A DNA stretch of 64,000 nucleotides from Jiangella sp. DSM 45060 (GTDB lineage: Bacteria > Actinomycetota > Actinomycetes > Jiangellales > Jiangellaceae): positions 2,046,001 through 2,110,000 of the forward strand of contig NZ_LT629771.1 in the NCBI RefSeq assembly GCF_900105175.1, read 5' to 3'. Positions 1-64,000 of the stretch are shown one piece after another. The notes beneath the pieces are model-generated. The model worked only from the letters and a program-made list of their open reading frames with translations. It did not search any database and was not told the DNA's origin. The position numbers were made by a program, and so were the translations under genes. Each line of letters begins with the position of its first letter. Within the stretch, counting starts at the first letter, position 1.

Positions 1-1
1 C

Positions 2-529
2 GCCGCGCTGGCCGAGGAACTGCTCGCCGACCCCAAGGAGCGGGCCGAGCACCTCATGCTGGTCGACCTCTCCCGCAACGACCTCGGCCGGGTCTGCGCG
101 CCCGGCACCGTCGAGGTGGTCGACTTCATGACGGTGCGCCGCTACAGCCACGTCATGCACATCGAGTCGACGGTGGTCGGGCGGCTGCGCGACGACCAGG
201 AGGCGCTGGACGTCCTCGCCGCCTGCTTCCCGGCCGGCACGCTGTCAGGCGCGCCGAAGGTGCGGGCCATGGAGATCATCGACGACCTCGAGCCGGTGCG
301 CCGCGGCGTCTACGGCGGCGTCGTCGGGTACCTCGACTTCGCCGGCGATCTCGACGTCGCCATCGCCATCCGCACGGCCCTGATCCGCGACGGCGTCGGG
401 TACGTCCAGGCCGGCGCCGGCATCGTCGCCGACTCCGACCCCGAGGCGGAGTGGACGGAGTCGCGCAACAAGGCCGCCGCGGCGCTGCGGGCCATCGCCG
501 TCGCCGAGACGATGCGGCCGGTCCCGTGA
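2..529 (+). CDS. trpE: Anthranilate synthase component I, C-terminal part (5' end outside window)
   Basis: Anthranilate synthase large subunit converts chorismate plus ammonia or glutamine to anthranilate, the first committed step of tryptophan synthesis. The reading frame is open from base 2, so only the last 175 residues of the chorismate-binding domain are present. The visible signature includes [41 protein letters not shown] and [13 protein letters not shown], all conserved in the TrpE/PabB/isochorismate synthase fold. TrpE is preferred over PabB because the next genes are a Trp-associated membrane protein and trpC. The stop codon overlaps the GTG of the next gene (GTGA), indicating translational coupling. 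Confidence 0.95.
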
Positions 530-1116
530 GCCCGTCCGCCCGCCGCGAGTACCTCGGCGCGCTGCTCCTGCTGGCCGCGGGCGGCGTGCTCGGGCTGGTC
601 GCGGCGTCCCGGCCGTGGGGGAGCGGTGAGCAGTCGTCGTCACTCTCGGTGACGTCCGACACCGTGTCCGGGTCTGACCTGCTGCCGCTCGCCCCGGCCG
701 CCGCGCTGGTGGCGCTGGCGGCCGTGGTGGCGGTCCCGGCGCTGCGGCGGGCCGGGCGGCGCGTGGTCGGTGGCGTGCTGGCCGTGCTGGGCGTCGTGCA
801 GGCCGTCATGGCGGTCCTGGTGCTGCCCGACCTCGCCGGGCGGGTGTCCGACTGGCTGGCCACCGGGCCGGAGTCCGCCGGGCCGGTCGACTCCGTGTCG
901 ACGTCGCCTGCGTGGGCCGTCGCGGTTGTCGTCGCCGGGCTGCTGGTGGCGCTGGCGGGGCTGCTGGTGGCCGTGCGCGGGCCGTCCTGGCCGTCGATGG
1001 GCTCGCGGTACGAGCGGACCGGCGGACGCGCCCCGCGGCGCGCCGCGGCGAAGCCCGCCGAGGGCAACCGCGCCACCTGGGACGCCCTCGACCGCGGCGA
1101 CGACCCCACCGGCTGA
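526..1116 (+). CDS. Trp biosynthesis-associated membrane protein (TIGR02234-like)
   Basis: A 196-residue integral membrane protein of the family found beside trp genes in Actinobacteria; its biochemical role is unknown. Starting from GTG 526, which overlaps the trpE stop by four bases, it shows hydrophobic segments at about residues 8-27, 50-68, 75-97 and 125-145. A charged, Arg-rich C-terminal tail includes the family-typical SMGSRYE and a [11 protein letters not shown] end. A longer reading from an upstream ATG at 451 would lie inside trpE and is not supported. The coupling to trpE suggests co-translation with the anthranilate synthase subunit. Confidence 0.88.
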
Positions 1117-1122
1117 GCCCGG

Positions 1123-1287
1123 TAGGGGGTGTCTGACGGATATCGGTGGATGCGGGCGGCGTCCAGGGACCGGTCCAGCAAGGCGGAGGAGAAGGTCGAT
1201 GCGGTGCCATCGAGCGCCGACGACAACGCAGCTGGCCGGTTCCTGGGCGTCGATCCGCGCCGCCGAAGATCCGTCAGACACTCCCTA
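1123..1287. mobile_element. MITE-like element with 19-bp terminal inverted repeats
   Basis: The left end 1123-1141 (TAGGGGGTGTCTGACGGAT) and right end 1269-1287 (ATCCGTCAGACACTCCCTA) are reverse complements at 18 of 19 positions. They enclose a 127-bp interior with no convincing coding potential. The total length of 165 bp and the perfect alignment of termini fit a non-autonomous miniature transposon, possibly of an IS5-like group; TAG-like bases at both edges prevent a firm call of the target duplication. It lies between the Trp-associated membrane protein and the HGxxP gene, where it could separate the transcription units. Confidence 0.65.
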
Positions 1288-1365
1288 GGGAGGTCGCCCG
1301 ACGCGCGGTCGCGGTCATCGGGCACAATGGCGGTGAGGCCACGACGAACAGGAGACGTGACACTG

Positions 1366-1617
1366 ATGGCGCACAACGAGCACGGCCACACCCCGGCCGC
1401 CTGGACCACGGTCATCCTGATCCTCGCCGGTTTCGTGGTCGGCGCCATCGCCGTCATCCTGCTCAACTGGCCACTGTTCTGGATCGGCGGCGTCGGCCTG
1501 ATCGTGGTCGCCGGCATCGTCGGCAAGGTCATGCAGATGATGGGCCTCGGGCAGCGAGACACCCAGAGCGGCCCCAGCCAGCCCGCCGTGGCGACGGGCG
1601 AGGACAGCATCGGGTAG
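1366..1617 (+). CDS. HGxxP-family small membrane protein
   Basis: An 83-residue protein whose N-terminus, MAHNEHGHTPAAWT, carries the HGxxPAAWT motif of an actinobacterial membrane-protein family usually found beside trp genes. Two hydrophobic helices follow (about residues 15-34 and 38-55), then a polar tail. The ATG at 1366 is chosen because AGGAG lies at 1350-1354 and the family motif starts immediately after it; the open frame extends upstream only through the MITE-like element. Function is unknown. It is two bases from the next gene, so the two are likely cotranscribed. Confidence 0.85.
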   Translation: MAHNEHGHTPAAWTTVILILAGFVVGAIAVILLNWPLFWIGGVGLIVVAGIVGKVMQMMGLGQRDTQSGPSQPAVATGEDSIG

Positions 1618-1619
1618 CC

Positions 1620-1970
1620 ATGCCCAGTGCCGGCAGGACGACGTCGGAACGGGCCCGGTCGGGTCCGCCGGTCGTCTCGGTCGGCCCCGTCTCGCTGGAC
1701 GTCGATCAACGGCTGCTGGCGACCCCCGGCGGGCGCGAGGTCGCGCTGACGCCGTTGCAGGCCGCGCTGCTGGCCCATCTCATGGACCGGCCCGGCCTCG
1801 TGTGCACGCGCGAGGAGCTCATGTGCCAGGCGCTGGGCTACCCCGTCCCCGTCGGCACGCGCACCGTCGACGTGCACGTCGCGACGCTGCGCGGCAAGCT
1901 CGACGGCGCCCTGACCATCCGCTCCGTCCGTGGCGTCGGCTACGCCCTCGACCCCGTTCCGGAGGGGTGA
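1620..1970 (+). CDS. Stand-alone OmpR/PhoB-type winged-helix DNA-binding protein
   Basis: A 116-residue protein made almost entirely of a Trans_reg_C winged helix. Features seen are an LDVDQRLLATPGGREVALTPLQAALLAHLM core, a recognition-helix region TVDVHVATLRGKLDG, and the wing sequence IRSVRGVGYALD. There is no receiver domain: the first 25 residues are a Ser/Arg/Pro-rich tail and no Asp pocket is present. It starts two bases after the HGxxP stop and ends 117 bases before trpC. By position it is a candidate local regulator of trp expression; this is inference, and DNA targets cannot be assigned from sequence. Confidence 0.85.
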   Translation: MPSAGRTTSERARSGPPVVSVGPVSLDVDQRLLATPGGREVALTPLQAALLAHLMDRPGLVCTREELMCQALGYPVPVGTRTVDVHVATLRGKLDGALTIRSVRGVGYALDPVPEG

Positions 1971-2087
1971 GCACATGCCGGTCGGGCGCCCGTCACCGGG
2001 GGTATGTCGAGAGCACCCATCACTCGCCGTTACTCTGGACCCGCCGGGTCGACCGATCCGGTGGGGCGGCACCGGCGAGGGGCGGAG

Positions 2088-2903
2088 ATGAGCGTTCTCG
2101 AAGAGATCATCGACGGGGTGCGCGCCGACCTGGCCGAACGTGAGGGCCGGTGTCCTCTCGATCAGCTGAAGGAGATGGCGGCCAAGCAGCCGCCGGCTCG
2201 TGATCCGCTGCCGTTGCTCCGTTCGCCGGGCGTGTCGGTCATCGCTGAGGTGAAACGGTCGAGCCCGTCGCGGGGTTCCCTGGCCGAGATCGCCGACCCC
2301 GCCGCCCTCGCCGTCGACTACGAGTCCGGCGGCGCAGCGGCCATCAGCGTGCTCACCGAGCGGCGCCGGTTCGGCGGCACCCTCGACGACCTCAAGACGG
2401 TCCGGGCCGCCGTCGACGCGCCGGTGCTGCGCAAGGACTTCATCGTCACCAGCTACCAGCTGTGGGAGGCGCGCGCCTACGGCGCCGACCTCGCGCTGCT
2501 CATCGTGGCGGCGCTCGAGCAGATCGCGCTGGTGAGCCTCATCGAGCGGGCCGAGTCCATCGGGCTGACGCCGCTGGTCGAGGCGCACACCGCCGACGAG
2601 GTGGCGCGGGCGGCCGACGCGGGCGCGAAGCTGATCGGCATCAACGCCCGCGACCTCAAGACCCTCGACGTCGACACCACCACGTTCGAGCGGCTGGCGC
2701 CTGTGGTGCCCGACGGCATCGTGAAGATCGCCGAATCCGGCGTGAAGTCCCCCCGCGACGTCATCGACCTCGCCCGCGCCGGCGCCGACGCTGTTCTCGT
2801 CGGCGAGACCCTGGTCACCGGCAAGGACCCCCGCGCCGCCGTCGCCGACCTCGTCGCCGCCGGCGCCCACCCCGCGCTCAACCGGGGCAGCCGCCAGGGC
2901 TGA
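2088..2903 (+). CDS. trpC: Indole-3-glycerol-phosphate synthase
   Basis: Converts 1-(o-carboxyphenylamino)-1-deoxyribulose-5-phosphate to indole-3-glycerol phosphate in tryptophan synthesis. The 271-residue product has the (beta/alpha)8 IGPS signatures: [13 protein letters not shown] near residue 55, VLRKDFIV near 110, [26 protein letters not shown] and IAESGV plus [10 protein letters not shown] for phosphate binding. ATG 2088 is preceded by GGGGCGGAG. An upstream in-frame start at 2004 would add an unconserved 28-residue extension. In most Actinobacteria trpC is followed directly by trpB; here an opposite-strand gene pair intervenes. Confidence 0.97.
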
Positions 2904-3010
2904 GGCCGGGCCGGCTGGAGGGCCGGCGTCGGCTCGGCGAGCGAGGGGCGAGGGCGAGGCGGAGAGCTGCCCCCAGCGCCAGTAGCGGTCGTCCGCGCGG
3001 GGTGCGTTCC

Positions 3011-3281
3011 CCTCCCGGCCGGGAGGGCACCCACCCTACGGGCGGGCGCCGTGAACCAGGCGTGAACGAGGGCTGCCCAGGGTCACCCAAGCGCAGGTGT
3101 ACGCGGCCAGCCCGCCCGCTCAGGCGCATGAACGCGGCCACCGTGGTCGCTGCGGCGGGCGAACGCGAGGTGGCGAGCCGCTGCCCCAGTGCCGGTCACT
3201 GTCGTCAGCGCGGGGGTGCGGTGCCCTCCCGGCCGGGAGGGCACCCACCCTACGGGCGGGCGCCGTGAACCGGGCGTGAAC
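3011..3281 (+). repeat. Two direct copies (214 bp apart) of a dispersed GC-rich palindromic repeat, type A
   Basis: This holds the interval between the convergent trpC and GMC genes (2904-3363), which has no gene. Copies at 3011-3067 and 3225-3281 each contain the perfect palindrome CCTCCCGGCCGGGAGG, the core CCCACCCTACGGGCGGGC and a tail with GTGAAC repeated twice. Flanking sequence (CAG(C/T)GCC..GTC(C/A)GCGCGGGG) is also diverged but recognisable, so the whole 214-bp unit looks duplicated. The same core recurs at about 25.99, 26.14, 36.35, 48.69, 48.87 and 60.72 kb. Confidence 0.85.
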
Positions 3282-3363
3282 GCGGGCTGCCCCGGCCGCC
3301 CAAGGCCGGCGAGCGGGTCAGCTCCGGCCGCTCAGGCCAGTGAGCGGGTCCCGCCTCGGCCGC

Positions 3364-5148
3364 TCACGCCAGCGACCGCTCGCGCAACCCGTCCGTCACC
3401 CGCGCGTCCGTCGACTCGACGGGGGACTCCGAGTGCACCCAGGGGTCGCCGCCGAAGTAGGTCTGGAAGATCTTCTCGGCGGTGCGGGTGGCCAGGGCCT
3501 GCGACGTCAGCGTGGGGTTCGGCCCGCCCAGCGAGTTGGCCAGCGCCGAGTTGTCGGCCACGAACAGCCGCTTCACCCAGCGCGCCTCGGCGTGGGCGTC
3601 CAGCACGGAGTCGTCCGGCGACGCGCCCATCCGCATCGACGACTGCACGTGCAGCAGCAGCGGCGGCCAGTCGACCCGGACGACCTTGCGGGCGCCGGCC
3701 GCGCGCAGGGTCTCCGCCGCCCGCCGCGCCACGAACTCGCGGTTGCGCAGCGTCCGCGCCGACCGCTTCCGCTGGTGGAACGCCACCTTCGGCACCGGGC
3801 CGTGCTCGTCGGCCGGCAGGGCGGAGAGCGTGACGCGGTTCTGCGCCTCGACGTCGTCGTCGGTGATGACGAGGATGTTGAGCAGCCGGTCGACGCCGTT
3901 CATGAGGGCGTCCTTGAGCTCCGGGCCGATCATCCGGCCGGCCGCGCCGTCCCACGGACCGGCGGGGCCGCGCCCGTTCGAGTAGTGGCCGCGGATCCCG
4001 CTGTCGGAGAAGACGGCGGCGAACTGCTGCAGGCCGGGCGTCAGGCCGACGTTCTCCATGCCGCCGCGGCCGGGGAACTCGGCCCGCGCCGCCGACGCCG
4101 CGCCGCGGGTGGAGCCGGTGTCCTCGTCGAACAGCCCGATCACCCAGTCGAAGAAGTGGTCGGTGTAGCCGCGGCCGACCCAGTCGTTCGGGTTCGGCAG
4201 CCGGCTGTTCAGCCACAGCCGCGGGCTCTCCGTGCAGCCGGCGGCCAGGACGACGACGCGGGCGTCCTCGCGGTGGGTTTCGCCGGTCGCGCCGACGCGC
4301 CAGGTCACCCCGGACGCCTCCTCGACGCCGCCCCGCGACGACGTGTGGATGCGGGTCACGACGGCGTCCGCGATCAGCTCCGCGGCCCGCCCGCCCGCCG
4401 CCCACGACGGCGCCGTCAGCGCCATCGGCACGTAGCTGTTGTCGGTGGACCGCTTGGCCGCCAGGTTCCGCGGCGCGCCGGCCGGTTTGCTGCAGCCCTG
4501 CATGCAGTAGCCGCAGAACGTGCACCCCGTGGCCGACGGATACCGCAGCCGCGGGTCGTCCCGCCCCGTGACGCGGCCCGCGAACCCGCCGGGCTGCAGG
4601 ATCGCGTTCTCCTGCGGCCGGAACGAGTCCTCCGTCGTCGTCTTCGTGGTCTGCACCGGCAGCCCGATGCCCTCGCAGCCGCGGAAGAACACCTGCTCCT
4701 TCGTGCCCATCGCTGCGGTCTGCACGGGCAGCGTCGCCTCGACCCACTCGAAGTACGGCACCAGCTCCTCGTACGCGAACGGGAACAGGTGCGCGGTGTC
4801 GTACGCGTCCCGGTCCGCGCCGTCGTAGCCCGCGAACACGCCGGGGTAGGCGCGCGGGCAGTTGCCGAAGTAGTGCTGCGTCGTGCCGCCGACGCCGGAC
4901 AGCTGCCAGATGAACGAGTTCTGCGGCGTCTCGCGGTACCACGCCGGCGCCTCGCGGTCGGCCGGGCCGAACCGCAGGAACCCGGTGAGCGGGTTGTTCG
5001 CGTCGTTCTCGTAGTGCGTCCAGTCGCGGTCAGGGTCGGCGTGCCGCGGCCCGGCCTCCAGGATCAGCACGTCCAGGCCGCGCGCGGCCAGCTCCTTCGC
5101 GACGACGGGCCCGCCGCCGCCCGCGCCGATGACGATGACGTCGCGCAT
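3364..5148 (-). CDS. GMC-family flavin oxidoreductase with Cys cluster
   Basis: A 594-residue FAD-dependent oxidoreductase of the glucose-methanol-choline superfamily. The N-terminus has the dinucleotide-binding motif VIVIGAGGGGPVVAKEL followed by an Asp/Glu acceptor strand. The C-terminus has LFVADNSALANSLGGPNPTLT, the GMC_oxred_C signature. Around residues 215-230 there is CTFCGYCMQGC, a four-Cys motif shared with gluconate/fructose dehydrogenase and long-chain alcohol oxidase flavoproteins. No signal peptide is visible, so export could depend on the TAT partner encoded upstream, as for gluconate dehydrogenase. The start at 5148 shares one base with the upstream stop (TGATG). Substrate is unknown. 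Confidence 0.85.
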   Translation of the reverse strand: MRDVIVIGAGGGGPVVAKELAARGLDVLILEAGPRHADPDRDWTHYENDANNPLTGFLRFGPADREAPAWYRETPQNSFIWQLSGVGGTTQHYFGNCPRAYPGVFAGYDGADRDAYDTAHLFPFAYEELVPYFEWVEATLPVQTAAMGTKEQVFFRGCEGIGLPVQTTKTTTEDSFRPQENAILQPGGFAGRVTGRDDPRLRYPSATGCTFCGYCMQGCSKPAGAPRNLAAKRSTDNSYVPMALTAPSWAAGGRAAELIADAVVTRIHTSSRGGVEEASGVTWRVGATGETHREDARVVVLAAGCTESPRLWLNSRLPNPNDWVGRGYTDHFFDWVIGLFDEDTGSTRGAASAARAEFPGRGGMENVGLTPGLQQFAAVFSDSGIRGHYSNGRGPAGPWDGAAGRMIGPELKDALMNGVDRLLNILVITDDDVEAQNRVTLSALPADEHGPVPKVAFHQRKRSARTLRNREFVARRAAETLRAAGARKVVRVDWPPLLLHVQSSMRMGASPDDSVLDAHAEARWVKRLFVADNSALANSLGGPNPTLTSQALATRTAEKIFQTYFGGDPWVHSESPVESTDARVTDGLRERSLA

Positions 5149-6014
5149 CAGGCCTCCACCTCGGTCCGGTCCTGGTAGTAGCCGATGAAGTCGGCCCAGC
5201 CGTCGACGACGCCGTCGGGCTGGTAGCCGGACAGCTCCCAGCCGACCGGCCGCTCCGTCAGTCGCCGGGACGAGCCGTCGTACACGCCCCACTCGTTGTA
5301 GGAGCCGAACGCCGAGAACTCCAGCAGCGCCCCGGCCAGGAACCGCAGCAGCCCGCTGATCGACGAGCGCAGCGGTTCCGGCAGCCCGGCGTCCAGCAGC
5401 GCGACGAGGTCGGCGTCCGGACCCTCCAGCAGCTCGAACGCGGCGGCCTTCTCGGCCAGCGTGAGCCGCGCGAACGGCGAGAGGAACGGCCCGTTCACCG
5501 CCAGCGGGTTCACCTGGGTCGCGACGACGTTCAGCAGCAACGCCACGACCAGCGACAACGGCAGCGTCTCGTCGTTCTCCAGCAGCTCCAGCAGCACCCG
5601 GTCCAGCGTCCAGACGGACGGGAACAGCGGCAGCGTCGGCAGCGGCAGCCCGATGTCGTCGACGGCTGTCGCCAGCGCGGCGGCCAGCGGCGTGGCCAGC
5701 TGGTCCGGGAACGGCACGAAGCCGTCCAGCGCGGCGATCATGAAGTCGTCGCCGCGGGCCTCCAGCGCGCCCGCCTCGTCACGCGGCGTGCCCTGGGCGC
5801 GCGAGTACGCGTCCGGCCCGGGGCAGACCATGACGACCAGCCCGCGCAGCGTGTCGCGGGACAGCTCGGCGAGCACCGGCCGGAGCAGGCCCACGAGCGG
5901 GGACAGCGCGGACGGCGCCGCGGTGGCGGGTGGCGCCGCCAGAGCGGGGATCGCCGCGGCCGCGCCGAGCACCCCCATCCGGGCGAGGAACGCGCGACGG
6001 CCGAGCTCCGACAT
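5148..6014 (-). CDS. TAT-exported protein partnered with the GMC oxidoreductase
   Basis: A 288-residue protein beginning MSELGRRAFLARMGVLG, a twin-arginine signal (RRAFLA) followed by an Ala-rich hydrophobic stretch and an APPATAAPS cleavage region. The mature part has no transmembrane helix; it ends with aromatic-rich sequence (GYQPDGVVDGWADFIGYYQDR). In gluconate 2-dehydrogenase-type systems a small TAT-bearing subunit carries the flavoprotein across the membrane; the same role is inferred here from tight coupling to the GMC gene. The start at 6014 is supported by TAAGGAGAG just upstream. I recognise no defined catalytic motif. Confidence 0.75.
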   Translation of the reverse strand: MSELGRRAFLARMGVLGAAAAIPALAAPPATAAPSALSPLVGLLRPVLAELSRDTLRGLVVMVCPGPDAYSRAQGTPRDEAGALEARGDDFMIAALDGFVPFPDQLATPLAAALATAVDDIGLPLPTLPLFPSVWTLDRVLLELLENDETLPLSLVVALLLNVVATQVNPLAVNGPFLSPFARLTLAEKAAAFELLEGPDADLVALLDAGLPEPLRSSISGLLRFLAGALLEFSAFGSYNEWGVYDGSSRRLTERPVGWELSGYQPDGVVDGWADFIGYYQDRTEVEA

Positions 6015-6206
6015 GGGGCGGCTCTCCTTACTCGTGGGTAACAGCGGTGGAACGTAACGACGGCGCTGACGCAGCGTCAAGCGATTCGGCAAAACCCGAG
6101 GCGATTGGGGCCGTGGCCACCGGCTGCGATACCGTCGCGGGTGACGGCGCGTGTCGCGCTCTCGTCACCTGTCAGCCATCTCTGCCACGCATCGAGGAGC
6201 ACTCGG

Positions 6207-7444
<1,238 letters not shown>

Positions 7445-7448
<4 letters not shown>

Positions 7449-8239
7449 GCACGACGGTCGCGTTCGAGAAGGCGCGCGCCGAGGGCCGCGCCGCGCTGAT
7501 CGGCTACCTGCCGGCCGGCTACCCCAGCGTCGACGGCTCAGTCACGGCGCTCAAGGCCATGGTCGAGGCCGGCGTCGACGCCGTCGAGATCGGGCTGCCC
7601 TACAGCGACCCCGTCATCGACGGCCCGACCGTCCAGGCCGCGGTCGAGGGCGCGTTGAAGGCCGGCACCACCACGGCCGACGTGCTGCGCGTCGTCGAGG
7701 CGGTGGCCGCCGCCGGCGCGCCCGCCGTCGTCATGTCGTACTGGAACCCGCTGCAGCGCTACGGCGCGGCGGCGTTCGCCCGCGACCTCGCGGCGGCCGG
7801 CGGGTCCGGCGTCATCACGCCCGACCTCACGCCCGACGCCGACGACACCTGGATTCCGGCGGCCCGCGAGCACGGCCTCGACACCGTCTTCCTCGTGGCG
7901 CCGTCGTCCACCGACGACCGCATCGCCATGACGACGGCGGCCTGCCGCGGCTTCGTCTACGCCACCTCCGTCATGGGCGTCACCGGCACCCGCGACCAGG
8001 TCGGCGACGCCGCGGCCGGGCTGGTCGCGCGGACGAAGGCCACGACGGACCTCCCGGTCGCGGTCGGGCTGGGCGTCTCCAACGGCGCGCAGGCGGCCGA
8101 GATCGCCGCGTACGCCGACGGCGTCGTCGTCGGGTCCGCGTTCGTCCGCCGGCTGCTCGAGGCGCCCGATCCCGCCGCCGGGCTCGCGTCCGTCGCCGAA
8201 CTGGCCGCCGACCTCGCCGGGGGAGTGCGCACGCGCTGA
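7445..8239 (+). CDS. trpA: Tryptophan synthase alpha chain
   Basis: Cleaves indole-3-glycerol phosphate to indole and glyceraldehyde-3-phosphate; indole is channelled to TrpB. The 264-residue protein has the TrpA signature [18 protein letters not shown] with Glu48 and Asp59, matching the catalytic Glu49/Asp60 of the E. coli enzyme. It also has [10 protein letters not shown]-like [22 protein letters not shown] and the phosphate-binding [10 protein letters not shown] and [13 protein letters not shown] 7445 overlaps the trpB stop. The stop overlaps the ATG of the following DsbA-like gene (TGATG), so the operon continues without a break into envelope genes. Confidence 0.97.
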
Positions 8240-8979
8240 TGGCCAGCAAGAAGGAACAGGCGCGGCAGCGGGCCGCGCAGCTGCGCGCCGAGGCCGAGGC
8301 CAAGGCGCTGGCCGACCGCCGGCGCGAGCGGTTCCTGCGTGCCGCCATCTCCGTCGGCGTCCTGGCGGTCATCGCCGTCGTCGCGATCGTGCTGGTCAAT
8401 CGCGCGAACGAGGGGCCCGAGGGCACCGGCGCCATCCCGTCGGGCGCCGTCGACGGCGGCACCGGCGTGGCCGTGGGCGAGGCGAACGCGCCGGTCACCA
8501 TCGACTACTGGTTCGACTTCCAGTGCCCGTTCTGCGGCGAGTTCGAGCGCGAGAGCGGGCCGGTGCTGGAGGAGCTGACGGCCGACGGCACCGCCCGCGT
8601 CGTCTACCACCCGGCCGCGTTCCTCGGTGACGAGTCCGATCGCGCCTCGAACGCCTTCGGCTGCGCCGTCGACGCCGGCCGCCCGGTGGAGTACCTCACC
8701 GAGCTGTTCGCGAACCAGCCGCAGGAGGGCTCCGGCGGCTACACGACGGACGACCTGCTGGCCGCCGGTCAGACCGTCGGCCTCGACGACGCGGTGTTCG
8801 AATCGTGCGTCCGCGACGGCACCTACGCCGACTGGGGCCGGCACGTCCTCGACGCCTTCCGCGACGAGGGCCTCGAGGCGACCCCGGCGGTGCTGCTGAA
8901 CGGCGAACTGCTCGACAACCCGGCGGCGATGAGCGCCGACGAGTTCCGGGCCGCCGTCGAGGCCGTGACGACATCGTGA
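8239..8979 (+). CDS. Membrane-anchored DsbA-like thioredoxin-fold protein
   Basis: A 246-residue protein with a charged cytoplasmic N-terminus (coiled-coil-like, Lys/Arg/Glu-rich, residues 1-33) and one transmembrane helix (about 34-53). The extracytoplasmic DsbA domain has the active site CPFC (Cys96, Cys99) after VTIDYWFDFQ; the cis-Pro loop is EATPAVLLNGE. This is the Thioredoxin_4 type that introduces or isomerises disulfides in exported proteins of Actinobacteria. It is coupled to trpA by a one-base overlap. A paralogue follows 88 bp downstream, so the pair arose by tandem duplication. Confidence 0.9.
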   Translation: MASKKEQARQRAAQLRAEAEAKALADRRRERFLRAAISVGVLAVIAVVAIVLVNRANEGPEGTGAIPSGAVDGGTGVAVGEANAPVTIDYWFDFQCPFCGEFERESGPVLEELTADGTARVVYHPAAFLGDESDRASNAFGCAVDAGRPVEYLTELFANQPQEGSGGYTTDDLLAAGQTVGLDDAVFESCVRDGTYADWGRHVLDAFRDEGLEATPAVLLNGELLDNPAAMSADEFRAAVEAVTTS

Positions 8980-9067
8980 TCGTCGCGTCCGGAACTCACG
9001 TCAGGGTCAATGAAGTTGTACCCTCGTCAATCCCCGTGAACTCACTCGTGTCGAAGGAAGCCCATCG

Positions 9068-9871
9068 ATGAGCAGCAAGAAGGCCGAGGCCCGCGAGCGC
9101 ATCAAGGCGATGCGCGAGGAGCAGCAGCGCCAGGAGAAGCGGCGCGAGCGCATGATGCGCTATGGCGTGGCGGTGGCCATCGTGGCGGCGGTCGCGATCA
9201 TCGCGGTGGCCGTCGCGGCCAGCCGTGGCGGCGACGACGGCCCGGTCGCGGTGCCCGACGCCGTCGGCTCCGGCAACGGCCAGGCCATCGAGGGCGACGG
9301 CGGCGGCATCCTCGTCGGCGACGCCAGCGCGCCGGTCACCATCGACTACTGGATGGACTTCCTCTGCCCGCACTGCGCGGAGTTCGAGACGGCCAACGGT
9401 CAGGCCATTCAGACGCTGGTCGACTCCGGCCAGGCGAACATCGTCTACCACCCGCTCGACTACACCGGGGCCGTCTACTCCCGCCGCGCCAACAACGCCT
9501 TCGCCTGCGCCGCGCAGGAGGACAAGGCGCTCGAGTTCAAGAGCGCCGCGTTCGCCGCGGCCGGCACCCAGTGGTCCACCAGCACGCTGGTCGACCTCGG
9601 TGAGCAGGTCGGCATCGGCGGCGACTACGAGGGCTGCGTCCGCGACGACGAGTTCGAGGACTGGGCGGCCGCGGTGCCCGAGTCGGCCCGCGACCACCAG
9701 GTCGAGGGCACGCCGACGGTGTTCGTCAACGGCGAGCTGCTCGACTCCACCCAGTGGACGCCCGAGGGCATCAACGCCGCCGTCGAGACCGTCGCCGCCG
9801 GCGGCAGCCTCGCCTCGCCCCCGGCCACCCCGCCCGCGGGCGAGACGCCGGCCCCGTCGGCCACTCAGTGA
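9068..9871 (+). CDS. Second membrane-anchored DsbA-like thioredoxin-fold protein
   Basis: A 267-residue paralogue of the preceding gene: the same Lys/Glu/Arg-rich N-terminal helix (MSSKKAEARERIKAMREEQQ), a transmembrane segment at about residues 32-52, and a DsbA domain with CPHC (Cys100, Cys103) and cis-Pro loop EGTPTVFVNGE. The C-terminus adds a Pro/Ala-rich tail after residue 245. The CPHC versus CPFC dipeptide implies a different redox potential from its neighbour, as expected for a division of labour in oxidative folding. ATG 9068 is preceded by GAAGGAAG. Its location just before lgt fits an envelope-biogenesis cluster. Confidence 0.9.
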   Translation: MSSKKAEARERIKAMREEQQRQEKRRERMMRYGVAVAIVAAVAIIAVAVAASRGGDDGPVAVPDAVGSGNGQAIEGDGGGILVGDASAPVTIDYWMDFLCPHCAEFETANGQAIQTLVDSGQANIVYHPLDYTGAVYSRRANNAFACAAQEDKALEFKSAAFAAAGTQWSTSTLVDLGEQVGIGGDYEGCVRDDEFEDWAAAVPESARDHQVEGTPTVFVNGELLDSTQWTPEGINAAVETVAAGGSLASPPATPPAGETPAPSATQ

Positions 9872-9925
9872 TCTGGAGCACACCGCGATGACGACCCGGT
9901 TCGGCCGGTCCGGTACGGTTCGCCT

Positions 9926-11437
9926 GTGATCGCGACGCCGGCCGTGGTGCCCACTTTCATCCCCAGCCCGAGCAGCAATTCGATCGACGTCTTCGGGTTC
10001 GAGCTGAGGGCCTACGCACTGTGCATCATGGCCGGCATCGTCGTGGCGATCTGGCTCACCAACCGGCGCTGGCTGGCCCGCGGCGGCGAGGCCGGCGTCG
10101 TCGCCGACATCGCGGTGTGGGCGGTGCCGTTCGGCATCATCGGCGGGCGCATCTACCACGTCATCACCGACAACCAGCTCTACTTCCGCGAGGGCAAGGA
10201 CCCCTGGCAGGCGCTGGAGATCTGGAAGGGCGGCCTGGGCATCTGGGGCGCCATCGCCATGGGCGCCCTCGGCGTCTGGATCGCCTGCCGTCGCCGCGGC
10301 GTCCCGTTCGCCGCCATGGCCGACGCCGCAGCGCCCGGCATCCTGTTCGCCCAGGCGCTGGGGCGCGTGGGCAACTGGTTCAACCAGGAGCTGTTCGGCA
10401 AGCCGACGGACCTGCCGTGGGGGCTGGAGATCGCTCCCGCGCACCGCCCCGACGGCTACGCCGACATCGAGACCTTCCACCCCACGTTCCTCTACGAGGC
10501 GCTGTGGGCGGTCGCGGTGGCGTTCCTGCTGCTGTGGCTCGACAAGCGGTACACCATCGGCCACGGCCGGCTGTTCGCGCTGTACGTGGCCGGTTACACG
10601 CTGGGCCGTGGGTTCTGGGAGTACCTGCGCATCGACCCCGCCAACCACATCTTCGGCGTCCGGGTGAACCTGTGGGTGTCCGGGCTGATCTTCGTGGCGG
10701 CGATGGCCTACTTCTTCTGGTCGCTCAAGCGCCACCCCGGCCGCGAGGACCCCGAGGAACTGCGCGGCTACTACGACCAGCCCGACCCCTTCGACGACAA
10801 GGGCAAGGCCGAGGACGAGACGCCGATCACGCTCCCGGACGACGAGCCGGAGAACGACAAGCCGGCCGACGAGAAGAAGGCCGACGAGAAGAAACCCGCG
10901 GCCGAGAAGTCGAAGTCGGCGGACGAGTCGAAGCCGGCCGAGGAGCCGAAGCCGGCGGACGAGGCGAAGCCGGCGGGTGAGGCGAAGCCGGCCGAGGAGT
11001 CGAAGTCGTCCGAGCCCGAGGAGAAGGCGGCCGCCGGCGAGAAGCCGGGGTCGGCGGCGAAGAAGACGAGCGCCGCCACCGTCACGGCCCTCGCCACGAC
11101 GACGGCCAGCACGACCGCGGCGAAGAAGGCCACGGCCAAGAAGGCGACGCCGGCCAAGAAGACGCCGGCCAAGAAGACCACGGCGGCCGCGAAGAAGACG
11201 TCAGCGGCGAAGAAGGCAGCGCCCGAGAACGCCGCCGACGTCGCTACGCCGGACGCCCCCGCCGCGGCGAAGAAGGCTCCGGACGCCAGGAAGACCACGA
11301 CCAAGAAGTCCGCCGCGAAGAAGGCCACGACGGCGACGACGGAGGCTACGACGGGGGCGCCGCAGCAGGCATCGGCGCAGGTACCGTCGGAGGCGTCGGC
11401 CGCCGACTCGGCAGGTTCGCCCGCCGACGGGAACTGA
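9926..11437 (+). CDS. lgt: Prolipoprotein diacylglyceryl transferase with long histone-like C-terminal tail
   Basis: Transfers diacylglycerol to the lipobox Cys of prelipoproteins in the membrane. Residues 1-275 form the seven-helix Lgt core, with GGRIYHV (conserved HG-loop region), GRVGNWFNQELFGKPTDLPWG (the Lgt signature, split here as GRVGNWFNQE and LFGKPTDLPWG) and RGFWEYLRID. The remaining 220 residues are hydrophilic: first Glu/Lys/Pro repeats (DEKK, DEAKPAG), then Ala/Lys repeats such as AKKATPAKK that resemble histone H1. Extended Lgt tails are known in Actinobacteria such as Mycobacterium. GTG 9926 gives a sensible N-terminus. Lipoprotein substrates in this window include the livK products and the DUF305 fusion. 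Confidence 0.95.
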   Translation: MIATPAVVPTFIPSPSSNSIDVFGFELRAYALCIMAGIVVAIWLTNRRWLARGGEAGVVADIAVWAVPFGIIGGRIYHVITDNQLYFREGKDPWQALEIWKGGLGIWGAIAMGALGVWIACRRRGVPFAAMADAAAPGILFAQALGRVGNWFNQELFGKPTDLPWGLEIAPAHRPDGYADIETFHPTFLYEALWAVAVAFLLLWLDKRYTIGHGRLFALYVAGYTLGRGFWEYLRIDPANHIFGVRVNLWVSGLIFVAAMAYFFWSLKRHPGREDPEELRGYYDQPDPFDDKGKAEDETPITLPDDEPENDKPADEKKADEKKPAAEKSKSADESKPAEEPKPADEAKPAGEAKPAEESKSSEPEEKAAAGEKPGSAAKKTSAATVTALATTTASTTAAKKATAKKATPAKKTPAKKTTAAAKKTSAAKKAAPENAADVATPDAPAAAKKAPDARKTTTKKSAAKKATTATTEATTGAPQQASAQVPSEASAADSAGSPADGN

Positions 11438-11439
11438 CG

Positions 11440-11900
11440 CGGCCGCTGGTTCTCGGTTCGCCGGGGTCGCCGTTCGCCGGGTGCTCGGTTGGCCGGGCTC
11501 TCGTTGGCTTGGGCTGCCGCGTGGGCCTGCCCCTGCTGCTCTCGATTGTCGGGGGCGCGGGTGGCCGCCTCAAGCGGACCGTTTGGCGCTTCGCGCGACG
11601 CGTGACCGCTTGACCCGGCCGCCCGCGCCCCCGTTCAAGCAGCGACAGGGGGCCGGCCGGACAATGGGCCCGGCTTCCCTGCTCGCTGTGCTCTTGGTCC
11701 GCTGGCCGCTCACTGGCCGCAGGCGGCGTTACGGCTACCGACTCCACTGGGATGACAGGTTCGCTGGCCGCTGCCGGGTCGGCTTGTGGGTCGGCTACCG
11801 GCTCCGCCGTTGGTCCAGGTCCGCTGGCCGCGTACTGCCGCTCACTGGGCGCTTCGGGATGTGGCCACCGGTTCTGCTCGACTCGTCGTTGGCTGGCCTC
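11440..11900. repeat. Dispersed repeat of about 400 bp, copy 1, with long internal hairpin
   Basis: The 800-bp interval after lgt contains no gene that I can support. From about 11460 to 11900 it closely matches 60141-60560; shared blocks include CTGCTGCTCTCGATTGTCGG, GTTTGGCGCTTCGCGCG, GACCGCTTGACCCGGCCGCC and GGTCCGCTGGCCGCTCAC. Inside, 11551-11579 and 11604-11632 form imperfect 29-nt inverted arms (GGGGGCGCGGGTGGCCG against CGGCCGCCCGCGCCCCC, then CAAGCGG against CCGCTTG), giving a strong hairpin that could also terminate lgt transcripts. The rest up to 12139 is low-similarity GC-rich sequence. Confidence 0.8.
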
Positions 11901-12139
11901 CTCTGCTCGTCGGTGGCGTGTCGCGGTGCGGGACGTTACGAAACGGCCACGAACCGCCCTCGCCACGCCGGGGGCGGTGCCGTTCGCACTACATGGACGT
12001 CAATGTACTTGTGCGGTCCGACAGTCCGCTGGCCTCACGATCTGCGGCGACGACCGGGCATCGGTGGAGAATCCGATGATCAACAGCGGGTTCTCGCCTA
12101 GGTGTGCGGCCCCGGTCGCCGATATCATGGAGAGACGCG

Positions 12140-12165
12140 ACAACACACGAGCGCCGAAGTGTTGT
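12140..12165. promoter_or_regulatory. Inverted repeat upstream of gltB (candidate operator)
   Basis: ACAACAC at 12140-12146 and GTGTTGT at 12159-12165 are perfect reverse complements separated by 12 bases, 75 bp upstream of the gltB ATG. TAATGT-like sequence follows immediately and could be a -10 element. The regulator is unknown; this is a candidate site only. Confidence 0.4.
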
Positions 12166-12240
12166 AATGTCCACGAAACTTCACGCACGGGCCAGAGCCG
12201 TCCCTGCACCCGCCGCCAGTCTCACGACGACGGGAGTGCC

Positions 12241-15200
12241 ATGCGCCTCACGCCTCACCCCCAGGGCTTCGACCGCCAGGGTCTCTACGACCCGCGGTTC
12301 GAGCACGACGCCTGCGGCGTCGCCTTCGTGGCGACGCTCGACGGCGTGGCCAGCCGCGCGATCGTCGACCGCGGGCTGACCGCCCTGAGCAACCTCGACC
12401 ACCGGGGAGCCTCGGGCGCCGAGCCCGACTCCGGCGACGGTGCCGGCATCCTCATCCAGATCCCCGACGCGTTCTGCCGGGCGGTCGCGGGCGTCGAGCT
12501 GCCCGCCGCCGGCCACTACGCCACGGGGCTGGCCTTCATCCCCGACGACGACGCGCAGGACGCCGAGATCGTCGCGGCCACCGACCGCATCGCCGCCGAC
12601 GAGGGCCTGACGGTGCTCGCCTGGCGCGAGGTGCCCACCACGCCGGGGCTGCTGGGCAAGACGGCCCGCTCGACGCTGCCGCGCGTCCGCCAGCTGTTCG
12701 TCGCCTCCGACGACGGCGCGGCGAGCGGCATCGAGCTCGACCGCAAGGCGTTCGCCCTGCGCAAGCGGCTCGAGCGCACCACCGGCGCCTACTTCCCGAG
12801 CCTGTCGTCGCGCACCATGGTCTACAAGGGCATGCTGACGACCGGCCAGCTGGAGCCGTTCTTCCCCGACCTCTCCGACGAGCGCCTGGCCTCGGCCATC
12901 GCCGTCGTGCACTCGCGGTTCTCGACGAACACGTTCCCGAGCTGGCCGCTGGCGCACCCGTATCGCTTCGTCGCGCACAACGGCGAGATCAACACCGTCC
13001 AGGGCAACCGCAACTGGATGCGCGCCCGCGAGTCGCAGCTGGCCAGCGACGTCATCGGCGGCGACCTCGCCCGGCTGTTCCCGGTCATCGCGCCCGACGG
13101 CAGCGACTCCGCCAGCTTCGACGAGGTGCTCGAGCTGCTGCACCTGGGCGGGCGCAGCCTGCCGCACGCGGTGCGCATGATGATCCCCGAGGCGTGGGAG
13201 AACCACCAGGGCATCTCGAAGGCGCGGCGCGACTTCTTCGAGTTCCACAGCACCATCATGGAGCCGTGGGACGGCCCGGCCGCGGTCGTCTTCACCGACG
13301 GCGACCTCGTCGGCGCCGTGCTCGACCGCAACGGCCTGCGCCCGGGCCGGTACTGGATCACCGACGACGGCCTGGTCGTGCTCGCGTCCGAGGCCGGCGT
13401 CCTCGACCTCGACCCGTCGACGGTCGTGCGCAAGGGCCGGCTCGAGCCGGGCCGCATGTTCCTCGTCGACGTCGCCGGCCACAAGGTCATGGACGACGAC
13501 GAGGTCATGGACAAGCTGGCCGCGCAAGAGCCGTACGGCGAGTGGCTGCACGCCGGCCTGGTCCGCCTCGGCGACCTCCCCGAGCGCGAGCACGTCGTGC
13601 ACACCCACGCCAGCGTCACGCGGCGCCAGCAGACCTTCGGCTACACCGAGGAAGAGCTGCGGCTGCTGCTCGCGCCCATGGCGAAGGCCGGCGCCGAGCC
13701 GATCGGATCGATGGGCACCGATACCCCCATCGCGGCGCTGTCGAACCGGCCGCGGCTGCTGTTCGACTACTTCTCGCAGCTGTTCGCGCAGGTCACGAAC
13801 CCGCCGCTGGACGCCATCCGGGAAGAGCTGGTCACGTCGCTCAACGGCACCGTCGGTCCCGAGGGCAACCTGCTCGACCCCGGCCCGGCGTCGTGCCGCC
13901 AGCTGGTGCTGCCGTTCCCGGTCATCGACAACGATCAACTCGCGAAGATCATCCACGTCAACCGCGACGGCGACCTCCCGGGCTACGCCACCCACATCAT
14001 CCGCGGCCTGTACGACGTCGCCGGCGGGGGAGCGGAGCTGGGCCGGCGGCTGGCCGAGATCTGCGCCGAGGCGTCGAAGGCCATCGAGTCCGGCGCGCGC
14101 ATCATCGTGCTGTCCGACCGCAACTCCGACACCACGCTGGCGCCCATCCCGTCGCTGCTGCTCACCGCCGCGGTGCACCACCACCTCATCCGCGAGAAGA
14201 GCCGCACCAAGGTCGGCCTGGTCATCGAGGCCGGCGACGTCCGCGAGGTGCACCACGTCGCGCTGCTGATCGGCTACGGCGCCGGCGCGGTCAACCCGTA
14301 CCTCGCCATGGAGAGCGTCGAGGACCTCGTCCGCCAGGGCACCCTGCTGCCCGGCGTCAGCCCGCAGAAGGCGGTCGCCAACCTCATCAAGGCGCTCGGC
14401 AAGGGCGTGCTCAAGGTCATGAGCAAGATGGGCGTCTCGACGGTCGCCTCCTACACCGGCGCGCAGATCTTCGAGGCGGTCGGCCTGGCCCAGGAGGTCG
14501 TCGACAAGTACTTCACCGGCACCACCTCCCGGCTCGGCGGCATCGGCCTCGACGTCGTCGCCGAAGAGGTGCGGCGCCGCCACGCCCAGGCCTACCCGCG
14601 CGGCGGCAGCGCCACCCGGCACCGCAAGCTCGAGGTCGGCGGCGAGTACCAGTGGCGGCGCGAGGGCGAGCCGCACCTGTTCGACCCCGAGACGGTGTTC
14701 CGGCTGCAGCACTCCACCCGGGCCGGGCGCTACGACGTCTTCAAGCAGTACACCGAGCAGGTGAACGAGCAGTCCAAGCGGCTGATGACGCTGCGCGGGC
14801 TGTTCCGGCTCAAGACCGGGCAGCTCCCGCCGGTGCCGATCGACGAGGTCGAGAGCATCGAGAGCATCGTCAAGCGGTTCTCCACCGGTGCCATGTCGTA
14901 CGGCTCCATCAGCCGCGAGGCGCACGAGACCCTCGCCATCGCGATGAACCGCCTCGGCGGCAAGTCCAACACCGGCGAGGGCGGCGAAGACGCCGACCGG
15001 CTGTACGACCCCGAGCGGCGCAGCGCCATCAAGCAGGTGGCCAGCGGCCGGTTCGGCGTGACGTCGGACTACCTGAGCAACGCCGACGACATCCAGATCA
15101 AGATGGCGCAGGGCGCGAAGCCCGGCGAGGGCGGCCAGCTGCCCGGGCACAAGGTGTACCCGTGGGTGGCGCGCACCCGCCACTCCACGCCGGGCGTCGG

Positions 15201-16773
15201 ACTCATCTCGCCGCCGCCGCACCACGACATCTACTCCATCGAGGACCTCAAGCAGCTCATCCACGACCTCAAGAACGCCAACCCGGCCGCCCGCATCCAC
15301 GTCAAGCTGGTCGCCGAGGTCGGCGTCGGCACGGTCGCCGCGGGCGTCTCCAAGGCGCACGCCGACGTCGTGCTGATCTCCGGCCACGACGGCGGCACCG
15401 GCGCCGCGCCGCTGACCAGCCTCAAGCACGCCGGCGGCCCGTGGGAGCTCGGCCTGGCCGAGACGCAGCAGACGCTGCTGCTCAACGGCCTGCGCGACCG
15501 CATCGTCGTGCAGACCGACGGCCAGCTCAAGACCGGCCGCGACGTCGTCGTCGCGGCCCTGCTGGGCGCCGAGGAGTACGGCTTCGCCACCGCGCCGCTG
15601 GTGGTGTCGGGCTGCATCATGATGCGGGTCTGCCACCTCGACACCTGCCCGGTGGGCGTCGCCACGCAGAACCCGGAGCTGCGCAAGAAGTTCACCGGCC
15701 GGCCCGAGTTCGTCGTCACGTTCTTCGAGTACATCGCGCAGGAGGTGCGCGAGTACCTCGCCGAGCTGGGGCTGCGCAGCCTCGACGACGCCATCGGCCG
15801 GGCCGACCTCCTCGACACCGAGGCCGCCGTCGGCCACTGGAAGGCCGCCGGGCTCGACCTCTCGCCCGTCCTGCACGTGCCCGAGCTGCCCGACGGCGCC
15901 GCCCGGCGCCAGGTGGTCGGCCAGGACCACGGGCTCGAGAAGGCGCTCGACAACCAGCTCATCGCGCTGGCCACCGACGCGCTCGAGCACGGCGAGCCGG
16001 TGCGCGTCCAGCTCGAGGTGCGCAACGTCAACCGCACCGTCGGCACCATGCTCGGCCACGAGGTCACCAAGCGCACCTCCGGCGCCGGCCTGCCCCCCGA
16101 CACCATCGACGTCACGTTCACCGGCTCGGCCGGGCAGTCGTTCGGCGCGTTCCTGCCGTCCGGCGTCACGCTGCGGCTCGAGGGCGACGTCAACGACTAC
16201 CTCGCCAAGGGGCTGTCGGGCGGCCGCGTCATCGTCCGCCCCGACCGCGCCGCGCCGTTCGCAGCCGAAGAGAACATCATCGCCGGCAACGTCGCCGCCT
16301 ACGGCGCCACCGGCGGCGAGCTGTACGTCCGCGGGCTCGTGGGCGAGCGGTTCTGCGTGCGCAACTCCGGCGTCACCGCCGTCGTCGAGGGTGTCGGCGA
16401 CCACGCGCTCGAGTACATGACCGGCGGCACCGCCGTCATCCTCGGCCGCACCGGCCGCAACATCGCCGCCGGCATGTCCGGCGGCACGGCGTTCGTGCTC
16501 GACCTCGACACCAGCCGGGTCAACCCCGACATGGTCGAGATCGAGACGCCCGACGCCGGCGAGCTGGCCCGGCTGCACGGCATCATCTCGACGTACCACC
16601 ACGAGACCGGCTCGGCCGTCGCCGAGGCGCTGCTGGCCGACTGGCCGGCGTCGATGGCCCGGTTCTCCCTCATCATGCCCACGGACTACAAGCGAGTGCT
16701 CGCCGCCAAGGCCGCCGCCGAGCGCGATGGACGCGATGTCGACGTCGCGATCATGGAGGCGGCGCATGGCTGA
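12241..16773 (+). CDS. gltB: Glutamate synthase (NADPH) large subunit
   Basis: Makes two glutamates from glutamine and 2-oxoglutarate. The 1510-residue product starts with a short propeptide; Cys25 in [10 protein letters not shown] is the expected N-terminal nucleophile of the class II glutaminase domain (about 25-430). Next come the central domain, the FMN-binding synthase domain (about 850-1200, with [14 protein letters not shown] and the 3Fe-4S motif [15 protein letters not shown]) and a C-terminal glycine-rich GXGXG beta-helix (about 1270-1480). ATG 12241 with GGGAG upstream gives the conserved start; upstream extension is unconserved. The stop overlaps gltD by eight bases. Confidence 0.97.
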
Positions 16774-18232
16774 CCCACGAGGCTTCCTGAAGACGCAGCG
16801 CCAGGGCGCCACACCGCGCCCGGTCGAGGAGCGGCTGCGCGACTGGAACGAGGTCTATCCCGCACCGGGCATCGGCCGCACGCTGCTGCCGATCATCGTC
16901 GAGCAGGCCGGGCGTTGCATGGACTGCGGCATCCCGTTCTGCCACCACGGCTGCCCGCTGGGCAACCTCATCCCCGAGTGGAACGACCTCGTCTGGCGCG
17001 ACGACTGGAAGGTGGCGGCCGAGCGGCTGCACGCCACGAACAACTTCCCCGAGTTCACCGGGCGGCTGTGCCCGGCGCCGTGCGAGGCGGCCTGCGTGGT
17101 CGCCATCGCCGACGACGCCGTCACCATCAAGAACGTCGAGGTGTCGATCATCGACAAGGCGTTCGACGAGGGCTGGGTGGTGCCGCTGCCGCCGGAGCGG
17201 CTGACCGACCGCACCGTGGCCGTCATCGGCTCCGGGCCGGCCGGGCTCGCCGTCGCCCAGCAGCTGACCCGCGCCGGGCACACCGTCGCCGTCTACGAGC
17301 GGGCCGACCGCGCCGGCGGGCTGCTGCGCTACGGCATCCCCGAGTTCAAGATGGAGAAGCGCCATCTCGATCGCCGGCTCGACCAGATGCGCGCCGAGGG
17401 CACCATCTTCCGTACCGGCGTCGAGGTCGGCGCCGCCATCACCGGCAAGGAGCTGCGGGCCCGCTACGACGCCGTCGTGCTGGCCGTGGGCGCCACCGAC
17501 TGGCGCGACCTCCCCATCCCGGGCCGCGAGCTGGCCGGCGTCCACCAGGCCATGGAGTACCTGCCGCAGGCCAACCGCAGCTCGCTCGGCGAGACCGTCC
17601 CCGGCCAGATCAGCGCCGAGGGCAAGCACGTCGTCATCATCGGCGGCGGCGACACCGGCGCCGACTGCCTGGGCACCGCCCACCGGCAGGGCGCGGCGTC
17701 GGTCACGCAGCTCGAGATCATGCCCGAGCCGCCCGGCACCCGGCACCCGGCCACGCCGTGGCCCACCTGGCCGCTCATGCTGCGCACGTCCAGCGCCCAC
17801 GAGGAGGGCGGCGAGCGCGTCTACGCCGTCTCCACCCTGGAGTTCACCGGCCAGGACGGCCGCGTCACGGCGCTGCGGGTGGTCGAGGTCGAGCGCACGG
17901 CGTCGGGCTTCGAGCCGGTGCCCGGCACCGAGCGCGACCTCCCGGCCGACCTCGTCCTGCTGGCCATGGGGTTCGTCGGGCCGGAGAAGTCGGCGCTGGT
18001 CGAGCAGCTCGGCGTCGACCTCGACGCCCGCGGCAACATCGTCCGCGACGACTCCTTCGAGACGACCATCCCGGGCGTCTTCGTGGCCGGCGACGCCGGG
18101 CGCGGCCAGTCGCTGATCGTGTGGGCCATCGCGGAGGGCCGTTCGGTCGCCGCGGCGGTCGACCGGAAGCTGACCGGGGTCGACCGCCTGCCGTCCCCGG
18201 TCTCGCCCACCGACCGTCCGCTCGCAGTGTGA
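16766..18232 (+). CDS. gltD: Glutamate synthase small subunit
   Basis: FAD-dependent subunit that passes electrons from NADPH to GltB. The 488-residue protein has two N-terminal Cys clusters for 4Fe-4S centres ([14 protein letters not shown] near residue 50 and [10 protein letters not shown] near 108). It also has the FAD-binding [13 protein letters not shown] near 154, the second dinucleotide fold [11 protein letters not shown] near 292, and the C-terminal [17 protein letters not shown]. Translation starts at ATG 16766 inside the last codons of gltB, consistent with a coupled two-subunit operon. Confidence 0.97.
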
Positions 18233-18259
18233 GCCCGAGAATGAGTAGTGTTGGCGGAC

Positions 18260-19699
18260 GTGCGTAGAGCGAAGATTGTTTGCACTCTTGGTCCAGCGAC
18301 CGACTCGCCTGAGCGGCTGCGGGAACTGATCGACGTCGGCATGGACGTCGCGCGGTTCAACCTCAGCCACGGGAGCCACGCGGAGCACGAGGAACGGTAC
18401 CTGCGAGTGCGCAAGGCGGCCACCGAGGCCGAGCGCAACGTGGGCGTCCTCGTCGACCTCCAGGGCCCGAAGATCCGGCTCGGCGAGTTCGCCGGCGGCT
18501 CGGCCGAACTGGAGGTCGGCCAGACGTTCGTCATCACGGTCGAGGACGTCGACGGCACCGCCGAGCGGGCGTCCACGACGTACAAGGGGCTGCCCGGCGA
18601 CGTCAGGGCCGGCGACACCGTGCTGATCGACGACGGCCGGCTCTCGCTCGAGGTCACCGAGGTCACCGACACCGACGTCGTCACCACCGTGGTCATCGGC
18701 GGCAAGGTCTCCAACCACAAGGGTCTCAACCTCCCCGGCACCGCCGTCAGCGTGCCGGCGCTGTCCGAGAAGGACATCGACGACCTGCGGTGGGGTCTGC
18801 GCATCGGCGCCGACATGATCGCGCTGTCGTTCGTCCGGTCCGCGGCCGACGTCGACGACGTCCACCGCATCATGGCCGAAGAGGGCGTCCGGCTGCCGGT
18901 CATCGCGAAGGTCGAGAAGCCGCAGGCGGTCGAGAACCTCGCCGAGATCGTCGACGCGTTCGACGGCGTCATGGTCGCCCGCGGCGACCTCGGCGTCGAG
19001 CTGCCGCTGTGGGACGTCCCGCTGGTGCAGAAGACCGCCGTCGAGCTGTGCCGGCGACGGGCCAAGCCGGTCATCGTCGCCACCCAGATGCTCGACTCCA
19101 TGATCACCAACCCGCGGCCCACCCGCGCCGAGACCTCCGACGTCGCCAACGCCGTGCTCGACGGCGCCGACGCCGTCATGCTGTCCGGCGAGACCAGCGT
19201 CGGCGCCTATCCCATCGAGACCGTCACCACCATGGCGAGGATCGTCGAGACCGTCGAGGAACACGGCCTCGAGCGCATCCCGCCGCTGGGCACCAAGCCG
19301 CGCACCAAGGGCGGCGCCATCACGAAGGCCGCGGTCGAGACCGGCGCGCTGCTGGGCGCGAAGTACCTGGTCGCGTTCACGCAGAGCGGCGACTCCGCCC
19401 GCCGCATGGCCCGGCTGCGCCCCGGCATCCCGCTGCTGGCGTTCAGCCCGCTGAGCGCCACCCGGCACCAGTTGGCGCTGTCGTGGGGCATCGAGGCGTT
19501 CACCGCCGAGCACGTCGACCACACCGACGAGATGGTCAAGCAGGTCGACCGCATGCTGCTCGAGCAGGAGCGGTGCCGTCGCGGCGACCTCGTCATCATC
19601 GTCGCGGGGTCCCCGCCCGGCATCCCCGGCTCCACCAACGCCATGCGGGTGCACCGCATCGGCGACGCCGTGGGCAAGGTCGCCCCGGCCTACCACTGA
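18260..19699 (+). CDS. pyk: Pyruvate kinase
   Basis: Transfers phosphate from phosphoenolpyruvate to ADP at the end of glycolysis. The 479-residue protein shows RRAKIVCTLGPATDS, MDVARFNLSHG, LVDLQGPKIRLG, the active-site helix VIAKVEKPQAVENL, MVARGDLGVELP and TQMLDSMITNPRPTRAE, and a regular C-terminal allosteric domain. GTG 18260 is favoured because it matches the usual RRAKIVCTLGPA N-terminus; GTG 18248 and TTG 18251 in the same frame are alternatives, and none has a clear Shine-Dalgarno. It follows gltD by 27 bases. Confidence 0.93.
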   Translation: MRRAKIVCTLGPATDSPERLRELIDVGMDVARFNLSHGSHAEHEERYLRVRKAATEAERNVGVLVDLQGPKIRLGEFAGGSAELEVGQTFVITVEDVDGTAERASTTYKGLPGDVRAGDTVLIDDGRLSLEVTEVTDTDVVTTVVIGGKVSNHKGLNLPGTAVSVPALSEKDIDDLRWGLRIGADMIALSFVRSAADVDDVHRIMAEEGVRLPVIAKVEKPQAVENLAEIVDAFDGVMVARGDLGVELPLWDVPLVQKTAVELCRRRAKPVIVATQMLDSMITNPRPTRAETSDVANAVLDGADAVMLSGETSVGAYPIETVTTMARIVETVEEHGLERIPPLGTKPRTKGGAITKAAVETGALLGAKYLVAFTQSGDSARRMARLRPGIPLLAFSPLSATRHQLALSWGIEAFTAEHVDHTDEMVKQVDRMLLEQERCRRGDLVIIVAGSPPGIPGSTNAMRVHRIGDAVGKVAPAYH

Positions 19700-19723
19700 G
19701 TGGTCGCTGCCGCCGGCCGGCGC

Positions 19724-19939
19724 TCAGGCGTTGGCCGGCTGCAGCACCTCGTCGAGCTGTCCGTCCTTGGCCGACTCGACGATGAGCCGGAACTGCGCGA
19801 GGCTCATCTGCACCCGCTGGCCGAAATCGTCGGTGATGACGACGCGGCGTTCGGGCGGGGCGTTCTGGTCGAGGAACAGCTCGGGGCAGCCGCAGTCGCA
19901 GTTGCCGCAGAACGTCGCGATGTGCTGGAGACGGTCCAT
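19724..19939 (-). CDS. Small Cys-rich protein of unknown function
   Basis: A 71-residue protein starting MDRLQHIATFCGNCDCGCPE and ending DGQLDEVLQPANA. The tight cluster C-x2-C-x-C-x-C within residues 11-18 suggests metal or Fe-S binding, followed by a short beta-rich region (ERRVVITDDFGQRVQMSLAQF). No signal peptide or membrane segment is seen. CAT at 19937-19939 gives the start, with a GAAACGAGG-type purine stretch upstream. It is convergent with pyk and divergent from the LysE-type gene. I do not recognise a characterised family. Confidence 0.7.
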   Translation of the reverse strand: MDRLQHIATFCGNCDCGCPELFLDQNAPPERRVVITDDFGQRVQMSLAQFRLIVESAKDGQLDEVLQPANA

Positions 19940-20090
19940 GGGCGGCCTCGTTTCTCGCGTTCGGAAAGTGCAGCTGCTCCTTTTGGACGATAACCGAACG
20001 GGCCGTTCGACGCACCTCTTGTTCGCCATTGTGGGCACGAGTAAAATCACGCGGGATTCCGTCCGGGTTCGGCCCGGGTTAGGGTGATCC

Positions 20091-20723
20091 GTGACCATCG
20101 GACAGTCCCTGGCGTCGTTCGCCGTCGTCGCCGCACTGCTCACCGTCATTCCCGGACTCGACACCGCGCTGGTGCTGCGGGCCGCCGTCAGCCGCGGCCG
20201 CGGGCACGCCGTCGCGGCCGCGCTGGGCATCGGCGCCGGCTGCCTGGCGTGGGGGGTCGCGGCGGCCGTTGGCGCGTCGGCGCTGCTGGTGGCATCGGAG
20301 ACGGCGTACCGGGTGCTGACGCTGGCCGGCGCGGTCTACCTCGTCGGGCTGGGTGCGCACCTGCTGTGGACGAGCCTGCGCCGGCGTGGCGACGCGTTGC
20401 CCGCGGCGGCGCCGGCGCCGGGGTCGCTGTGGGCGTCGTGGCTGACCGGACTCGGGACGAACATCCTGAATCCGAAGATCGGCGTCTTCTATGTGGCGAC
20501 CATTCCGCAGTTCATTCCCGACGGCACGTCGCCGCTGCTGATGGGAATTGCGCTGGCGATCGTGCACAACCTCATCGGAATGCTCTGGTTCGCGTGCGTC
20601 ATCGGCGGCGCCGGATTCATGGTGCGGGCACTGGGCCGGTCCCGGTTCGCCCGCGTCGCCGACCGCGTGACGGGCGTCGTGCTGGTCGGTTTCGGGCTGC
20701 GGCTGGCGCTGCAGCACCGCTGA
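20091..20723 (+). CDS. LysE/RhtB-family exporter
   Basis: A 210-residue membrane protein with about six hydrophobic helices and the LysE-family pattern. It has an N-terminal PGLDTALVLRAAVSRGRGHAVAAALGIGAGC-type stretch (Pro-Gly at helix 1 end and GR-rich loop) and the central NPKIGVFYVATIPQFIP motif. This family exports amino acids such as lysine, homoserine or threonine; substrate cannot be assigned. GTG 20091 is the first good start; TAGGGTGATCC precedes it. It is monocistronic between two opposite-strand genes. Confidence 0.9.
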   Translation: MTIGQSLASFAVVAALLTVIPGLDTALVLRAAVSRGRGHAVAAALGIGAGCLAWGVAAAVGASALLVASETAYRVLTLAGAVYLVGLGAHLLWTSLRRRGDALPAAAPAPGSLWASWLTGLGTNILNPKIGVFYVATIPQFIPDGTSPLLMGIALAIVHNLIGMLWFACVIGGAGFMVRALGRSRFARVADRVTGVVLVGFGLRLALQHR

Positions 20724-20736
20724 GTCGTCGCCCGGC

Positions 20737-21615
20737 CTACTCGGACGGCGTGTAGCGCTGCTCCGGCTCGAAGACGGGCTCGGCGTCGTGGTCGAGCTCG
20801 AGGTGGACGGCGCCCTGCAGGTCGGTCAGGACGACGACGCCGCTGCCGTCCGCCGGCACGCGGTCGGGTGACGTACGCATGCGGGCCTGCACCTCGTGGC
20901 GGCCGGTCGGCGAGTCGTAGCTGACGGTGACGTCGAGCTCAGGGTCGTTGTGCAGCCAGAAGCGCACGCCGCCGAGCTGGAGCCGGCCCGCATACCGGTG
21001 GCCGTCCCGCCGAAGCCGCTCGATGCGCTGCTGACGTTCACGGGCATGGCGCAGGGCGGACGGGAGCCGCGCCACCACCGTCAGACCCCAGAGGGCGGCC
21101 AGCACCGCGACGGCCGCCGAGACGAGGGTGGCCTCGGTGCCGGGCACGCCGTCGAGCGCCTGGCGCACACCCTCGGCCCGGTCGGGCCCGGCCGCGACGG
21201 CGGCACCGGCGCCCGCACCCACGGTGACGCCGGCCAGCACCGGGACCAGGCGGAACAACGAGGCGGCCCGGCGCTGCCCGAAGCGCTCACGTGCGTGTTC
21301 GGCGAGGCCGACCGTGACGAGGAGGGCCAGGTAGCCGAGGACGAGCAGGCCGCCGACCAGCCAGCCCGCACCGACGTCCGCGCCACAGCCGGCGGACGTC
21401 GTGCAGCCCAGTGCCGCCGAGCCGAGCAGCGCCACCGCGGCCCAGGCCGTGAATGTCAGCAGGGCCGGGACCAGCAGGCGCGGGGTGAGGCGCCCTGGCG
21501 CCCGGCCCGGGGCGAGCCCGGTGATCCGGGACCCCTTGTCGGTGACGGAGAACACCGGCCGGTGGTCCCACCAGTCGGTGGAGTCGACGTTCCGGGGCGC
21601 CACAGCGTCGGTCAT
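20737..21615 (-). CDS. Membrane protein of unknown function
   Basis: A 292-residue protein with about four hydrophobic segments (residues 43-66, 79-101, 120-142 and 157-175). They are followed by a basic helix (RHARERQQRIERLRRDGHRY) and a soluble beta-rich C-terminal domain (LQLGGVRFWLHNDPELDVTVSYD). The N-terminus is polar, without a signal peptide. Start at 21615 is supported by AAAGAGGTGG upstream. It is divergent from the exonuclease gene with 103 bp between. No function can be assigned. Confidence 0.75.
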   Translation of the reverse strand: MTDAVAPRNVDSTDWWDHRPVFSVTDKGSRITGLAPGRAPGRLTPRLLVPALLTFTAWAAVALLGSAALGCTTSAGCGADVGAGWLVGGLLVLGYLALLVTVGLAEHARERFGQRRAASLFRLVPVLAGVTVGAGAGAAVAAGPDRAEGVRQALDGVPGTEATLVSAAVAVLAALWGLTVVARLPSALRHARERQQRIERLRRDGHRYAGRLQLGGVRFWLHNDPELDVTVSYDSPTGRHEVQARMRTSPDRVPADGSGVVVLTDLQGAVHLELDHDAEPVFEPEQRYTPSE

Positions 21616-21718
21616 GACCACCTCTTTCGGGTCGGTGCGGACCCATCCTCGCCGGAGCCACGTCGCGGCGCCAGAGCCCGTCTGACACGGGCCCGCGGGC
21701 GCGGCTACGGTAGGTCCG

Positions 21719-22582
21719 GTGAGAGTCGCCACCTGGAACGTCAACTCCGTCAAGCAGCGGCTGCCGCGGCTGCTGCCCTGGCTCGACCAACGCCGCCCCG
21801 ACGTCGTCTGCCTGCAGGAGACCAAGCTCGCCGACGACCTCATCGAGGACCTCCTCGGCGCCGAGCTCGACAAACGCGGCTACCAGGCGGCCTACCACGG
21901 TGAGGCGCGCTGGAACGGCGTCGCGCTGTTCTCCCGTGTGGGCCTCGACGACGTCGTCACCGGGCTGCCGGGCGGGCCGGGCTTCCCGCACCAGGAGGCC
22001 CGCGCCGTCTCCGCGACCTGCGGGGGAGTGCGGGTGCACTCGGTGTACGTGCCCAACGGCCGCGAGCCCGGCTCCGAGCACTACGCGTACAAGCTGGAGT
22101 GGCTGGCGGCGCTGCGCGCGCAGGTCGCGGCCGGCCCCGACGCCGTCATGGTGTGCGGCGACATGAACATCGCGCCCGCCGACGCCGACGTCTTCGACCC
22201 CGACGCCTACGTCGGGCAGACGCACGTCACCGAGCCCGAGCGGGCCGCCCTGGACGAGCTCCAGTCGGCCGGCCTGCACGACGTCGTCCGCGACCGCTGG
22301 CCGTCCGAGCGGGTGTTCACCTACTGGGACTACCGCGCCGGCATGTTCCACAAGGACCTCGGCATGCGCATCGACCTCGTGCTGGCCGGTGCGCCGGTCG
22401 CGGAGCGGGTGGCGGCCGCCTGGGTCGACCGGCACGCCCGCAAGGGCACCGGCCCCAGCGACCACGCGCCGGTCATCGTCGACCTCGACGACGCACCCGA
22501 CGGCGACATCGGACCGGTCGTCCCGCCGCCGTCGGCCGCCGCTCCCCGCCGCGGGTCGGTGCGGCTGCCGCAGTCGAAGTGA
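21719..22582 (+). CDS. xthA: Exodeoxyribonuclease III / AP endonuclease
   Basis: Cleaves DNA at abasic sites and removes 3' blocking groups in base-excision repair. The 287-residue protein has the exonuclease-endonuclease-phosphatase fold with RVATWNVNSVKQRL at the N-terminus, the metal-binding Glu in CLQETKL, VPNGREPGSE, GDMNIAP, TYWDYRAGMFHKDLGMRIDL and the catalytic SDHAPV near the C-terminus. GTG 21719 is the only plausible start. The final 30 residues are a Pro/Ser/Ala-rich tail. Confidence 0.93.
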   Translation: MRVATWNVNSVKQRLPRLLPWLDQRRPDVVCLQETKLADDLIEDLLGAELDKRGYQAAYHGEARWNGVALFSRVGLDDVVTGLPGGPGFPHQEARAVSATCGGVRVHSVYVPNGREPGSEHYAYKLEWLAALRAQVAAGPDAVMVCGDMNIAPADADVFDPDAYVGQTHVTEPERAALDELQSAGLHDVVRDRWPSERVFTYWDYRAGMFHKDLGMRIDLVLAGAPVAERVAAAWVDRHARKGTGPSDHAPVIVDLDDAPDGDIGPVVPPPSAAAPRRGSVRLPQSK

Positions 22583-22744
22583 CCGCATCGCCCGGCCCGG
22601 GCCGATCTCGTCAGATCGGTTGACATCGGCCGGGAAATGCGAGGAGATGGAATTCTCACAACGGCCGGGTCCGTCTCGTCGCCCGGCCCGGGAGCCCGTG
22701 GTCAAACAGCGTGCCACCTGCTTCGTCAGCGAAGGGGTGTGCGC

Positions 22745-23611
22745 ATGCCGACTCGAACCTCGTCCAATCCGTCCCCCGGCCACGCGCGGCTGCGTCCCGA
22801 CCGGCAAGACCGATTGCGGGCGCGACGCGAGCACGACGACCTCACCAACGACCTCCTCCGCCGGGCCGCCCGGCTGTCCGGCCGCGCTCGCCAGCGCGCC
22901 CTCGACGACGTCGTCGTCCGGAACCTCGGGCTGGCCGAGGCGATCAGCCGCCGCTACGCGGGGCGCGGCATCGACGCCGAGGACCTGCACCAGGTCGCCA
23001 GCGCCGGACTCGTCGCCGCCGCCCAGCGCTTCGACGCCGACCGCGGCGACGACTTCCTCTCCTTCGCCGTCCCCACCATCGTCGGCGAGGTGAAGCGGTA
23101 CTTCCGCGACCACGGCTGGTCCGTCCGCCCGCCCCGCCGCGTCCAGGAACTCCGCGCGTCGATGGCCGCGGCGGCCGACGAGCTGTCGCAGTCGCGCGGC
23201 ACCCTCCCGACGCCCGCCGAGCTGGCCGCCCACCTCGGCGCCGACCTCCCCGACGTGCTCGAGGCGGGCCGCGCCGCCGAGTGCTACGCCGCCGTCTCCC
23301 TCGACCACCCCACCACCGACCCCGGCAGCGACGGCGCCACCCTCGGCGACCTCCTCGGCGAGCCCGAGGGCGGCTACGCCCGCACCGAGGCCGTCGCCAC
23401 CCTCGCCGCCGCCTGCCGCAGCCTCTCGCCGCGCGACGGGCGCGTGCTCTACCTGCGCTACTTCCGCGGCCTCACCCAGCAGGAGATCGGCGACGAGCTC
23501 GGCGTCACGCAGATGCAGGTGTCGCGGCTGCTGATCCGCATCCTGCGGCGGCTGCGCACGACCATCGGTGAACTGGAGCCCGAGCCGGTCGGCGCCGGAC
23601 CCGGCCACTAG
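22745..23611 (+). CDS. SigB/SigF-family RNA polymerase sigma factor
   Basis: A 288-residue sigma-70 family protein lacking region 1. Region 2 is visible as VVVRNLGLAEAISRRYAGRGIDAEDLHQVASAGLVAAA and the promoter-melting FSFAVPTIVGEVKRYFRDHGW (here LSFAVPTIVGEVKRYFRDHG). Region 3 includes RRVQELRASMAAAADEL. Region 4 includes YLRYFRGLTQQEIGDELGVTQMQVSRLL. This group directs stress or developmental regulons and is usually held by an anti-sigma factor, none of which is encoded nearby. ATG 22745 is preceded by GAAGGGG; the open frame to 22637 is less likely coding. TTGACA at 22619-22624 may be part of its own promoter. Confidence 0.9.
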   Translation: MPTRTSSNPSPGHARLRPDRQDRLRARREHDDLTNDLLRRAARLSGRARQRALDDVVVRNLGLAEAISRRYAGRGIDAEDLHQVASAGLVAAAQRFDADRGDDFLSFAVPTIVGEVKRYFRDHGWSVRPPRRVQELRASMAAAADELSQSRGTLPTPAELAAHLGADLPDVLEAGRAAECYAAVSLDHPTTDPGSDGATLGDLLGEPEGGYARTEAVATLAAACRSLSPRDGRVLYLRYFRGLTQQEIGDELGVTQMQVSRLLIRILRRLRTTIGELEPEPVGAGPGH

Positions 23612-23662
23612 GTCGCGCGCGGCTCCGGACTCCGCCCGGGTCGCCGGCCGCGCTTGCTCTGG

Positions 23663-23741
23663 GCGGGCCGTGGCCGGCTGTTCCCGGCGGGCCGTGGCCC
23701 GGCCGTTCCCGGCGGGTCGTGGCCCGGCCGTTCCCGGCGGG
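23663..23741. repeat. Short tandem repeat, about 25-bp unit x3
   Basis: Three successive units resembling GTGGCCCGGCCGTTCCCGG separated by CGGG(C/T)C occupy the space between the convergent sigma factor and MFS genes. The GC-rich self-complementary units could form stem-loops that end transcription from both sides. Confidence 0.7.
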
Positions 23742-25181
23742 TCAGTGCACCGGCATGCCAGTCATCGCCGGCTTGCCGGCCGGTACCAGCAGCCACGCGA
23801 CCACGCCCGCCACCACGGCGGCGCCGGCGCCGGCCGCGAACGCGCCCGTGAACCCGTCGGTGCCGGTCGCGCCGGGCGCGAGGTCGGCCGCGGCGATGCT
23901 CGACGCCAGCGCCACACCCAGCGCGCCGCCGAACTCGTGGAACGTGTTCACCAGCCCGGACGTGAGCCCGGCCTCGTGGTGGTCGACGTGCGCGAGCGCG
24001 GTCGTGGTGGCAGTGACGAACCCGCCGCCGAGGCCGGCCGTGGCGATGCTCATGCCGGTCACCAGCAGCGCCGTGTCCACGCTCCCGCCGTCGCGCGTCG
24101 TGGCGACGGACGCCAGCGCGAGCCCGCCGGCGGCGATCGTCAGCGCCATCACCGCCACCAGCCGCGGCCCCACCCGGCCGACCGCCTGCCCGCCGAGGTG
24201 CGCTCCCGCCGCGACCGCTACCGCCACCGGGAGGAACAGCAACCCCGTGATCAGCGCGCCGTGGCCGCGCACGTGCTGCAGGTAGAACGAGCCGAGGAAG
24301 AACGACGAGATCAGCAGCCCGGTCGCCACCAGCATGAGCACCACGCCGGTCAGCACCGGCCGCCGGGTCAGGATCCGCGGGTCGACGAGCGGAGCCTTCA
24401 GCCGGCGCTGCAGCAGCACGAAGACGACGTACAGCACCACCGCCGCCACCACCGGCACCACCGCCGACGACCCCGTCCACCCGTCGTCGCCCGCGTTGAC
24501 CAGGCCGTAGATCAGCGCCGCCGTCGCCGACGTCACCAGCACCGCTCCCGGCACGTCCAGCCGCCGCTGCCGCGCGTCGTCGTGCGCGGGGTGGGCGCTG
24601 CCGTGGGCACCCACCGTGGCGAGCAGCCGCGTCAGCAGCACGACCAGCACGATGCCGACCGGCACGTTCACATAGAAGATCCACGACCAGCCGGGTCCGG
24701 CCGTCAACAGTCCGCCGACCAGCACGCCGGCCGCCGACCCCGCGCCGCCGAGGGCGGCCCAGACGCCGAGGGCGCGGTTGCGCTCCGCCCCGTGGAACGT
24801 CGTCGCGACGATGGACAGCGCGGCCGGCGAGAGCAGCGCGGCGCCGACGCCCTGGACGATGCGGCCGCCGATCAGCGACTCCGCGTTCCACGCCAGCCCG
24901 CTGACCAGCGACGCCGCCGTGAACAGCGTCAGGCCGGCGAGCACGGTGCGGTGTGCGCCGAAGAGGTCGGCGAGCCGGCCGCCGAGCAGCAGCAACCCGC
25001 CGAACATCAGCGTGTACGCCGAGACGACCCAGGTCAGCGCGGTGCGCGACAGCGACAGCTCGGCGCCGATGTCGGGCAGCGCCACCGCCACCACCGTCAC
25101 GTCGAGCACCAGCATGAACTGGGCCACGCCGAGCAGCGCCAACAGCCGCCACCGACCGGCGGCGGACGGATTCGCGGTCAT
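23742..25181 (-). CDS. DHA2-type MFS drug exporter
   Basis: A 479-residue major facilitator with about 14 predicted helices, typical of the DHA2 (EmrB/QacA) group of proton-driven drug exporters. It shows LDVTVVAVALPDIGAELSLS in helix 1 (motif D1-like), GGRLADLFGAHRT in the first cytoplasmic loop (motif A), GRIVQGVGAALLSPAAL (motif B) and SAAGVLVGGLLTAGPGWSWIF (motif C). The start at 25181 is supported by AGGGG five bases upstream. It is divergent from a TetR gene, the normal arrangement for a repressor-controlled efflux pump. Confidence 0.92.
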   Translation of the reverse strand: MTANPSAAGRWRLLALLGVAQFMLVLDVTVVAVALPDIGAELSLSRTALTWVVSAYTLMFGGLLLLGGRLADLFGAHRTVLAGLTLFTAASLVSGLAWNAESLIGGRIVQGVGAALLSPAALSIVATTFHGAERNRALGVWAALGGAGSAAGVLVGGLLTAGPGWSWIFYVNVPVGIVLVVLLTRLLATVGAHGSAHPAHDDARQRRLDVPGAVLVTSATAALIYGLVNAGDDGWTGSSAVVPVVAAVVLYVVFVLLQRRLKAPLVDPRILTRRPVLTGVVLMLVATGLLISSFFLGSFYLQHVRGHGALITGLLFLPVAVAVAAGAHLGGQAVGRVGPRLVAVMALTIAAGGLALASVATTRDGGSVDTALLVTGMSIATAGLGGGFVTATTTALAHVDHHEAGLTSGLVNTFHEFGGALGVALASSIAAADLAPGATGTDGFTGAFAAGAGAAVVAGVVAWLLVPAGKPAMTGMPVH

Positions 25182-25196
25182 CCCTACCCCTAACAT

Positions 25197-25250
25197 GAAC
25201 ACAGCTGTTTGACTTGTGCACCGTACACTAACTCGAACAGAGGTGTTCGA
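25197..25250. promoter_or_regulatory. Pair of palindromes in the MFS/TetR divergent promoter (candidate TetR operators)
   Basis: Site A, GAACA-CAGC-TGTTT (25197-25210), and site B, TCGAACA-GAGG-TGTTCGA (25233-25250), share the pattern GAACA-N4-TGTTY with centres 38 bp apart. They flank TACACT (25224-25229), a plausible -10. The dyad size and the position between efflux gene and TetR gene match autoregulating TetR systems. Confidence 0.6.
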
Positions 25251-25266
25251 CAAGACGGGAGTACGG

Positions 25267-25857
25267 ATGCCGGTCACGACGGGCAAGCGCGCCGACGCCC
25301 AGCGCAACGTCGCCGCGATCCTGGATGCCGCGGCGGCCTGTCTGGCCCGCGATCCGGACGCGAGCGTCTCGGACATCGCCGCGGCCGCCGGGGTGGGGCG
25401 GGTGACGCTCTACGGCCATTTCGGGTCGCGCACCGAACTGCTCGACGCGGCGTTCGTCCGGGCGGTGACCCGCGCGCACGAAGCCCTCGACGCCGTCGAC
25501 CTCACCGGCGACGCGCGCGAGGCGCTGGCCCGGCTGGTGGCGTCGAGCTGGAAGGTGATCGACGAGTCGCGGATGCTGCTGGTCGCGGCGCAGCGGGCGT
25601 TGCCGCCGGAGCGGATCCGCGAACTGCACGAGAACCCGATGCGCCGCGTGCGGTCGCTGCTCGAGCGTGGCCGGGCCGCCGGTGTGTTCCGGTTCGACCT
25701 GACGGCGGACTGGCTGGTGGCGGTCTTCTACACGGTCGTCCACGGCGCGGCCGACGAGATCGGCGCCGGCCGGCTGGCTCCTGAGGCCGCGGCCGACGCG
25801 ATCACCGCCACGTTGCTGGCCGCCTTCACCCCGCCCGGCCGCCCCGTCCCCGGCTGA
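25267..25857 (+). CDS. TetR-family transcriptional regulator
   Basis: A 196-residue repressor with an N-terminal helix-turn-helix: RADAQRNVAAILDAAAACLA, then SVSDIAAAAGVGRVTLYGHFGSRTELLDAAF, the classical TetR recognition region ending in the YxHF motif. The C-terminal half is helical and ligand-binding. ATG 25267 is chosen for GGGAG just upstream; a start at 25216 would place coding sequence across the palindromic operator. It most likely represses the divergent DHA2 exporter and itself. The ligand is not predictable. Confidence 0.9.
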   Translation: MPVTTGKRADAQRNVAAILDAAAACLARDPDASVSDIAAAAGVGRVTLYGHFGSRTELLDAAFVRAVTRAHEALDAVDLTGDAREALARLVASSWKVIDESRMLLVAAQRALPPERIRELHENPMRRVRSLLERGRAAGVFRFDLTADWLVAVFYTVVHGAADEIGAGRLAPEAAADAITATLLAAFTPPGRPVPG

Positions 25858-25926
25858 CGGTCGTCGTCAGCGCGCCGGGGGATCGGCGAGGCCCCTACGG
25901 CCTGGTCGGGTACCGCCTGCCGCGCC

Positions 25927-26201
25927 TCGAGTGTGCGTCGGCGGCGTGGTGTCTCGGTTGCGTGTCGTGCGTGCGTGGCGGGGTGGCTGGACCCCTCCCG
26001 GCCCGGGTGGGGCCCACCCTATGGGCGGGCGCCGACAACGTCGCTGCGAACCAGCCGCGTGCCCGGCGTCGAGTGTGCGTCGGCGGCCTGGTGTCTCGGC
26101 GGCGTGTCGTGTCGTGCGGGCGTGGCGGGGTGGCTGGACCCCTCCCGGCCCGGGTGGGGCCCACCCTATGGGCGGGCACCGACAACGTCGCGGCGAACCA
26201 C
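25927..26201 (+). repeat. Two tandem copies of dispersed GC-rich repeat, type B
   Basis: Two direct copies of a 142-147-bp unit begin at TCGAGTGTGCGTCGGCGG (25927 and 26069) and each contains ACCCCTCCCGGCCCGGG (25991 and 26138), the core CCCACCCTATGGGCGGGC and a tail GACAACGTCG. The second copy has a five-base insertion. They fill the gap between the convergent TetR and ThrRS genes. The tail distinguishes this subtype from type A near 3.0 and 48.7 kb. Confidence 0.85.
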
Positions 26202-26228
26202 CGGCCACCTGCCGGCTCGCCGCCGGCG

Positions 26229-26360
26229 ACGCGCAGGCCCGCCACTGGGCCGCGCAGGCCCGCGACCGGGGCCACGCGCAGGCCCGTCACCGGGCGATAC
26301 GCCGGCACGTGACCGGGCGATACGCCGGCCCGCTACCGGCGCATCGCCCGGTCGCCAGCC
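26229..26360. repeat. Imperfect short tandem repeats
   Basis: Successive units resembling CGCAGGCCCGCGACCGGGC and then CGGGCGATACGCCGGC occur about three times each, adjacent to the type B repeats and immediately downstream of the ThrRS stop. No coding potential is apparent. Confidence 0.6.
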
Positions 26361-26367
26361 CTCGCCG

Positions 26368-27579
26368 TCACCAGAGGTCGGGCACGTAGGCCGACGCGCG
26401 GGCGGAGAGGCGGCTGACGGCCTCGGCGGAGGGCATCGGCTCGAGCTGACGGCCGTCCCGAAGGCGCAGCGCCACCGCGTCCGCCGCGACCTCCCGTGCG
26501 CCGGCCACCACGACGTACGGGGCGAGGCGGGCGGCGTGGATGCGTGCGCCGACGCTGCCCTCGTCCGCCCCGGCGACCGACACGCGCAGCCCGGCGTCCA
26601 AGCACCGGGCGGCTAGGCCGCGCGCGAACGCGTCCTGCTCCGGCCCGACCGGCACCAGCACCACCTGCACGGGTGCCAGCCACGGCGGGAACGCGCCGCC
26701 GTGCACCTCGATCAGCTGCGCGACCGCCCGTTCCAGGCTGCCGATGATGCTCCGGTGCACCATGACCGGCCGGTGCCGGCCACCGTCGGCGCCGACGTAG
26801 CCGAGGTCGAAGCGGGCCGGCTGGTGGAAGTCGATCTGGACGGTCGACAGGGTCGACTCGCGCCCGGCGGCGTCGGCGATCTGCACGTCGACCTTGGGGC
26901 CGTAGAACGCCGCCTCGCCCTCCTCGGCCTCGTGCGACAGGCCGGCCGCGGACAGCGCCTCGACCAGCAGCGCCGCCGACCGCTCCCAGTCAGGCGGCGC
27001 GCCCGCGTACTTGCCGCCGGCGTCGGGCAGCGAGAGTCGCACCCGCACGGGCTCGATCCCCATCGCCGCGTGGGCGGAGCGGATCAGTGCCAGCGCGGCG
27101 GCCGCCTCCTCCGCGGCCGACGAGACCGGGCAGAAGACGTGCGCGTCGTTGAGCTGGATGGACCGCACCCGGGTCATGCCGCCGAGCACGCCGGACGGCT
27201 CGGAGCGGTACATGCCGCCGAGCTCGGCCAGCCGCAATGGCAGCTCCCGATAGGACCGCCCGCGGGAGCGGTAGATGAGCGCGTGGTGCGGGCAGAGGCT
27301 CGGCCGCAGCACGAGTTCCTCCCCGCCGACGGGCATCGGCGGGAACATGTCGTCGCGGTAGTGCGACCAGTGGCCGGAGAGCTCGTACAGCTCGCGCTTG
27401 CCGAGGGCGGGGGAGTGGACGTGCTGGTAGCCGGCTCGCCGCTCGATGGCGTGGACGTACTCCTCGAGCGCGTGGCGGACGGCGGCGCCGGCGGGCAGCC
27501 AGTACGGCAGGCCGGCGCCGATGAGCGGGTCGGAGCCGAACAGCTCCAGCTCGCGGCCGAGTTTGCGGTGGTCGGGCAT
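26368..27579 (-). CDS. Truncated-architecture threonyl-tRNA synthetase (catalytic plus anticodon domains only)
   Basis: A 403-residue class II synthetase starting at MPDHRKLGRELELF, exactly where the catalytic core of full-length (about 640-residue) ThrRS begins. The TGS and editing domains are therefore absent. Motif 2 (YRSEPSGVLGGMTRVR) and motif 3 (HRSIIGSLERAVAQLIE) are intact, and the zinc ligands are conserved (Cys in LRPSLCPHH, His in NDAHVFC, His in VMVHRS). The anticodon-binding domain follows (VQVVLVPVGPEQ onward). Start 27579 has GGGAG upstream. It is probably a second, non-editing ThrRS; such enzymes serve in zinc scarcity or antibiotic resistance in other bacteria. A threonine attenuator precedes it. 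Confidence 0.9.
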   Translation of the reverse strand: MPDHRKLGRELELFGSDPLIGAGLPYWLPAGAAVRHALEEYVHAIERRAGYQHVHSPALGKRELYELSGHWSHYRDDMFPPMPVGGEELVLRPSLCPHHALIYRSRGRSYRELPLRLAELGGMYRSEPSGVLGGMTRVRSIQLNDAHVFCPVSSAAEEAAAALALIRSAHAAMGIEPVRVRLSLPDAGGKYAGAPPDWERSAALLVEALSAAGLSHEAEEGEAAFYGPKVDVQIADAAGRESTLSTVQIDFHQPARFDLGYVGADGGRHRPVMVHRSIIGSLERAVAQLIEVHGGAFPPWLAPVQVVLVPVGPEQDAFARGLAARCLDAGLRVSVAGADEGSVGARIHAARLAPYVVVAGAREVAADAVALRLRDGRQLEPMPSAEAVSRLSARASAYVPDLW

Positions 27580-27619
27580 GTGGTCTCCCTGGGAAGGGGG
27601 ACGAGTGACCGCGGCGGCG

Positions 27620-27643
27620 CGCCCGGGGCACTCGCCCCGGGCG
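27620..27643 (-). terminator. Attenuator hairpin upstream of the short ThrRS gene
   Basis: On the minus strand CGCCCGGGGC-GAGT-GCCCCGGGCG forms a perfect 10-bp stem with a four-base loop, 13 bases after the leader peptide stop and 41 bases before the ThrRS start. No U-run follows, which is common in GC-rich actinobacteria. Its 5' arm (27634-27640) can instead pair with leader bases 27664-27670 (GUCCCGG with CCGGGGC), the arrangement expected of an antiterminator. Confidence 0.65.
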
Positions 27644-27655
27644 GTCGAACAGGAG

Positions 27656-27706
27656 TCAGCGCGCCGGGACGGTGTCCGGCGTCGTCGTCGCGTAGGCGCG
27701 CTGCAT
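27656..27706 (-). CDS. Threonine-rich leader peptide of the ThrRS attenuator
   Basis: A 16-codon reading frame, MQRAYATTTPDTVPAR, has four Thr codons, three of them consecutive (ACG ACG ACG, 27688 down to 27680). Codons 2-4 (CAGCGCGCC, 27703-27695) are perfectly complementary to the end of the frame (GGCGCGCTG, 27665-27657), giving a 9-bp 1:2 stem around the Thr codons. Ribosome stalling at the Thr codons would mask arm 1 and free arm 2 to pair with the attenuator's 5' arm. There is no strong Shine-Dalgarno, so translation from a near-leaderless transcript is possible. A longer in-frame reading of the ThrRS from 27723 overlaps this frame but has no conserved content. Confidence 0.65.
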   Translation of the reverse strand: MQRAYATTTPDTVPAR

Positions 27707-27766
27707 GCCGCCGAAGGTAGCATCCGGCGGACGGCGTCCGCGCCTGGATTTCCGCCCCTCCACCGA

Positions 27767-27787
27767 ATCCTACTGAATTGGTAGGAT
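27767..27787. promoter_or_regulatory. Palindrome containing back-to-back -10 elements
   Basis: ATCCTAC-TGAATTG-GTAGGAT is a perfect 7-bp inverted repeat with a 7-bp centre. TAGGAT appears at its end on both strands (plus 27782-27787, minus 27772-27767) and fits a TAnnnT -10 in each direction. It sits 32 bp before the FMN reductase gene and 60 bp before the ThrRS leader. A dimeric regulator bound here would block both promoters. Confidence 0.55.
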
Positions 27788-27818
27788 AATCGAGCCGACC
27801 CCGACCGAGGAGGCCACC

Positions 27819-28412
27819 ATGCCGGCTGAGCAGCACGATCGCCCCGTCGACCTGGTGGTGCTGACGGCGGGGACGGCGCCGTCGTCGCGCATCCGGGCGG
27901 TCGCGGCGGCGTTCGCCGTCGAGCTGGCCGGCCGGCTGCCGCGGCCGCCGGTCTGGCGCGACGTCGTCGACCTGACGGCGCACGTGCCCGACCTCGCCGG
28001 CGTGCCGTCGGCCGGGGTCGCGGAGCTGGTCGACGCCGTCCTGACGGCCGACGTCGTGGTGCTGGCGACGCCGGTCAGTCGCGCGTCGTTCACCGGGGTG
28101 CTCAAGTTGTTCCTCGACCGCCTGCCCGACGCCGCGCTCGCCGGCACCGTCGTCGTCCCGGTGACGCTGTCGCGCGACCCGGCCGAGCGGCACGCCGCCG
28201 ACCGTCAGCTGCGCCCCGTCCTCGACAGCCTCGGCGCCGCGCTGCCCGTCGCGTCGTTCGTCGTCGACGAGACCGAGCTGGCCGACGTCGCGGCGCTGGC
28301 CGACGCGTGGACGCGGCGGCACGCCGGGCTGGTGGCGGCCGCGGTGACCGAGCTCAGGCGGCCGTCCGCTCGCTGCGATACCGGCCCGGCGGCCGGGCGT
28401 ACTCGCGCTTGA
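27819..28412 (+). CDS. NADPH-dependent FMN reductase-like flavoprotein
   Basis: A 197-residue protein of the flavodoxin-like FMN_red family. It has VDLVVLTAGTAPSSRIRAVAAAFAVEL for phosphate binding at the N-terminus, ADVVVLATPVSRASFTGVLKLFLDRLP (the family's flavin and substrate loop) and a C-terminal helix. Such enzymes supply reduced FMN to two-component monooxygenases or reduce quinones; the SsuE/MsuE-like architecture suggests sulfur-compound metabolism, which is inference. The last 59 bases overlap the 3' end of the convergent AraC gene, and the C-terminal 20 residues are unconserved-looking, Arg/Ala-rich sequence. Confidence 0.82.
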   Translation: MPAEQHDRPVDLVVLTAGTAPSSRIRAVAAAFAVELAGRLPRPPVWRDVVDLTAHVPDLAGVPSAGVAELVDAVLTADVVVLATPVSRASFTGVLKLFLDRLPDAALAGTVVVPVTLSRDPAERHAADRQLRPVLDSLGAALPVASFVVDETELADVAALADAWTRRHAGLVAAAVTELRRPSARCDTGPAAGRTRA

Positions 28413-29286
28413 ACGCGGCCGCGAACGCGAACTCCGACGTGTAGCCGACCCGCCGGGCGACGGCGCCGACGGGGAGGTCGGTCTCGGCCAGCAGCCGCGC
28501 CGCCGTCGTCATGCGCCACCACGTCAGGTACGTCAGCGGGGCGCTGCCGACCAGCGCGCTGAACCGGCGGGCGAACGCGGCCCGGGACAGTCCGGCCACC
28601 GCGCCCAGCGACTCGACCGTCCACGGCCGCTCCGGGCTCTCGTGCATGGCGGCCAGCGCGGCCGCGACCGAACCGTCGGTCAGCGCCGTGCCCCACCCGC
28701 CGTCGTGCGCCCCGGCGCAGGTCTCGTCGCTGAACCAGGCCCGCAGCACGTACAGCAGCAGCGCGTCGAGCAGCGCCGGCACGACGGCGTCGGATCCGGC
28801 GGCCGGCGCGTCGACCTCACGACCGAGCAGGTCGACGGCCGCGCGCAGCGACGGGTGCCGGCCCAGCCGGTTCGGCAGCAGGACGACGTCGGGCAGCGAG
28901 GTCAGCATGGGGTGCGGGCGGTCGTGGTCGACGAGGTACTGGCCGCACAGCACGACGAGCTCAGGCGTCGCCGTCGTGACCCCCGCCGTGAGCACCCGGT
29001 GCCCGGGATCGCCCTCGCACAGCTCCACCAGCGGTGTCGACGGCGACGCGGCCAGCCCGTGGCCGGTGCCGTGCGGGAACAGGACGACGTCGCCGGCGCT
29101 CAGCGCGACCGGGTCGCCGGACTCCGGCCGCAGCCAGCCCGACCCCTGCAGCACGACGTGGAAGGCCGCGCCGCGCACCTGCGGGTACCGCCAGCCCCAC
29201 GTGCCGGCCGCGCGCAGCAGGAACGACCGCGGCCGTCCGGTGCGCATGACGGCGACGACCTGGCTCAACGGGTCCACGTCACTCAC
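28354..29286 (-). CDS. AraC-family transcriptional regulator with cupin sensor domain
   Basis: A 310-residue regulator. The N-terminal cupin domain (about 1-180) has FHVVLQGSGWLRPE and LSAGDVVLFPHGTGH. The C-terminal double helix-turn-helix (about 205-305) has WTVESLGAVAGLSRAAFARRFSALVG and LPVGAVARRVGYTSEFAFAAAFKREYARPPGRYR, the AraC signature. GTG 29286 is used, because it leads directly into SDVDPLSQVV with the operator-like repeats just upstream. It is divergent from an FMN reductase gene 105 bp away and probably controls it. Its 3' end overlaps the convergent FMN reductase gene. Confidence 0.9.
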   Translation of the reverse strand: MSDVDPLSQVVAVMRTGRPRSFLLRAAGTWGWRYPQVRGAAFHVVLQGSGWLRPESGDPVALSAGDVVLFPHGTGHGLAASPSTPLVELCEGDPGHRVLTAGVTTATPELVVLCGQYLVDHDRPHPMLTSLPDVVLLPNRLGRHPSLRAAVDLLGREVDAPAAGSDAVVPALLDALLLYVLRAWFSDETCAGAHDGGWGTALTDGSVAAALAAMHESPERPWTVESLGAVAGLSRAAFARRFSALVGSAPLTYLTWWRMTTAARLLAETDLPVGAVARRVGYTSEFAFAAAFKREYARPPGRYRSERTAA

Positions 29287-29292
29287 CCTACG

Positions 29293-29349
29293 GCGATCGT
29301 CTCGCTCACAGGCCGGCCGCGAGACGATCGCGCAGGACGGCGAGACGAC
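29293..29349. promoter_or_regulatory. Triple half-site array in the AraC/FMN-reductase divergent promoter
   Basis: GCGATCGTCTCGC (29293-29305) and GCGAGACGATCGC (29319-29331) form a perfect 13-bp inverted repeat. A third partial copy GCGAGACGAC (29340-29349) lies 21 bp after the second in the same orientation, the spacing of AraC-type direct half-sites. The array occupies most of the intergenic region and is the likely binding site of the AraC protein. Confidence 0.65.
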
Positions 29350-29391
29350 CACCCATGGCCGCGGCCGGCTGCCGTCCCTAGCGTCGTAGCC

Positions 29392-29952
29392 ATGACACGC
29401 ATCGCGATCATCATCGGCAGCACCCGGCCGGACCGCGTCGGCCCCGCCGTCGCCCAGTGGCTGCTCGACCTCGCAAAACAGCGCGGCGACGCCGAGTACG
29501 AACTGGTCGACCTCGCCGACTTCGACCTCCCGCACCTCGACGAGCCGCTGCCCGCGTCGACCGGGCAGTACACGCGTCCGCACACCCATCGGCTGGCCGA
29601 GACGGTCGCGTCGTTCGACGGGTTCGTCTTCGTGACGCCCGAGTACAACCGGTCCTACCCGGGCGTGCTCAAGACCGCCATCGACCTCGTCTACGCCGAG
29701 TGGCACGACAAGGCGGCCGGGTTCGTCGGCTACGGCGCCGACGGCGGCGTGCGCGCGGTCGAGCACCTGCGCGGCGTCATGGCCATGCTGCGCATCGCCG
29801 ACGTCCGCGGCCAGGTGACGCTGTCGTTGTACGACGACTTCGCCGACTTCGTGCGGCCGGTGCCGCGGGAGCGGCAGGTGGCGCTGGCGGCGACGATGCT
29901 CGACGAACTCCTCGCCTGGGCTGACGCGCTCGCACCGCTGCGCGCCGCCTGA
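29392..29952 (+). CDS. NAD(P)H-dependent FMN reductase
   Basis: A 186-residue FMN_red family protein beginning MTRIAIIIGSTRPDRVGPAVAQWL, with the flavin phosphate loop GSTRPDRVG. The flavodoxin-like motif is DGFVFVTPEYNRSYPGVLKTAIDLVYAEW and GYGADGGVRAVEHLR follows. It is a typical cytoplasmic flavin or quinone reductase (Lot6/YhdA-like). ATG 29392 is in the right place for the conserved N-terminus. Divergent orientation to the AraC gene suggests inducible expression under its control. Confidence 0.92.
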   Translation: MTRIAIIIGSTRPDRVGPAVAQWLLDLAKQRGDAEYELVDLADFDLPHLDEPLPASTGQYTRPHTHRLAETVASFDGFVFVTPEYNRSYPGVLKTAIDLVYAEWHDKAAGFVGYGADGGVRAVEHLRGVMAMLRIADVRGQVTLSLYDDFADFVRPVPRERQVALAATMLDELLAWADALAPLRAA

Positions 29953-30038
29953 CCGCGCCGGCGGGCCGTTCTCCGTCGTTCCGTCCGGCGTAATCGTCCT
30001 CCTCCTGCCAGGTGAGTGGCGACTGGACGATGTGGGCC

Positions 30039-31789
30039 ATGGGCAGCATCGTGGGGTGGTTGTCGTACGGAACCGACCTGACCGAGGAGCCGGCCGCGAT
30101 CATGCGCCTGGCCGGCGAAGACACCGATTCCTGGGTGACGCCGCGGCTGGCGCTCGCGGCGCGCCCGCGGTCGATCCGTTCGCTCCGGACCCCTGGCGGC
30201 GTCGTCGCGGTGGGGCTGAGCGGCCAGCTGCAGAACCGTGGACCTCTGGGCGAGACATTGCGGCAGCGCAGCCGTTCGGTGACCGATGACGACGCCGATC
30301 TGGTCCTGCACAACCACCTGGCGTGGGGCGAGTCGATGCCGGAGCGGCTCGACGGCATCTTCGCATCGCCATCTGGGACGAGCGGGACCAACGGCTGACC
30401 CTGGTGCGAGACCGGTTCGGCGTGGAGGCGCTGTACTACTACCCGCTCGACGACGGCGTCGTGTTCGGCTCTGACCCGTCGGCGCTGTTCTCCCACGACC
30501 GGGTCCGGCGCCAGGTCGACCTGAAGTCGATGCGCGACATCTTCACCTTCACGACGCCGCGGCACACGTCACCGTGGCGGAACCTCTTCCAGGTCGAGCC
30601 GGGCGGCACAGTCACGGTCACCGCGGACGGCGTCCGGTCACGCCCGTACTGGCGGCTGGCCACCCGCACCCACACCGACGACCGGCAGGCCACCGTCGCG
30701 CACGTCCGCGAGCGACTCACCACCGTCCTGCGCCAGCAGCTGTCGGACATGGCGCCCTGCATCATGCTGTCCGGCGGGCTGGACTCCAGCGCGATGGTCG
30801 GCATCGCAGCCACCCAGCTGGACGGCGCCGAGACGCTGCACACCTTCTCGGTCGACTTCGCCGACCCCGCCGGCGGAGCCATGGACGCGCCGTTCGCGCG
30901 CGATGTCGCCCGGCTGGTCGGCTCGGACCATCGCCGGCTGGAGTTCGGCTGGCGCCAATTGGCCGCGCCGGACCTGCGGCGCAAGATGATCGTCGCCCGC
31001 GGCGGCCCGATGAGCTGGGGCGACGGCGACATCTCGCTCTACCTGGCGTTCACTGAGATCCACCGGTCGTTCGACGCGGTGCTGACCGGTGACTGCGCCG
31101 ACGCCGTGTTCGGCTTCCCCCCGTCGTTGCAGCAACGAGCCCTCGAGGCGCGGACGATCGCATGGCAGGAGACGAATGCGTGCGAGTTCTGGGCCGCGTC
31201 GCTGCGTCCTGACGTGCGCAAGGCGCTGGACCTCCCGCAGCATCGGCGCGAGGAGTACGAGCGGGCCGTCGCGGAGGTCGAGCACCTCCCCGGCGCCGAT
31301 GCGCTCGAACGGCGCATGCGTGAGGTCAACTACCTCGACCTGTGCTGGCACACCCGGGTGGTGCTGGACCGCCGCGACCGGATCGCCCGCCTGACCGGGC
31401 TGAACGTCCGCGTCCCGTACTGCGATCGCGAACTGGTCGAGTACATGTACAACGTACCGTGGTCGTTGAAGACCTTCGACGGCCGGGAGAAGAGCGTGTT
31501 GCGGCACGCGGTCCTCGACGTGATCCCCGAGTCGGTGGCGCAGCGCTCCAAGCGCGGCTACCCGCTCACGATGGACGCGCGCTACGCGGCGGCGTTGCAG
31601 GATCAGGGCAAGGAGATCCTGGCCGACCCGTACAGTCCCGTGTTCGCGATCGTCGACCAGGGCTGGCTCGAGTGGGCCGTCCAGGCGCCGATCCCCGAGG
31701 AGTCTCCGAGCCTGCGGTTCGGGCTGGATCGTGCTCTTGACCTCTACCACTGGCTGGATCTCTACGAGCCCGAGCTGCTGCTCGACTGA
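30039..31789 (+). pseudogene. Asparagine synthetase-like gene with frameshift and no catalytic Cys
   Basis: The first frame (30039-about 30368) encodes a glutaminase-like half beginning MGSIVGWLSYGTDL and ending WGESMPERLDGIFA. The homology then continues in another frame from about 30366 with IAIWDERDQRLTLVRDRFGVEALYYYP to the stop at 31789. One missing base between GGCATCTTCGC and ATCGCC explains the shift. The C-terminal half is intact, with the ATP-pyrophosphatase motif SGGLDSSA. The Cys2 nucleophile of AsnB is Gly in MGSIVGW, so even before the frameshift it was not a normal glutamine-dependent AsnB; it resembles beta-lactam-synthetase or lasso-cyclase-type derivatives. The lesion could also be a sequencing error. 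Confidence 0.75.
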
Positions 31790-33168
31790 GCCGCGGCGAG
31801 CGGCTGGACCCGGATCCGCACCTTCACGCTGACGTGCTCGCCGCGGACGCCGGCGCCCGTGACGGTCGCGACGTAGAGGCCGGGAGCGTCGTATGCGTGG
31901 GTCACCTCGTCATCGGGGCCGATGTCGGCCGACGTCCCGTCGCCGAAGTCGATGGCGGTGTCGTGCACGTCGCGGAAGCGGCTCCAGAACTCCACCGGCG
32001 TGCCCGGGCGGACGTCGCGTGCCGGGCTGTAGTGCACCCAGCCACGGGCGACGTCGGCTCGCCGCACCGGCTCGTAGACGACGACGGAGATCGCGTCGCG
32101 GTCCTCGGAACCGTCCGCGGCGCGCACGACCAGCTCCTCGGCGTAGAGCCCGGGTGCGTCATAGACGACGTCGGCGAGCGGGCCGTCGACGACCCGGCCG
32201 TCGTGCAGTCGCCACTCGTGGCCGACGATCTTCTCGCCCGGCCGCGCGGTGGAGCGCGTCGCGTCCAGACGGTGTGGCCGGCCCGGCACGGTGTAGCCGT
32301 ACCCGCCGGCCATGGCCAGCACGGGGTCGGGATAGCTGCGGAAGTACGACTCCACGTACATCGGGTACGGGCTGATCGGTGCGCCGTCGCGGTACAGGTC
32401 GACGTGCAGGTGCGGGTCGTCGTGCTGGAACCGGCGGCCGAAGTGTGTCTCTCCGGTCAGCCCGACGGGCGCCCCGCGATCAAGCCGCCGGCCCGGCCGG
32501 ACGCCGGGCCGGATCGAGTCGACGTTCATGTGCGCGTACCGCACGACGACCCCGTCGCCGACGTCCAGGAAGACGGGGTTGCTCTCGGCCGGCCGCCCGG
32601 GCTCGGGTGCCTTCAGCACGGTTGCGTCGGCGACTGCGAGGACCGGCAGCCGGTCGGGTACGGCGCCGAGGTCCTCGCCGCGGTGGTAGTAGTACGCGTT
32701 GAACGGGACGAGCGATCCCCAGGTGTTCTGGTAGCTGCTGCTGCGCCAGCGGTAGTTCCCGATCGGGAACACGAGGTCGTCCGGTCCCCAGGTCCGGCCG
32801 GCCGGCACGGCGGAGAACCGCACCGCGCGGTCGACGCCGGCGATCGGCCGGGCCTGGGTCGGCGACGTGGCCCAGTCGCGGGTGGTCTCGACGTAGAGCC
32901 GGACCGGGCCGGCAGTCGTAGGCAGCTGTCCCGGCCGGCAGGTGAGGACGACCGGCTCGCCGTCGAGCTCCACTGACACGCGAGCGGCGACCCGGATCGC
33001 CTGGTCCGGCGACTCACCCGTCCAGAAGTCCGGTGCGGTGTCGTGATCGACGGCTCGGAGAACGACGCGCACGGAACCGTTCGGTGCGTCCAGGCGCACG
33101 GTCTCGTCGAGGTCCAGGTCGAATTGAACCGGCCAGGCTCCATGGACGGTGACGTGGCGAGTGCTCAC
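31762..33168 (-). CDS. M23-like metallopeptidase domain protein with PKD repeats
   Basis: A 468-residue protein. The LytM/M23 domain (about 130-275) has the zinc motif YHRGEDLG (His162, Asp166), YAHM and HLHVD (His253, His255). Two PKD-like beta domains follow, marked by VYDAPGLYAEELVV and AIDFGDG with HAYDAPGLYVATV. The N-terminal 120 residues are a beta-rich region with no recognised family and no signal peptide, unusual for an M23 enzyme that would act on peptidoglycan outside the cell. GTG 33168 is the best start. The 3' end overlaps the asparagine synthetase-like frame by 28 bp. Confidence 0.8.
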   Translation of the reverse strand: MSTRHVTVHGAWPVQFDLDLDETVRLDAPNGSVRVVLRAVDHDTAPDFWTGESPDQAIRVAARVSVELDGEPVVLTCRPGQLPTTAGPVRLYVETTRDWATSPTQARPIAGVDRAVRFSAVPAGRTWGPDDLVFPIGNYRWRSSSYQNTWGSLVPFNAYYYHRGEDLGAVPDRLPVLAVADATVLKAPEPGRPAESNPVFLDVGDGVVVRYAHMNVDSIRPGVRPGRRLDRGAPVGLTGETHFGRRFQHDDPHLHVDLYRDGAPISPYPMYVESYFRSYPDPVLAMAGGYGYTVPGRPHRLDATRSTARPGEKIVGHEWRLHDGRVVDGPLADVVYDAPGLYAEELVVRAADGSEDRDAISVVVYEPVRRADVARGWVHYSPARDVRPGTPVEFWSRFRDVHDTAIDFGDGTSADIGPDDEVTHAYDAPGLYVATVTGAGVRGEHVSVKVRIRVQPLAAAQSSSSSGS

Positions 33169-33228
33169 GAGGGCGCTCCGTTCTGGTGGGCTGCGGGCCC
33201 GGCATCGAGCGATCACCGTAGCTCAAAC

Positions 33229-33267
33229 GAAACGAAGGTTTCAATGTGCGCAACATTTATGAAATGT
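33229..33267. promoter_or_regulatory. Two short palindromes upstream of the M23-like gene
   Basis: GAAAC-GAAG-GTTTC (33229-33242) and ACATTT-ATG-AAATGT (33253-33267) are adjacent dyads in an AT-richer island within a GC-rich background, between the M23-like gene and the Zur-like box. They are candidate operator sites; the proteins that bind are unknown. Confidence 0.4.
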
Positions 33268-33365
33268 CGCCGCGTGGTGGGGAGTGCCCGACGACGAGGG
33301 GGGTCGGGTGCTGGAATCGTCGTAATGGTGTGCCGGCCGGAACATCGGGGCGACCTCCTGCGTTA

Positions 33366-33383
33366 TGAAAATCGTTCTCGTCA
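33366..33383 (+). promoter_or_regulatory. Zur-like box upstream of zinc-free ribosomal proteins
   Basis: TGAAAATCGTTCTCGTCA resembles the actinobacterial Zur operator (TGAAAATnATTTTCA type), with AAAATCGTT at its centre. It lies 15 bp before the rpmJ start. Genes for cysteine-free L36 and L33 are classical Zur targets, so repression in zinc-replete cells is expected. Confidence 0.65.
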
Positions 33384-33397
33384 GGAAGGGTGTCGCG

Positions 33398-33520
33398 ATG
33401 AAGGTCCGCAACTCGCTCAGGTCGCTGAAGAACCAGCCCGGCTCGCAGGTCGTCCGGCGGCGCGGGCGGCTGTTCGTCATCAACCGGCAGGACCCGAGGC
33501 TGAAGGCCCGCCAGGGCTGA
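33398..33520 (+). CDS. rpmJ: Ribosomal protein L36, zinc-independent (Cys-free) form
   Basis: A 40-residue protein, [40 protein letters not shown] broken here only for description: it starts [12 protein letters not shown] and ends RLKARQG. It lacks the zinc-ribbon cysteines of the usual 37-residue L36. Such C-minus paralogues replace the zinc form under zinc starvation to spare zinc. AGGAAGGG precedes ATG 33398. It is followed after 31 bp by a Cys-free L33, and a Zur-like box lies upstream. Confidence 0.92.
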
Positions 33521-33551
33521 CGCCGTCCACCGACTCTCGGAAAGGATCCCG

Positions 33552-33716
33552 ATGGCCCGCACCGAACTGCGCCCCGTCGTCAAGCTCCGCTCGACGGCGG
33601 GCACCGGGTTCACGTACGTGACCCGAAAGAACCGCCGCAACCACCCCGACCGCATGGTGCTGCGCAAGTACGACCCGGTCGCGAAGCGGCACGTGGAGTT
33701 CCGCGAGGAGCGCTGA
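33552..33716 (+). CDS. rpmG: Ribosomal protein L33, zinc-independent (Cys-free) form
   Basis: A 54-residue protein starting [20 protein letters not shown] and containing [21 protein letters not shown]. None of the four cysteines that bind zinc in the standard L33 is present. It is the second gene of a two-gene zinc-sparing ribosomal unit with rpmJ and is expected to share the upstream Zur-like control. AAAGGA lies about six bases before ATG 33552. Confidence 0.93.
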
Positions 33717-33742
33717 CCGCCGGCCGGTCGTAGGATCGCGGC

Positions 33743-34339
33743 ATGGCCGATGACGACGCCGCCCGCCGCGCGTTGCAGCGCGTCTCCGACGCCGAGCGCG
33801 AGCAGGTGGCCGAGCGCATCCGGGCGGCCGCCGCCGACGGCCGGCTGGGCCTCGACGAGCTGGACGACCGCCTCGGCTCGGCCCTGGCCGCGCGCACACG
33901 GAGCGACCTCGACGCCGTCGTCGACGATCTCGGCGACGGCGTCGCCGCACGTCCGGCCGCCGAGCCGATGGTCATCCGGGCGCAGGGCTCGCCCGTGCAG
34001 CGCACCGGCCACTGGGTGGTGCCCGAGCGCATCACCGTCAACGCGTCGATGTCGTCGGTGCTGCTCGACTTCACCGAGGCCACGTTCGCCGGCGGCGGCT
34101 GCCAGGTCGACGTCGAGCTGTCGGCGTCGTCGCTGCTGCTCGTCGTGCCCGAGGACATCGCCGCCGACGTCGACGTCGAGACCCGGTTCTGCGGCGTCGA
34201 CGTCAAGGTGGCGGCGCCGGCCGACCCGCGTGCCGTCGTCCGGGTGGGCGGCACGGTGAGCATGGGCAGCGTCAGCGTGCGGCGGCCGGGCTGGCGCCGC
34301 CGCCGTCAGCTGCGCAAGGCGCTCCAGACACGCGGCTGA
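33743..34339 (+). CDS. DUF1707 domain protein
   Basis: A 198-residue soluble protein. The N-terminal DUF1707 segment (about residues 10-62) has RVSDAEREQVAERIRAAAADGRL and LDELDDRLGSALAARTRSDLDAVVDDL. The rest is a beta-rich C-terminal domain (MVIRAQGSPVQRTGHWVVPERITV..MSSVLLDFTEATF) typical of cell wall-stress-associated LiaF/DUF1707 proteins. No membrane segment is visible. DUF1707 is of unknown function in Actinobacteria. It is separated from rpmG by 26 bp and could be read through from it. Confidence 0.88.
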   Translation: MADDDAARRALQRVSDAEREQVAERIRAAAADGRLGLDELDDRLGSALAARTRSDLDAVVDDLGDGVAARPAAEPMVIRAQGSPVQRTGHWVVPERITVNASMSSVLLDFTEATFAGGGCQVDVELSASSLLLVVPEDIAADVDVETRFCGVDVKVAAPADPRAVVRVGGTVSMGSVSVRRPGWRRRRQLRKALQTRG

Positions 34340-34394
34340 GATACAGGGGAGGGGTATCCGCACGGCGCCGCCGGCACGTGTTTATCGTGGGGGC

Positions 34395-34802
34395 GTGAGG
34401 ACCCGACGGCGGACACCGCGGCAGCTGGCGCTGCGGCTGCTGCTCGTCGCCGTCCTGGCCCTCGGCCTCGTCGCGATGCACCATCTCGCCGGCGCGGGCG
34501 ACGGGCGCGCGGAAGCGCAGGTCACGGCCGTGGACGCGGCCGCACCGGCCGGCCACGCCGCGCCGAGCGATCACGGCGCGGCGTCCGGCGACGACGGCGC
34601 CGGGCATGGGCTGTTCCACCTGTGCCTGGCTGTGCTGACCGCCGCCGCATTGATGCTGGCCGGCTGGCTGCTGCTCGGCCCGCGACGGTGGACGTCGCTG
34701 CTGCGGCCCGGCGCGCTGCTGACGCCACCGGCTCCGGCCCGGCCGCCGCCCCGGCCGCACGGCTCCGCGCTCCTGGTGTCCCTGTGCGTGTTGCGGACAT
34801 AG
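34395..34802 (+). CDS. Small membrane protein, DUF6153-like
   Basis: A 135-residue protein with an N-terminal hydrophobic helix (LRLLLVAVLALGLVAMHHL), a His/Ala/Asp-rich periplasmic loop (GHAAPSDHG, GAGHG), a second helix (FHLCLAVLTAAALMLAGWLLL) and a Pro-rich tail. This resembles the DUF6153 family of actinobacterial membrane proteins often found next to DUF305 or copper genes; metal binding through the His-rich loop is inferred. GTG 34395 is the likely start. It is followed 61 bp later by the DUF305 fusion gene. Confidence 0.7.
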   Translation: MRTRRRTPRQLALRLLLVAVLALGLVAMHHLAGAGDGRAEAQVTAVDAAAPAGHAAPSDHGAASGDDGAGHGLFHLCLAVLTAAALMLAGWLLLGPRRWTSLLRPGALLTPPAPARPPPRPHGSALLVSLCVLRT

Positions 34803-34863
34803 CAGGTCTGGCCCAGCCCGACCTGCACGTTCGCATGCTCACGCACAGTTCTGAGAGGACACG

Positions 34864-36234
34864 ATGGTTCGCACGCGCTTCACCCTGCCCGCCGCCGGAA
34901 TCGCGGTGGCCGGCCTGTTGCTCGCCGGTTGCGGCGGCGACTCCGACGACCCGGGCGCTGAGGCCTCGGCGACCGCGCCGGCGTCCGCCAACGGGGCCGA
35001 CGCCGACTTCGCCCGGCAGATGATCGAGCACCACGCCCAGGCCATCGAGATGGCCCGGCTGGTCCCGTCCGACGGCGTCAGCGCCGAGCTGACCGACCTG
35101 GCTGCCGCCGTCGAGGCCGTCCAGCAGCCCGAGATCGACCAGCTCACAGCCATGCTGGAGCGCTGGGGCGAGGACCCCTCGCCGAGCTCCGGCGGCGGAC
35201 ACGACGGCCACGGCGGCGGCTCCGCCGACGGCATGATGTCGGCCGAGGACATGGACGCGCTCGGCGCCGCCACCGGCGCGGAGTTCGAGCGCCTGTGGCT
35301 GGAGATGATGATCGAGCACCACCGCGGCGCCATCGCGATGGCCGAGGCCGAGCTGGCCGAGGGCGCCGACGCCGAGGCGCTGGCGCTGGCCCAGGCCGTC
35401 GTCGACGCCCAGGAGGCCGAGATCGCGCAGATGGAGACGATGCTCGGTGGCGGTGCGGGTGCGGCCGGTGCCGCGGACGGTGCTGCCGCGGCGCCCGCGT
35501 TCAGCCACATCCACGGCCTCGGCGCGGACGCCGGGCTGCTCTACGTCGCCACCCACGAGGGCCTGTACGAGATCAGCGCGGCCGGCGCCGCGGCGCTCGC
35601 CGGGCCGGACGACCACGACTTCATGGGCTTCACCATGACCGGCGCCGGGGAGTTCCTCGCCAGCGGCCACCCGAACAGCCGCACCGACCTGCCCGGCGAC
35701 CTCGGCCTGCTGGAGAGCGCCGACGGCGGGGCGAGCTGGGTCGGCCGGTCGCTGTCCGGCGAGGTCGACTTCCACGCTCTCGACGCCAAGGGGTCGATGG
35801 TCTACGGCTGGAGCAGCGGCACCGGCGAGCTGCTGTCGAGCACGGACCGGACGACGTGGGAGCGGCTCGGGCAGGTCGGGCTGGCCGACCTCACCGTCCA
35901 CCCCGACGACGACCAGACGCTGCTCATCACCACCGAGGACGGGCCGCGGATCAGCGCCGACGGCGGCCGGACGTTCGGCCCGCTCGACGGCGCGCCGGTG
36001 CTGTTCCTGGCCGACTGGCCGCGCACGGCCGAGCTGTACGGCGTCACGCCCGACGGCACCGTGCAGCACAGCCCCGACGGCGGGACGACGTGGCACCAGC
36101 GTAGCGCGCTGGGGGAGCGGCCGCAGGCGATCACCGTCGGGGCCGACGGCGCGGTGTACGCGGCGCTCGAGGACTCGATCGTGGTCTCCGCCGACGGCGG
36201 CGACACGTTCACCGAGCTGTACACCTGGGCCTGA
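34864..36234 (+). CDS. Lipoprotein fusion of DUF305 and BNR/F510_1955-type glycosylhydrolase-like propeller
   Basis: A 456-residue lipoprotein with signal and lipobox LLLAGCGG. Residues 45-195 are a DUF305 domain: FARQMIEHHAQAIEMARL and LWLEMMIEHHRGAIAMAEAEL, His/Met-rich helices that likely bind copper, joined by a GGGHDGHGGG linker. From about 212 the sequence is a sialidase-like beta-propeller: FSHIHGLGADAGLLYVATHEGLYEI, HDFMGFTMTGAGEFLASGHP, and Asp-box-like SADGG and SPDGGTTW repeats. These two domains are usually separate proteins in metal-response clusters; here they are one polypeptide. GAGGACACG precedes ATG 34864. Confidence 0.88.
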   Translation: MVRTRFTLPAAGIAVAGLLLAGCGGDSDDPGAEASATAPASANGADADFARQMIEHHAQAIEMARLVPSDGVSAELTDLAAAVEAVQQPEIDQLTAMLERWGEDPSPSSGGGHDGHGGGSADGMMSAEDMDALGAATGAEFERLWLEMMIEHHRGAIAMAEAELAEGADAEALALAQAVVDAQEAEIAQMETMLGGGAGAAGAADGAAAAPAFSHIHGLGADAGLLYVATHEGLYEISAAGAAALAGPDDHDFMGFTMTGAGEFLASGHPNSRTDLPGDLGLLESADGGASWVGRSLSGEVDFHALDAKGSMVYGWSSGTGELLSSTDRTTWERLGQVGLADLTVHPDDDQTLLITTEDGPRISADGGRTFGPLDGAPVLFLADWPRTAELYGVTPDGTVQHSPDGGTTWHQRSALGERPQAITVGADGAVYAALEDSIVVSADGGDTFTELYTWA

Positions 36235-36241
36235 CCGGCCG

Positions 36242-36276
36242 CCGGGGTCCGGAGGGTGCGTCCCTCCGGGCCCCGG
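36242..36276 (+). terminator. Stem-loop downstream of the DUF305 fusion
   Basis: CCGGGGTCCGGAGGG (36242-36256) pairs with CCCTCCGGGCCCCGG (36262-36276) over 15 bp with one G-U pair and a five-base loop, beginning eight bases after the stop codon. There is no T-run. It fits an actinobacterial-style terminator. Confidence 0.65.
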
Positions 36277-36340
36277 GCGGTCCCGGGCGCCGGGTGGACG
36301 TCGGGCGGGCGCCGGCGCGGGCGGACGTTCGCCGCGCGCG

Positions 36341-36395
36341 AGTCTGTCGGTGCCCGCCCGTAGGGTGGGACTCCCTCCCAGCCGGGCGGGGACCA
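36341..36395 (-). repeat. Single copy of dispersed GC-rich repeat, type B
   Basis: On the minus strand CCCACCCTACGGGCGGGC is followed by ACCGACAGAC, matching the type B core and tail; the palindrome at the other side is degenerate (CGGCTGGGAGGG). It lies between the convergent DUF305 fusion and MFS genes. Confidence 0.75.
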
Positions 36396-36469
36396 TACCC
36401 GGCGACGAAGCGAAAGCGGCGCACTGTGGGACGGCGAACGGCGGGCGAGCAGACGGCGGCAGGCGGACG

Positions 36470-37678
36470 CTAGGCGATCAGCGGGCCACGGCCACGTCCG
36501 GCCGACCACCACAGCGCCACGGCCACCACGCCCAGGACGGCGCTCAGCACGAACGGCGCCTGCAGGCCCTGCCACGACGCCACCGCGCCGCCGCCCAGCG
36601 CGCCGACCGCGCCGGCGCCGAACACCACCGTCCGCCAGGCCGCGGTCACCCGTCCGAGCAGCCCCGGCGGCGTCAGCCGCTGCCGCACCGACACGGCCGC
36701 GACGTTGAGCACGCCGAACCCGCCGCTGGTCGCGACCACGACGATGACCGCCGCCCAGGTCGACGGCGCGGCCAGCAACAGGACCGGTGTCACGGCGGTG
36801 ACGGCGATGCTGCCCAGCAGGACGGCCCGGTGCCGCCGCCCCGCGATGAACCGGTCGGCGAGCAGCGCACCGGCCAGCCCGCCGGCCGCCCCGATCGCGA
36901 GGAACGCGCCGAACCCGAGCGCGCCCGCACTCAGCCGCGCGTCGACGTAGAGCACGAACACCGCGAACCAGGCGGCGTCGGCGAGCATCACCAGCGCGGC
37001 CGCGCCCAGCAGCCCGCGCAGCACCGGCTGCCGGGCCAGCCAGCCGAGCCCGGCCCGCACCCCGTCGGCCACCGCGGGGGCGCCGGCCTCGTCGCGCCGG
37101 GCGGTCGCGGACAGCACCGACGCGGGCAGCGACAGCACCAGCAGGACGGCGATCGCCAGCGTCGCGCTGTTGGCCGCGAACGGCAGCGCGACCCCGGTCG
37201 CGAACAGCGCGGCCCCGATCAGCGGCCCGGCGAACTCGTTGCCGGCCACCTCGCCCGCGACCAGCCGCCCGTTGGCCCGCTCCAGCAGTTCCGACGGCAC
37301 CAGGCGCGGCACGACGGTCTGGGCGGCGGTGTCGCGGACGGTCTCGGCGACGCCCAGCGCGAACGCGGCGACGGCGACCAGCGGCAGCGTCGCGGTGTCC
37401 GTCAGCAGCGCCGCCACCAGCCCGAGCAACACCACGATGCGGCCCAGGTCGGCCGCGGCGAGCAGCGTGCGGGGGCTGCGACGGTCCGCCAGCGACCCGG
37501 CGGCCAGCCCGGTGACCAGCCACGGCAGCGCCGCCGCCGCGCCCACCGCCGCCACGGCGAAGGCGTCGTCCGTCAGCGACGCGGCCAGCAGCGGGAACGC
37601 CGCCATCCGGATGCCGTCGCCGAGATTCGCCAGGGTCGCCGCCGCCCAGAAGCGCCAGAACCGGTCACCAAGACGCAT
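36470..37678 (-). CDS. MFS exporter (MFS_3/enterobactin-exporter type)
   Basis: A 402-residue membrane protein with about 12 helices. It has FWAAATLANLGDGIRMAAFPLLAASLT in helix 1, GSLADRRSPRTLL in the first cytoplasmic loop, RANGRLVAGEVAGNEFAGPLIGA and a second DRF-type loop (ALLADRFIAGRRHRAVLL). This matches the MFS_3 group, which includes siderophore and macrolide exporters. The start 37678 gives MRLGDRFWRFW; the upstream extension is unconserved. No regulator is adjacent, and the substrate is unknown. Confidence 0.88.
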   Translation of the reverse strand: MRLGDRFWRFWAAATLANLGDGIRMAAFPLLAASLTDDAFAVAAVGAAAALPWLVTGLAAGSLADRRSPRTLLAAADLGRIVVLLGLVAALLTDTATLPLVAVAAFALGVAETVRDTAAQTVVPRLVPSELLERANGRLVAGEVAGNEFAGPLIGAALFATGVALPFAANSATLAIAVLLVLSLPASVLSATARRDEAGAPAVADGVRAGLGWLARQPVLRGLLGAAALVMLADAAWFAVFVLYVDARLSAGALGFGAFLAIGAAGGLAGALLADRFIAGRRHRAVLLGSIAVTAVTPVLLLAAPSTWAAVIVVVATSGGFGVLNVAAVSVRQRLTPPGLLGRVTAAWRTVVFGAGAVGALGGGAVASWQGLQAPFVLSAVLGVVAVALWWSAGRGRGPLIA

Positions 37679-37754
37679 CGGCTCAGCGTACGGGGACGGC
37701 GCACGGCCGGGCGCCGCCCACGTCAATGGAGGGGCGACGCCCGGCCGATACCCG

Positions 37755-39179
37755 TCAGCCGGCCTGGCCGGCCGGGGCGGGCTGCCGCGACCGCAACGTC
37801 ACGGCGGCGAGCAGCGCACCCGCGAGCGCGATGCCGGCGGCGCCGAGGAACGCGGCCGAGAAGCCGTCCGTCAGCGCGTCCAGGTCGCCCAGCCGGTCCG
37901 CGCCGAAGGCCGACGCGACCGCCGTCATCGCGGCCAGGCCGAGCGCTGAGCCGATCTGGTAGCTGGTGTTGACGATGCCCGAGGCCAGGCCGCTCTCCTC
38001 CGGCCGAGCCGACGAGATCGCCGTGCCCAGCGACGGGATGAAGGCCAGCGACATGCCGAGCGCGGCGAGCAGCGACGCCGGCAGCACGTCCACCCAGAAC
38101 GAGCCGTCCGGGCGGATCAGCGACAGCCACGCCATGCCCGCGGCGAGGATCGCGAGCCCCGTCACGATCATCGCCTTCGGCCCGAACCGGCCGATCGCGC
38201 GCGGCGCGAGCCCGATCATCCCGATCATGATCAGCGCGGTCATCGGGATCAGCGCCGCGCCGCTGGGGAACGCGCTGTAGCCGAGGACCTGTTGCAGGTA
38301 CAGGTTCAGGAAGAACCACATCGGGATCCACGCGCCGCCGAGCAGCACCTGGGCGAGGTTCGCGGCGCCCAGGTTCGGCGTCCGGAAGATCGACAACCGC
38401 ATCAGCGGCTCACGGCGGGCCGCCTGGATCGCGACGAACACGCCGAGCAGGACGACCGCTCCCGTCAGCCACAGCCACGTCGACGCCGCGGCCCAGCCCA
38501 CCTCTGGCGCGCGGACGATCGCGTACACCGCGGCACCGAGGCCCGCGGTCACCGTCAGCGCACCCAGCAGGTCGACGCCGCCGCGGGCGCCGGCACCGCC
38601 GGACGGCATCAGCGCGGGCGCCGCCACCAGCGCGATGATCGCGATCGGCACATTGACGTAGAACACCCAGGGCCAGCTGACGTACTCGGTGATGACGCCG
38701 CCGAGGAACACCCCCGCGGTGCCGCCCGCCGGCGCCGCCGCGCCGTAGATGGCCAGCGCCTTCGTCAGCTCGCGCGGCTCCGCGCCGAACAGCATCATGA
38801 GCAGCGTCAACGCGGCCGGCGCGATCAGCGCGGCGCCCGCGCCCTGCACCGCCCGCCCGGTCAGCTCGACGGCGACGGAGTCCGCCGCCCCGGCCACGAC
38901 CGATCCGGCCAGCAGCACGGCCCAGCCGATCCCGAACAGCCGCCGTGCGCCGAACAGGTCCGACAGGCGGCCGCCCAGCAGCAACAACCCCCCGAACGCG
39001 ACCACGTACGCGTTGAACACCCACGACAGGTCGCCCTGGCTGAAGCCCAGATCGGCCTGGATCTCGGGCAGCGCGACGCCGATGATCGACGTGTCCATGA
39101 TCACCACGAACTGCGCCGTGGCGATCAGCGCGAGAGCGAGCCAGCGACGCGAGGTCGCTGGTGGAGACATGGAGGACAT
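37755..39179 (-). CDS. DHA2-type MFS exporter
   Basis: A 474-residue exporter with about 14 helices: MDTSIIGVALPEIQADLGFS in helix 1, GGRLSDLFGARRLFG (motif A), GRAVQGAGAALIAPAAL (motif B) and AAPAGGTAGVFLGGVITEYVSWPWVF (motif C, here split as two halves). It is related to but distinct from the exporter at 23.7-25.2 kb. AAGGAG lies eight bases before ATG 39179. The promoter contains G-tract dyads resembling CsoR/RcnR-family operators, hinting at metal or sulfide control. Confidence 0.9.
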   Translation of the reverse strand: MSSMSPPATSRRWLALALIATAQFVVIMDTSIIGVALPEIQADLGFSQGDLSWVFNAYVVAFGGLLLLGGRLSDLFGARRLFGIGWAVLLAGSVVAGAADSVAVELTGRAVQGAGAALIAPAALTLLMMLFGAEPRELTKALAIYGAAAPAGGTAGVFLGGVITEYVSWPWVFYVNVPIAIIALVAAPALMPSGGAGARGGVDLLGALTVTAGLGAAVYAIVRAPEVGWAAASTWLWLTGAVVLLGVFVAIQAARREPLMRLSIFRTPNLGAANLAQVLLGGAWIPMWFFLNLYLQQVLGYSAFPSGAALIPMTALIMIGMIGLAPRAIGRFGPKAMIVTGLAILAAGMAWLSLIRPDGSFWVDVLPASLLAALGMSLAFIPSLGTAISSARPEESGLASGIVNTSYQIGSALGLAAMTAVASAFGADRLGDLDALTDGFSAAFLGAAGIALAGALLAAVTLRSRQPAPAGQAG

Positions 39180-39190
39180 CAGGTACTCCT

Positions 39191-39240
39191 TACCGGTAGG
39201 GGGTATCCAAGGAATCGGAGTCTATACCCTAGGGGGGTAC
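39191..39240. promoter_or_regulatory. G-tract dyads upstream of the DHA2 exporter (CsoR-like sites)
   Basis: TATACCCTAGGGGGGTAC (39223-39240) and TACCGGTAGGGGGTATCC (39191-39208) share the TACCC...GGGTA pattern with central G-tract typical of CsoR/RcnR/FrmR operators. The second overlaps the region just before the Shine-Dalgarno, where binding would block expression. No CsoR gene is seen in the window. Confidence 0.45.
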
Positions 39241-39280
39241 CTGATGGTGTGAGGGTCGCCACGCGCCCCGGCGATGGCGG

Positions 39281-39550
39281 TCACCGCTCCTCGACGAGCA
39301 CGCCGGTCGCGTACCTGCCCGCTGACGACCCGTGCCGCGGCCAGCAGGTCGTCAGCGTGATGCGCAGCTCGGCCGGCTCGGTGTCGTCAGGCTCGCCCGG
39401 CAAGGGGTCGACGACCCAGGTGTCGGAGATCGCGATCTTGTTGCCGTCGGCGTGCCGTCCGGCGCGTCGTCCAGCTCGTCGACGTAGACGGCGTCGGCGC
39501 TGCCGCTGTGGTGGCCCGGGCCGTTCTTCAGGTCGGAGTCCTCGACCTAC
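39281..39550 (-). pseudogene. Sortase remnant
   Basis: The terminal 55 residues of this minus-strand frame, including DTWVVDPLPGEPDDTEPAELR, ITLTTC (the sortase TLxTC catalytic motif), an Arg 12 residues later and GVLVEER before the stop, match a sortase C-terminus. A second frame upstream has NGPGHHSGSADA, resembling the GPGHxxGTA segment of class E sortases. The AGH-containing core is missing, so deletion plus frameshift has destroyed the gene. Confidence 0.6.
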
Positions 39551-39551
39551 C

Positions 39552-39729
39552 ATGCCCCACTCCCAGCCGGCGCCGAATGCCGTGAAGGCGACCGGAGTGC
39601 CGGTCTCCGCGATCTGCCAGCGGGCGCTCGAGCAGTCCGTGCGCCGGATGAACGCGATCCGGGCCGCCACGCTGGGCGACATGGCGAGCGGCGACCCCGC
39701 GGTCCAGTTCGCGCAGTTCACCGACCGCC
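39552..39729 (+). pseudogene. Fragment of RHH/ClpN-type actinobacterial protein
   Basis: The segment starting near 39585, AVKATGVPVSAICQRALEQSVRRMNAIRA, resembles the ribbon-helix-helix N-terminus of small actinobacterial proteins that carry a following Clp-N-like domain. AQFTDR is the expected join. The normal beta-strand start (INVYLPDDL-like) is replaced by PHSQPAPN, and the downstream domain breaks off in another frame. It is read from the opposite strand to the sortase remnant, making this a decayed region of about 570 bp. Confidence 0.45.
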
Positions 39730-39853
39730 CACCTCGGCCGCGCCCTGGCCGCCGAGGCGCTCACCGGCTACGGCCACGTCCGCGCCCAGACCGCTACCAA
39801 GCCCGCCGACGCCGCCGGCGACGTTCCAGGTGGCGCCCTGCTAGAACATCCGG

Positions 39854-42661
39854 ATGGAGGCGATGCGAGCGCGCGACGGTGTGGTCTTCAGGGTCCTCGG
39901 GCCGCTGTCGATCGCGCCGGGACCGGTGACCTCCGCGAAGCGGCGGCTGCTCCTGGCGACGCTGCTGTGTCACCGCAACACCCGGGTGTCCGTCGATCGC
40001 CTCATCGAGGAGCTCTGGGGCGCCGAACCGCCTGCGTCGGCCAGGGCGAACCTGCAGGGCTACGTGCACTACCTGCGGCGGCTCCTCGGCGCGGAGCTGA
40101 TCCTGCATCGTCATGACGGGTACCAGCTCGTCGTCGAGGGCGCGGCGTCGGACGACCAGCTCTTCGAGGAGGCGGCCGGCCGCGGCGAGTCGGCGCTGGC
40201 CGACGGCGACGCCGAGGCGGCGCTGGGGCTGTTCAGCGACGCGCTGGCCTACTGGCGGGGGCCCGATGCCTACGCCGACGTCGCCGACACCGCGACGATC
40301 CGGACCGAGGCGGACCGGCTGGGCGAGCGCCGTCAGGCCGTCGTCGAGCACCGCATCGACACCCTGCTGCGGCTCGGCCGCCCGGCCGAGGCGGCGGCCG
40401 ACGCGCGCGCGGTGATCGCCCGCGATCCGCTGCGGCAGCGGCCCTGGGCGCAGCTGATGCTCGCCCTGCATCACAGCGGCCGGACGGCCGAAGCCCTGGA
40501 GACCTACGGGCGGGCCCGGTCGGTCCTGATCGCCGAGGCCGGCCTCGAGCCCGGGCCGGAGCTGCGCGACCTCCAGGCCGCGATCCTCGGCGGCGACCCC
40601 GTCGAGGTGACGGGCGGGGACGGCCGCGTGCCCGTGCCGGAGGAACTGCCGCCATTGGACCCCGCCTTCACCGCCCGGGTCCAGGAGCTCGATCAGCTGA
40701 GCATGTGGCTACGGCCGGCCGGCGGGGCACGGGTGATCGCGATCAGCGGCCCGGGCGGCATCGGGAAGTCCGCGCTCGCCGTCCGCGCCGCCTACGCCTG
40801 CTCGGGCGACTTCCCGGACGGGCGGCTCTATCTCGACCTGCACGGCGCGACGCCCGGGGCGGTTCCGGTGCCGCCCGACGACGCGGTCATCCGGCTGCTC
40901 CGCGGCCTGGGGGTGCGGGAACGCGAGATCCCGGACGACCTCGGACGGTCCGCCGCGTTGCTCCGGACGATGCTGGCCGGACGCCGGGCGTTGATCCTCC
41001 TCGACAACGCGGCCGCGGCCGACCAGGTCCGCCCGTTGCTGCCCGGCAGCGCGTCGCCCGCCGCCGTGATCATCACCAGCCGCAGGCCGCTCGCCGTGCT
41101 GCACGCGCGGCAGCTGCCGCTCGGCACGCTGTCTCCGGCCGAGTCGCTGACGGTGCTGTCCGAGCTGGCCGGGGCCGGCCGGATCGGCGCCGACGCCGCG
41201 GCCGGCGCGGCCATCGCCGCGGCCTGCGGGGGATTGCCGCTGGCGCTGCGCATCGCCGGCGCGCGGCTGGTCTCCCGGGCCGACTGGTCCCTGACGGATC
41301 TCCGCAGCCGCCTCGCCGACCAGCACCGCCGGCTGGACGAGTTGCAGCACGACGATCTCGCCGTCCGGAGCAGCTGCCTGGTGTCCGTGCAGTCGCTGCC
41401 GCCGGAGCCGGCCCGGGTCTTCGCCCTCCTCGGGCTGGTCGAGGCGGACGTCACCGTCGCCATGGCCGCGGCGCTGTCCGGGCTGCCGGCCGAGGATGCC
41501 CGCGCGGCGCTCGACCACCTGGTCGACGTCCAGCTGGTCCGGGCCGGCGGCGACGGGCGCTGTTCGGTGCACGACCTCGTCCGGCTCGTCGCCGCCGAAC
41601 AGGCCGGACAGCTGCTCGAGCCCGAGGACACCGCCGCGGCGCTACGCCGGCTGCTGCACCACTACCTCGGGACGGCGCGCCGGGCCGCCCGTCTGGTCGG
41701 GGCGTGGCCGGAGTCGCGCTACACCGCGGGGGTCGCGGAGACCGCGTCCTGGCCGCCGGCCGAGCTGGACACCCCCGAGGCGGCCGCCGCCTGGGTGCGG
41801 GGGGAGTCGCGCGGCATCCTGGCCGCCGCCCGGCGCGGGCTCGGCCTCGACGACGGCCCGGCGCTGGTCGCGGGCCTGTCGGTCGCGCTGGCCCACCCGC
41901 TCGGCGGGGCCGGCCGCATCCGCGACAGCATCGAGCTCGGCCGCCTGGTGCTGGACGGCGCGGACGGGCGTCTGGCTGCGGTCCTGGCGGCGCAGGTGCG
42001 GCACGACGTCAACGAGGGCCTCGGGGTGCTCGGCGACAGCGAGATCGTGTCGGAGCGGCTGCGCGCCTGGCAGGCGGCCCGGGAGTTGTCCGACCCGGAG
42101 GAAGAGGGGCGCGCGCTGCTGGCCGTCGCCGGAGCGATGGGGCGGCACGGCCGGGCGGCCGACGCGGTCGACTACGCACGGCAGGCGGTCGATCGGCTGA
42201 CGGCCACCGGCGACCCCGATCTGCCGGCACTCGCCTGGAGCGTCCTCGGTGGTTGTCTCCGGCTGGACCGACGGTTCCAGGAGGCCGAGGCGGCGCTGGA
42301 GCGTGCGTTGTCGCTGCGGCCGGGGCGCCGCGTCCACGCGATCGCCCTCGGCCGGCTCGCCGAGGTGCTGCGCGATGCCGGCCGGCCACAGGACGCCCTC
42401 GACCTCATCGAGCAGGCCATCGTGCTGTTCCGCGCCGACGAGCAGCGCTCCGACGAGGCACTGGCCGGCTGGGTCGCCGGCGACCTGCTGCAGCGGCTGG
42501 GGCGTCCGGACGACGCCCGGGCGCGGTGGTCCGGTTCGGCCGAGGTGCTCGTCGGCATCGGGCTGCTGGATCGCGCGGAGGCGACCGAGCTGATGCGCCA
42601 GCTGAGGCCGGAGATGCCGCGGGTGCTGCGGCAGCTCCGGCCCCGCGAGGTGGGTCAGTGA
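39854..42661 (+). CDS. AfsR/SARP-family regulator with NB-ARC and TPR domains
   Basis: A 935-residue regulator. N-terminal OmpR-like winged helix (about 10-95, FRVLGPLSIAPGPVTSAKRRLLLATLL and VSVDRLIEELWGAEPPASARANLQGYVHYLRRLLG) and a bacterial transcriptional activation domain (about 100-245). Then a P-loop NB-ARC ATPase (SGPGGIGKSALAV near 300, RALILLDNAA near 380, AVIITSRRPLAV) and C-terminal TPR-type repeats. This architecture activates secondary-metabolite or developmental genes in actinomycetes. No biosynthetic cluster is visible in the window. An alternative start, ATG 39863, removes three residues. Confidence 0.92.
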   Translation: MEAMRARDGVVFRVLGPLSIAPGPVTSAKRRLLLATLLCHRNTRVSVDRLIEELWGAEPPASARANLQGYVHYLRRLLGAELILHRHDGYQLVVEGAASDDQLFEEAAGRGESALADGDAEAALGLFSDALAYWRGPDAYADVADTATIRTEADRLGERRQAVVEHRIDTLLRLGRPAEAAADARAVIARDPLRQRPWAQLMLALHHSGRTAEALETYGRARSVLIAEAGLEPGPELRDLQAAILGGDPVEVTGGDGRVPVPEELPPLDPAFTARVQELDQLSMWLRPAGGARVIAISGPGGIGKSALAVRAAYACSGDFPDGRLYLDLHGATPGAVPVPPDDAVIRLLRGLGVREREIPDDLGRSAALLRTMLAGRRALILLDNAAAADQVRPLLPGSASPAAVIITSRRPLAVLHARQLPLGTLSPAESLTVLSELAGAGRIGADAAAGAAIAAACGGLPLALRIAGARLVSRADWSLTDLRSRLADQHRRLDELQHDDLAVRSSCLVSVQSLPPEPARVFALLGLVEADVTVAMAAALSGLPAEDARAALDHLVDVQLVRAGGDGRCSVHDLVRLVAAEQAGQLLEPEDTAAALRRLLHHYLGTARRAARLVGAWPESRYTAGVAETASWPPAELDTPEAAAAWVRGESRGILAAARRGLGLDDGPALVAGLSVALAHPLGGAGRIRDSIELGRLVLDGADGRLAAVLAAQVRHDVNEGLGVLGDSEIVSERLRAWQAARELSDPEEEGRALLAVAGAMGRHGRAADAVDYARQAVDRLTATGDPDLPALAWSVLGGCLRLDRRFQEAEAALERALSLRPGRRVHAIALGRLAEVLRDAGRPQDALDLIEQAIVLFRADEQRSDEALAGWVAGDLLQRLGRPDDARARWSGSAEVLVGIGLLDRAEATELMRQLRPEMPRVLRQLRPREVGQ

Positions 42662-42665
42662 GCCG

Positions 42666-43196
42666 TCAGGGCGTCGTCCACCAGCTGGTCGCGTAGGACG
42701 AGCTGCAGGTCTGCGTGGGGTCCTTCGCGACGCAGGCCCGCATGTAACTGCCCGCGTAGATGCCCCAGTGGGCGACCTTCATCGTCCACGCCGATTCGGA
42801 GATCTTCTCGTAGAACCGGCGGTTGGCGACCCGGTCGCCCTCGTAGTCGATCTCGAGGACGATGTACATGCTGCCGGGTCCGTCGGTCACGGCGGCCCAG
42901 GTCGAGGCCCAGCGGGTGGTGCAGCCCGGCATGGTCACGTAACCGTGCCGCAGCATGATGCGGCCGCGGCTGGTGTACACGTTGTAGCCGGTCTTCTTGT
43001 TGGTCGCCGGCTTGTGGGTGATGTACGGCATGTGGCACCAGTAGTCGCCGGCGGTCACCGCCGACCTGACCGGCGCGGCGTCCGGTACGGCCGCGGCCGT
43101 ACCGATCAGCCCGCTGACGAGAAAGAGACCGGCGACGAGGCCGGCCGCCAGCCGGGGGATCGCGCCTGGCGTCCGATGCTTCATTCTGAATCTCAT
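42666..43196 (-). CDS. Secreted protein of unknown function
   Basis: A 176-residue protein with an N-terminal signal (MRFRMKHRTPGAIPRLAAGL, then a hydrophobic core and GTAAAVPDA cleavage site). The mature part has four to five Cys (YWCHMPYI, MPGCTTRW, MRACVA, QTCSSSYATSWW) and many aromatic residues, suggesting a disulfide-bonded extracellular protein. Starts at 43196 or 43184 (MKHRT) are both possible. It is convergent with the AfsR-type gene, four bases apart. No family is recognised. Confidence 0.75.
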   Translation of the reverse strand: MRFRMKHRTPGAIPRLAAGLVAGLFLVSGLIGTAAAVPDAAPVRSAVTAGDYWCHMPYITHKPATNKKTGYNVYTSRGRIMLRHGYVTMPGCTTRWASTWAAVTDGPGSMYIVLEIDYEGDRVANRRFYEKISESAWTMKVAHWGIYAGSYMRACVAKDPTQTCSSSYATSWWTTP

Positions 43197-43264
43197 GGAC
43201 CGGGACCGTAGAGGCGACGACTTCAGCGCCACTTCATTCGGCTGAAGCCACAGGTCAGAAGGGG

Positions 43265-43338
43265 TAGCCCGGGCGGGACTCGAACCCGCAAACAACGCAT
43301 TTTGAGTGCGCCGGCTTTGCCAATTTGCCTACCGGGCC
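43265..43338 (-). tRNA. tRNA-Leu(CAA), short (class I) variable loop
   Basis: The minus strand folds as a cloverleaf of 74 nt: acceptor GGCCCGG/CCGGGCT (first pair G-U), D arm with GGC/GCC, anticodon stem GCGCA/TGCGT with loop CTCAAAA, five-base variable region TGTTT, T arm GCGGG-TTCGAGT-CCCGC, discriminator A73. Anticodon CAA reads UUG (Leu). CCA is not encoded. Leucine tRNAs normally have a long class II variable arm, absent here. Its promoter would lie in the 66 bp shared with pdtaR. Confidence 0.85.
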
Positions 43339-43404
43339 GCGCTCCGGCGGCGACAGGGGCCCAGCCTACCCTTATCCGTAACATGCGCCGAGTAGGCTTC
43401 CCGG

Positions 43405-44016
43405 GTGACCGAAACGCCTACGCCAGCCGCGCCCGCCCGACGTGTTCTCGTCGCCGAGGACGAGTCGCTCATCCGCCTCGACCTCATCGAGATGCTGGGT
43501 GAAGAAGGCTACGAGGTGGTGGGAGAGGCCGCCGACGGCGCCAGCGCCGTGCGGCTGGCCGAGGAGCACCGCCCCGACCTCGTCGTCATGGACGTGAAGA
43601 TGCCGGTGCTCGACGGCATCTCGGCCGCGGCCCGCATCGTCGAGCAGCGCATCGCCCCCGTGCTCATCCTCACCGCGTTCTCCCAGCGCGATCTCGTCGA
43701 ACGTGCCCGCGAGGCCGGCGCCATGGCGTATCTCGTCAAGCCGTTCAGCAAGGCCGACCTCGTGCCGGCCATCGAGATGGCGCTGTCGCGGCACGAAGAG
43801 ATCACCCTGCTCGAGAACGAGGTCGCCGACCTCAACGACCGCCTCGAGACGCGCAAGCTGGTCGACCGCGCGAAGGGCGTCCTGCAGACGAGGTACGGGC
43901 TGAGCGAGCCCGACGCGTTCCGCTGGATCCAGAAGGCGGCCATGGACAAGCGCACGTCCATGCGCGAGGTGGCGAAGGTCGTCCTGTCCGAGTCCGAGGG
44001 CGAGTCGAAGAGCTGA
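43405..44016 (+). CDS. pdtaR: Response regulator with RNA-binding ANTAR domain (PdtaR-like)
   Basis: A 203-residue two-domain regulator. The receiver domain has VLVAEDESLIRLDLIEML, phospho-acceptor Asp63 in VVMDVKMP, Thr/Ser in ILTAFSQ and Lys in YLVKPFSK. The C-terminal ANTAR domain (about 140-200) has LETRKLVDRAKGVLQTRYGLSEPDAFRWIQKAAMDKRTSMREVAKVVL, which is a perfect match to the AmiR/NasR-type RNA antiterminator helix. In Mycobacterium PdtaR binds hairpins after phosphorylation by a histidine kinase. GTG 43405. The next gene starts two bases after its stop. Confidence 0.93.
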   Translation: MTETPTPAAPARRVLVAEDESLIRLDLIEMLGEEGYEVVGEAADGASAVRLAEEHRPDLVVMDVKMPVLDGISAAARIVEQRIAPVLILTAFSQRDLVERAREAGAMAYLVKPFSKADLVPAIEMALSRHEEITLLENEVADLNDRLETRKLVDRAKGVLQTRYGLSEPDAFRWIQKAAMDKRTSMREVAKVVLSESEGESKS

Positions 44017-44017
44017 C

Positions 44018-45160
44018 ATGTCGTTGCGTCGTAGCGCGGGGTGGGCCGCGCTGACGGCGGCTGCCGCGCTGCTCTCGTCCTGCGGCATGCTGGGAGCGCT
44101 GGGCGACGACGACGCCGGCGCGCAGACGGCGACCGTCGGCGTGCTGGTGCCGGAGACCGGCTGGCAGCAGGCCGACGGCGAGGCGGTGCTGGCGGCGGTC
44201 CGCGCTGCCGTCGAGGAGACCGCGGGCGATATCGGCGGCTGGACGGTCGAGGTCGTCGCCGTCGACGAGGGCGAGAAGGGCGAGGCCGCGGCCGACGCCG
44301 TCACCGAACTGGTGGACGGTGACGCGGTCGCGGTGGTCGGCGGACTGAACACGGCGGCGGTGCGGGCTGCGCAGCCGATCCTCGACGGCGACGACGTGCT
44401 GTTCGTGTCGCCCGCGGACGTCGTGCCGGCGCACACCCTGGGCGCCGATCCGAGTGCGCCGCTGCGCCCGTACCGCTCCTACTTCCGGACCGCCGTGGGC
44501 GCGGAGGCGCCGGCCGCGGCGCTGGCCCGGTACGCCGTCAGCGGGCTGGGCGCGCAGAACGTCGCCGTCGTCGACGGGGGAGACGCGGCCGAGGCGCAGG
44601 CGTTCGCCGCGGCCGTCGACGAGCTCGGCGGCAAGGTCGTGGCCAGCGGCGCGGACGTCGCCGCCGTCGTCGCCAAGGCGAAGGCCGACGGCGCGACCGC
44701 GGTGTTCGTGGCCGGCGACCGCGAGGTCGCGGTGCAGACGGACCGTCAGGTCCGCGCGTCCGGGCTGGAGGCGACGCTGCTCGGCGCCACGGCGTTCGGC
44801 GGCGACTTCGCCGACGACGCGGCCGACGGCGCCGTCCGGGCCCAGCCGGCGGAGCTGGACGCGACGGCCGGGGTGCGGTCGGGCCGGCTGGCCGAGGATC
44901 TCGGCGTGCCGCTGGGGGAGTTCGGCGCGGCCGCCTACGACGCCGGGACGGCGGTCGGCACGGTCCTCGCGCGCTGCCTGCCGCCCGCCAGCTCGGCGTC
45001 GTCGGCCCGCCGCGGCTGCCTCGGCGAGATGCGCCAGCTGGACTTCGCAGGGGCCACCGGAGAGGTCTCGTTCGACGAGTACGGCGACCGCTCCGGAGGC
45101 GGCGTGCGGTTCAGCGTCCTGCGGGAAGAAGCCTGGGAAGTCGTGGGTGTTGACGGATGA
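44018..45160 (+). CDS. Periplasmic-binding-protein-like lipoprotein
   Basis: A 380-residue lipoprotein (signal ending LLSSCGMLG, Cys22) with a type I periplasmic binding fold: VGVLVPETGWQQADGEAVLAAVRAAVEE, AVVGGLNTAAVRAAQPILDGDDVLFVSPAD, QNVAVVDGGDAAEAQAFAAAVDELGG and GATAVFVAGDREVAVQTDRQVRASG. It resembles LivK-type branched-chain amino acid binding proteins but is more divergent and has no permease gene alongside. Directly coupled to pdtaR (one-base gap), so it may be part of a sensing unit. Ligand unknown. Confidence 0.82.
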   Translation: MSLRRSAGWAALTAAAALLSSCGMLGALGDDDAGAQTATVGVLVPETGWQQADGEAVLAAVRAAVEETAGDIGGWTVEVVAVDEGEKGEAAADAVTELVDGDAVAVVGGLNTAAVRAAQPILDGDDVLFVSPADVVPAHTLGADPSAPLRPYRSYFRTAVGAEAPAAALARYAVSGLGAQNVAVVDGGDAAEAQAFAAAVDELGGKVVASGADVAAVVAKAKADGATAVFVAGDREVAVQTDRQVRASGLEATLLGATAFGGDFADDAADGAVRAQPAELDATAGVRSGRLAEDLGVPLGEFGAAAYDAGTAVGTVLARCLPPASSASSARRGCLGEMRQLDFAGATGEVSFDEYGDRSGGGVRFSVLREEAWEVVGVDG

Positions 45161-45306
45161 TGTCCAAGGTCACAGTGTTCTAACAAGATGATCCTGGTTG
45201 GCCACCACTACTACGCATGCGCCTCCGCACGGCATAGGTTTCGGAAATCATCGCAGACCCAACCGGCGGCTGGTGACGGCGGCCGGCTCGGCGAAGGAGA
45301 CATCTC

Positions 45307-46590
45307 ATGACCCGCACATCGCGACTGTGGCGGTCTCTTGCCGTCGCCGGAGCGGCCTCGCTCGTGCTGGCTGCTTGTGGTGGCGACGACGACGGCGGTT
45401 CGGACGACGAGTCGCCCGGCGCCGGCGGCGACGGCGGCACCGCGACCAGCGACGAGCCCCTGACGCTCGGCACGCTGCTCCCCGAGACCGGCAACCTCGC
45501 CTTCCTCGGCCCGCCCGAGTTCGCCGGCGTCGACCTCGCGATCAAGGAGATCAACGAGGCCGGCGGCGTGCTCGGCCACGACGTCGAGGTCACGCACACC
45601 GACTCCAGCGACGCCAGCAACTCGGCCGTCACCCAGCAGTCCACGGAGACACTGCTCTCGGCGGGGGTCGCGGCCATCATCGGCGCCGCGTCGTCGGGTG
45701 TGTCGTTCACGGTGCTCGACCGCATCGTGCAGGACGAGACCATCATGTTCTCGCCGGCCAACACCTCGCCCGACTTCACCACGTATGAGGACGACGGCCT
45801 GTACTTCCGCACCGCGCCGTCCGACGTGCTGCAGGGCCAGGTGCTCGGCGACACCATCCTCAACGACGGCCACGCCAACGTCGCGATCATGAACCTCGAC
45901 GACGCGTACGGCAACGGCCTCGCGCAGTACCTCACCGAGACCCTCGAGAGCGGTGGCGGCACGGTCGTCGACCAGATCGTCTACGACCCGCAGGCGTCGA
46001 ACTACACGTCCGAGGTCACGCAGCTCGCGGCGGCGGCGCCCGACGCCATCGCGCTGATCGGCTTCGAGGAGACCGTCACGATCATCCCCGAGCTGGTCAC
46101 GCAGGGCGTCGGCCCGCAGGAGATCCCGCTGTACTTCGTCGACGGCAACATCTCGAACTGGGGCGACCAGCTGCCGGCGGGGCTGCTCGAAGGCAACAAG
46201 GGCACCCAGCCGGGCGCGGAGATCGGTGACGAGTTCCGGAACCGGCTGCTCGAGGTCGACCCCGAGCTGGTCGATTTCAACTACGGCCCCGAGTCGTACG
46301 ACGCGGCCATGTTGCTGGCGCTGGCCTCGGTCCAGGCCGGTTCGGTCGAGAGCCGCGACATCGCCGACAACCTCGTCGAGGTCTCGCGCGGTGGCACCAA
46401 GTGCACCGCATTCCAGGAGTGCGCCGACCTGCTCGCCGACGGCGAGGACATCGACTACGACGGTGTCTCCGGCCCGATCGAGTTCACCGACGCCGGCGAT
46501 CCCGAGACGGCGACCATCGGCGTGTACCAGTACGACGCCACGAACAACACGGCGCCCATCGACTTCGTCGAGCGGACGATGTCGCAGTGA
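45307..46590 (+). CDS. livK: Branched-chain amino acid ABC transporter substrate-binding lipoprotein (LivK)
   Basis: A 427-residue lipoprotein (LVLAACGGDDDGG lipobox, Cys24) of the LivJ/LivK family. Seen: LTLGTLLPETGNLAFLGPPEFAGVDLAIKEINEAGGVLG, IIGAASSGVSFTVLDRIVQ, FSPANTSPDFTT and NVAIMNLDDAYGNGLAQYL. It delivers ligand to the LivHMGF transporter encoded on the opposite strand from 49.0 to 53.2 kb, with an M20D hydrolase gene between. ATG 45307 is preceded by AGGAG. A strong Rho-independent terminator follows. Confidence 0.9.
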   Translation: MTRTSRLWRSLAVAGAASLVLAACGGDDDGGSDDESPGAGGDGGTATSDEPLTLGTLLPETGNLAFLGPPEFAGVDLAIKEINEAGGVLGHDVEVTHTDSSDASNSAVTQQSTETLLSAGVAAIIGAASSGVSFTVLDRIVQDETIMFSPANTSPDFTTYEDDGLYFRTAPSDVLQGQVLGDTILNDGHANVAIMNLDDAYGNGLAQYLTETLESGGGTVVDQIVYDPQASNYTSEVTQLAAAAPDAIALIGFEETVTIIPELVTQGVGPQEIPLYFVDGNISNWGDQLPAGLLEGNKGTQPGAEIGDEFRNRLLEVDPELVDFNYGPESYDAAMLLALASVQAGSVESRDIADNLVEVSRGGTKCTAFQECADLLADGEDIDYDGVSGPIEFTDAGDPETATIGVYQYDATNNTAPIDFVERTMSQ

Positions 46591-46608
46591 CCTGACGTCA
46601 GCACCGCG

Positions 46609-46642
46609 AAGGCCCCGCCGGGCGTGCCCGGCGGGGCCTTTT
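46609..46642 (+). terminator. Rho-independent terminator after livK
   Basis: AAGGCCCCGCCGGGC and GCCCGGCGGGGCCTT are perfect 15-bp inverted arms separated by two bases, ending in a TTTT run (46639-46642), 18 bases after the livK stop. Outer bases CGCGAA/TTCGCG extend the stem. It is one of the few T-tailed terminators in the window. Confidence 0.9.
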
Positions 46643-46673
46643 CGCGTGCCCACGCCGGACCGTGATACGACCG

Positions 46674-46703
46674 TTGACATTTTATACAGTGCTCTTGTAC
46701 CTT
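46674..46703 (+). promoter_or_regulatory. Sigma-70-type promoter upstream of the M20D gene
   Basis: TTGACA (46674-46679) and TACCTT (46698-46703) are separated by 18 bp in the otherwise AT-rich stretch after the livK terminator. The -35 is a full match and the -10 fits TAnnnT. It would give a leader of about 170 nt for the hydrolase gene. Confidence 0.65.
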
Positions 46704-46760
46704 CCGGTTCAAGGCGCCGAAATCAGCTCCAGCCGACCAATTCGACATCCGTCATGCCTC

Positions 46761-46783
46761 GACGCGACCACTCTGGTCGCGTC
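46761..46783 (+). promoter_or_regulatory. Leader hairpin upstream of the M20D gene
   Basis: GACGCGACC-ACTCT-GGTCGCGTC is a perfect 9-bp stem in the leader between the predicted promoter and the ATG at 46879. It could be an operator dyad or an RNA structure. No known riboswitch core was recognised. Confidence 0.4.
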
Positions 46784-46878
46784 CTGGCAAGCGGTCCCGG
46801 CGACGGCGCCACGCCGCTCATCCCCGCAGCTCAGCCGCCTGCCCGGCCCTTCGCGGGCCGCAGTGAGGAGCGATTGCG

Positions 46879-48609
46879 ATGTGCGACACCGACCACAACG
46901 AACCCGTCAGCAGCCCGCAATTCAGCAGACGCCACGCGATCGGCATGGGCGCCGCCGCGGCGGCCGCCGCGACCGTCGTCCCAGGGCTCACCGGGCGGCA
47001 GGCCGCGTACGCCGCCGCGGAGGTCAGCCCGGACAACTACGAGGCGCCCACCGGCCTCGCGCTGGACAGCAACGCCAAGGACACCGCGCTCGGCGTCATC
47101 GACCGGACCGCCGACGCGATCACCGGCCTCAACGACACCATCTGGGAGTATGCCGAGCCGTCGCTGGCCGAATGGAACTCGGCGCTCGCGGAGGCGGACT
47201 TCCTGCGCCGGGCCGGTTTCCGCATCCAGTGGGCGGTCGGCGGCCTGCCGTCGACGTTCGTCGCGACGTTCAGCAACGGCACCGGCAGCCCCGTCATCGG
47301 GTTCAGCGGCGAGTACGACGCGCTGCCCGGCGTCTCGCAGAAGAAGGGGTCCACCGAGCACGACCCGCTGGTGTACCACGACGACCCCTACTCGCCGAAC
47401 TACGGGTACGGGCACGGCTGCGGCCACTCGGCGCTGGGCGCGGCGGCGGCCGGAGCGGCCGTGGCGGTGGCGAACGCCCTGCGCAGGCACCGGCTCGACG
47501 GCACCGTCAAGTTCTTCGGGTCGACGGCCGAGGAGCAGTTGGTCGGCAAGTCCTACGACGTCATGAAGGGCGTCTACGACGGCTGCGACGTGTTCGTCGA
47601 CTGGCATCCCGGCCGCAACACCAGCACCGGGTTCGGCTCGAACAACGCGCTCAAGGCCATCGCGTTCAACTTCAGCGGCACGCACGGCCATGGCGGCAGC
47701 CCGCTGGGCAACAAGAACGCGCAGAACGCCGTCCGGGCCCTGACAATGCTCACCGACATGATCCGCGAGCACCACGTGGCGCCGTCGGGCCGCATCCACC
47801 ACGCGATCCGGCACTCCGCCGAGGCGCCCAACGTGCACGCCGCGCTGGCCGGCGCCTGGTACTTCGTCCGCGAGGCGACGCCCGAGCGGGTGGCGATCCT
47901 GGCGCAGAAGGTCAGCGACTGTGCCCAGGCGGCGGGCCTGGCCATGCAGATGGACGTGCACGAGCGCGTCGTCGCGAACATCTGGAACAAGCTCCCGAAC
48001 AAGCGCGGCGCCGAGCTCGTCCACGACAACATGGTGCAGATCGGCGCGCCGGAGTTCACCGAGGAGGACCAGGCGTACGGGAAGGGGCTGCAGGCCGCGG
48101 CCGGCATCGCCCAGAACGGCTACAGCACCGGCGTCGCCGACCTGCGCCCGCCCGAGTCGACGTTCCTCGGCGGCGGCTCCACCGACGTCTCCGACATCAG
48201 CTGGATCATCCCGACGCTGAGCCTCGGCACCCCGGTCAGCCCGTCCGGGACGGCCAACCACAGCTGGCTGACCACCGGGTCGACGGTGTCGCACGCGGGC
48301 CACACGGCCCTCATCGCCGCCGCCCGCTACCTGGCCGCCATCGCCGTCGACCTGTTCACGCAGCCGGCGCTGGTGGCCGAGATCAAGGCCGAGCACGCCG
48401 CCCGCACCGCGAACGTCGAGTGGGCCAGCCTCCTCCCGGCCGACTTCCAGCCGCCGGCCATCGCGCCGCCGGACTGGTTCCTCAAGCGGACCGGGCAGAA
48501 GTGGCCCAACGGGCAGGTCGCCTGGCCGCCCGAGCGGATCGTCGGGCACACCAAGTGGGACAGCCTCGGCCCGCCCGTACCGCCGGGCAACGTCCAGCCC
48601 TACGAATGA
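46879..48609 (+). CDS. TAT-exported M20D-family amidohydrolase (AbgB-like)
   Basis: A 576-residue enzyme with a twin-arginine signal (FSRRHAIGMGAAAAAAATVV). The M20D catalytic domain shows IGFSGEYDALPG, the metal motif [35 protein letters not shown] (catalytic Glu) and DVFVDWHPG, with HGHGGSPLG in the dimerisation domain. AbgB-type enzymes hydrolyse p-aminobenzoyl-glutamate or N-acyl amino acids; secretion suggests extracellular release of amino acids that the neighbouring Liv transporter could import. GAGGAG precedes ATG 46879. The last 80 residues are a less conserved Trp/Pro-rich tail. Confidence 0.9.
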   Translation: MCDTDHNEPVSSPQFSRRHAIGMGAAAAAAATVVPGLTGRQAAYAAAEVSPDNYEAPTGLALDSNAKDTALGVIDRTADAITGLNDTIWEYAEPSLAEWNSALAEADFLRRAGFRIQWAVGGLPSTFVATFSNGTGSPVIGFSGEYDALPGVSQKKGSTEHDPLVYHDDPYSPNYGYGHGCGHSALGAAAAGAAVAVANALRRHRLDGTVKFFGSTAEEQLVGKSYDVMKGVYDGCDVFVDWHPGRNTSTGFGSNNALKAIAFNFSGTHGHGGSPLGNKNAQNAVRALTMLTDMIREHHVAPSGRIHHAIRHSAEAPNVHAALAGAWYFVREATPERVAILAQKVSDCAQAAGLAMQMDVHERVVANIWNKLPNKRGAELVHDNMVQIGAPEFTEEDQAYGKGLQAAAGIAQNGYSTGVADLRPPESTFLGGGSTDVSDISWIIPTLSLGTPVSPSGTANHSWLTTGSTVSHAGHTALIAAARYLAAIAVDLFTQPALVAEIKAEHAARTANVEWASLLPADFQPPAIAPPDWFLKRTGQKWPNGQVAWPPERIVGHTKWDSLGPPVPPGNVQPYE

Positions 48610-48662
48610 GACGTGGGCGGGGGTTCGCGCACCGGCGAGCCCCCGCCCGCCACGTCGCCCGC

Positions 48663-48910
48663 GTTCACGCCTGGTTCACGGCGCCCGCCCGTAGGGTGGG
48701 TGCCCTCCCGGCCGGGAGGGGGCCGTACCCCGCGCTGACGACAGGGGCAGGGCGGGCGCCGCACCTCGAGCTGACGACGACAGCGGCCGGGCGGGCGCCG
48801 CACCCGGCGCTTGGCGTGCGAAGCGACGTCGGTGGCCCGCGTTCACGCCTGGTTCACGCGGCCCGCCCGTAGGGTGGGTGCCCTCCCGGCCGGGAGGGGG
48901 CCGTACCCCG
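48663..48910 (-). repeat. Two direct copies (178 bp apart) of dispersed GC-rich repeat, type A
   Basis: GTTCACGCCTGGTTCAC begins at 48663 and 48841; each copy continues with GCCCGCCCGTAGGGTGGG and the palindrome CCTCCCGGCCGGGAGG, the reverse orientation of the copies at 3.0-3.3 kb. GCTGACGAC repeats occur between. They fill the gap between the convergent M20D gene and livF (48610-49042), which has no gene. Confidence 0.85.
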
Positions 48911-49042
48911 CGCTGACGACAGCCGCCGGGCGGGCACCGCACTCGGCGCTGACGACGGCTGCCGGCGCGCCGGGTTCGAGCTGGCGCCAGACGTGCCGAG
49001 GCCGCCGGCCCGACAAGGCGGGACCGGCGGCCGAAACGACCG

Positions 49043-49818
<776 letters not shown>

Positions 49819-49822
<4 letters not shown>

Positions 49823-50820
49823 CGTCCGTCCTTCGTCTCGGCGGCGCCTTCGGGCACCACGGTCTCGGCCGCCGGTTCCTGACCGAGCTCGACGGCCACC
49901 TGCTCGGCCAGCGCGCCGGTCTCGAGCTGCTCCTCCAGCTCGGCCAGCGACTGGTCGTGGTGGGCGCCGAGGTAGGCGTCGATGACCTTGTGGTCGGACA
50001 TGACGGCGTCGGGCGGGCCCTCGGCGAGGATCTTGCCCTGGCCCATGACGACCACCCAGTCGGCGATGTCGCGGACCATGTCCATGTCGTGCTCGACGAA
50101 CAGGACGGTCATGCCCTGCTCGCGCAGGTTGGAGACGTGTTCGAGCAGCGACTGGGTGAGCGCCGGGTTGACGCCCGCCATCGGCTCGTCGAGCATGACG
50201 AGCTCCGGCCCGACCATGAGCGCGCGGGCCATCTCGAGCAGCTTGCGCTGGCCGCCGGAGAGCGAGCCGGCGAAGTCGTCGCGCTTGGTGTCGAGCTTGA
50301 ACCGGGCCAGCAGGTCGTCGGCGCGGCCGGTGATCTCCTGCTCCTGGGAGCGCCAGGTGAACGGCAGCAGCGCCCGCCAGAACGTCTCGCCGCGCTGCCC
50401 GGTGGCGCCCAACCGCATGTTCTCGATGACCGTCAGCTTCGACAGCGCCTTGGTCAGCTGGAACGTGCGCACCATGCCGGCGCGCGCCACCTTGAACGGC
50501 GGCGTGCCGTGCAGCGACCGGCCGTTGAACGACCACGTGCCGGCGTTGGGGCGGTCGAACCCGGTGAGCAGGTTGAAGAACGTCGTCTTGCCGGCGCCGT
50601 TGGGCCCGATCAGGGCGGTGATGGAGCCGCGCTGCACCTCGACGTGGTCGACGTCGACGGCGAGCAGGCCGCCGAAGTGCCGCTTGACGCCGTCGGCGAT
50701 GAGGATCGGGTCGGGCTTCTTGGCACCGGGCTCGCGGGCCACGTCGGCGAGGGCGGCGACCGCCGCCTCGCGCTTGGCCGTCAGGGACGTCGGGGTCCTC
50801 TGGTCATCGTCAGCGGGCAT
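49819..50820 (-). CDS. livG: Branched-chain amino acid ABC transporter ATP-binding protein LivG
   Basis: A 333-residue ATPase. Walker A GPNGAGKTTFFNLLTGF near residue 70, LivG-type RTFQLTKALSKLTVIENM, signature LSGGQRKLLEMARALM, Walker B LVMLDEPMAGVNP and VLFVEHDMDMVRDIADWVVVMGQG. It has extra sequence at both ends: 35 charged residues first and about 60 acidic residues after the domain. It overlaps livM by 11 bases and livF by four. Confidence 0.95.
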
Positions 50821-51799
50821 CGAGCGCGATCTCCCTCCGGTCGCCGAGAATGCCTTGCGGGCGGAACACCAGCAGGAGCACCAGGACGACGCCGGTCAAC
50901 ATGAATCGTACGGCTCCGGTGTCGTTGGAATCCATCAGCCAGTCAGGGATGTACCCCTCCTGGATGGCTCCGCGCAGGGCGAGGTCGATGAACTGGAACG
51001 CGAACCAGACGATCGCGGCGCCCAGCACCGGGCCGAACACCGTCGCCGCGCCGCCCAGGATGAGGATGGCGTAGGCGAAGAAGGTGAAGTTGGTGGCGTA
51101 CACGTCGGGCTGCATCGCACCCTGGAACAGCGAGTACACGACGCCGGCCAGCGACCCCATGACACCGCCGATGACCAGCGACTGCATCTTGTAGGCGTAG
51201 ACGTTCTTGCCGAGGCTGCGCACGGCGTCCTCGTCCTCGCGGATGCCCTTGAGCACGCGGCCCCACGGGCTGCGCATGAGCAGCCAGACGGCCAGCGTGC
51301 AGATGGCCACCAGGATCCAGCCGACGGTGAGCACCCACAGCACCCGCTCGCGGAACTCGAACGGGCCGAACGACACCGGCTCGGTGAACGGGTTGAGGTC
51401 GTAGAACGTGTTGCTGAAGCCGGTGATGCCGTCGGAGCCGCCGAAGACGTCGCGGCCCGACGCCGAGCGTCCGACCAGGCGGACGATCTCGGAGGCGGCG
51501 ATGGTGACGATGGCGAGGTAGTCGGCGCGCAACCGCAGTGTCGGGATGCCCAGCAGCAGCGCCAGGACGATCGCGCCGCCGATGGCGACCACCAGGCCGA
51601 GCCAGAACGACATCTCGTAGGTGGTGACGATGACGGCGATGCCGTAGCCGCCGACGGCGGCGAACGCGGCCTGGCCGAAGTTCAGCAGGCCGGTGTAGCC
51701 GAACTGCACGTTGATGCCGATGGCGGCGAGGGCGAACACGATCGCCTGGACGCCGATCAGCTCGCGCAGCGACAGCTCGAGGATGTTTCCCCAGTCCAT
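50810..51799 (-). CDS. livM: Branched-chain amino acid ABC transporter permease LivM
   Basis: A 329-residue permease with about nine hydrophobic segments and LivM features: GLLNFGQAAFAAVGGYG near residue 40, DYLAIVTIAASEIVRL, the EAA-like loop SPWGRVLKGIREDEDAVRSLGKNV, and a C-terminal VFRPQGILGDR. It pairs with LivH in the membrane. ATG 51799 is preceded by GGAGCAACGACC. It overlaps livG by 11 bases. Confidence 0.95.
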   Translation of the reverse strand: MDWGNILELSLRELIGVQAIVFALAAIGINVQFGYTGLLNFGQAAFAAVGGYGIAVIVTTYEMSFWLGLVVAIGGAIVLALLLGIPTLRLRADYLAIVTIAASEIVRLVGRSASGRDVFGGSDGITGFSNTFYDLNPFTEPVSFGPFEFRERVLWVLTVGWILVAICTLAVWLLMRSPWGRVLKGIREDEDAVRSLGKNVYAYKMQSLVIGGVMGSLAGVVYSLFQGAMQPDVYATNFTFFAYAILILGGAATVFGPVLGAAIVWFAFQFIDLALRGAIQEGYIPDWLMDSNDTGAVRFMLTGVVLVLLLVFRPQGILGDRREIALDAR

Positions 51800-51818
51800 G
51801 GTCGTTGCTCCTTCCGCC

Positions 51819-53177
51819 TCAGCCGACCCGCTCGCGGCGGCCGAGGATGCCCTGCGGCCGGACCAGGAGGATCAGGATGAGCACGACCAGCACACCGGCC
51901 GTCTTGAGTTCCGATGGGACCACGTACGCCGAGACCTCGATGAAGATGCCCACGATCAGCGCGCCGACCATGGCGCCCCAGGCGGTGCCGAGCCCACCGA
52001 GGATGGTCGCGGCGAACACCAGCAGCAGGATGCGCATGCCCATGAGGTAGTCGACGCCCTGGATCATGCCGAAGAAGACGCCGGACAGGCCGGCCAGCGC
52101 AGTGCCGACCGTCCACACCACGGTGATGACGCGGTCGACGTTGATGCCGGACGCGGCGGCCAGGGCCGGGTTGTCGGCGACCGCGCGGGTGGCCTTGCCC
52201 ATGCGGGTGCGGGTCAACGCCAGCGCGACGGCGGCGAGCAGCACCACGCAGATGCCCATGATGATGAGGTCGCGTGGCGTGATGAAGACGGGCCCGATCT
52301 CGATGGGGCGCTGGTAGGTGTACTGGTCGTACGTCTCGCGGCCGCCGCCGATGATGAACTGCGTCAGGTAGCGCAGGATCAGCGACACGCCGATCGAGAT
52401 GATCATCAGCGCGATCAACCCGGTGGGTTTCTTCCGCAGCGGTCTCCAGAACCCGCGGTCCTGGCCCCAGCCGAAGATCGCGCTGAGGAGGGTGGCCAGC
52501 AGCGCCGCCGCCAGCACGGGCACGCCGGCCTGGTTGAGCAGCAGCGCCGCGACGGCGCCGAAGACGATCAGCTCGCCGTGCGCGAAGTTGGTGAGGCCGG
52601 TGGTGCCGAAGACCAGCGACAGCCCCAACCCGGCGAGGCCGAGGATGAGACCGAAGCGCAGGCCGCTGACGAACAGCTGCAGCAGCTGGTTGTTGCCGGT
52701 GGTGGCGGTGACGTCCTCGCCGGCCTCGGACTCCGCGCTGCCGCCGCCGGGCGCCTCGTCCTCCTCGCCCGCGGGCGGCTCGGACTCCGATGGTGACGGC
52801 TGTTCGCCGCCGTCCTCGGGCGCGCCGACGCGGAACAGTACGACCTTGCGCTGCTGCGGGTTGACGGTGGTCTCGATGGTGTCGCGGGCGACGCCGGGCG
52901 CCGTCGACGGCAGTGTGGCCGCGTCGAGCGTCACCGAGTAGTCGCCGGGTCCGGGGACCGGGACCTCCCAGGTGCCGTCTGCGGCGGTCTGCGCGGTGCC
53001 GATCTCGTCGCCGTCGGCCGAGGCGACGGTGATGGTGACGCCGGCGACCGGCGCGTCCTGATACGTGAGCGTGCCGTGGATCGTCTCGCCGCTGCCCTGG
53101 GCCACCGCCGGGGTGGCGAGCAGGACGGCGGCCAGGACAGCGAGCAGCGCTCCCAGACATCTGGCCAGCTTCTGCAC
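51819..53177 (-). CDS. livH: LivH permease with fused extracytoplasmic carboxypeptidase-regulatory-like domain
   Basis: A 452-residue protein. Residues 1-27 form a signal peptide (VQKLARCLGALLAVLAAVLL then ATPAVAQ). Residues 30-115 are a beta-sandwich like CarboxypepD_reg domains (IHGTLTYQDAPVAGVTITVASADG and GTWEVPVPGPGDYSVTLDAATLP). A Glu/Ser/Pro-rich linker follows (about 120-155). From 160 the sequence is LivH: GLRFGLILGLAGLGLSLVFGTTGLTNFAHGELI, RTRMGKATRAVADNPALAAASGINV and RPQGILGRR. Typical LivH is about 290 residues without the first part. GTG 53177 with GGAGG upstream. Confidence 0.9.
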   Translation of the reverse strand: MQKLARCLGALLAVLAAVLLATPAVAQGSGETIHGTLTYQDAPVAGVTITVASADGDEIGTAQTAADGTWEVPVPGPGDYSVTLDAATLPSTAPGVARDTIETTVNPQQRKVVLFRVGAPEDGGEQPSPSESEPPAGEEDEAPGGGSAESEAGEDVTATTGNNQLLQLFVSGLRFGLILGLAGLGLSLVFGTTGLTNFAHGELIVFGAVAALLLNQAGVPVLAAALLATLLSAIFGWGQDRGFWRPLRKKPTGLIALMIISIGVSLILRYLTQFIIGGGRETYDQYTYQRPIEIGPVFITPRDLIIMGICVVLLAAVALALTRTRMGKATRAVADNPALAAASGINVDRVITVVWTVGTALAGLSGVFFGMIQGVDYLMGMRILLLVFAATILGGLGTAWGAMVGALIVGIFIEVSAYVVPSELKTAGVLVVLILILLVRPQGILGRRERVG

Positions 53178-53232
53178 GTGTGGTGTACCTCCTGCTCCCA
53201 GGACCGGCCGCACGTGTGGCAGGCACACGTCA

Positions 53233-53272
53233 GATCGGTCGTCCGATCGTCAGACGTTCGTGCCGGAGCATA
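53233..53272 (-). promoter_or_regulatory. Candidate promoter and operator of the livHMGF operon
   Basis: On the minus strand TATGCT (53272-53267) fits a -10 hexamer. GATCGG-TCGT-CCGATC (53233-53248), a perfect 6-bp dyad flanked by GTCAG direct repeats, lies about 20-35 bases downstream, where a repressor would block initiation. No convincing -35 was found and the regulator is unknown. Confidence 0.45.
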
Positions 53273-53356
53273 ACTCGCTTCTGGGACGTCTCCGTGGCTG
53301 CGGGCGCCCCGAGTCCGGACCGATACCAGTTGGTGACGTTCGGGCATTCCTGCACG

Positions 53357-54106
53357 TCAGGTGCGAATGACAGCGACAATACTGACAAGTAGTGGTGCCA
53401 CCAGTAGAGCGGGCAGCAGATCGCCTACGGGAAGCGGCTTCATCCGCAGCAGCCGCAGCGCGACGCCGACGAGCAGCAGACCGCCGGTCGCCGTGATCGC
53501 CGCGACGTACGCGTCGCCGAGCAGGCTCCCGGCGATGACGCCGACCAGCGTCAGCAGCCCCTGCACCACGGCGACGGCGATGGCCGACGCCATGACGCCC
53601 CACCCGAGCGAGGCCGCGAACGCGACCGCCGCGAACCCGTCCATCGTCGCCTTGAGCGCCAGCTGGTCGTAGCCCAGCCCCATGCCGTCGGAGAGCGAGC
53701 CGAGGATCGTCAGCGGGCCGACGCAGAACAGCAGCGACGTGCTGACGAAACCCTCGACGAAGCGCCGCCGGGCCTCGCCGTCGCCGTCACGCGACAGCCG
53801 CCGCTGCAGGCCGGACCCGACGTCCTCCAGCCGCGCCTCGATCCGCAGCAGCGAGCCGGCGATGCCGCCGATCAGCAGCGCGCCCAGCACGATCAGCACC
53901 GTCGCGGAGTCGCCCACCTCCGCGGCGAACCCCGCGTCCAGGACCGCGGCCGCGGAGACCGCCGCGATGAGCAGCGTGACCAGCCCCAGCGCGTCGGTGA
54001 CGACATCGCGGGTGCGCTGCGGCAGCCGGTGGCCGACGAGCAGCCCGGCGGCGGAGCCGGCGACGACGGTGACGACGTTGAGGACGGTGCCGAACCCCGG
54101 GAACAT
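53357..54106 (-). CDS. DUF554 family membrane protein
   Basis: A 249-residue membrane protein with about seven hydrophobic segments and DUF554 features: GTVLNVVTVVAGSAAGLLVGHRLP at the N-terminus, LLIGGIAGSLLRIEARLEDVGSGLQRRL, GFVSTSLLFCVGPLTILGSLSDG and DGFAAVAFAASLGWGV. Function is unknown, though it is widespread and believed to be a transporter. It is six bases from the upstream thioesterase gene, so the two likely form an operon. Confidence 0.9.
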   Translation of the reverse strand: MFPGFGTVLNVVTVVAGSAAGLLVGHRLPQRTRDVVTDALGLVTLLIAAVSAAAVLDAGFAAEVGDSATVLIVLGALLIGGIAGSLLRIEARLEDVGSGLQRRLSRDGDGEARRRFVEGFVSTSLLFCVGPLTILGSLSDGMGLGYDQLALKATMDGFAAVAFAASLGWGVMASAIAVAVVQGLLTLVGVIAGSLLGDAYVAAITATGGLLLVGVALRLLRMKPLPVGDLLPALLVAPLLVSIVAVIRT

Positions 54107-54112
54107 CCGGCG

Positions 54113-54547
54113 TCAGTCGCCGGGTTCGATCGGGATCAGGAAGCAGGTGAGCCGCGCGGTGCAGACCCGCCGGCCGTCGTCGTCGCTGATGACGATCTCG
54201 AAGCTGGCCGAGCTGCGGCCCAGGTGCGCCGGCGTGGCCACCGCGGTGACGTGTCCGGACCGGACGCCGCGGTGGTGGGTGGCGTTGATGTCGACGCCGA
54301 CGGCGTACCTGTCGGGCGCGCCGTGCAGGTTGGCCGCGACCGAGCCGACGCTCTCGGCCAGCACGCACGACGCGCCGCCGTGCAGCAGCCCGAACGGCTG
54401 GGTGTTGCCCTCGACCGGCATCCGCGCGACCACCCGCTCGGCGCTGGCCTCGACGTACTCGATGCCCATGCGGGTGTCGAGCGGGGCGTGCGGGACGCCG
54501 GGCTGGCGGGTGTACGCGTCGACGGAGTCACGGGCCGGTTCGGTCAT
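54113..54547 (-). CDS. PaaI-type hotdog-fold thioesterase
   Basis: A 144-residue single hotdog-fold protein. It has TRMGIEYVEASAERVVARMPV, the catalytic-helix motif GLLHGGASCVLAESVGS (PaaI HGG motif) and GVDINATHHRGVRSGHVTAVATP. Such enzymes hydrolyse hydroxybenzoyl- or phenylacetyl-CoA and similar thioesters, or 1,4-dihydroxy-2-naphthoyl-CoA in menaquinone synthesis. The start at 54547 gives MTEPARDSV. It precedes DUF554. Confidence 0.9.
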   Translation of the reverse strand: MTEPARDSVDAYTRQPGVPHAPLDTRMGIEYVEASAERVVARMPVEGNTQPFGLLHGGASCVLAESVGSVAANLHGAPDRYAVGVDINATHHRGVRSGHVTAVATPAHLGRSSASFEIVISDDDGRRVCTARLTCFLIPIEPGD

Positions 54548-54629
54548 GGCCGGACGATATCGCGGCCGGGAACGGGGTCGTCCGGGCAGACCCTGCGACA
54601 ATGTCGGTACCGGCTACTAGGGTTGCCGC

Positions 54630-57320
54630 GTGGTCGCTGCATCCGATTCTCCCCGCCTCCTGCTCCTCGACGGTCACTCGCTGGCCTACCGGGCGTTCTA
54701 CGCGCTCAAGGACGCCAACCTCGTCACGACGACGGGCCAGCACACCGAGGGCGTGTACGGCTTCACGTCCATGCTCATCAACGTGCTGCGCGACGAAGCG
54801 CCCACGCACGTCGCGGTGGCCTTCGACGTGTCCCGCAAGACGTTCCGCAGCGAGGCGTTCCCGGAGTACAAGGCCAACCGCAGCAAGTCGCCCGAGGAGT
54901 TCAGCGGCCAGCTCGACCTCGTCAAAGAGGTGCTCACGGCGCTGAACATCCCCTACGTCGAGAAGGACGGCTTCGAGGCCGACGACCTCATCGCCACGCT
55001 GGCCACCATGGCCGAGAAGGACGGCATCGACGTCTCCATCTGCACCGGCGACCGCGACGCCTTCCAGCTGGTCAGCGACCGCGTCACCGTGCTCTACCCG
55101 CGCCGCGGCGTGTCCGACCTCTCCCGCATGACGCCCGAGTCCGTGCAGGAGAAGTACGGCCTCACCCCGGCGCAGTACCCCGACTTCGCGGCGCTGCGCG
55201 GCGACCCGTCCGACAACCTGCCGAACATCCCGAGCGTGGGGGAGAAGACGGCGGTGAAGTGGGTGGTCGAGTTCGGCGACCTCGAGCAGCTCGTGGCCCG
55301 GGCCGACGAGGTCAAGGGCAAGGCCGGCGACGCGCTGCGCGCCCACCTCGGCCAGGTCATGACCAACCGCCAGCTCACCGAGCTGGTCCGCGACGTCCCG
55401 CTCGACGTCCGCATCGACGACCTCCTCCGGCAGACGTGGGACCGCGAGGCCGTCCACCAGCTCTTCGACACCCTGCAGTTCCGGGTGCTGCGCGATCGCC
55501 TGTACGAGTACCTCGAGCCCGACACCGCGCCCGAGGCCGAAGAGGGCTTCGACATCGACGCCGTGCACCTGCAGCCCGGCGAGGTGGCCGGCTGGCTGGC
55601 CGAGCACGTCGGCCAGAGCAGGGCCGGATTGTCGGTGCGTGGCCACTGGGCCCGCGGCACCGGCGAGATCACCGAGGTGGCGGTGGCCACGTCCGACGGC
55701 ACCGGCGCGTGGTTCGAGCCGGCCGGGCTGACCCCCGACGACGACGCCGCGGTCGCCGCCTGGCTGGCCGACCCCGCCCGCGGCAAGGTCATGCACGACG
55801 CCAAGGGCCCCATGCACGCGTTGGCCGCCCGCGGCTGGCCGCTGCAGGGCCTGGCCGCCGACACCGAGCTCACGGCGTTCCTCGCGCTGCCCGGCCAGCG
55901 TTCCTACAACCTCGCCGACCTCGTGCTGCGCTTCCTCAGCCGCGAGCTGCGCGCCGAGGACTCCGGCGGCGCCGTCCAGCTGTCCCTCGACGGCGGCGAC
56001 GAAGAGCAGCTGGGCGCCGACGAGACCGTCCGCGCCCGCGCCGTCCTCGACCTCGCCGAGGCGCTCGAGGCCGAGCTCGACAAGAAGGGCGGCCACACCC
56101 TGCTCGAGCAGGTCGAGCTGCCGCTGGTCGGTGTGCTGGCCGGCATGGAGCGGGCCGGCATCGCCGTCGACCTCGACCATCTGCACGCGCTCGAGTCCGA
56201 GTTCGCCGGCAACGTCACGAAGGCCGCCGACGACGCCTACGACGCCATCGGCCGCCGCGACGTCAACCTCGGCTCGCCGAAGCAGCTGCAGGCCATCCTC
56301 TTCGACGACCTCGGCATGCCGAAGACGAAGCGCACCAAGACGGGCTACACCACCGACGCCGACTCCCTGGCCGAGCTGTACGCGAAGACCGAGCACCCGT
56401 TCCTCGCGGCGCTGCTGCGGCACCGCGACGCGTCCAAGCTGCGGGTCACCGTCGAGGGGCTGCTCGCCTCGGTCTCCGACGACGGCCGCATCCACACCAC
56501 GTTCGTGCAGACCATCGCGGCCACCGGGCGGCTGTCGTCCACCGACCCCAACCTGCAGAACATCCCCATCCGCACCGACGAGGGGCGGCGCATCCGCGAG
56601 GCGTTCGTCGTCGGTCCCGAGTGCGAGGCGCTGCTCAGCGCCGACTACAGCCAGATCGAGATGCGCATCATGGCGCACCTCTCCGACGACCAAGCGCTCA
56701 TCGAGGCGTTCGCGTCGGGCATGGACTTCCACTCCGTCACCGCGTCGCGGGTGTTCGACGTGCCGGCCGAGGAGGTCAGCCCGGCGCAGCGGGCCAAGAT
56801 CAAGGCGATGAACTACGGCCTGGCCTACGGGTTGTCGTCGTACGGGCTGTCGCGGCAGCTGAACATCCCGAACGCCGAGGCGCAGGGCCTCATGGACGAG
56901 TACTTCGAGACCTTCGGCGGGGTGCGCGACTACCTCAGCGAGGTGGTCGAGCGGGCCCGCATGGTCGGCTGGACCGAGACCATGCTCGGCCGCCGCCGCT
57001 ACCTGCCCGACCTCACCAGCGAGAACCGGCAGCGCCGCGAGATGGCCGAGCGCATGGCGCTCAACGCTCCCATCCAGGGGTCGGCGGCAGACATCGTCAA
57101 GGTGGCCATGCTGAAGGTCGAGCAGGCGCTGGCCACCGAGAAGCTGGCGTCGCGCATGCTGCTGCAGGTGCACGACGAGCTCGTGCTCGAGGTGGCCGAG
57201 GGCGAGCGCACCCAGGTCGAGGAGCTGGTCCGGCGCGAGATGGGCGCGGCCTACCCGCTGCGGGTGCCGCTCGACGTCTCGGTCGGAATCGGGCGTACGT
57301 GGCACGAAGCGGGCCACTGA
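54630..57320 (+). CDS. polA: DNA polymerase I
   Basis: An 896-residue polymerase for repair and Okazaki-fragment processing. The N-terminal 5' nuclease domain (about 8-300) has LLLDGHSLAYRAFYAL, AFDVSRKTFRSE and GDRDAFQL. The middle domain has lost exonuclease residues: the DxE of the first motif is absent (LSVRGHWARG), as in other actinobacterial PolA. The polymerase domain has QTIAATGRLSSTDPNLQNIP, DYSQIEMRIMAH (catalytic Asp), KAMNYGLAYG and QVHDELVLEV (second catalytic Asp). GTG 54630 begins the conserved frame. Confidence 0.97.
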   Translation: MVAASDSPRLLLLDGHSLAYRAFYALKDANLVTTTGQHTEGVYGFTSMLINVLRDEAPTHVAVAFDVSRKTFRSEAFPEYKANRSKSPEEFSGQLDLVKEVLTALNIPYVEKDGFEADDLIATLATMAEKDGIDVSICTGDRDAFQLVSDRVTVLYPRRGVSDLSRMTPESVQEKYGLTPAQYPDFAALRGDPSDNLPNIPSVGEKTAVKWVVEFGDLEQLVARADEVKGKAGDALRAHLGQVMTNRQLTELVRDVPLDVRIDDLLRQTWDREAVHQLFDTLQFRVLRDRLYEYLEPDTAPEAEEGFDIDAVHLQPGEVAGWLAEHVGQSRAGLSVRGHWARGTGEITEVAVATSDGTGAWFEPAGLTPDDDAAVAAWLADPARGKVMHDAKGPMHALAARGWPLQGLAADTELTAFLALPGQRSYNLADLVLRFLSRELRAEDSGGAVQLSLDGGDEEQLGADETVRARAVLDLAEALEAELDKKGGHTLLEQVELPLVGVLAGMERAGIAVDLDHLHALESEFAGNVTKAADDAYDAIGRRDVNLGSPKQLQAILFDDLGMPKTKRTKTGYTTDADSLAELYAKTEHPFLAALLRHRDASKLRVTVEGLLASVSDDGRIHTTFVQTIAATGRLSSTDPNLQNIPIRTDEGRRIREAFVVGPECEALLSADYSQIEMRIMAHLSDDQALIEAFASGMDFHSVTASRVFDVPAEEVSPAQRAKIKAMNYGLAYGLSSYGLSRQLNIPNAEAQGLMDEYFETFGGVRDYLSEVVERARMVGWTETMLGRRRYLPDLTSENRQRREMAERMALNAPIQGSAADIVKVAMLKVEQALATEKLASRMLLQVHDELVLEVAEGERTQVEELVRREMGAAYPLRVPLDVSVGIGRTWHEAGH

Positions 57321-57427
57321 GTCCTCCGTGTAAACCACACGTTGGTCGGCTGTTTGCATTGTGGGGTAGACCGAACGGACGATCACATGCGAGGCTCGTG
57401 GGGACGTCGTGAGAACGGGAGTCCGCA

Positions 57428-58891
57428 TTGCGACCTGTGTTCCGAGCCGCTGGGGCCGTCGTGGCGACCTCGGGGGTTCTCTGCCTAGGCGGAGCGGCAG
57501 GTCTCCCGGGACCGACCGCCCTGGTCTCCTCGTCCGACTATCCCGGCGACGACGGCTCCGAGGGGATATACCAGGGCCGCGGCGACGCCATCGTCTCCAG
57601 CGATCCGACTGACGGTCAGGCCTCGGTCACGGTGGTCGCCGACAACGCGGCGGCCGTCGCGGCCGGTTTCATCGTCGGCTCCACGCCGTCGCCCGGTGTC
57701 GTCACGCAGACGCTCGCCAGCGGCCTGGGCATCCCCGGCATCGTGCTCGAGGCGTACCAGAACGCCGCGGCGCAGATGACGCTCGAGAACCCCGGCTGCG
57801 GCATGCGCTGGGAGATCCTCGCCGGCATCGGCAAGATCGAGTCCGGGCACGCCAACGGCGGCCAGGTCGCGGCCAACGGCGACGTCGTGCCGCGCATCGT
57901 CGGCCCCGCCCTCAACGGCAACGGCTTCGCGTCCATCGGCGACAGCGACGGCGGCCGCTGGGACGGCGACACCGTCTGGGACCGCGCCGTCGGCCCCATG
58001 CAGTTCATCCCCGGCACCTGGAAGGCGTACGGCGCCGACGGCAACGGCGACAGCGTCGTCGACCCGCACAACGTCTTCGACGCCACCCTCGCCGCCGCGC
58101 AGTACCTGTGCGCCGCCGGTGGCAACCTCGCCGACGATGCGCAGCTGCGGGCGGCGCTGCTGCGCTACAACCCGTCCAGCGCGTACGTCGAGAACGTCAT
58201 GTCGTGGATCCGGGCCTACGACAACGGCAACGGCTACGTCACCGACACCCCGGGCCCCGGCCCGGCCGGTCCGGCGCTGCCGCCGCCGTCGAACGACGCG
58301 CCGAACCCGTCCGGCTCGCCGAGCCCCACGCCCACCACGCCGCCCGACCCGCAGCCGACGACGCCGCCGAACACCCCGCCGCCCACGACGCCCCCGACGA
58401 CGCCTCCCACCACTCCGCCGACCACGCCTCCCACCACTCCGCCGACGACGCCTCCTACGGAGATCCCGACGGAGACGCCGACGCAGACGCCCACGCGGCC
58501 TCCGACGCAGACGCCCACGCCCACGCCGACTCCGACGCCGACTCCGACCGAGACGCCCACGGAGACTCCGACCGAGACGCCGACGGATCCGCCCACGGAT
58601 CCGCCGACCGAGACGCCCACTGAGACGCCGACCGAGCCTCCGGCCGAGGAGCCCGACGGCGAGTGCCCTGACGACGTCACGCTCGACCCCGCCACGGGCG
58701 AGCCGACCGACCCCGACTGCGAGACGCCGCCGACGGAGGACCCGTCGACGGAGCCGCCGGAGATGACCGGCTCGCCGTCGCCCACGGAGGAGTCGCCCGA
58801 GCCGACCGCGGCCGAGACACCGAACACCGCGACGCCCACGGCGCGCACGACCAGCCGGCGGCGCTGGCTCGGCCGGCTCGGCGCCCGCTGA
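57428..58891 (+). CDS. Lytic transglycosylase with long Pro/Thr-rich tail
   Basis: A 487-residue secreted protein. The N-terminal hydrophobic signal (GAVVATSGVLCLGGAAGL) is followed by an SLT-like lysozyme-fold domain (about 105-275). That domain has CGMRWEILAGIGKIESGH with the catalytic Glu in IES, VGPMQFIPGTWKAYGADGNGD, and NVFDATLAAAQYLC. The remaining 190 residues are repeats of TPPTTPPTTPP and PTETPTETPT, likely an extended or O-glycosylated cell-wall linker. TTG 57428 with GGGAG upstream is the likely start; GTG 57437 is possible. It cuts peptidoglycan glycan strands during wall turnover. Confidence 0.87.
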   Translation: MRPVFRAAGAVVATSGVLCLGGAAGLPGPTALVSSSDYPGDDGSEGIYQGRGDAIVSSDPTDGQASVTVVADNAAAVAAGFIVGSTPSPGVVTQTLASGLGIPGIVLEAYQNAAAQMTLENPGCGMRWEILAGIGKIESGHANGGQVAANGDVVPRIVGPALNGNGFASIGDSDGGRWDGDTVWDRAVGPMQFIPGTWKAYGADGNGDSVVDPHNVFDATLAAAQYLCAAGGNLADDAQLRAALLRYNPSSAYVENVMSWIRAYDNGNGYVTDTPGPGPAGPALPPPSNDAPNPSGSPSPTPTTPPDPQPTTPPNTPPPTTPPTTPPTTPPTTPPTTPPTTPPTEIPTETPTQTPTRPPTQTPTPTPTPTPTPTETPTETPTETPTDPPTDPPTETPTETPTEPPAEEPDGECPDDVTLDPATGEPTDPDCETPPTEDPSTEPPEMTGSPSPTEESPEPTAAETPNTATPTARTTSRRRWLGRLGAR

Positions 58892-58904
58892 GCCGTTCCG
58901 GTCG

Positions 58905-60134
58905 TCAGCCGGCCGGTGGCGTGGTGGCGGCGGCGCGTGCGGCGTCGCCGGTCGCCGGTGCGCCGCGGCGTTCGCGGGCGAGGCCCCACAGCACGATCAG
59001 CCCGGCCGCGACCAGCCCCGGCGCCAGTACGCCGGCCAGCGTCGTCGCCCACACCTCGACGGCGACGACGTAGCCGGCCAGCACCACCCACAGCACGCCG
59101 GTGGTCCAGCGGTCGCGCTGCGCCAGGTGCGCGTACACGAGCAGGTGCGCCAGCGCGTACAGCGCGCCGAGCCCGGCGAATCCGGGCACCCACGGCACGA
59201 CGTCGTCGTAGGACGGACCCGCCATCAGGTCGACGGCTGGGCCGGCGAGCAGCCAGCACAGCAGCGTCAGCGCGGCGCCGCAGACCGCCACCGCCGCCAC
59301 GCCGAGCGTGACCGCCGTCCGGCGCCGGGCCGGGTCGGAGAGGGCGGGGAAGGCCAGCATCGGCACGAACTGCGGCAGCCAGAAGGCGATCTTGGTGAAG
59401 ATCGAGCCGGCCGCGTACAGGCCGCTGACCTCCGGCGACAGCACGTGCCGAGCCAGGATCACGTCGATGTTGGTGAGCACGACGAAGCCCAGCAGCATCG
59501 CGCCCGACGCCAGCGTCGCCCGGACGGCGAACCCGCCCCGCAGCGACGCCGGCCGCGCCACCAGCCACGCGACGACGCCCGCGGCGGCGAACCCGAGCGC
59601 GATGCCGATCAGCGCGCTCGTCGCCGTCGGTTCCAGCGCCATCCCGACCAGCCCGCCGCCGACCCGCAGCGTCGCCTGGACCGTCACCAGCGCGGCCAGC
59701 AGGCCGAACCGTTCGCGGCCCTGGATGATCCCCAGCGGCGGCGCGGTCGCGGTCAGCGCGGCGATGGCCACCGCCGCCGCCACCGCCGGCACCGGCGACG
59801 GCAGCTGCAGCGCCGACTCGGCGAGCGGGCTCAGCGCCGCCAGCCCGACCCCGATGGCGACCGCGAGGACCAGTCCGGACCGCACGGCCGGCGCCACCGG
59901 CCGCCCCGTCGCCGCCGCCCGCGCCGTCGTCGCCTGCACCGCCAGCGCCGCCACGTTGCCGACGATGATCAGCGCCAGCAGCGCGCTGAACGCGCCGAAC
60001 TCGTGCGGCCCCAGCCGCCGCGCCCCGGCCACCGTGAGCGCGTACCCGAGCAGGTTGGCGGCGCTCGTGCCGAGGGCGAGCAGCCCCGCGGAGCCGCGCC
60101 CGGCACCGAGCAGGCGTCTCGCGAGCTGCAGCAC
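58905..60134 (-). CDS. Polysaccharide-flippase-like membrane protein
   Basis: A 409-residue MATE/MVF-like protein with about 12 helices. It starts VLQLARRLLGAGRGSAGLLALGTSAANLLGYALTVAGARRLGPHEFGAFSALLAL, as in O-antigen and capsular Wzx exporters. Central features are IDVILARHVLSPEVSGLYAAGSIFTKIAFWLPQFVPMLAFPAL and WVPGFAGLGALYALAHLLVYAHLA. Probable role: moving lipid-linked sugar across the membrane. GTG 60134 is chosen because upstream sequence belongs to the 400-bp repeat. It is convergent with the transglycosylase gene. Confidence 0.82.
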   Translation of the reverse strand: MLQLARRLLGAGRGSAGLLALGTSAANLLGYALTVAGARRLGPHEFGAFSALLALIIVGNVAALAVQATTARAAATGRPVAPAVRSGLVLAVAIGVGLAALSPLAESALQLPSPVPAVAAAVAIAALTATAPPLGIIQGRERFGLLAALVTVQATLRVGGGLVGMALEPTATSALIGIALGFAAAGVVAWLVARPASLRGGFAVRATLASGAMLLGFVVLTNIDVILARHVLSPEVSGLYAAGSIFTKIAFWLPQFVPMLAFPALSDPARRRTAVTLGVAAVAVCGAALTLLCWLLAGPAVDLMAGPSYDDVVPWVPGFAGLGALYALAHLLVYAHLAQRDRWTTGVLWVVLAGYVVAVEVWATTLAGVLAPGLVAAGLIVLWGLARERRGAPATGDAARAAATTPPAG

Positions 60135-60140
60135 GGGCCT

Positions 60141-60560
60141 ATCGTGCCAGGCCGGTCGCCTCGGTGGGCCGGGCACTCGTGGGTTGGGTCTGCCGCGTTG
60201 TGCCTGCCCCCTGCTGCTCTCGATTGTCGGGGGCGCGGGCGGCCGCCTCAAGCGGACCTCGTTTGGCGCTTCGCGCGGCGGAGGACCGCTTGACCCGGCC
60301 GCCCGCGCCCCCGTGAAAGCAGCGTCAGGGGGCCGGCCGGAAATGGGCCCGGCTTCGCTATTCGCTCTTCTCGGGGTCCGCTGGCCGCTCACGGGCCGTG
60401 GGTCGTGTTCCGGCTACTGGCTCCGCTCGGCTCGTCCTTCGCTGGCCTCTCTCCGTGCCGCTTGGGCGTGGCTACCGACTCCGCGGTTGGTCCGGGTCCG
60501 CGGGCCGCTCACGGCTGCTTCGGGTGTGGCCACCGGCTCCGCTCCGGGTTGCCGTACGCT
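60141..60560. repeat. Dispersed repeat of about 400 bp, copy 2
   Basis: It matches 11460-11900 over nearly its full length. The internal hairpin arms are 60229-60258 and 60284-60312 (GGGGGCGCGGGCGGCCG against CGGCCGCCCGCGCCCCC, CAAGCGG against CCGCTTG). The copies differ at scattered positions and short indels. It covers the space just before the flippase start, where minus-strand open frames through it are not conserved. Confidence 0.8.
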
Positions 60561-60578
60561 GGCCTCGCTCCGGTTCAT

Positions 60579-60627
60579 GATCATCCAGGTTTTCCGGGCG
60601 TGATAGCACCACGAAACCTGGATGATC
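60579..60627. repeat. Palindromic element with 14-bp arms
   Basis: GATCATCCAGGTTT (60579-60592) and AAACCTGGATGATC (60614-60627) are perfect inverted arms around TCCGGGCGTGATAGCACCACG. It is AT-richer than its surroundings and sits just after the 400-bp repeat. A REP-like element or bidirectional terminator are both possible. Confidence 0.65.
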
Positions 60628-60715
60628 TTGACGCAACGTCGCCCGAGTGCCCGGTGACGTGGGTTGGAAGCGGCGGCGGCGCCGCTCGAGCGTCGCGTCG
60701 CGCCGTGGTAGGTAG

Positions 60716-60770
60716 ACCCCTCCCGGCCCGGGTGGGGCCCACCCTACGGGCGGGCACCGACAACGTCGCG
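60716..60770 (+). repeat. Single copy of dispersed GC-rich repeat, type B
   Basis: ACCCCTCCCGGCCCGGG, CCCACCCTACGGGCGGGC and ACCGACAACGTCG occur in order, nearly identical to the 26.0-26.2 kb copies. Unlike the others it lies upstream of a gene, between the divergent flippase and the membrane protein at 61139. Confidence 0.85.
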
Positions 60771-60778
60771 CCGCGAAC

Positions 60779-60940
60779 CGCGCCGTCCGCCAGTCCACGG
60801 CCCGTCAACCCGCCGTCCGGCAGCGCACCGTCTGCCAGTGCCACCGCCAGCGCACCGTCCGGCAGTGCACCGTCTGCCATTGCACCGTCCGGTAGCGCAG
60901 CCTCCGCCGGTCTGCCGCCTGCCGGCCCGCCATCGCCAGC
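60779..60940. repeat. Degenerate tandem repeat, 18-bp-like unit
   Basis: Units resembling GCACCGTCYGGCAGT recur about eight times with substitutions (for example GCACCGTCTGCCAGT and GCACCGTCCGGTAGC). No coding frame on either strand is conserved. The bases from 60941 to 61138 look like the promoter region of the following gene; CTTGTTACTGGCTGGTAAGAAG is AT-richer but no clear hexamers were assigned. Confidence 0.6.
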
Positions 60941-61138
60941 ACACTGTCCGTCAGGCCGCCGCACGACGGTCGCCGCTCGCCGCATGGGCGCGCGGCGGGG
61001 ACGCGGGGTGTCCCATCTGCCCGGTTGTTCTTGCATGACCAAGTTTCTTGCCCAAAGTACTGGCGCATCTTGTTACTGGCTGGTAAGAAGTCTCCTCATC
61101 GATGACGGTGGCCGTGGACGTCCGCCGGAGAGGAAGCG

Positions 61139-61753
61139 ATGAGGGGCTATTTCCTGCCAGGAGTGTTCCTGGCCGTGGCGACCGGCGTGCTGGTCTTCGG
61201 GGGCGACTGGCTCGGGTTGGAGCTGGAGCACGTCGCCCTGCTCGGGGCGGCGCTCGGTGGCGCGACGGGCGTGGTGCCGGACCGCCAGCCGTGGGAGCGG
61301 GCGGCCGGGCTGCTGGCAGGCGCCGTGCTGGCGTGGCTGGGCTACGCGCTGCGGGCCGCCTGGCTGCCGGACACGTCCGCCGGGCGCGGGGTCGCCGCGA
61401 TGCTGGTGGTGCTGGCGTGCCTGCTCATCGCGTTCCTGACGTCCGGCCGGCTGCCGCTGTGGTCGTTCCTGATCGGAGCGGCCGCGGTGGTCGGCTCGTA
61501 CGAGGTCGCCTACACGGCCGCCCCGCCGGAGTTCGTCGAGACGTCGCCAACGGCGTTGACGACGGTGCTGCTGGCGGCCGCGTTCGGGTTCCTCGCCACC
61601 GTGTTCCTCGGCAACACCATCGAGGAGGAGCGGGCTCGCGAGCGCGGCCGGTACTCCTCCGACGACGAGCCGGACGCGGCGAGGCCGGAATCCGCGCCAG
61701 AACCGGCCGACGACACCGCGCGAGGCCCGTTCTGGGAAAGGGCGCTGCGATGA
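61139..61753 (+). CDS. Membrane protein of unknown function upstream of a YhgE/Pip-like protein
   Basis: A 204-residue protein with about six hydrophobic segments (FLPGVFLAVATGVLVFG, HVALLGAALGGATGVV, AAGLLAGAVLAWLGYAL, MLVVLACLLIAFLTSG, SFLIGAAAVVGSYEVAYT, ALTTVLLAAAFGFLATVFLG). A charged tail follows (EEERARERGRYSSDDEPD). Its stop overlaps the start of the next gene (ATGA). GGAGAGGAAGCG precedes ATG 61139. It is probably a partner of the large heptad-repeat protein that follows. Confidence 0.8.
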   Translation: MRGYFLPGVFLAVATGVLVFGGDWLGLELEHVALLGAALGGATGVVPDRQPWERAAGLLAGAVLAWLGYALRAAWLPDTSAGRGVAAMLVVLACLLIAFLTSGRLPLWSFLIGAAAVVGSYEVAYTAAPPEFVETSPTALTTVLLAAAFGFLATVFLGNTIEEERARERGRYSSDDEPDAARPESAPEPADDTARGPFWERALR

Positions 61754-64000
61754 GCCGCCGGATCGCCGCGGCGGCCGCCGGCGCCGTCGCCCTCGCGCTC
61801 GTGGCCACGCCGACGGCGTCGGCCGACGTCGACGTGACGAACACGGAAACCGTTCAGGTGTACCTGAACGCCGACGGCGGCGTCGACCGCGCCCGCGTCT
61901 ACGACCAGCTCGACCTCACCGGCACCGGCAGCGTCGACCTGCGCAACCCCGTCACCACCGACGGCCTGCGCAACCTCGACGGCTTCGGCGGCACCGACAC
62001 CGAGGACGGCGAGGCGGTGCTGCGGACCGACGTCGACGGGGAGCAGCGGCGGCGCACCGTGTCCGACTTCGCCGGCGACCTGCCGCTGTCGGTGTCGGTG
62101 GAGTATCGGCTCGACGGCGAGGTCGTCGACGCCGGGGACGTGGTGGGGGAGTCGGGCGAGCTGGAGGTGCGCTACCGGGTCGTCAACGAGACCGGCGAGA
62201 AGCGCGAGATCGAGTACGACGACGGCACCGGCACCATGGTGACCACCGAGGAGGAGGTCTACGTCCCGATGGTGGGGACGATGACCACGACGCTCCCGTC
62301 GTCGTTCACCAGCGTCCGCTCCGGCGAGGCGAACATGGGCGGCGACGGCCGCGGCGGCACGCGGCTGACGTACGCGCTGACGCTGTTCCCGCCGATCGGC
62401 TCGGCCGAGCAGGAGTTCGGCTACACCGCCGTCATCGAGGACGGCATCGTCCCGGAGGCCACGCTGTCGGCGCTGCCGGTGTCGCCGCTGGACAGCCCGA
62501 CCTACGCGACCGGCGTGTCCGGGTACGAGGGCGGCATCGAGTCCGGCGTCGCGCTCACCGAGGGCGCGCAGACCATCGACGAGAACCTGCTGCGGCTGCG
62601 TGACGGCGCCGCCGACCTGCTCGGCGGGCTGATCCAGCTGCGCAACGGCGCGCAGGAGCTGAGCACCGGGCTGTCCGACCAGGCCGCGCCGGGCGCGCGT
62701 GAACTGGCGGACGGGCTCGGCGACCAGCTGGCGCCGGGAGCGCGCGAGCTGCGGGCCGGCGCCCAGGAGTTCTACCAGGGCGTCAACGGCGAGCTCGCGC
62801 CCGGCGCGCAGCGGCTGGCCGAGGGCGCCGGCGTGCTGGCCGACGGGCTGTCGGAGCAGCTGGTGCCGGGCGCGGGTCAGCTGGCCGACGGCGGCGAGGA
62901 GCTGGCGGCGGGCCTGCAGGGACGGCTCGCGCCCGGTGCGGCGCAGCTGGAGGACGGCGCCGCCGCGGCCGCCGACGGCGCCGGCCAGCTGGCCGAGGGC
63001 CTGGAGACCGCCGGCGACCGCGCGCCCGAGCTGATCGGCGGGCTGGAGCAGGTCGGGTCCGGCCTGGACCGCGTCGACGCCGGGCTCACCCGCCTGTACG
63101 ACGGCATCGGCGGGCTGCCCGAGCAGGCACGGCCGCTGGTCGACGGCATCGACCGGCTGCGGGCCGGCATCGGCGACGTCGACGAGGACGGCACCCTGCT
63201 CGGCGGGCTGGAGGAGATCAGGGTCGGGCTGCAGGAGCGCGCGGTGCCGGCGCTGCGGCAGTTGGCCGACGGCGTCTACAACGAGTCCACCTCGGAACCC
63301 GGCGCGTACCAGCGCATCGGCTGCGCGGTGCTGGTGCTCAACGACATCCTCACCGAGCGGACCAGCGGGTTCAACGCGGCCTGCTACGGCGAGAACGCGG
63401 CGGTGCTGGGCGCGCTGCGGCCGGTCGTCGGCTACGACGTCGACGAGCTGACGCAGACCGTGCTGACGACCCTGCGCGACCAGCTGGCCGACGGCCAGAC
63501 GGGGCTGGCCAACCCGGACGACCCGCTGGACCAGGAGACGCTGTACGGCGGCCTCAACACCCTGGAAGAGGCGCTGACCAGCGGCGACGGTGTGCTGCGC
63601 GGCCTGGTGCGGCTGCAGTGCGGGCTGTCCAACCGGTCCGCGGACGTCTGCCCCCGCGACGAGCCCGGGCTGCTGCAGGGCCTGAACCTGCTCGACGAGG
63701 GCGTGGGCCAGCTGGTCAGCGGCGTGGTCGGGTCGGTGCAGGGCGGCGTCGGCGAGCCGGACGACACCCCGGCCGACGAGACGCTGCGCGGCGGCGTGAA
63801 CGGCCTGAGCGACGGCGTCGACCAGATCATCGCCGGCGGCAACGCGCTCATCTCCGGGCTCATGCAGCTCACCGACGGCGCGCACGACCTGCACGACGGC
63901 AACCTGCGGATCTTCGACGGCGCCGGCGAGCTGGCGGCGGGCGCCGAGGCGGCGGCCGACGGCGCGGGCCGGCTGGCCGACGGCGCGGGTCAGCTGGAGG
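61750..64000 (+). CDS. YhgE/Pip-like heptad-repeat membrane protein, N-terminal 750 residues (3' end outside window)
   Basis: The frame is open from ATG 61750 to the window end. It starts with a signal sequence (MSRRIAAAAAGAVALALVAT then PTASADV) and a beta-rich domain (about 30-240). From about residue 285 there are repeats such as LAPGARELRAGAQEF, LVPGAGQLADGGEELAAGL and LAPGAAQLEDGAAAAADGAG, the Leu-x2-Gly heptads that mark YhgE/Pip-type and related extracellular coiled proteins. These proteins serve as phage receptors or secretion-associated factors. It overlaps the upstream gene by four bases. The C-terminal membrane domain is not in the window. Confidence 0.85.
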   Translation, partial: MSRRIAAAAAGAVALALVATPTASADVDVTNTETVQVYLNADGGVDRARVYDQLDLTGTGSVDLRNPVTTDGLRNLDGFGGTDTEDGEAVLRTDVDGEQRRRTVSDFAGDLPLSVSVEYRLDGEVVDAGDVVGESGELEVRYRVVNETGEKREIEYDDGTGTMVTTEEEVYVPMVGTMTTTLPSSFTSVRSGEANMGGDGRGGTRLTYALTLFPPIGSAEQEFGYTAVIEDGIVPEATLSALPVSPLDSPTYATGVSGYEGGIESGVALTEGAQTIDENLLRLRDGAADLLGGLIQLRNGAQELSTGLSDQAAPGARELADGLGDQLAPGARELRAGAQEFYQGVNGELAPGAQRLAEGAGVLADGLSEQLVPGAGQLADGGEELAAGLQGRLAPGAAQLEDGAAAAADGAGQLAEGLETAGDRAPELIGGLEQVGSGLDRVDAGLTRLYDGIGGLPEQARPLVDGIDRLRAGIGDVDEDGTLLGGLEEIRVGLQERAVPALRQLADGVYNESTSEPGAYQRIGCAVLVLNDILTERTSGFNAACYGENAAVLGALRPVVGYDVDELTQTVLTTLRDQLADGQTGLANPDDPLDQETLYGGLNTLEEALTSGDGVLRGLVRLQCGLSNRSADVCPRDEPGLLQGLNLLDEGVGQLVSGVVGSVQGGVGEPDDTPADETLRGGVNGLSDGVDQIIAGGNALISGLMQLTDGAHDLHDGNLRIFDGAGELAAGAEAAADGAGRLADGAGQLE

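Follow-up and report, generated by a model that had tools for sequence, protein, structure and literature searches.

The question raised by this locus is how a bacterium that possesses a full-length threonyl-tRNA synthetase (ThrRS) controls a second, shortened copy, and whether the Thr-rich leader ahead of that copy takes part in the control. The earlier note described positions 27620–27706 of the window (the whole analyzed stretch of 64,000 nucleotides from the 7.49-Mb genome of Jiangella sp. DSM 45060) as a complete threonine attenuator that follows the 1:2, 2:3, 3:4 pairing scheme of the trp and thr operons. The observation is confirmed to lie beyond chance and its interpretation is partly supported: the leader and the 1:2 and 3:4 pairings are conserved, whereas a hairpin that covers the Shine-Dalgarno (SD) site of the synthetase (hairpin S) and an additional helix (helix B) had been overlooked. 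Quite probably, the element is a threonine attenuator that works through the leader ribosome and controls a second ThrRS without an editing domain, which would be induced when Thr-tRNA is short. Its features, in the order of transcription, are as follows.

27714–27719, minus strand: -10-like box TACCTT, 7 nt 5′ of the leader ATG, consistent with a leaderless start (sequence).
27656–27706, minus strand: leader open reading frame, MQRAYATTTPDTVPAR followed by a stop codon (sequence, conservation across loci).
27695–27703, minus strand: arm 1, CAGCGCGCC (complementarity; pairing run longer than in synonymous-codon controls).
27657–27670, minus strand: arm 2, GTCCCGGCGCGCTG, partner of arm 1 or, through its 5′ part, of arm 3 (sequence, conservation).
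27634–27643, minus strand: arm 3, the 5′ strand of hairpin T (complementarity, folding, conservation).
27620–27629, minus strand: arm 4, the 3′ strand of hairpin T, without a following U-run (complementarity, folding).
27629–27636, minus strand: 5′ strand of helix B, GGCGAGTG, at the top of hairpin T, loop included (covariation across loci).
27600–27607, minus strand: 3′ strand of helix B, CACTCGTC, overlapping the 5′ side of hairpin S (covariation across loci).
27582–27610, minus strand: hairpin S over the SD site, GGTC 27610–27607 with GACC 27585–27582 and TCCC 27601–27598 with GGGA 27589–27586 (folding, covariation).
27585–27589, minus strand: SD site GGGAG of the synthetase (sequence; paired probability 0.95).
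26368–27579, minus strand: auxiliary ThrRS of 403 aa, made up of just the catalytic and anticodon-binding domains (profile, homologues).

The auxiliary ThrRS matches the thrS model TIGR00418 with 409 bits (cut-off 383.65) over model positions 172–563 of 565, and its alignment starts at residue 242–249 of the full-length solved bacterial ThrRS chains. Judged by the domain borders of ThrRS, the protein lacks the N-terminal and editing domains, in agreement with the earlier description of a truncated, non-editing enzyme. It shares 93% identity with the short ThrRS of Jiangella muralis. C334, H385 and H511, the zinc ligands, and R363 and R520, the class II arginines (E. coli numbering), are kept in 81/81 short ThrRSs, which suggests that the short enzyme is likely to be active.

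The window genome contains a second, full-length ThrRS. Among the 35 genomes searched for thrS, a full-length ThrRS is present in 32/32 of those with the short ThrRS, and the three genomes chosen as lacking the short form contain one thrS copy each. In a class sample of 393 genomes, 60 genomes match the RNA model of the element (E up to 0.01), 60 contain a match to the short ThrRS (E up to 1e-130) and 57 have both. In these 57 genomes, which represent 16 genera, the element lies on the same contig and strand, 21–353 nt upstream of the protein match; one of them, G196, has a weak RNA match (E 0.006). Where the two do not overlap, a contig edge is involved in G234 and G291, G035 and G376 have weak RNA matches (E about 0.01), and the upstream DNA in G152 is only about 110 nt long. 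In G200, a diverged relative (58% identity), a diverged leader (MARLHHLTTTPGTVTRRAAA followed by a stop codon) that keeps a run of three Thr residues stands behind a TAnnnT box. Despite its differing sequence, this locus has a G+C hairpin, and its SD site is covered by a hairpin of GGGCTCC with GGAGCCC. The window genome itself yields a single RNA-model match, and no leader of this kind is seen at its full-length thrS in the stretch inspected. Within the matches of this sample, the link between the element and the short ThrRS is near-exclusive.

The leader is a minus-strand open reading frame of 16 codons that extends from the ATG at 27706 to the TGA at 27656, and the three consecutive ACG codons reported in the earlier note occupy 27688–27680. 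The window was compared with 80 homologous loci (the best 80 of 295), and a leader peptide of the form M(K/Q)R...TTTPE.VPAR, followed by a stop codon, is present in 78 of the resulting 81. The leader statistics cover these 78; the other three are L044, at a contig edge with 20 nt of upstream sequence, and two loci that keep the enzyme without the leader. One of the two, L035, retains hairpin T and the tail behind it while the leader is replaced by unrelated sequence, which amounts to a natural leader loss; the other, L015, has neither the leader nor hairpin T and the tail. The regulatory Thr codons read ACG ACG ACG in 74 of the 78 leaders, ACT ACG ACG in three and ACC ACG ACG in one, and the arms are conserved as well, whereas leader and arms that vary among orthologous loci had been named as grounds for rejecting the attenuator. 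A transcription start downstream of 27706 had been named as another. A TAnnnT box precedes the leader start codon in 78/78 of the leaders found, at 6 nt in 12 loci and at 7 nt in 66, which points to the leader ATG as the likely transcription start. The presence of the box is partly by construction, since the search rule demanded a TAnnnT box at 5–9 nt, but the tight spacing of 6–7 nt was not demanded; it implies that the leader is probably translated from a leaderless transcript.

An N-terminally extended ThrRS starting at the in-frame ATG at 27723 was considered and rejected, because the distance from the leader stop codon to the synthetase falls into each of the three frames when the loci are compared. 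Around the locus, a perfect 7-bp inverted repeat, ATCCTAC-N7-GTAGGAT (27767–27787), lies between the leader promoter and a divergent open reading frame (27819–28412) and looks like the operator of a regulator; a similar sequence occurs in the upstream region of the Jiangella locus L007. Just downstream of the short thrS, a 147-bp G+C-rich unit is repeated twice in tandem at 25913–26200 (90% matches), followed by an array of units of about 23 bp up to 26341.

The arms at 27695–27703 and 27657–27665 are 9 nt long and 100% complementary, as claimed. Folding of the leader segment that includes the 1:2 pairing gives a z score of -2.2, and 5/200 shuffles fold as well. In the 78 leaders, the pairing run between arms 1 and 2 has a mean of 8.6 pairs, compared with 5.6 in controls in which codons 2–5 are swapped for synonymous G/C-ending codons, and at least 7 pairs are found in 73; L023 scores low in this test, as its arm 2 is taken from a frameshifted end. 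Measured against synonymous codons, the 1:2 pairing is under selection at the RNA level, beyond the demands of the peptide. The gap between the last Thr codon and arm 2 is 9 nt in 76/78 leaders. The edge of the ribosome footprint lies about 12 nt past the start of the A-site codon, so a ribosome that pauses on the first, second or third Thr codon would leave arm 2 just free.

Within these 9 bases, the first five are near-invariant and the last four are variable. The former are CCGGA (27679–27675 in the window, Pro and Glu/Asp), with 77–78/78 conservation per base, and lie outside arms 1 and 2. RNAalifold predicts a small hairpin, GCCGG/CCGGC, in which CCGGC falls within arm 2. This predicted hairpin could explain the conservation of CCGGA, and so could the peptide, which would count against a purely RNA-based view.

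Hairpin T is formed by the arms at 27620–27629 and 27634–27643, which are 10 nt long, 100% complementary, as claimed, and separated by a 4-nt loop. Its folding energy is -24.7 kcal/mol (z -4.2) and 0/200 shuffles fold as well. Between the hairpin and the start of the synthetase at 27579 lie 40 nt rather than the 41 bases given before. The stem had also been called terminator-like. No U-run follows it in the window, where the next 12 nt are CGCCGCCGCGGT, so that Rho-independent termination is not established. The covariation of hairpin T, helix B and the 2:3 pairing was scored on an alignment of 52 of the 78 sequences, the other 26 including seven with an ambiguous tail. For hairpin T, 93.2% of cells are paired and five pairs are changed on both sides; of 500 shuffles, two reach the paired percentage and one the changed-pair count. 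When slid by +1, the hairpin gives five two-sided pairs as well, in more such cells (16 vs 8), so the pairing is conserved and its covariation is modest. The 2:3 pairing GTCCCGG/CCGGGGC, with one G-U pair, exists in the window as proposed and pairs in 98.6% of cells. It is near-invariant and shows no covariation; the covariation check recommended in the earlier note therefore neither supports nor refutes it, and folding does not favor it.

Helix B pairs GGCGAGTG, from the apex and loop of hairpin T, with CACTCGCC a short way downstream. It is paired in 96.6% of cells, with four pairs changed on both sides, and on each of five measures it is reached by 0/500 shuffles. It also scores well clear of every slide control, a comparison in which helix B is favored because the tail site was located by its likeness to CACTCGC; the shuffles are free of this bias. 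A permutation test gives 0/10000 on 71/78 loci, the other seven having another loop length, and 60/10000 on 32 unique rows; relatedness inflates this and the following permutation test. On the alignment of 52 sequences, RNAalifold picks helix B over hairpin T, with a covariation term of just -0.37 of -23.79 kcal/mol. The outer helix of hairpin S gives 0/5000 on the 54/78 loci with anchors (the other 24 are without) and 7/5000 on 33 unique arm pairs. Over 78 loci, the SD site has a mean paired probability of 0.73 vs 0.54 in shuffles (mean z -1.70, below -1 in 52/78), with SD sites located by a motif rule whose single assignments may be off. In the window itself, hairpin S is weak (z -0.57 and -0.40 in two folding runs). 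In these alignments, helix B covaries more clearly than hairpin T, and hairpin S covaries too.

The following working model is proposed. Transcription would begin at the leader ATG, and translation would initiate there as well, without an SD site. With ample Thr-tRNA, the ribosome would reach the stop codon and cover arm 2, allowing hairpin T to form, and hairpin S would hide the SD site of the synthetase, leaving the gene off. When Thr-tRNA is scarce, because threonine is lacking or because the housekeeping ThrRS is poisoned or overloaded, the ribosome would stall on the ACG codons and block arm 1, and the free arm 2 would capture arm 3 and disturb hairpin T. The top strand of hairpin T could then pair with CACTCGCC to form helix B, which competes with hairpin S, so that the SD site would be exposed and the gene turned on.

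Static folding of the 78 loci reproduces neither the switch of hairpin T nor the release of the SD site. The lowest-energy structure contains hairpin T in 74/78, 76/78 and 76/78 loci when the ribosome is placed on the first Thr codon, the third Thr codon and the stop codon, respectively, and the SD site is paired at 0.74, 0.73 and 0.73 in the same three states. Forcing the 2:3 pairing costs 11.1 kcal/mol on average relative to the free fold, and no SD release is found on forcing it in these loci (SD paired 0.74; a drop of more than 0.2 in 1/78). In classical attenuators the 2:3 pairing is also the weaker one and forms since it is transcribed first, and a kinetic account may thus rescue the switch of hairpin T. 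The SD branch of the model has the covariation of helix B as its one line of evidence. Work cited in PMC1262725 counts against the model, as changes of the regulatory codons of S. coelicolor ilvB had no effect.

The missing U-run, the SD-covering hairpin and helix B together indicate that control may act on translation, either alongside termination or in its place, and two narrower readings take one side each. It is possible, although on balance unlikely, that the locus works by classical transcription attenuation only, with hairpin T as a U-less intrinsic terminator and hairpin S and helix B incidental. The strong GC stem of hairpin T and its conserved pairing fit this reading, and intrinsic termination without a U-run is reported for actinobacteria. 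However, it leaves the covariation of S and the clearer covariation of B without a role, together with the SD-covering hairpin that the diverged G200 has of its own. The authors who studied S. lividans name its thrL leader an attenuator and at the same time call termination "not clear" (PMC8079986, section on this leader). A purely translational switch, in which hairpin T never terminates and the position of the leader ribosome sets the folding of T, B and S and hence the access of the ribosome to the SD site (or of Rho), we regard as possible but doubtful. The absent U-run, the pairing of the SD site with its covariation and helix B all speak for it, and PMC1262725 gives actinobacterial precedents, namely T-boxes that act on ileS at the level of translation and the LEU pseudoknot, in which the SD site is paired; against it, the predicted folding keeps the SD site closed both on stalling and when 2:3 is forced.

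An arrest peptide, in which the nascent TTTPE.VPAR itself stalls the ribosome with or without a Thr shortage, is improbable. The peptide looks conserved and CCGGA outside the arms is near-invariant, but the small predicted hairpin offers another explanation for the latter. L023 moreover retains GTCCCGGCGCGCTGA, the arm 2 RNA, though it is out of frame there, the peptide of L058 is TTTSDFPAR, shorter by one codon, and the four bases after CCGGA vary. Hardly credible is a T-box, a riboswitch or a mimic of the ThrRS operator. Precedents for thrS exist in Firmicutes and E. coli; at this locus, in contrast, an Rfam search (E up to 5) returns no match at gathering level, none to a T-box family and one irrelevant match (E 3.2), and the GAGT loop of hairpin T lacks a CGU anticodon-like triplet. 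The ribosome-mediated attenuator is the preferred reading.

One extension concerns the inducer. It is conceivable, though rather unlikely, that T, B and S form a relay without a terminator, in which the stalled leader ribosome leads to SD exposure and the short enzyme serves as an inducible bypass: once the housekeeping ThrRS is blocked by a natural inhibitor, for instance borrelidin, the fall in Thr-tRNA would switch on a short ThrRS that tolerates the inhibitor. The evidence that the short ThrRS would tolerate such inhibitors is mixed. At the borrelidin-contact positions named in PMC4389257 (converted from human to E. coli numbering), the short ThrRS has S for M332 in 80/81, L for Q381 in 81/81, Q for L489 in 81/81 and H at S488 in 79/81. 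Against tolerance, the housekeeping ThrRSs of Jiangella and G196 also have Q at 489, the ThrRS of S. aureus also has L at 381, and H309 (80/81) and G463 (81/81), at which changes are reported to give resistance, are unchanged. In addition, G355 has a ThrRS that resembles the borrelidin producer's own copy, yet also keeps the short ThrRS.

That ThrRS of G355 (L124) is a third, full-length one with SGHLPYY, HYGPK and DLYTP, alongside the short and housekeeping ThrRSs, and its residues fit those named for the producer's own enzyme in PMC4389257. The comparison of full-length ThrRS residues, which covers the sequences other than L127, also places Q at E. coli position 489 in the Jiangella full-length ThrRSs L118 and L131, which read IHSAKFGS vs IHRALFGS in most others shown.

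If the relay reading holds, the locus would be a threonine counterpart of the auxiliary TrpRS/indolmycin system, and if the backup enzyme tolerates ThrRS inhibitors, these bacteria would have an inducible way of their own to evade such antibiotics. Apart from this, a threonine leader is kept with one backup synthetase across the 57 genomes and 16 genera of the class sample, and its covarying RNA design is testable by a few point mutations. The locus also raises the matter of how cells cope with a ThrRS lacking the domain that clears mischarged serine.

Compared with known systems, the rarity suggested in the earlier note is overstated, because attenuators with a leader peptide have been published for trpS, leuS, alaS and thrS of Streptomyces (PMC1262725 and PMC8079986), this type of thrS leader among them. 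Section 14 and Table 4 of PMC8079986 (2021) describe thrL (SLIV_19412; MKRVRPFLETTPGFVPAR followed by a stop codon) ahead of thrS (SLIV_19410) in S. lividans TK24, found with RNA-seq as leaderless, with one hairpin and no U-run; trpL2 ahead of trpS is described there as leaderless, too. The likeness to the present locus lies in a leaderless Thr leader of the type MKR..TTP..VPAR with a stop codon, a hairpin without a U-run and thrS downstream, and the exact thrL peptide stands ahead of a short ThrRS in the Streptomyces genome G520. In contrast to the present locus, the S. lividans account deals with one genome and two Thr codons, and its section 14 contains no mention of the arms, the SD hairpin, the loop-tail helix, the short ThrRS or a wider conservation. 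Such a thrS leader was found in the literature only in PMC8079986 and not in the available parts of PMC1262725, PMC2965389 and PMC4833913, in a search mostly outside subscription journals.

For Actinobacteria, PMC1262725 describes attenuators of trpS and leuS as well as the LEU pseudoknot, whereas ahead of threonine operons it reports no RNA structure that is conserved. Like this locus, the LEU element upstream of actinobacterial leuA has a single 5′ region that combines a leader open reading frame with pairing of the pseudoknot type and pairing of the SD site; compared by description, however, its Leu codon run pairs with the SD site, whereas the SD pairing here lies in a separate 3′ hairpin. 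The second, editing-poor ThrRS T2 of Anabaena is stress-induced according to PMC4787780, but its induction is by zinc limitation via Zur and it keeps a degenerate editing domain.

The auxiliary indolmycin-resistant TrpRS of S. coelicolor is likewise a second, leader-controlled synthetase beside the housekeeping one. Its control is reportedly a ribosome-mediated attenuation, as the title of the 2010 work of Vecchione and Sello says; unlike it, the present enzyme serves a different amino acid, is truncated and has a putative resistance only. This kind of leader is therefore not new, and what the present locus adds is its breadth, the auxiliary-enzyme context, the SD hairpin and the covarying helix.
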